From Mesorhizobium sp. (GTDB lineage Bacteria; Pseudomonadota; Alphaproteobacteria; Rhizobiales; Rhizobiaceae): a stretch of DNA of 15,203 nucleotides. Position numbers and translations under genes: made by a program. The notes below the pieces were generated by a model. The model saw only the letters and a program-made list of their open reading frames with translations, made no database searches and was not told the origin of the DNA. The stretch spans positions 1 through 15,203 of the forward strand of contig JAEKLU010000263.1 of the NCBI GenBank assembly GCA_019509685.1, in the 5' to 3' direction. How positions within the stretch are numbered: the first letter of the stretch is position 1; the number at the start of each line of letters is the position of its first letter. Below, one piece after another: positions 1-15,203 of this stretch.

Positions 1-75
1 TACCAGCCTGCGGTCGAAGCAGAACCGAAGGGACCGAAATATTCCTGGCGGCGTAAGCGCGCTGGACCAGAATGA
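1..75 (+). CDS. Possible C-terminal tail of an unidentified protein (partial)
   Basis: The first reading frame is open from the window edge and ends at TGA 73-75, giving 24 residues that end in a basic stretch (KYSWRRKRAGPE). A hairpin starts at the stop codon, which fits a gene end. The fragment is too short to assign a family. A second frame stays open to about position 165, so the choice of frame is uncertain. Confidence 0.3.
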   Translation, partial: YQPAVEAEPKGPKYSWRRKRAGPE

Positions 76-93
76 CGTTCGGTTGAACCGTCA
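73..93 (+). terminator. Hairpin at the end of the upstream reading frame, possible terminator
   Basis: TGACGTTC (73-80) pairs with GAACCGTCA (85-93) around a GGTT loop, with one bulged C at 89. The stem overlaps the stop codon of the preceding frame. The bases after it are only moderately T-rich (TCCTTAT), so a rho-independent terminator is possible but not clear. Confidence 0.3.
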
Positions 94-114
94 TCCTTAT
101 CCAGTCCTTTGTCG

Positions 115-163
115 GAGCATGATCTTCTCCGAAAACCGGTCCCCACTTTTCGGCATCATGCTC
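115..163. repeat. Rhizobial-type interspersed palindrome
   Basis: GAGCATGAT at 115-123 is matched by ATCATGCTC at 155-163, and inside these CCGAAAA (130-136) is matched by TTTTCGG (147-153). The centre reads ACCGGTCCCCAC. I recognise this general design, GCATGAT plus CCGAAAA arms around ACCGGT, as a very common intergenic element in Mesorhizobium, Rhizobium and relatives. A shorter degenerate copy lies at 5747-5774. Its function is not known to me; an RNA hairpin or a mobile palindromic unit are both possible. It lies 86 bp before the GMC gene. Confidence 0.6.
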
Positions 164-202
164 TGACTGACGCGGCGGCATCTTTACAAGCCTTGTCGGC
201 AG

Positions 203-252
203 GCATTCTCTCGGCGGAACGGACGGAAACATCCGCCGGGAGGAGAGAATGC
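203..252 (+). promoter_or_regulatory. Hairpin over the ribosome binding site and start codon of the GMC gene
   Basis: GCATTCTCTC at 203-212 is the exact reverse complement of GAGAGAATGC at 243-252, which contains the ATG at 249-251. Inside this stem GGCGGA (213-218) pairs with TCCGCC (232-237) around a 13-base loop. The bases between the stems on the 3' side, 238-242 (GGGAG), form most of the Shine-Dalgarno sequence and would sit in a bulge. In RNA this would hold the start codon in a 10-bp helix. Regulation of translation is an inference. Confidence 0.45.
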
Positions 253-1856
253 GCTACGACTACGTGATCGCCGGCGGCGGCTCCGCCGGCTCGACGCTTG
301 CCGCAAGGCTGTCCGAGGACCCATCGAAGACGGTCTGCCTGATCGAAGCCGGCGGCAACGGCCGGGATCTCCTGATCCGCGCGCCGGCGGGCATCATCGC
401 GCTCCTGCCCGGTCGGCCGAAGATCAACAATTGGGCTTTCGAGACCGTGCCGCAAGCGGGGCTTAACGGCCGCAAGGGCTACCAGCCACGCGGCAAGGCT
501 CTCGGCGGCTCGAGCGTCATCAATGCCATGCTCTACACGCGCGGCCACCGCCGCGACTATGACGAATGGGCCGAGCTCGGCTGCGAGGGCTGGTCGTGGG
601 ACGAGGTGCTGCCCTATTTCCGACGCGCCGAAGGCAACCAGCGCGGCACTGATGCGCTGCATGGCGGCGAGGGACCGCTGAGGGTCGGCGAGCAGCAGGA
701 GCCGCGCGCCATCTCCCGGGCTTTCGTCGAGGCCTGCGGCGAAAATCAGATCAGGCGCAACGACGATTTCAACGGGCCGGAGCAGGAAGGGGCGGGGCTC
801 TATCAGGTGACACAGTTCTGGGGCGAGCGCCGCAATGGCGAACGCTGCTCCGCGGCCGCCGCCTATTTGCATCCGGCGATCGACCGACCGAACCTGACCG
901 TCATCACCGGCGCGCATGCCACCGGGCTGGTGTTCGACGGCAAGCGCGCCACCGGTCTGCGCTACCGCAAGGGCAAAGGCGAAGCCGTGGCGGAGGCCGG
1001 GCGCGAGGTGATCTTGTGCGGCGGCGCTTTTGGCTCGCCGCAGCTGCTGCTGCTGTCCGGCATCGGCCCGGCTTCCGAGCTTGCGGCGCATGGCATACCG
1101 GTCGTCCACGAACTGCCCGGCGTCGGCAAGAACCTGCAGGACCATCTCGATTTCATCCTGGCCTGGAAGTCGAGGGAGACCGACCTGGCTGGCATCGGCC
1201 TGCGCGGCCTGCCGGCGCTGATCCGGCATATGCTGCGCTGGCGCAAGGACGGCTCCGGCATGATCGCCACGCCCTATGCCGAAGGCGGCGCCTTCCTCAA
1301 ATCCGATCCGGCGATCGAGCGGCCCGATTTGCAGCTCCACTTCTGCATCGCCATCGTCGACGATCACGGTCGCAAGCTGCATATGGGCTACGGTTTTTCA
1401 TGCCATGTCTGCGTGCTGAGGCCGCATTCGCGCGGCGAGGTCGGACTATCGAGCGCCGACCCACTGGCGCCGCCGCGCATCGACCCGCGCTTCCTCTGCG
1501 ACGAGCGCGACGGCGACCTCCTGCTCAAGGGCGTCAGGATGATGCGCGCCATATTGGAGGCGCCGGCGCTGGCAAAATACCGCCAGAAGGAAATCTACAC
1601 GGCGGGGGCTTCCAGCGATGCCGAATTGATGGCGCATATCAAGGCGCGCGCCGACACGATCTATCACCCCGTTGGCACCTGCAAGATGGGCGTCGACAAC
1701 ATGGCCGTCGTCGATCCACAGCTCAAGGTACGGGGGCTCGAAAGGCTGCGCGTCGTCGATGCCTCGGTCATGCCGAAATTGATCGGCGGCAACACCAACG
1801 CACCGACGATCATGATCGCCGAAAAGGCGGCGGACATGATCCGAGCCGCGGGTTGA
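249..1856 (+). CDS. GMC-family FAD-dependent oxidoreductase (choline/alcohol dehydrogenase type)
   Basis: This 535-residue protein matches the usual length of bacterial GMC oxidoreductases, which oxidise alcohols with FAD. The N-terminal dinucleotide-binding motif GGGSAG is at residues 9-14, followed by LIEAGG at 31-36. GMC signature 1 is around residues 81-105 ([18 protein letters not shown]) and signature 2 around 259-273 ([15 protein letters not shown]). The catalytic histidine is expected in HPVGTCKMG (H473), and the second active-site residue in GGNTNAPT (N517). There is no signal peptide, so it should be cytoplasmic. The start follows a strong GGGAGGAG ribosome binding site, and the FAD motif begins just after it, so the start is firm. 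It resembles the choline dehydrogenase and long-chain alcohol dehydrogenase groups, but no betaine aldehyde dehydrogenase is adjacent and the substrate cannot be read. The start codon lies inside a hairpin (203-252). Confidence 0.95.
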
Positions 1857-1867
1857 TTTTCGCCCTT

Positions 1868-1955
1868 GTGGTCGGACCAGAAAATTTCATTCTGGGACTA
1901 TCTCACCGGCGTGGCGGGTTATCTCGCCAATTAGAATTTTTTCTGGTCAGACCAC
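1868..1955. promoter_or_regulatory. Inverted pair of TGGTCNGACCA palindromes in the GMC-PfpI spacer
   Basis: Two 11-base palindromes, TGGTCGGACCA at 1869-1879 and TGGTCAGACCA at 1944-1954, lie 75 bp apart centre to centre. Each carries the same one-sided extension (AGAAAATT, with two extra A in the right copy) pointing towards the other, so the whole is an inverted repeat with arms of about 19 bases and a loop of about 48. The form TGGTCNGACCA is typical of sites bound by GntR regulators of the FadR/FCD type. The element is also flanked by CTT on both sides (1865-1867 and 1956-1958), so a small non-coding transposable element is an alternative. No GntR gene is in the window. Confidence 0.5.
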
Positions 1956-2004
1956 CTTGCCGATTTCCTCTTCCTCTTTCTGCGGCTTGCCCTTAGGATA
2001 GGTC

Positions 2005-2027
2005 TATTATTTCACGTCTCGAAATAA
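2005..2027 (+). promoter_or_regulatory. Candidate -10 and overlapping dyad operator before the PfpI gene
   Basis: TATTAT at 2005-2010 resembles a -10 hexamer. It overlaps a perfect dyad, TTATTTC (2007-2013) and GAAATAA (2021-2027), separated by 7 bases. The dyad ends 22 bp before the ATG. No convincing -35 is present at the right spacing. A repressor or activator site over the promoter is an inference. Confidence 0.3.
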
Positions 2028-2049
2028 ATAACCGGCAAGGGAGGAAGGC

Positions 2050-2670
2050 ATGGCAGGCAAGAAAATATTGATGCTCGTTGGCGAGTTCAGTGAAGAATAC
2101 GAGATTTTCGTCTTTGAACAGGCGATGCACGCGGTTGGCCACACCGTTCACGTGGTTTGCCCGGACAAGAAAGCCGGCGATGTGCTGAAGACCTCGCTGC
2201 ACGATTTCGAGGGCCACCAGACCTATACGGAAAAGCTCGGCCACGACTACATCCTCAACAAGACCTTTGCCGAGGTGAACCCGGCCGATTACGACGCGGT
2301 CTACGCGGCCGGCGGGCGCGGTCCGGAATACATTCGCATCGACAAGCGCGTGCAGGCGCTGGTCAGGCATTTCCATGAGGCAGGAAAGCCGATCTTCACC
2401 ATCTGCCATGGCGTGCAGATCCTGATCGCCGTCGACGGCGTGGTGCGCGGCCGCGAGGTCGCGGCGTTGCACTATTGCGAACCGGAAGTGACGCTTGCCG
2501 GCGGCATCTATATCGACGTTTCGCCAACCGGCGCGCATGTCGACGGCAATCTGGTTTCAGCCAAGGGTTGGCCCGGCCTTGCCGCTTTCATGCGGGAATG
2601 CCTGAAAGTGCTCGGCACGGAAATCCGTCACGGTGAAACGTTGATGCGTGACGAGCGGCAAGCCGCATAA
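2050..2670 (+). CDS. DJ-1/PfpI family protein
   Basis: This 206-residue protein has the DJ-1/PfpI fold signature. The nucleophile-elbow motif TICHGVQIL gives Cys119 next to His120, the partner acidic patch EFSEEYE lies near residues 12-18, and AAGGRGPEYIR (86-96) is the conserved glycine loop. Family members include PfpI/YhbO-type stress proteins and glyoxalase-like or protein-repair enzymes; the exact activity cannot be told from sequence. It is somewhat longer than minimal PfpI proteins (about 170-190 residues), with extra residues at the C-terminus. There is no signal peptide, so it should be cytoplasmic. The ribosome binding site GGGAGGAAGGC directly precedes the ATG. It stands alone after a 193-bp spacer carrying palindromic sites, so it is probably transcribed from its own promoter. 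Confidence 0.92.
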   Translation: MAGKKILMLVGEFSEEYEIFVFEQAMHAVGHTVHVVCPDKKAGDVLKTSLHDFEGHQTYTEKLGHDYILNKTFAEVNPADYDAVYAAGGRGPEYIRIDKRVQALVRHFHEAGKPIFTICHGVQILIAVDGVVRGREVAALHYCEPEVTLAGGIYIDVSPTGAHVDGNLVSAKGWPGLAAFMRECLKVLGTEIRHGETLMRDERQAA

Positions 2671-2730
2671 TTGGTTCAGCCGGCAGCTTCAGGTCAACCC
2701 CCTGACTGCAAGTAAAAAGCGGCCGGACTG

Positions 2731-2922
2731 CTATTGACGCCGTCCGCCGCCCGCCTGGACCTTGTCGAGGCGGTCGAGCAAATCCTTGAGTTGCCTGGGT
2801 GTTTCTTTCTGCAGACGGAATTCGGGTATCGTGCGCAAGAAGCGCTTCGTCGCCTCGGTGCCCATTTGCCGCCTGATATCGGCGGCAAGATCAGCGCGCC
2901 TGTTATCGTTGTTGCCGTTCAT
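2731..2922 (-). CDS. Small hypothetical protein, 63 residues
   Basis: Reading from ATG 2922-2920 to TAG 2733-2731, the product begins MNGNNDNRRADLAADIRRQM and ends KVQAGGGRRQ. It is rich in Arg, Asp, Gln and Leu, looks helical and soluble, and has no membrane segment or known motif. The frame extends further upstream to 2997, but the residues before this ATG look like non-coding translation, so the shorter start is preferred; only a weak GGGACG precedes it. It is divergent from grpE and convergent with the PfpI gene. Support is composition, a plausible protein-like amphipathic pattern and a position filling an otherwise empty spacer. I do not recognise the family. Confidence 0.5.
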   Translation of the reverse strand: MNGNNDNRRADLAADIRRQMGTEATKRFLRTIPEFRLQKETPRQLKDLLDRLDKVQAGGGRRQ

Positions 2923-3142
2923 CGTCCCAAAAATCCTATGTCGACTTCGAAACTCTTGCAGCATGGCAATGGTTCCCGCATCTTGCCTCAAGAGCAAGCA
3001 AAGCTGGCCGATACGGTAAAATTTGAATTAATTTGGAACGATCGGCGATATTGGCCAGTCGGCGCTTAGCTCTTGATTTTTGGCCCCCAAACCTCGATAT
3101 CGGGCGCAAATCCAGAACCAATGCGAATGATGGGAAACGGCG
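2923..3142. other. Divergent spacer between the small gene and grpE
   Basis: This 220-bp spacer has an A/T-rich middle (about 3014-3035) unlike its surroundings, as expected of a promoter region. TGGCCGATA (3005-3013) and TATTGGCCA (3049-3057) form a near-perfect 9-bp inverted repeat around that A/T-rich stretch. I see no CIRCE-like element and no convincing heat-shock sigma-factor promoter, although the downstream gene is a chaperone gene. Confidence 0.4.
3023..3051 (+). promoter_or_regulatory. Candidate sigma70-type promoter for grpE
   Basis: TTGAAT at 3023-3028 and CGATAT at 3046-3051 are separated by 17 bases and lie 91 bp before the grpE start. The match to consensus is moderate. The pair lies within the inverted repeat 3005-3057. 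Confidence 0.25.
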
Positions 3143-3775
3143 ATGAGCGACCAGACAAAAGACGAACGCGCGCCCGAGGAAATCGAAGCCACCCAGGCTT
3201 CCGGCGAACGTGCGGAAGGCGGCGTCGACGGCGACTATGAAGCGCTTGTGCGGCTGCTGAAGGAAAACGAGGAACTGAAGGACCGCGCGCTGCGCACTGC
3301 CGCGGAAATGGAAAATCTGCGCCGTCGCACCGCGCGCGACGTGCATGACGCGCGCAGCTACGCGGTGGCGAATTTCGCCCGCGACATGCTGTCGGTGTCG
3401 GACAATCTGCGCCGCGCGCTGGATGCCATACCGGCCGAGGCGAAGGCCGCGGGTGATGCCGGCTTCAAGGCGCTGATCGAGGGCGTCGATCTCACCGAAC
3501 GCGCCATGCTTTCGGCGCTGGAGCGCCACGGCGTCAAGAAGCTGACGCCGGAAGGCGAGAAGTTCGATCCGAACTTCCACCAGGCGATGTACGAAGTGCC
3601 CAATCCGGACGTTCCGGCCGGCACCGTCGTCCAGGTGGTGCAGCCCGGTTATTCGATCGGCGAGCGGGTGCTGCGTCCGGCCATGGTCGGCGTCGCCAAG
3701 GGCGGCCCGAAGGCTGCCGCCGAGGCCCCTGTCGAGCCGGGACCTGTGAACGAGCAGGCCGAGAAGGATGCGTGA
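3143..3775 (+). CDS. grpE: Nucleotide exchange factor GrpE
   Basis: GrpE is the cytoplasmic nucleotide exchange factor of DnaK: as a dimer it drives ADP release in the DnaK-DnaJ cycle. The 210-residue length is typical of alphaproteobacteria. Residues 1-32 are acidic and disordered-looking, about 33-95 form the long coiled-coil helix, and the C-terminal beta-wing domain covers about 135-188, with the family signature [14 protein letters not shown] (141-154) and [17 protein letters not shown] (168-184). An Ala/Pro/Glu-rich tail follows. The ATG is preceded by a modest GGGAAACGGCG site. In many relatives grpE follows the repressor gene hrcA; here the upstream neighbour is a divergent small gene, so hrcA is not adjacent. 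The stop codon ends one base before a heptamer repeat array. Confidence 0.97.
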
Positions 3776-3776
3776 G

Positions 3777-3825
3777 AGTGAGTAGCGAATAGGGAGTAGC
3801 GAATAGCGAATAGCGAATAGGGAGT
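3777..3825. repeat. Heptamer tandem array, left arm (grpE-TRIC spacer)
   Basis: Seven exact-length 7-bp units in a row: AGTGAGT, AGCGAAT, AGGGAGT, then AGCGAAT three times, then AGGGAGT. The array begins one base after the grpE stop codon. Its first 28 bases match the reverse complement of 3867-3894 at 26 of 28 positions, so the spacer can fold into a long hairpin. Confidence 0.9.
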
Positions 3826-3852
3826 CAGATACTTATCCACGGCTTCGTGCTA

Positions 3853-3894
3853 GTTCCCTACTCACTATTCGCTACTCACTATTCGCTACTCGCT
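3853..3894. repeat. Heptamer tandem array, right arm (grpE-TRIC spacer)
   Basis: Six units in the opposite orientation: a degenerate GTTCCCT, then ACTCACT, ATTCGCT, ACTCACT, ATTCGCT and ACTCGCT. The array ends five bases before the ATG of the TRIC gene and occupies the place where a ribosome binding site should be. The 27 bases between the arms (3826-3852) are not repetitive. Confidence 0.88.
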
Positions 3895-3899
3895 CACTC

Positions 3900-4532
3900 A
3901 TGAACCCCATCGACCTCCTCGACTATGCCGGCGTCGCCGTCTTCGCGGCGACGGGCGCGCTTGCCGCTTCGCGCAAAGAGCTCGACATTATCGGCTTCCT
4001 GTTCCTGGCCAGCGTCACCGGCATCGGCGGCGGAACGTTGCGCGACGTCATCCTCAACCTGCCGGTATTCTGGGTCGCCAACAGCGGCTATGTGCTGATC
4101 TGCGCCGTGGTGGCGGTGCTGGTCTTCTTCAGCGCGCACCGCTTCGAGTCCCGCTACAAGCTGCTGCTGTGGCTCGATGCCGTCGGGCTTGCCGCCTTCT
4201 CGGTGATGGGCGCGGCCAAGGGGTTGGCGATCACCGGCTCACCCGTCGTGTCGGTCGTCATGGGCGTGCTGACGGCGACCTTCGGCGGCATCTTGCGCGA
4301 CCTGCTCGCGGGCGAGCCGTCCGTGCTGCTGCGGCCCGAAATCTACGTCACGGCGGCGCTCGCCGGCGCCACCATCTTTACGCTTGGCGATCTAACCGGC
4401 CTGCCGGCGCTGCTTTCGAGCCTGCTAGGCTTCGCGGCCGCCTTCCTGGTGCGCGGCGGCGCGCTCAAATTCGGCTGGTCGTTTCCGGCGTATCGGAGTC
4501 GGCCGGGGCGACGGCCGGAGGATATTCCGTGA
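3900..4532 (+). CDS. TRIC/UPF0126 (YadS-like) family membrane protein, predicted cation channel
   Basis: This 210-residue protein is the usual size for the bacterial TRIC family (UPF0126, YadS/YicG-like), inner-membrane homologues of trimeric intracellular cation channels. It shows about seven hydrophobic segments and an internal duplication: GIGGGTLRDV at residues 41-50 is echoed by TFGGILRDLL at 127-136, as expected for the two three-helix repeats, each with a glycine-rich kink. Residues 195-210 form a basic, probably cytoplasmic tail. The N-terminus MNPIDLLDYAGVAVFAATG fits the family, so the ATG at 3900 should be right, yet no Shine-Dalgarno sequence precedes it; the upstream bases are heptamer repeats. 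Transport activity is known for a few relatives; the ion and role here are inferred. Both flanking spacers are repeat-filled, so the gene probably depends on transcription from grpE or on an undetected promoter. Confidence 0.9.
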   Translation: MNPIDLLDYAGVAVFAATGALAASRKELDIIGFLFLASVTGIGGGTLRDVILNLPVFWVANSGYVLICAVVAVLVFFSAHRFESRYKLLLWLDAVGLAAFSVMGAAKGLAITGSPVVSVVMGVLTATFGGILRDLLAGEPSVLLRPEIYVTAALAGATIFTLGDLTGLPALLSSLLGFAAAFLVRGGALKFGWSFPAYRSRPGRRPEDIP

Positions 4533-4535
4533 AGG

Positions 4536-4563
4536 AGCGAATAGCGAGTAGCGAATAGGGATT
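4536..4563. repeat. Heptamer tandem array, left arm (TRIC-olsB spacer)
   Basis: Four 7-bp units, AGCGAAT, AGCGAGT, AGCGAAT and AGGGATT, start three bases after the TRIC stop codon. They match the reverse complement of 4593-4620 at 25 of 28 positions. The GGGATT end also pairs with AATCCC inside the 29-base loop. Confidence 0.88.
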
Positions 4564-4592
4564 ACAGGGAACAAATCCCGCTACTTTCTTCT

Positions 4593-4620
4593 ATTCGCTA
4601 TTCGCTATTCGCTATTCGCT
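4593..4620. repeat. Heptamer tandem array, right arm, running into the olsB stop codon
   Basis: Four perfect copies of ATTCGCT stand in a row. On the minus strand the olsB stop codon TAG (4621-4619) is formed by the last olsB-side A plus the first bases of the array. Together with 4536-4563 it makes a 28-bp-arm hairpin between two convergent genes, which could act as a two-way terminator. Confidence 0.92.
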
Positions 4621-5506
4621 AAGCCGCGAAGCGCTGGCCTTCGCCGCCATAATAGTTGACGTAGCGGGCGCCGATCTCCTTGACCGGCATGACGACAAAG
4701 ACGTCGACGGTCGAGAATTCATGATCGATGACGCAGCCATCGCCGATGCGGGCGCCGACGCGCAGATAACCCTTGACCAGCGGCGGCATCGCGGCGATCG
4801 CCGCCTTAGCGTTCACCGCCTCGATCGGCATCAGGTCCATCGAACAGTAGCGGCTGGCAACGGCCCGGACATCCCAGGCGGAATCGGTGCGGCAGTGATG
4901 CGCGAGATAGGTCAAAGCCTCGGCATGGGCGGCCGGCACGATGCCGTGGAAGGACGCGCAGCCGGTCATGACGCCGATGCTGTAATGGTTGATGTAGGCC
5001 CAGATGCCTTGCCAGAGCGCCTCGATGGTGCGCTTGGAGCGGTATTCCTTGAGAACGCAGGAGCGGCCGAGCTCAAGGAAACGCTGGCCGGGGTGGCGCG
5101 CGATCAGCTTGGTCAGTTCGAACTCGCCCTCGGAATAGAAGCCGCCGGCCGCCGTGGCGATCTCCTGCCGCAGCAGCCGATAAGTGCCGACGATGCGGCG
5201 ATGCTCGGGGCCGGGCAGGGTGGTATCCAACACCAGAAGATGATCGCAAAGCGGATCGAAACGGTCGGCATCCCGCCGGTCCTGGGCCTGGAACAGATCT
5301 TTCCTCGCGCCGAGCTCGTCATAAAATACCCGGTAGCGCACTTCCTGGGCGGCGGCGATTTCGGCCTCGTTGCGGGCAAGCCGCACTTCGAGGTTGCCGA
5401 TACGGCCCAGCGGTGCACCGCTTGCGACAGCATCGGCGGTACGGGCGGCGAGCAGGGCGCCGCCAGCATTTGGCCGAGTGTCACATTCCGGCATGACTGT
5501 ATGCAC
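4619..5506 (-). CDS. olsB: L-ornithine N(alpha)-acyltransferase OlsB
   Basis: OlsB transfers a 3-hydroxyacyl group from acyl carrier protein to the alpha-amino group of ornithine, making lyso-ornithine lipid, the first step to phosphorus-free ornithine lipids. The 295-residue length equals that of rhizobial OlsB. It belongs to the GNAT-like acetyltransferase group: EVRYRVFYDELGA (55-67), RIVGTYRLLRQE (104-115), FELTKLIARHP (129-139), ELGRSCVLKEYRSKRTIEALW (in 145-165) and the distal PPLVKGYLRVGARIGDG (241-257) are characteristic. The start is GTG at 5506-5504, eight bases after AAGGAG; the in-frame ATG four codons later lacks a well-placed site. The partner acyltransferase olsA is not adjacent. 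A PHO-box-like sequence lies 51 bp upstream, agreeing with known phosphate-starvation induction in Sinorhizobium. The stop codon belongs to a heptamer repeat. Confidence 0.93.
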   Translation of the reverse strand: MHTVMPECDTRPNAGGALLAARTADAVASGAPLGRIGNLEVRLARNEAEIAAAQEVRYRVFYDELGARKDLFQAQDRRDADRFDPLCDHLLVLDTTLPGPEHRRIVGTYRLLRQEIATAAGGFYSEGEFELTKLIARHPGQRFLELGRSCVLKEYRSKRTIEALWQGIWAYINHYSIGVMTGCASFHGIVPAAHAEALTYLAHHCRTDSAWDVRAVASRYCSMDLMPIEAVNAKAAIAAMPPLVKGYLRVGARIGDGCVIDHEFSTVDVFVVMPVKEIGARYVNYYGGEGQRFAA

Positions 5507-5557
5507 GAGTGATTCTCCTTCGAGCCATCCCTCTTGGCACGGGGATACGGTGTAGGT

Positions 5558-5575
5558 GCAACAGGATTGTGACAG
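5558..5575 (-). promoter_or_regulatory. PHO box (PhoB binding site) upstream of olsB
   Basis: Read on the minus strand, the sequence is CTGTCAC-AATC-CTGTTGC: two 7-bp direct repeats with a 4-bp spacer, the exact spacing of the PHO box (consensus CTGTCAT, A/T-rich 4, CTGTCAC). The first half matches at 6 of 7 and the second at 5 of 7 positions. It ends 51 bp before the olsB GTG, and CGTATC, eight bases further on, could serve as the -10. Ornithine lipid synthesis is known to be induced through PhoB under phosphate limitation in rhizobia. Confidence 0.65.
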
Positions 5576-5625
5576 TACCGTGATACGAGAGGACGGGCAA
5601 TACTTCGCCGGCTGGCAATTACCCT

Positions 5626-5717
5626 CAACCGGCTACCTTACGGTTGGAAAACCCAGGCAATCCAAGGCATTCGGCGGTTAAAAATTTCGTTACCGCCGGG
5701 TCCCGCTGAAATCGGGA
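5626..5717. other. Three short hairpins between the kinase gene and olsB
   Basis: CAACCG/CGGTTG (5626-5631 with 5641-5646), CGGCGGT/ACCGCCG (5672-5678 with 5692-5698) and TCCCG/CGGGA (5701-5705 with 5713-5717) lie one after another in the 274-bp spacer. None has a clear T tail on the minus strand, so a classical terminator for the kinase gene is not proven. Their clustering suggests an attenuating or RNA-stabilising 3' region. Confidence 0.35.
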
Positions 5718-5746
5718 CGGCCGCTCCGTTTGGTTGGGCAGGACGT

Positions 5747-5774
5747 ATCCGAAAACCGATTCCAGTTTCGGGAT
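5747..5774. repeat. Degenerate second copy of the rhizobial palindrome
   Basis: ATCCGAAA (5747-5754) and TTTCGGGAT (5766-5774) form imperfect arms around ACCGATTCCAG. The core CCGAAAACCG is shared with the element at 115-163, but the outer GCATGAT arms are missing. It starts 7 bp beyond the stop codon of the kinase gene and may serve as a 3' hairpin. Confidence 0.45.
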
Positions 5775-5780
5775 TGTAAA

Positions 5781-8060
5781 CTAGGCCGCGACCTGGCCCT
5801 CGACGGCCTGGACAAGCGCATCCGGATCGAGCGGCTTGGTGACGAAGCCGCTGGCGCCGTGGGCGAGCACCGCGTGGCGGGTTTTTTCCTGGCTGTCGGC
5901 CGAGAGCACCATGATCGGGACCGGCGAAACGGCCATCGCTTCCTCGTGGCGACGGATGGCGGCGATCGCGTCGAGCCCATCCATGACCGGCATATGCAGG
6001 TCCATCAGCACCACGTCAAAGCGGTGCTTGACCCCTGCTTCGGTAACGGCGTCGACCGCCGCCTTGCCGTTGCCGACGATCCTGACGCGATGGCCCGCCT
6101 TGAGAAGGGTGGCGCGCGCGAGCATGGCATTGATGTCATTGTCCTCGGCGATCAGCACCGACAGGCCGTGGTCGCGCCGACGCACGGAGGAACCGCCGCG
6201 CGGCTGCGGCTGCGGCTTGGCAAGTGTCGGAGCATGGCTGGTCAACAACACGCGCAGCAGCGTTTCGCCGCGCACCGGCCTGGCCAGGAAGGTAGCGTAG
6301 CCATTGGCGCGGAATTCACCGAGCATGCCGCGGTCGGTCGGAGCGATCAGCGTGATGGCTTCACAATCGGCAAAGCCGCCCTCGCGCAAGCGCCCGAGCA
6401 TGCGCCCGTCGGCGTTCTCAAGCGTGGCGTCGATCAAGAGCACATTGCAGCCTGCCGCGAACGGCGCCGCCTGGCTGGGCGTCGCGGCGATCTCGACGCT
6501 GCCGCCATGGGCACGGATCGTGCGTGCGATGGCGTCGGCTTCGATCGCGTTTTTCGACACGATCACGGCGCGCCGGTCGGCAAGGATGTTGTGTCGGTGC
6601 TGCGGCGGTTCGGTTGCCTGGGTCGCCGGGAGCTCGAGGACGAATTCCGAGCCTTGACCGAGGCGGCTCGAAACCGAGATCGTGCCGCCCATGGCGGTCA
6701 CCAGACGCTTCGAGATGGCAAGGCCCAGACCCGCGCCGCCATGTGCCCTGGTCGAGGTGCCGTCGGACTGCTCGAATTCCTCGAAGATACGCTCCATGTC
6801 CGCTTCGCGCAGTCCCGGTCCGCTGTCGGCGACGGTGAAGCAGATGTGGTCGGTGGTCTCGGTGCGGGCGCGCGCCACGGTGAGCAGCACACCGCCGGCG
6901 TCGGTGAATTTGACGGCATTGCCGATCAGGTTGAGCAGCACCTGGCGCACGCGGCCGGGGTCGGCGGTGATCATCTGCGGCACGTCGGGTTCGACATGGC
7001 AGCCGAGGCCGATGTTCTTGGCGTAGGCCTTTGAAGCCAGGAGCTCGATGATGTTGTCGGCGATCTCGCGCAGCGAAGTCGGCTGCGGCTCGGGTTCGAA
7101 GCGGCCGGCCTCGATCTTGGAATAATCGAGCAGATCCTCGATGAGGGCGAGCAATGCGCTGGCCGAGGTGGAGACCGCGCCGACATAGGTGCGCTGCTCC
7201 GGCGACAGGTCGGTGTCGGCAAGCAGCTTGGCCATGCCCATGATGCCGTTCATCGGCGTGCGGATCTCGTGGCTGACGGTGGCAAGGAAGCGCGATTTGG
7301 CCTGGCTTGCATATTCTGCCCGTTCTCGCGCGGTGATCAGCGAGGATTCGGCGCGCTTGCGCGCGGTGATGTCGCGGGCGATCGCCCGGTGCGAGACGGC
7401 GCCCGTGTCCTTGTCGCGCACCGACAATTCGATCCAGGAAAACCAGCGCGGGCCGTTCGGCGTGCGGATGGCGACATCGGTGGAACTGAGGCATTCATGA
7501 TCGGAAAAGGCGGCGTCGGGAACGATGCCGACATCGATGCCAAGCTCGGAGAGCGTCTTGCCGGCCAGATCGCCGGGGTCGATGTCGACAAGCGAGGCAA
7601 AGACCCTGTTGGCGTAGACGATATGGCCGTCGCGGTCGCGATGGACGACGAGGTCGCCGAGCGCGTCGATCAGGCCGCGAAAGCGCTCCTCGCTCTCCTG
7701 CATCTCCCACATGCGGTCGGCGAGCGTCTCGATCTCGGCGCGGCTGCGGGCGGCCGTCTGCGCGAGCAACGCCGTGGTGCGGCGCTCGTCGCGGCGGTCG
7801 CGCAGATACATGGCAAGACCGGCAAGGCTCGTCGCGGCAAGGCCGACGGTGACGATGAGCGGCGCGCCGGTGAGATGAGCCAGCCCCGCCAGCACGGCAA
7901 TGGCGACAATCGTCAGGAACGGCAGGCCTTCGTGGCTGGCAATCGGCAATTCGGGGGCCAGCGGCGGCGCCACAAGCCGCCGCCGCTTCGGCGCATCGGG
8001 GCTCGGCCCGTCAGCGCCTGCGGCCTTGCTGTCCTTTGTGATGCCGGAATCCGCGACCAT
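5781..8060 (-). CDS. Hybrid sensor histidine kinase (2 TM, PAS, HisKA, HATPase, degenerate REC, REC)
   Basis: This 759-residue membrane-anchored hybrid kinase has two close transmembrane helices (about 48-65 and 67-86) with almost no periplasmic loop, a coiled stretch (90-120) and a PAS domain (about 124-235). HisKA carries phospho-accepting His264 in [10 protein letters not shown]. The ATPase domain shows the N box around N381 (NLIGNAVKF), G1 at D412 (ADSGPGL) and G2 at [10 protein letters not shown] (441-450). A receiver-like domain (about 497-605) lacks the acidic pair and has Arg594 where the conserved Lys should be. The C-terminal receiver (634-755) is complete, with E639/D640, phospho-acceptor D687 and K742. 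Sensing is probably intracellular or within the membrane. No partner regulator is adjacent, so output may go through a phosphotransfer protein. The ATG at 8060 is the first start after an in-frame stop and has no strong ribosome binding site. Confidence 0.96.
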
Positions 8061-8082
8061 GCGCGGACCATGTCAGACAGAG

Positions 8083-8112
8083 ATTATGGAAGACTGGGGC
8101 GGAACGTTCGAA
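8083..8112 (-). promoter_or_regulatory. Weak candidate promoter for the kinase gene
   Basis: On the minus strand TTCGAA (8112-8107) and CATAAT (8088-8083) are 18 bases apart, 23 bp before the ATG. The -10 is good and the -35 poor. The spacer from the upstream reductase gene is 89 bp, long enough for a separate promoter. Confidence 0.22.
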
Positions 8113-8149
8113 TTTTAGCGATCGGGCGGATTCCGGCTGGAACGGCGCG

Positions 8150-9139
8150 CTACATATCGACCACGACACGGCCCCTGATCCTGCCTTCGACGATGTCGCG
8201 CGCGGCATCGACGATGCCGTCGAAACCGATCGTGCGCGACAGAGTGGACAGCTTCTTGAGGTCGAGATCGGTGCCGATGCGACGCCATGCTTCCAGGCGA
8301 ACCGGCTTGGGCGCGTTGACGGAATCGATGCCGAGCAGCGAGACGCCGCGCAGGATGAAGGGGGCAACGCTCGACGGCAGGTCCATGCCGCCGGCCAGGC
8401 CGCAGGCGGCGATCGCGCCGCCATAGGAGGTCATCGACAATATGTTGGCGAGCGTGTGGCTGCCGACGGAATCGACGCCGCCCGCCCAGCGCTCCTTGGC
8501 GAGTGGCTTGGCCGGCTGGCTGAGCTCCTCGCGCGAGATCACCTCGGCGGCGCCGAGGTCGATCAGGTAGGGGCTTTCGGCGTTGCGGCCGGTCGAAGCG
8601 ATGACATGATAGCCAAGGCTGGAGAGGATCGAGACGGCGACCGAACCGACGCCGCCGGCGGCGCCCGTCACCACCACCGGGCCACGTTCAGGCACGATGC
8701 CGTGGCGCTCCAGCGCCATGACCGAGAGCATTGCGGTGTAGCCCGCGGTGCCGACGGCCATCGCGTCATGCGCGCTCATGCCGTCTGGCAGCGGCACCAG
8801 CCAGTCGCCCCTGACCCGGGCGCGCCCGGCATAGGCGCCGTAATGTGTTTCACCCACGCCCCAGCCATTGAGGATCACCTTGTCACCCTTGCGCCAATCG
8901 GCGTGTGAGGAAGAGATCACGGTGCCGGCGAAATCGACCCCGGGCACCAGCGGCCAGCGGCGCACCACCGGCGCCTTGCCGGTGATGGCGAGCCCGTCCT
9001 TGTAGTTCACGGTCGTCGCCTCGACGGCGACGGTGACGTCGCCTTCCATCAGATCGGCTTCGGTGAGGTCGACGACATCGACGGATTGCTTCTTGTCGGC
9101 GTCGCGCGAAACGAGGATGGCCTTGAACGTATCGGACAC
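8150..9139 (-). CDS. acuI: AcuI/YhdH-type NADPH-dependent acrylyl-CoA reductase (MDR family)
   Basis: This 329-residue protein is a zinc-free medium-chain dehydrogenase/reductase of the YhdH/YhfP-AcuI group, whose best-known members reduce acryloyl-CoA to propionyl-CoA with NADPH. The N-terminal signature ATTVNYKDGLAITGKAPVVR is at residues 41-60, PLVPGVDFAGTV at 63-74, and the nucleotide-binding motif VVVTGAAGGVGSVAVSIL at 155-172. STGRNAES (182-189) is a likely NADPH 2'-phosphate-binding loop. The zinc ligands of classical alcohol dehydrogenases are absent. It should be cytoplasmic. The start is GTG at 9139-9137, seven bases after GAGGAG. It lies 57 bp after lspA in the same direction and may be in the same transcript. 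The gene symbol is based on family; substrate specificity for acryloyl-CoA is not proven by sequence. Confidence 0.88.
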   Translation of the reverse strand: MSDTFKAILVSRDADKKQSVDVVDLTEADLMEGDVTVAVEATTVNYKDGLAITGKAPVVRRWPLVPGVDFAGTVISSSHADWRKGDKVILNGWGVGETHYGAYAGRARVRGDWLVPLPDGMSAHDAMAVGTAGYTAMLSVMALERHGIVPERGPVVVTGAAGGVGSVAVSILSSLGYHVIASTGRNAESPYLIDLGAAEVISREELSQPAKPLAKERWAGGVDSVGSHTLANILSMTSYGGAIAACGLAGGMDLPSSVAPFILRGVSLLGIDSVNAPKPVRLEAWRRIGTDLDLKKLSTLSRTIGFDGIVDAARDIVEGRIRGRVVVDM

Positions 9140-9196
9140 TTTTCTTCTCCTCGGCTTCCGTGGGTCGTTGGACTGTGCGGCGACAGGCCCGCGCGG

Positions 9197-9679
9197 TCAA
9201 TCTTGCGAAGGATTCGGCTGGCGCCGCCAGCCGATCAGTTCGTCGAAGACAATCAGCGCCGCCCCTACCGAAATGAAGGCGTCGGCGAGGTTGAACACGG
9301 CGAAGGACCAGACGGGCGTGTGGAACAGGACGTAATCGATGACGTGGCCGTAGACAGCGCGGTCGATCAGATTGCCGAGCGCGCCGCCGATGATCAGCGC
9401 AAAGCCGGTGCGGGCAACGAAATGGCCGACCGGCGTGCGTGTGGCGAGATAGAGCACGAAGGCGACGACCAGCACGGCGATCACCACCAGGCCGGTGTCG
9501 CCGAGGGAGGCGAACATCGAGAAGGCGATGCCGGTGTTGTAGGTGCGAAACAGTGCCAGGAACGGCAGCACGTCGACCTTTTCCTGAAAGGCGAGACCGT
9601 TCTCGACCAGCTGCTTGATCCACTGGTCGAGCGCGATGGCGACAACGATCAGCAGGACATAAGGAGACCAGGATTTCAC
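9197..9679 (-). CDS. lspA: Lipoprotein signal peptidase (signal peptidase II)
   Basis: LspA is the inner-membrane aspartyl protease that cleaves the signal peptide of diacylglyceryl-modified prolipoproteins. The 160-residue length and four hydrophobic segments (about 7-24, 62-80, 90-106, 130-147) are typical. The catalytic aspartates are expected at D115 (GHVIDYV) and D133 (FNLADAFISVG); GGALGNLIDR (98-107), ALDQWIK (16-22) and YNTGIAFS (47-54) are conserved family blocks. The start is GTG at 9679-9677. Its ribosome binding site AGGA overlaps the TAG stop of the methyltransferase gene before it (TAGGACTGCTTAAGTG), so the two genes are probably translationally coupled. It is an essential-type housekeeping gene and the target of globomycin. 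Confidence 0.97.
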   Translation of the reverse strand: MKSWSPYVLLIVVAIALDQWIKQLVENGLAFQEKVDVLPFLALFRTYNTGIAFSMFASLGDTGLVVIAVLVVAFVLYLATRTPVGHFVARTGFALIIGGALGNLIDRAVYGHVIDYVLFHTPVWSFAVFNLADAFISVGAALIVFDELIGWRRQPNPSQD

Positions 9680-9689
9680 TTAAGCAGTC

Positions 9690-10547
9690 CTATCGCAAAT
9701 CGGCGGGGTCGAGCTTCAGGGCGCCGCGCCGGATCTCGAACAGCATCACGCCGGTGGCGACCGCCAGGTTGAGCGAGTCGGCGCGGCCGGCCTGGGGGAT
9801 CCTCAGCAGCCGGTCGCAGCTTTCGGCGAGGGTTTCCGGCAGGCCTTGCTGCTCGTTGCCCATCAGGAGCAGCACCGGACCACGGGAGAAATCGACCGAC
9901 CTGTAGTCGACCGCGCCTTTGAGATGGGTTCCGGCGACAAGGCCGGAGAAATCGCGGCGCCAGGCAAGGAAGGCCTGCTCGGTCGCCTTGGCGACCGGCA
10001 CGGCAAAGATCGAGCCCATGGTTGCGCGTACCGTTTCCAGCGAGAACGGATCGGTGGTGTCGCCGACCAGGATGACGCCCTTGGCGCCGACGGCATCGAT
10101 GGTGCGGATGACCGTGCCGAGATTGCCGGGGTCGCGCACGCGGTCGAGAGCTACCCAGACATCGCCGTCCCTGGCGCGGATATCCTTCATCGCGAGGGTC
10201 TGCTGGGCAAAGACGCCAACCACCATTTGCGGGTTCTCGCGGCGCGTGATGGCCGCCAGCACCTTTTCCGAGACTTCCAGAACCATGCCGCCGGCAGCGA
10301 CAGTTCGCGCGGCGACCTTTTCGACAGCCGCATTGCCGCGTCCGGCCTTGGCGAAGACCAGGGTCTTGATCGACCAGCCGAGGTCGAGCGCGTCGATGAC
10401 CAGCTTCAGGCCCTCGGCCATGAAGGCGTTCTGCTGGTCGCGGAATTTCTTCAGCGCCAGCGCCTTGATGTCCTTGACCAGCGGATTGGCAAGGCTGGTG
10501 ACTTCCTTGACCTGCCCGACCGGGCGGGCGCCGTCATATGCGTTCAT
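9690..10547 (-). CDS. TrmH/SpoU-family RNA 2'-O-methyltransferase
   Basis: This 285-residue protein has the SPOUT knotted SAM-binding fold at its C-terminus. Motif 1 is DPGNLGTVIRT (139-149), motif 2 LLLMGNEQQGLP (226-237) and motif 3 LRIPQAGRADSLNLAVATGVMLFE (within 248-271). The N-terminal part (about 13-110), with TSLANPLVKDIKAL and FMAEGLKLV, matches the substrate-binding SpoU_sub_bind-type domain of YsgA-like members. It should 2'-O-methylate a ribose in rRNA or tRNA, using SAM; the exact site is not readable. The ATG at 10547 lies within the end of the upstream methyltransferase gene (14-bp overlap), so translation is likely coupled. Only a weak GGGTGG lies upstream. It is cytoplasmic. 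Confidence 0.92.
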   Translation of the reverse strand: MNAYDGARPVGQVKEVTSLANPLVKDIKALALKKFRDQQNAFMAEGLKLVIDALDLGWSIKTLVFAKAGRGNAAVEKVAARTVAAGGMVLEVSEKVLAAITRRENPQMVVGVFAQQTLAMKDIRARDGDVWVALDRVRDPGNLGTVIRTIDAVGAKGVILVGDTTDPFSLETVRATMGSIFAVPVAKATEQAFLAWRRDFSGLVAGTHLKGAVDYRSVDFSRGPVLLLMGNEQQGLPETLAESCDRLLRIPQAGRADSLNLAVATGVMLFEIRRGALKLDPADLR

Positions 10548-11625
10548 TAGAAGCCACCCAGCGCGAGAACAGCGAGGTCGACAGCGCGCGGCCGGCCGAC
10601 TTCTCGCGAATGATCAGTTCGCCGGATTCAATCGTGCCGCCCATGCCGGCGAAGGTATCGCGCATCAAGGCATGGATGGCGAAGAAGGAAGCGCGGATCG
10701 AATAGGCGGTGAGAACGACGGCCAGCGGCTTCGGCGTCAGGATCGAACGGCAGAGATCGGTCAGACCGGGCAGGTCCTCGAACAACTGCCAGACTTCGCC
10801 CTTGGGGCCGCGGCCATACGCGGGCGGGTCGAACAGCACGATGTCGTAGCAGCTGCCGCGGCGCTCCTCGCGCTCGGCGAATTTCACCGCGTCGTCGACG
10901 ATCCAGCGGATCGGCTTGTCGGCAAGACCGGCCATCTCCTGGTTCTCGCGCGCCCAGCCGATGGCTTTCTTCGAGGCATCGACATGGGTAACCTCCGCGC
11001 CCGCGCGCGCTGCCACCAGCGAGGCAAGGCCGGTGTAACCGAAAAGGTTGAGCACCTTGACCGGGCGTTTCGCCGCCGCGATCAGGGCCGCCATATGGTC
11101 CCAATGCGAAGCCTGCTCGGGAAAGACGCCGACATGGCGAAACGAGGTGAAGCGTCCGAGATAGTCGATGCCGTCATGCTTCATCGGCCAGGTCTCGCCG
11201 AGCGGCGTCCTGGGGAAGCGCCAGCGGCCGATGCCTTCCTCGTCGGTATCTCCGGTGAAGATGGCGTCGGCGCGTTCCCACTCCTTGGCGGGAAGCGCCC
11301 GCTGCCAGATCGCCTGGCCCTCGGGCCGCACGATGCGATAAGGGCCGTACTGCTCGAGCTTTTCGCCGGCGCCGCTGTCGAGCAGCGCATAGTCGGCGTT
11401 GGGCGCCACTTCGAGGATCACCGGCAGCCGCTCCGCCGGCAGCAGGCCCTCGCGGCGCGCAAGCACGCGCGCGGTGGGCTTTGCCTCGTGCCGGTCGGCG
11501 GATTTCGGTTCATGCCGTTCGGCAGGCTTTGCCTGCGGCCGAGCCGTCGCCAACGCCTCGTGCGGGCGTGAGTGCTCCGTCCTGGCGGGACGATTGTCGC
11601 GGCGTTTGTCGCGAAATGATTTCAA
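10534..11625 (-). CDS. Class I SAM-dependent methyltransferase, RlmI/RlmK-like (COG1092 type)
   Basis: The core (about residues 58-363) is a SAM-dependent methyltransferase of the rRNA large-subunit type. Visible features are VLNLFGYTGLASLVAARAGA (191-210, SAM motif I), HVDASKKAIGWARENQEMAG (214-233, motif II), and DPPAYGRGPKGEVW (266-279), the catalytic DPP(A/S)YG motif. Such enzymes methylate rRNA bases; the site is not readable here, and no PUA domain is obvious. Residues 1-57 are a basic low-complexity extension with a near-repeat, RHEPKSA/RHEAKPTA. The only start after the upstream in-frame stop is TTG at 11625-11623, ten bases after GGAG; a GTG at 11466 (V54) would remove the extension but has a poor binding site. 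The gene overlaps the SpoU gene downstream and follows the DUF1772 gene by 72 bp. Confidence 0.9.
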   Translation of the reverse strand: MKSFRDKRRDNRPARTEHSRPHEALATARPQAKPAERHEPKSADRHEAKPTARVLARREGLLPAERLPVILEVAPNADYALLDSGAGEKLEQYGPYRIVRPEGQAIWQRALPAKEWERADAIFTGDTDEEGIGRWRFPRTPLGETWPMKHDGIDYLGRFTSFRHVGVFPEQASHWDHMAALIAAAKRPVKVLNLFGYTGLASLVAARAGAEVTHVDASKKAIGWARENQEMAGLADKPIRWIVDDAVKFAEREERRGSCYDIVLFDPPAYGRGPKGEVWQLFEDLPGLTDLCRSILTPKPLAVVLTAYSIRASFFAIHALMRDTFAGMGGTIESGELIIREKSAGRALSTSLFSRWVASNERI

Positions 11626-11697
11626 GAAGGATCATCTCCGGCGGTTCGGCCCGCTTCTGCCACACCTCAAGGCGTCGGCGCAACAAACAGCGCTATC

Positions 11698-12183
11698 TTA
11701 GCTATGTCGAACTGTGAGCAGGCCGAGACAAAGCGAGATGAAGCCAAGCGCCTTCGCAGCCGTCACCGCCATATGGCCGGTTTCCCAACGCAGCCGGATT
11801 GCATCGAAATTATCCGGGATCGGTCCGGGCGCCCAGGTTGCAAGAATGTCGTTGGCCGGTTTGACGAGCCCCAACCAGAGCGCCAGCGAAACCGCGTAGA
11901 GCAAGGTGGCGGCGAGCACCAACCAGAAAGCGGAGGATTCTCCACGCAGCATCCAGGCCAGCAGCGCCGGACAGAGGATCGCTGCGATATCGAGCGGTGC
12001 TCCGATTACGGCAAAGAGTTGGAACTGCGCGTTAAAGACCGTAACCTCGCGCCACAGCGCGGGTGACCATTTCGTCAGCCTGGGCAGCGATTCCAAAACA
12101 TGGGCGAATGATGGTCCAAGGCTGAGCGCCGCGACCGTGGCGGCCAGCACCGACCACAACAACAGGAATCCGCGCATCTCCAT
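11698..12183 (-). CDS. DUF1772 (anthrone oxygenase-like) membrane protein
   Basis: This 161-residue protein has four hydrophobic helices (about 5-24, 57-79, 86-107, 136-157). The pattern FAHVLE near residue 26, WLGLVKPANDILATW (102-116), and PDNFDAIRLRWETGHMA (121-137) matches DUF1772, the anthrone oxygenase-like family. Most bacterial members have no known function, and an oxygenase role should not be assumed. The ATG at 12183 is followed by another ATG two codons later; neither has a good ribosome binding site. It is the first gene of the minus-strand run, though the 72-bp gap before the methyltransferase gene means shared transcription is only possible. The DUF call rests on the WxxGH-like helix and overall length, so it is less certain than the enzyme calls. 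Confidence 0.78.
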   Translation of the reverse strand: MEMRGFLLLWSVLAATVAALSLGPSFAHVLESLPRLTKWSPALWREVTVFNAQFQLFAVIGAPLDIAAILCPALLAWMLRGESSAFWLVLAATLLYAVSLALWLGLVKPANDILATWAPGPIPDNFDAIRLRWETGHMAVTAAKALGFISLCLGLLTVRHS

Positions 12184-12511
12184 TGCGAGACAACGGGGAC
12201 GGTCGCTGGACGTTCCCGGTGGGGCGGCTGGTCTTATTTCTTCGGGCCGGTTGCTTTACGGCAGCGCCATTCTTGAGCGCATTGCGTTGCGAGGCGCAGC
12301 TCGTCGTGGATGTGTCGCACAATCGGGTGCGCCGGAAGGGCGGCGGCTTTGTCCCCCACAAGGGCTCCGCGGCGGTCGAGGCAGGAGGTATCGCCCCGAT
12401 CGCCGGCTCGCGTAACCGGTCGGAACGCGAAGCCCTGCTGCGAAATGCATGGGGATAAAACGCTCGGGCGCAGCTTCCGGCCGCGCTCTTGCGGTTCTAT
12501 CGTGGCCGCAC
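12184..12511. other. 328-bp divergent spacer without a supportable gene
   Basis: This lies between the DUF1772 gene (minus) and the YafY-type regulator (plus), so it must hold promoters for both. An open frame at 12183-12458 (plus) and one on the minus strand give proteins with no family resemblance and no ribosome binding site. GATAAA at 12454-12459 is the most -10-like sequence before the regulator, without a matching -35. I see no strong operator. The DNA is G/C-rich and may contain decayed coding sequence. Confidence 0.45.
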
Positions 12512-13222
12512 ATGTCCCGCTCTGAACGCCTGCTCGACCTGATCCAGATCCTGCGCCGCCATCGCCGGCCGGTGAGCGGACGCACGCTTGCCGACGAGAT
12601 GGGCGTCTCGATCCGCACGCTCTATCGCGACATCGCGACGCTGCAGGGGCAAGGTGCGCCGATCGAGGGCGAGGCGGGGCTGGGCTATGTGCTGAAGCCC
12701 GGCTTCATGCTGCCGCCACTTATGTTCACCGACGAGGAGATCGAGGCGATCGTGCTCGGCTCGCGCTGGGTGGCCAAGCAGCCGGATAGACGGCTGGCTG
12801 CCGCCGCGACGGATGCATTGGCCAAGATCGCGGCGGTGCTGCCGGACGATCTGCGTGAGGATCTCGACGCCACGACATTGCTCGTCGGACCGCGCTCGGA
12901 GAGCGTCGAAGCTGTCGATCTCGGCGTCGTCAGGCAAACCATCCGCGACGAGCGCAAGCTTGGCTTCCTCTATCGCGATGCCGAGGGCGCGGCCTCCGAG
13001 CGCCTGGTCTGGCCGTTCGCGCTCAGCTTTTTCGACAAGGCGCGGGTGATGGTGGCGTGGTGCGAGATGCGCCAGGATTTCCGGCATTTCCGTGCCGATC
13101 GCATGTCCGAGCTCACGGCCACCGACATCCGCTACCCGCGCCGACGCCAGGCGATGCTGAAAGAATGGCGGGCGACATTCGACGCGCCTGGCCGGACTAT
13201 CGCGAAAGGCGCTCCGGGCTGA
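12512..13222 (+). CDS. YafY-family transcriptional regulator (HTH_11 plus WYL domain)
   Basis: This 236-residue DNA-binding protein has an N-terminal winged helix-turn-helix (about 1-57; VSGRTLADEMGVSIRTLYRDI at 21-41), a linker with PGFMLPPLMFTDEE (63-76), and a C-terminal WYL-type ligand-sensing domain (about 138-220; RLVWPFALSFFDKARVMVAW at 164-183, then RQDFRHFRADRMSEL). YafY-type regulators usually act on a neighbouring gene and respond to a small ligand; WYL domains can bind nucleotides or other ligands. An ATG 63 bp upstream is in frame, but the family begins with MSRSERLLDL, so 12512 is chosen, even though no clear ribosome binding site precedes it. It lies 70 bp ahead of the VOC gene, a common arrangement that suggests it controls that gene and the EVE gene. 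Confidence 0.93.
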   Translation: MSRSERLLDLIQILRRHRRPVSGRTLADEMGVSIRTLYRDIATLQGQGAPIEGEAGLGYVLKPGFMLPPLMFTDEEIEAIVLGSRWVAKQPDRRLAAAATDALAKIAAVLPDDLREDLDATTLLVGPRSESVEAVDLGVVRQTIRDERKLGFLYRDAEGAASERLVWPFALSFFDKARVMVAWCEMRQDFRHFRADRMSELTATDIRYPRRRQAMLKEWRATFDAPGRTIAKGAPG

Positions 13223-13292
13223 TCGCTGCTGCCAGAATCTGACAGTAGGCCCGCATATGGTCGCCAAGGTTCAAACGCCAAGGAGATCGGAT

Positions 13293-13664
13293 ATGACCAC
13301 GCCCAATTTCGTCATCCTCTATGTCGACAGCCCGCAAAAGAGCGGCGCTTTCTATGCCGCGCTGCTGGGACGTGATCCAGTCGAATCCGCACCGACCTTC
13401 GTCCTGTTCGTGCTCGACAAAGGCTTCAAGCTCGGACTCTGGTCGCGTCATACGGTGGAGCCGGCGGCAGCGGCGGCCGGCGGCGGGGGCGAACTGGTGC
13501 TCGCGGTCGAGAACGCGGCCGCGGTCGACGCCAGGCATGTGGATTGGCAGCGGCGCGGCCTTAAGATCCTCCAAACACCGACCGATCTGGATTTCGGCCG
13601 CACCTTCGTCGCGCTCGATCCTGACAATCATCGCCTGCGGGTATATTGGCCGAACGACAATTGA
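13293..13664 (+). CDS. VOC-family (glyoxalase/bleomycin resistance fold) protein
   Basis: This 123-residue protein is a single vicinal-oxygen-chelate module pair. The first beta-alpha-beta unit is [22 protein letters not shown] (within 5-26) and the second ends in [19 protein letters not shown] (within 102-120), the characteristic closing strand with a conserved acidic residue and DP(D)xH motif. Members bind a metal and act as glyoxalases, dioxygenases or drug-binding resistance proteins; the activity is not readable. The ATG at 13293 follows AGGAG by seven bases; a start 36 bp upstream is in frame but lacks a site. It is followed by the EVE gene with 11 bp between them, so both are almost certainly co-transcribed and probably regulated by the YafY protein upstream. 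Confidence 0.9.
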
Positions 13665-13675
13665 GGAGAGCAGTC

Positions 13676-14116
13676 ATGGCTAAGCACTGGATTGCGGTTG
13701 CGTCGGCCGAGCATGTCCGCCGCGGTCGCGCGGCCGGCTTCATGCAGGTCAATCACGGCAAGGCGGCGCCGCTGCGCCGCGTCAAGCCGGGCGACGGCAT
13801 CATCTATTATTCGCCGAGCACCGTGCTCGGCGAGAAGGACGGGCTGCAGTCATTTACCGCAATCGGCACAGTGCGCGAAGGCGAGCCCTATCAAGGCGAC
13901 ATGGGCGGCGGTTTCACGCCGTTCCGCCGTGATGTCGATTGGGCAAAAGCCGAGGAAACGCCGATCAAGCCATTGCTCGAGCAACTCGACTTCACCAAGG
14001 GCAAGTCGAACTGGGGCTATCAATTGCGCTTTGGCCTGTTCGAAATCGACGAACACGATTTTCGGTTGATCGTCGCGGCGATGGGCGCCGAAATCGAAGC
14101 GGTGGCTAAACTTTGA
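13676..14116 (+). CDS. EVE domain-containing protein (UPF0310 type)
   Basis: This 146-residue protein is nearly all one EVE domain, a PUA-like fold related to YTH domains and thought to recognise modified bases in nucleic acid. Supporting features are the start [22 protein letters not shown] (4-25), [17 protein letters not shown] (33-49), [14 protein letters not shown] (60-73), RRDVDW (84-89) and [17 protein letters not shown] (within 113-130). The ATG at 13676 is preceded by GAGGAG, which overlaps the VOC stop codon (TTGAGGAG), indicating translational coupling. Some EVE proteins sit in restriction or defence loci, but here the neighbours are a VOC protein and a YafY regulator, with no nuclease, so a defence role is not supported. 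Its 3' end overlaps the opposite-strand gene by 11 bp. Confidence 0.9.
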
Positions 14117-15071
14117 GCGCGTTGTAGACGGCGATGCCTGCGGCGAGGTCTTCAAGAGCGGCGCCAACCGACTTGAACAGCGTGATCTCGCTGTCGTTCT
14201 GCCGGCCCTGTTTCTCGCCGCGCGTCAGTTCGTGCAGGTCGGCGACGATCGCTTCCGGCTTCAGCAGGCCGGACGCCAAAGGCTGGACGATGTCGCCGGC
14301 CTCCTTGGTGGCGCCGGCGCGGGTGTCGACATAGACGCTCGCGCGGGAAATGGCCGCGTCATCCGCCTCGCGCATTTGCGGCGTGAAGCCGCCGACGAGG
14401 TCGACATGGGCGCCGGGCTTCAGCAGCGCCCCCTTGACCAGCGGCGTGGCCGAGATCGTTGCCGACGAGATGATGTCGGCCTCGCCAAGCTCGGCGTCGA
14501 GATCGTCGGCGGCGCTGGCCGGAAGGCCATCCGCGCGCAATGCGGCGGCCACCTTTTCGGCATTGGCCGGCGTTCGGTTCCAGATGCGGATGGAACCGAT
14601 CGGTCGCACCGCCGAATGCGCCCTGGCGAGGAAGGACGACAGCGCGCCGGCGCCGACGAGCAGAAGACGCGAGGCATCCTTGCGGGCGAGATAGGAGGCG
14701 GCAAGCGCGGAGGCGCAAGCGGTGCGCCACTGCGTCAGCCGCTGGCCGTCGATCAGCGCTTGCGGTTCGCCGGTGACGCCGTCGAGCAGCAGATAAAGGC
14801 CCATCACCGCCGGCTTGCCTTTTGTGTTGTTGTCCGGCGATACGGTGACGATCTTGACCCCGATGTGCCCGCCGGCCGACGTGCCGGCAGCGTTGAAGTC
14901 GGTCCAGGCCGGCATCAAGAGCAAGGTCGAGGCTGCGCCATCCGGCCGTTCGATGCCGTGGTGGTGGCGAACCGGTTGTACGGCGCCGTCGCGGAAAGCC
15001 GTGCGCAGCGTCTCGACGAGCCCTGGAAAAGTCAGCGCGCGGTCGACCTCGGCGGCCGAAATGCTCAGCAT
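14106..15071 (-). CDS. Ornithine cyclodeaminase/mu-crystallin family protein
   Basis: This 321-residue NAD(P)-dependent enzyme belongs to the ornithine cyclodeaminase/mu-crystallin family, which includes ornithine and lysine cyclodeaminases, alanine dehydrogenase and delta-1-pyrroline-2-carboxylate (ketimine) reductases. Substrate-domain residues include K73 ([15 protein letters not shown]) and R116 ([16 protein letters not shown]). The nucleotide-binding motif is [17 protein letters not shown] (136-152), with [13 protein letters not shown] (163-175) following. [14 protein letters not shown] (224-237) and [14 protein letters not shown] (248-261) resemble the pyrroline-2-carboxylate reductase type, so ketimine reduction in proline or hydroxyproline metabolism is a reasonable guess. 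The ATG follows GGAG by six bases. It sits 22 bp after another minus-strand reading frame, likely its operon partner, and overlaps the EVE gene at the 3' ends by 11 bp. Confidence 0.92.
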
Positions 15072-15093
15072 GGCAGGCTCCGTGACGGCAGGC

Positions 15094-15203
15094 TCAGTTC
15101 GTCGGCTTGGGCAGCGCCGGTCCCTTCGGCGGCGCGGCGGGCGCGCGGCTTACCGCCTGGCGCAGGTTCTCCGCCTCGAGGCCGCGCTGGCGCGCGAGCT
15201 TGC
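15094..15203 (-). CDS. C-terminal end of an unidentified gene (partial)
   Basis: On the minus strand a frame is open from the window edge to TGA (15096-15094). Its last 35 residues begin KLARQRGLEAENLRQAV and end in a proline- and alanine-rich tail (AAPPKGPALPKPTN). The charged helical part may be coiled coil. It ends 22 bp before the cyclodeaminase-family gene, which suggests one operon. The family cannot be named from this fragment. Confidence 0.45.
   Translation of the reverse strand, partial: KLARQRGLEAENLRQAVSRAPAAPPKGPALPKPTN

Follow-up and report, generated by a model that had tools for sequence, protein, structure and literature searches.

Inverted heptamer arrays at gene borders in Mesorhizobium are probable ORF-less derivatives of an intervening-sequence-like insertion element

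The spacers on either side of a TRIC-family gene in Mesorhizobium sp. (GenBank JAEKLU010000263.1; the window, i.e. the whole stretch of 15,203 nt analysed) are both filled by inverted arrays of 7-nt repeats that fold into long hairpins. Both hairpins probably descend, without the ORF, from small insertion elements of a family that resembles ribosomal intervening sequences (IVSs), carries a PF05635 gene and is located at gene borders. The relevant features of the window are:

3143..3775, plus strand: grpE (PF01025; context); the stop codon ends at 3775 and hairpin 1 begins 1 base later
3777..3825, plus strand: left arm of hairpin 1, purine-rich, seven heptamers (AGTGAGT, AGCGAAT, AGGGAGT, AGCGAAT, AGCGAAT, AGCGAAT, AGGGAGT)
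3826..3852, strand not applicable: loop of hairpin 1, 27 nt, core GGCTTCGTG (read by eye)
3853..3894, minus strand: right arm of hairpin 1, six heptamers (repeat scan)
3900..4532, plus strand: TRIC-family/Gly_transporter gene (PF03458; context), flanked by both hairpins
4536..4563, plus strand: left arm of hairpin 2, four heptamers (repeat scan)
4564..4592, strand not applicable: loop of hairpin 2, 29 nt, with a short inner GGGATT/AATCCC stem (sequence and folding)
4593..4620, minus strand: right arm of hairpin 2, four identical AGCGAAT units, overlapping the olsB stop codon (repeat scan)
4619..5506, minus strand: olsB-like acyltransferase gene (PF13444; context), convergent to TRIC; the name olsB is that of the first-pass annotation

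The four arrays, the gaps between them and their placement relative to the ends of grpE, TRIC and olsB are as the first-pass annotation had described them; the olsB stop codon (4619–4621, minus strand) is shared with the last unit of hairpin 2. The best 28-bp arm pairs were likewise reproduced at 26/28 and 25/28 identical positions, with several registers tying in the first spacer, where the arms reach 42 nt at 88% complementarity. Two-unit matches with at most two mismatches number 17, against 0.59 expected and a maximum of 5 in 200 shuffles. RNA folding of the two spacers gives z-scores of -8.3 and -8.9, and none of 200 shuffles folds equally well. A long stem formed from terminal inverted repeats, a trait of IVSs of the 23S rRNA type, is present in both hairpins, and the copies in the window sit between protein genes, not within a 23S rRNA helix.

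Across Mesorhizobium relatives these hairpins persist while unit sequence and unit number change and the arms tend to agree. The TRIC protein of the window is 97% identical to its counterparts in Mesorhizobium sp. CA8 and CA14. The comparison covered the best 80 of 494 related stretches plus the window (81 loci), of which 76 upstream and 68 downstream spacers were delimited, the anchors missing 5 and 13, respectively; Rfam gave no match for one of the missed spacers (L041). All 76 upstream and 64 of the downstream spacers are at least 60 nt. The expectation that unit number would vary between strains is borne out by spacer lengths (window included) of 82–168 nt upstream (n=76) and 57–178 nt downstream (65/68); the remaining three downstream spacers (L073, L075, L076) are 21–22 nt and, by eye, empty sites. 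Units differ by strain (AGCGAAT/AGTGAGT, AGGCAGT, GGTGAAT, AGTAGTC, or octamers such as AGGGCAGT), and a repeat family with a fixed unit is rejected by this variation between strains at a single site.

The two halves of a spacer are reverse-complementary (score at least 12) in 60/76 upstream and 43/64 downstream cases, purines are more frequent in the left half in 75/76 and 64/64, and the called periods are 7 or 8 with four exceptions. Both halves have the same top heptamer in 17 upstream and 30 downstream spacers (permutation means 8.2 and 11.6), an agreement reached by 2 and 0 of 2,000 permutations, respectively; the permutation ignores strain kinship and overstates the significance because related strains are not independent. 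Only 2 of 61 strains have a common top heptamer in their upstream and downstream spacers; the sites therefore drift independently of each other. The loop core of the grpE/TRIC hairpin (GGCTTCGTG, 3826–3852) is kept, by eye, in most printed relatives while both arms change; it might contain a promoter or the core of an old element.

Runs of three AGYGART units were found in five of six genomes searched, with 49 matches in genome G005, and the same pattern read backwards gave no match in these six genomes. The 20 matched sites examined are intergenic or reach into predicted gene ends, some of the spacers being co-directional and others convergent, and have inverted arms by eye (weak at L151). 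Two of them, L140 and L149, enclose a small gene between their arms; L149 is the same site as L398 (below), its left arm being visible in L398. The lasting feature is the inverted 7- or 8-nt array and not AGCGAAT. Heptamers as a general property of Mesorhizobium spacers were also considered and rejected, a strict scan giving three period-7 arrays in 400 kb of G005 and none in 400 kb of G004. In G004, a spacer between convergent genes (G004:C1 ~1640438–1640525, in L115) is filled by an ORF-less inverted array of an unrelated 8-nt unit, GAATTGAG. Large intergenic palindromes of another family (CCCTCTGTCCTGCCGGACATCTCCCCC...) recur in both G005 and G004 (e.g. G005:C1 ~2140986–2141151); these lack a 7-nt period.

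The gene between the arms matches PF05635 (23S rRNA-intervening sequence protein, IVP) and TIGR02436 (four helix bundle protein), with 2gsc (XCC0516) and 2rld as solved relatives. In IVSs of the 23S rRNA type the IVP/S23p ORF is not present in every copy. PF05635 is carried by 48/61 Mesorhizobium genomes, 11/190 genomes sampled from the class (10 above cut-off) and 62/398 sampled from the phylum (58 above cut-off), both samples including some Mesorhizobium, and by 0/14 control genomes. By sequence score, IVP is only distantly similar to Avd, the accessory protein of DGRs (bAvd, 28.3 bits; NCBIfam Avd, 21.5 and 27 bits), falling below the Avd family cut-offs of 40 and 80 bits, so that movement of IVP elements by a reverse-transcriptase-linked route is a guess.

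Four orthologous borders, compared in hand-picked genomes, occur in three states: with IVP, hairpin-only and empty. Between nuoC and nuoD (n=25), 17 borders are empty, three carry IVP, one is of another kind and four were not delimited, one of which (L276) was flagged as IVP in a separate scan. Between an acyl-CoA dehydrogenase gene and mmsB (n=25), 11 are empty, two bear arrays without an intact IVP (L310, a hairpin; L308, an array plus a truncated IVP start), four are other and eight not delimited; IVP with AGGCAGT arms is found here in other strains. The glutamine-synthetase-like/MPYQ border (n=30) yielded six IVP, eight hairpin-only, five empty, four other and seven not delimited, and the ATP-grasp/alpha-E border (n=28) four IVP, six called hairpin, nine empty, three other and six not delimited; L391, among those called hairpin at the latter, is 502 nt and retains IVP-like sequence. 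Several of the undelimited rows look empty or array-bearing when read directly. At empty borders the spacer is short (10, 15, 21 nt or 26–33 nt, depending on the site) and holds nothing resembling an array; at occupied borders it exceeds 100 nt. Neither a transposase nor a target-site duplication was found by eye at the loci read.

AGCGAAT occurs on both IVP-bearing and ORF-less copies of this one genus. IVP-bearing L398, L403 and L407 have AGCGAAT/AGCGAGT arms like those of the window; hairpin-only L354, L359, L362 and L369 have the AGCGAAT unit, and the same border in L353 and L355 carries IVP with octamer arms. In the short copy L392, what remains of an IVP element is the right arm with its flank (52 nt, 90%), which fits a deletion derivative. 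Neither the window itself nor its two borders in the 80 relatives contain an IVP ORF, and the link of the window to IVP elements therefore rests on shared unit and layout; its hairpins may be ancient remnants, or may have arrived without the gene.

Association of IVP genes with such arrays extends over several phyla. IVP loci were collected (100, of which 90 usable) and their flanks scanned for arrays, defined by a period of 7 or 8 (or 14–16); since the loci returned were the best-scoring ones, 20 mostly lower-scoring places in the phylum and 14 of 35 plasmid records were added. Arrays are present on at least one side of 81/90 IVP loci compared with 38/1,037 control genes of Mesorhizobium, and on both sides of 56/90 compared with 3/1,037. 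The two flanks match as inverted repeats at 62/90 loci, compared with 9/1,037 controls and 87/1,500 pairings of flanks from different sites, and RNA folding joins them by at least 14 pairs at 73/90 compared with 60/223 control genes. Counted per distinct site (n=46), 40 have an array, 25 have arrays on both sides and 29 have inverted flanks. For the first 59 loci, an array of whatever period turned up in 4/295 shuffled flanks and an inverted match in 0/295; adjacent upstream DNA contained an array in 5/59. By group, an array on either side was found at 28/28 loci in Mesorhizobium, 10/11 in the class, 17/20 in the phylum (a group that includes a few more borders of the Mesorhizobium type), 13/14 on plasmids and 13/17 among the lower-scoring phylum loci; in these last 17, arrays on both sides (4) and inverted flanks (5) make for a weaker layout than at top-scoring loci. 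Nine of the 90 fall below the array threshold, and of these L327, L335, L345 and L346 also have no inverted match.

From group to group the units bear no relation to one another (GGCTTAA, TCAGCCR, GCAGGTT, GAGTGAG), and the layout of IVP between arrays recurs in other Pseudomonadota and on cyanobacterial and Gemmatimonadota plasmids, with GGGAACA in Nostoc, AGGTGAC in Anabaena and octamers in Gemmatirosa. Ten of the IVP genes on the 12 annotated plasmid records (of 14) are co-directional with both neighbours. The Pseudanabaena galeata plasmid pPg_01 (L331) is an exception to the inverted layout, with direct arrays (AAAAGCT/AAAAGCC) on both sides of IVP. In one rRNA record, from Azospirillum lipoferum (L329), an IVP ORF with heptamer arms lies within 23S rRNA, which ties the intergenic IVP elements to classical IVSs. 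A stop codon in each unit, giving translational stops in all frames, was considered on the strength of the Mesorhizobium units and rejected as a general rule, only 35/52 upstream lag-7 arrays at IVP loci having a sense-strand stop.

Three plasmid-borne IVP genes, in Anabaena sp. 90 (L320), Picosynechococcus PCC 7003 (L328) and P. galeata (L331), lie inside CRISPR operons, twice between cas6 and cas4 and once between cas10 and cmr3; 7-nt arrays flank at least two of the three. They may be passengers there. A 2023 survey of CRISPR-linked genes names ‘23S rRNA IVP’ in a figure legend (PMC10910872).

According to passages of PMC4990558, the 23S rRNA IVS of Coxiella burnetii has a 28-bp stem and three GACAGAT heptamers before its ORF, the heptamer number varies between strains and the ORF is deleted in one strain. 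It thus resembles the present elements in protein family, terminal inverted repeats, tandem heptamers and ORF loss. However, it lies inside 23S rRNA, with heptamers noted in one species in those passages, whereas the elements described here are at borders of protein genes, occur in many groups with unrelated units and are mostly ORF-less in Mesorhizobium.

Heptamers of other bacteria have been described in different terms. Passages of PMC4692102 report GGGAATC and GGGGA(C/T)T heptamers in Xanthomonas and Nostoc that are intergenic, tandem and near gene ends, differ in length between relatives and make up inverted convergent pairs, 70 in one Xanthomonas genome and 75 in another; these share their location and inverted pairing with the Mesorhizobium arrays but are read there as G-quadruplex repeats, and ‘helix bundle’ and ‘S23’ have no occurrence in the text. 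A link to Xanthomonas through GGGAATC was rejected, as there is only a one-sided array beside the IVP gene in GGGAATC-rich G513. In that genome (209 matches to three GGGAATC units, 5 and 204 per contig strand) IVP follows an accB-like gene (L317, L333), with a GGGATTC-type array upstream only. TAACTGA repeats of Beggiatoaceae, as presented in parts of PMC4679880, also form intergenic heptamer arrays adjoining gene starts and ends but, unlike the present arrays, are direct, of fixed unit and almost never inverted (one case); that text has no IVP link and no occurrence of ‘S23’ or ‘helix bundle’. Paired ‘global regulator binding sites’ of Geobacter metallireducens (passages of PMC2700814) are tandem 7- or 8-nt repeats, several classes of which are opposite-strand pairs; compared by description, they share this layout but are interpreted as regulator sites, and those passages do not mention S23 or helix bundle. 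Among the matches listed, with most subscription papers and preprints outside reach, a general link between IVP genes and heptamer arrays was not found, the only instance being the Coxiella paper on one rRNA IVS. What goes beyond the known rRNA IVS is an element of similar build found outside rRNA, bearing heptamer arms and, in many copies, no ORF.

An element of this family consists of a 7- or 8-nt repeat array, one four-helix-bundle IVP gene (PF05635) and the same kind of array in reverse complement. It lies at gene borders, as a rule immediately 3′ of a stop codon and, within operons, co-directional. The coexistence of occupied and empty sites suggests that it is mobile, and IVP, alone or with a host enzyme, may help insertion. 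Hairpin-only copies could have arisen by loss of the ORF or have been moved in trans. Once transcribed, the long stem would be cut by RNase III, by analogy with rRNA IVSs (passages of PMC4990558). Slippage could alter unit number, and template switching in the hairpin could rewrite one arm from the other, so that the unit would drift while the arms remain complementary; we infer that arm agreement combined with unit drift is compatible with such slippage plus arm copying.

Drift of unit and number at fixed sites would also suit evolution in place, by which slippage builds arrays at tolerant gene ends, quasi-palindrome correction makes the two sides complementary and IVP merely lands there. The IVP state was never found at the sites of the window in 80 relatives, as this would have it, and a slippage origin of 7-nt repeats is discussed in passages of PMC4692102. 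We nevertheless regard this as unlikely: empty spacers contain no array remnant, occupied spacers are abruptly longer (more than 100 nt), arrays are rare elsewhere (both among control genes and in the strict scan of G005 and G004), and the enclosed gene is of one family.

Intrinsic terminators consist of a GC-rich stem and then a T-run, and no T-run follows either hairpin of the window on either strand, which argues against the terminator role that the first-pass annotation had offered; a terminator consensus scan made no call at these hairpins, a weak test as it covers loops of 3–8 nt only. Functional RNA hairpins more broadly (terminators, 3′-end stabilisers or attenuators), kept by structural selection with IVP secondary, would account for strong folding and for arms that stay complementary as the unit changes, but many strains have no hairpin at all at the four tested borders, and hairpins are found in co-directional and convergent spacers alike; together with the missing T-run this makes such a role very improbable. 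A transposase-driven family of the classical MITE or REP/REPIN type is scarcely credible, for the copies, although small, palindromic, numerous and mostly ORF-less, have no fixed end sequence, their unit differs between copies, strains and sites, and the enclosed gene is PF05635 and not a transposase. Of the first-pass interpretation, the part that is supported is an element spreading at gene borders, given matches in several genomes, inverted pairs at gene ends and both occupied and empty orthologous borders; the terminator part is not.

Derivation of the window hairpins from IVS-like elements with PF05635 also raises a wider reading, which we offer tentatively, as one that may well prove wrong. 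Inverted 7/8-nt arrays with IVP might form a single cross-phylum class of selfish element (‘mRNA IVS’), the ORF-less copies of which would be a main source of unexplained intergenic heptamers in bacteria, as seen in Mesorhizobium and with Xanthomonas, Nostoc, Geobacter and others as candidates; activity would reside in the arms, with the repeats made, and one arm copied from the other, by IVP or a partner polymerase.

Selfish elements of the IVS type are familiar mainly from inside ribosomal RNA genes, and we know of no established mechanism of mobility for rRNA IVSs. The heptamer repeats of several bacterial groups have so far been given separate, unproven roles. Where annotation places a ‘four helix bundle protein’ in an operon (nuo, cas, glutamine-synthetase-like), the gene may be riding along without belonging to that pathway. 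Linking heptamer repeats with IVSs makes both testable, with a gene to delete, target RNAs for RNase III and borders for comparison between strains.
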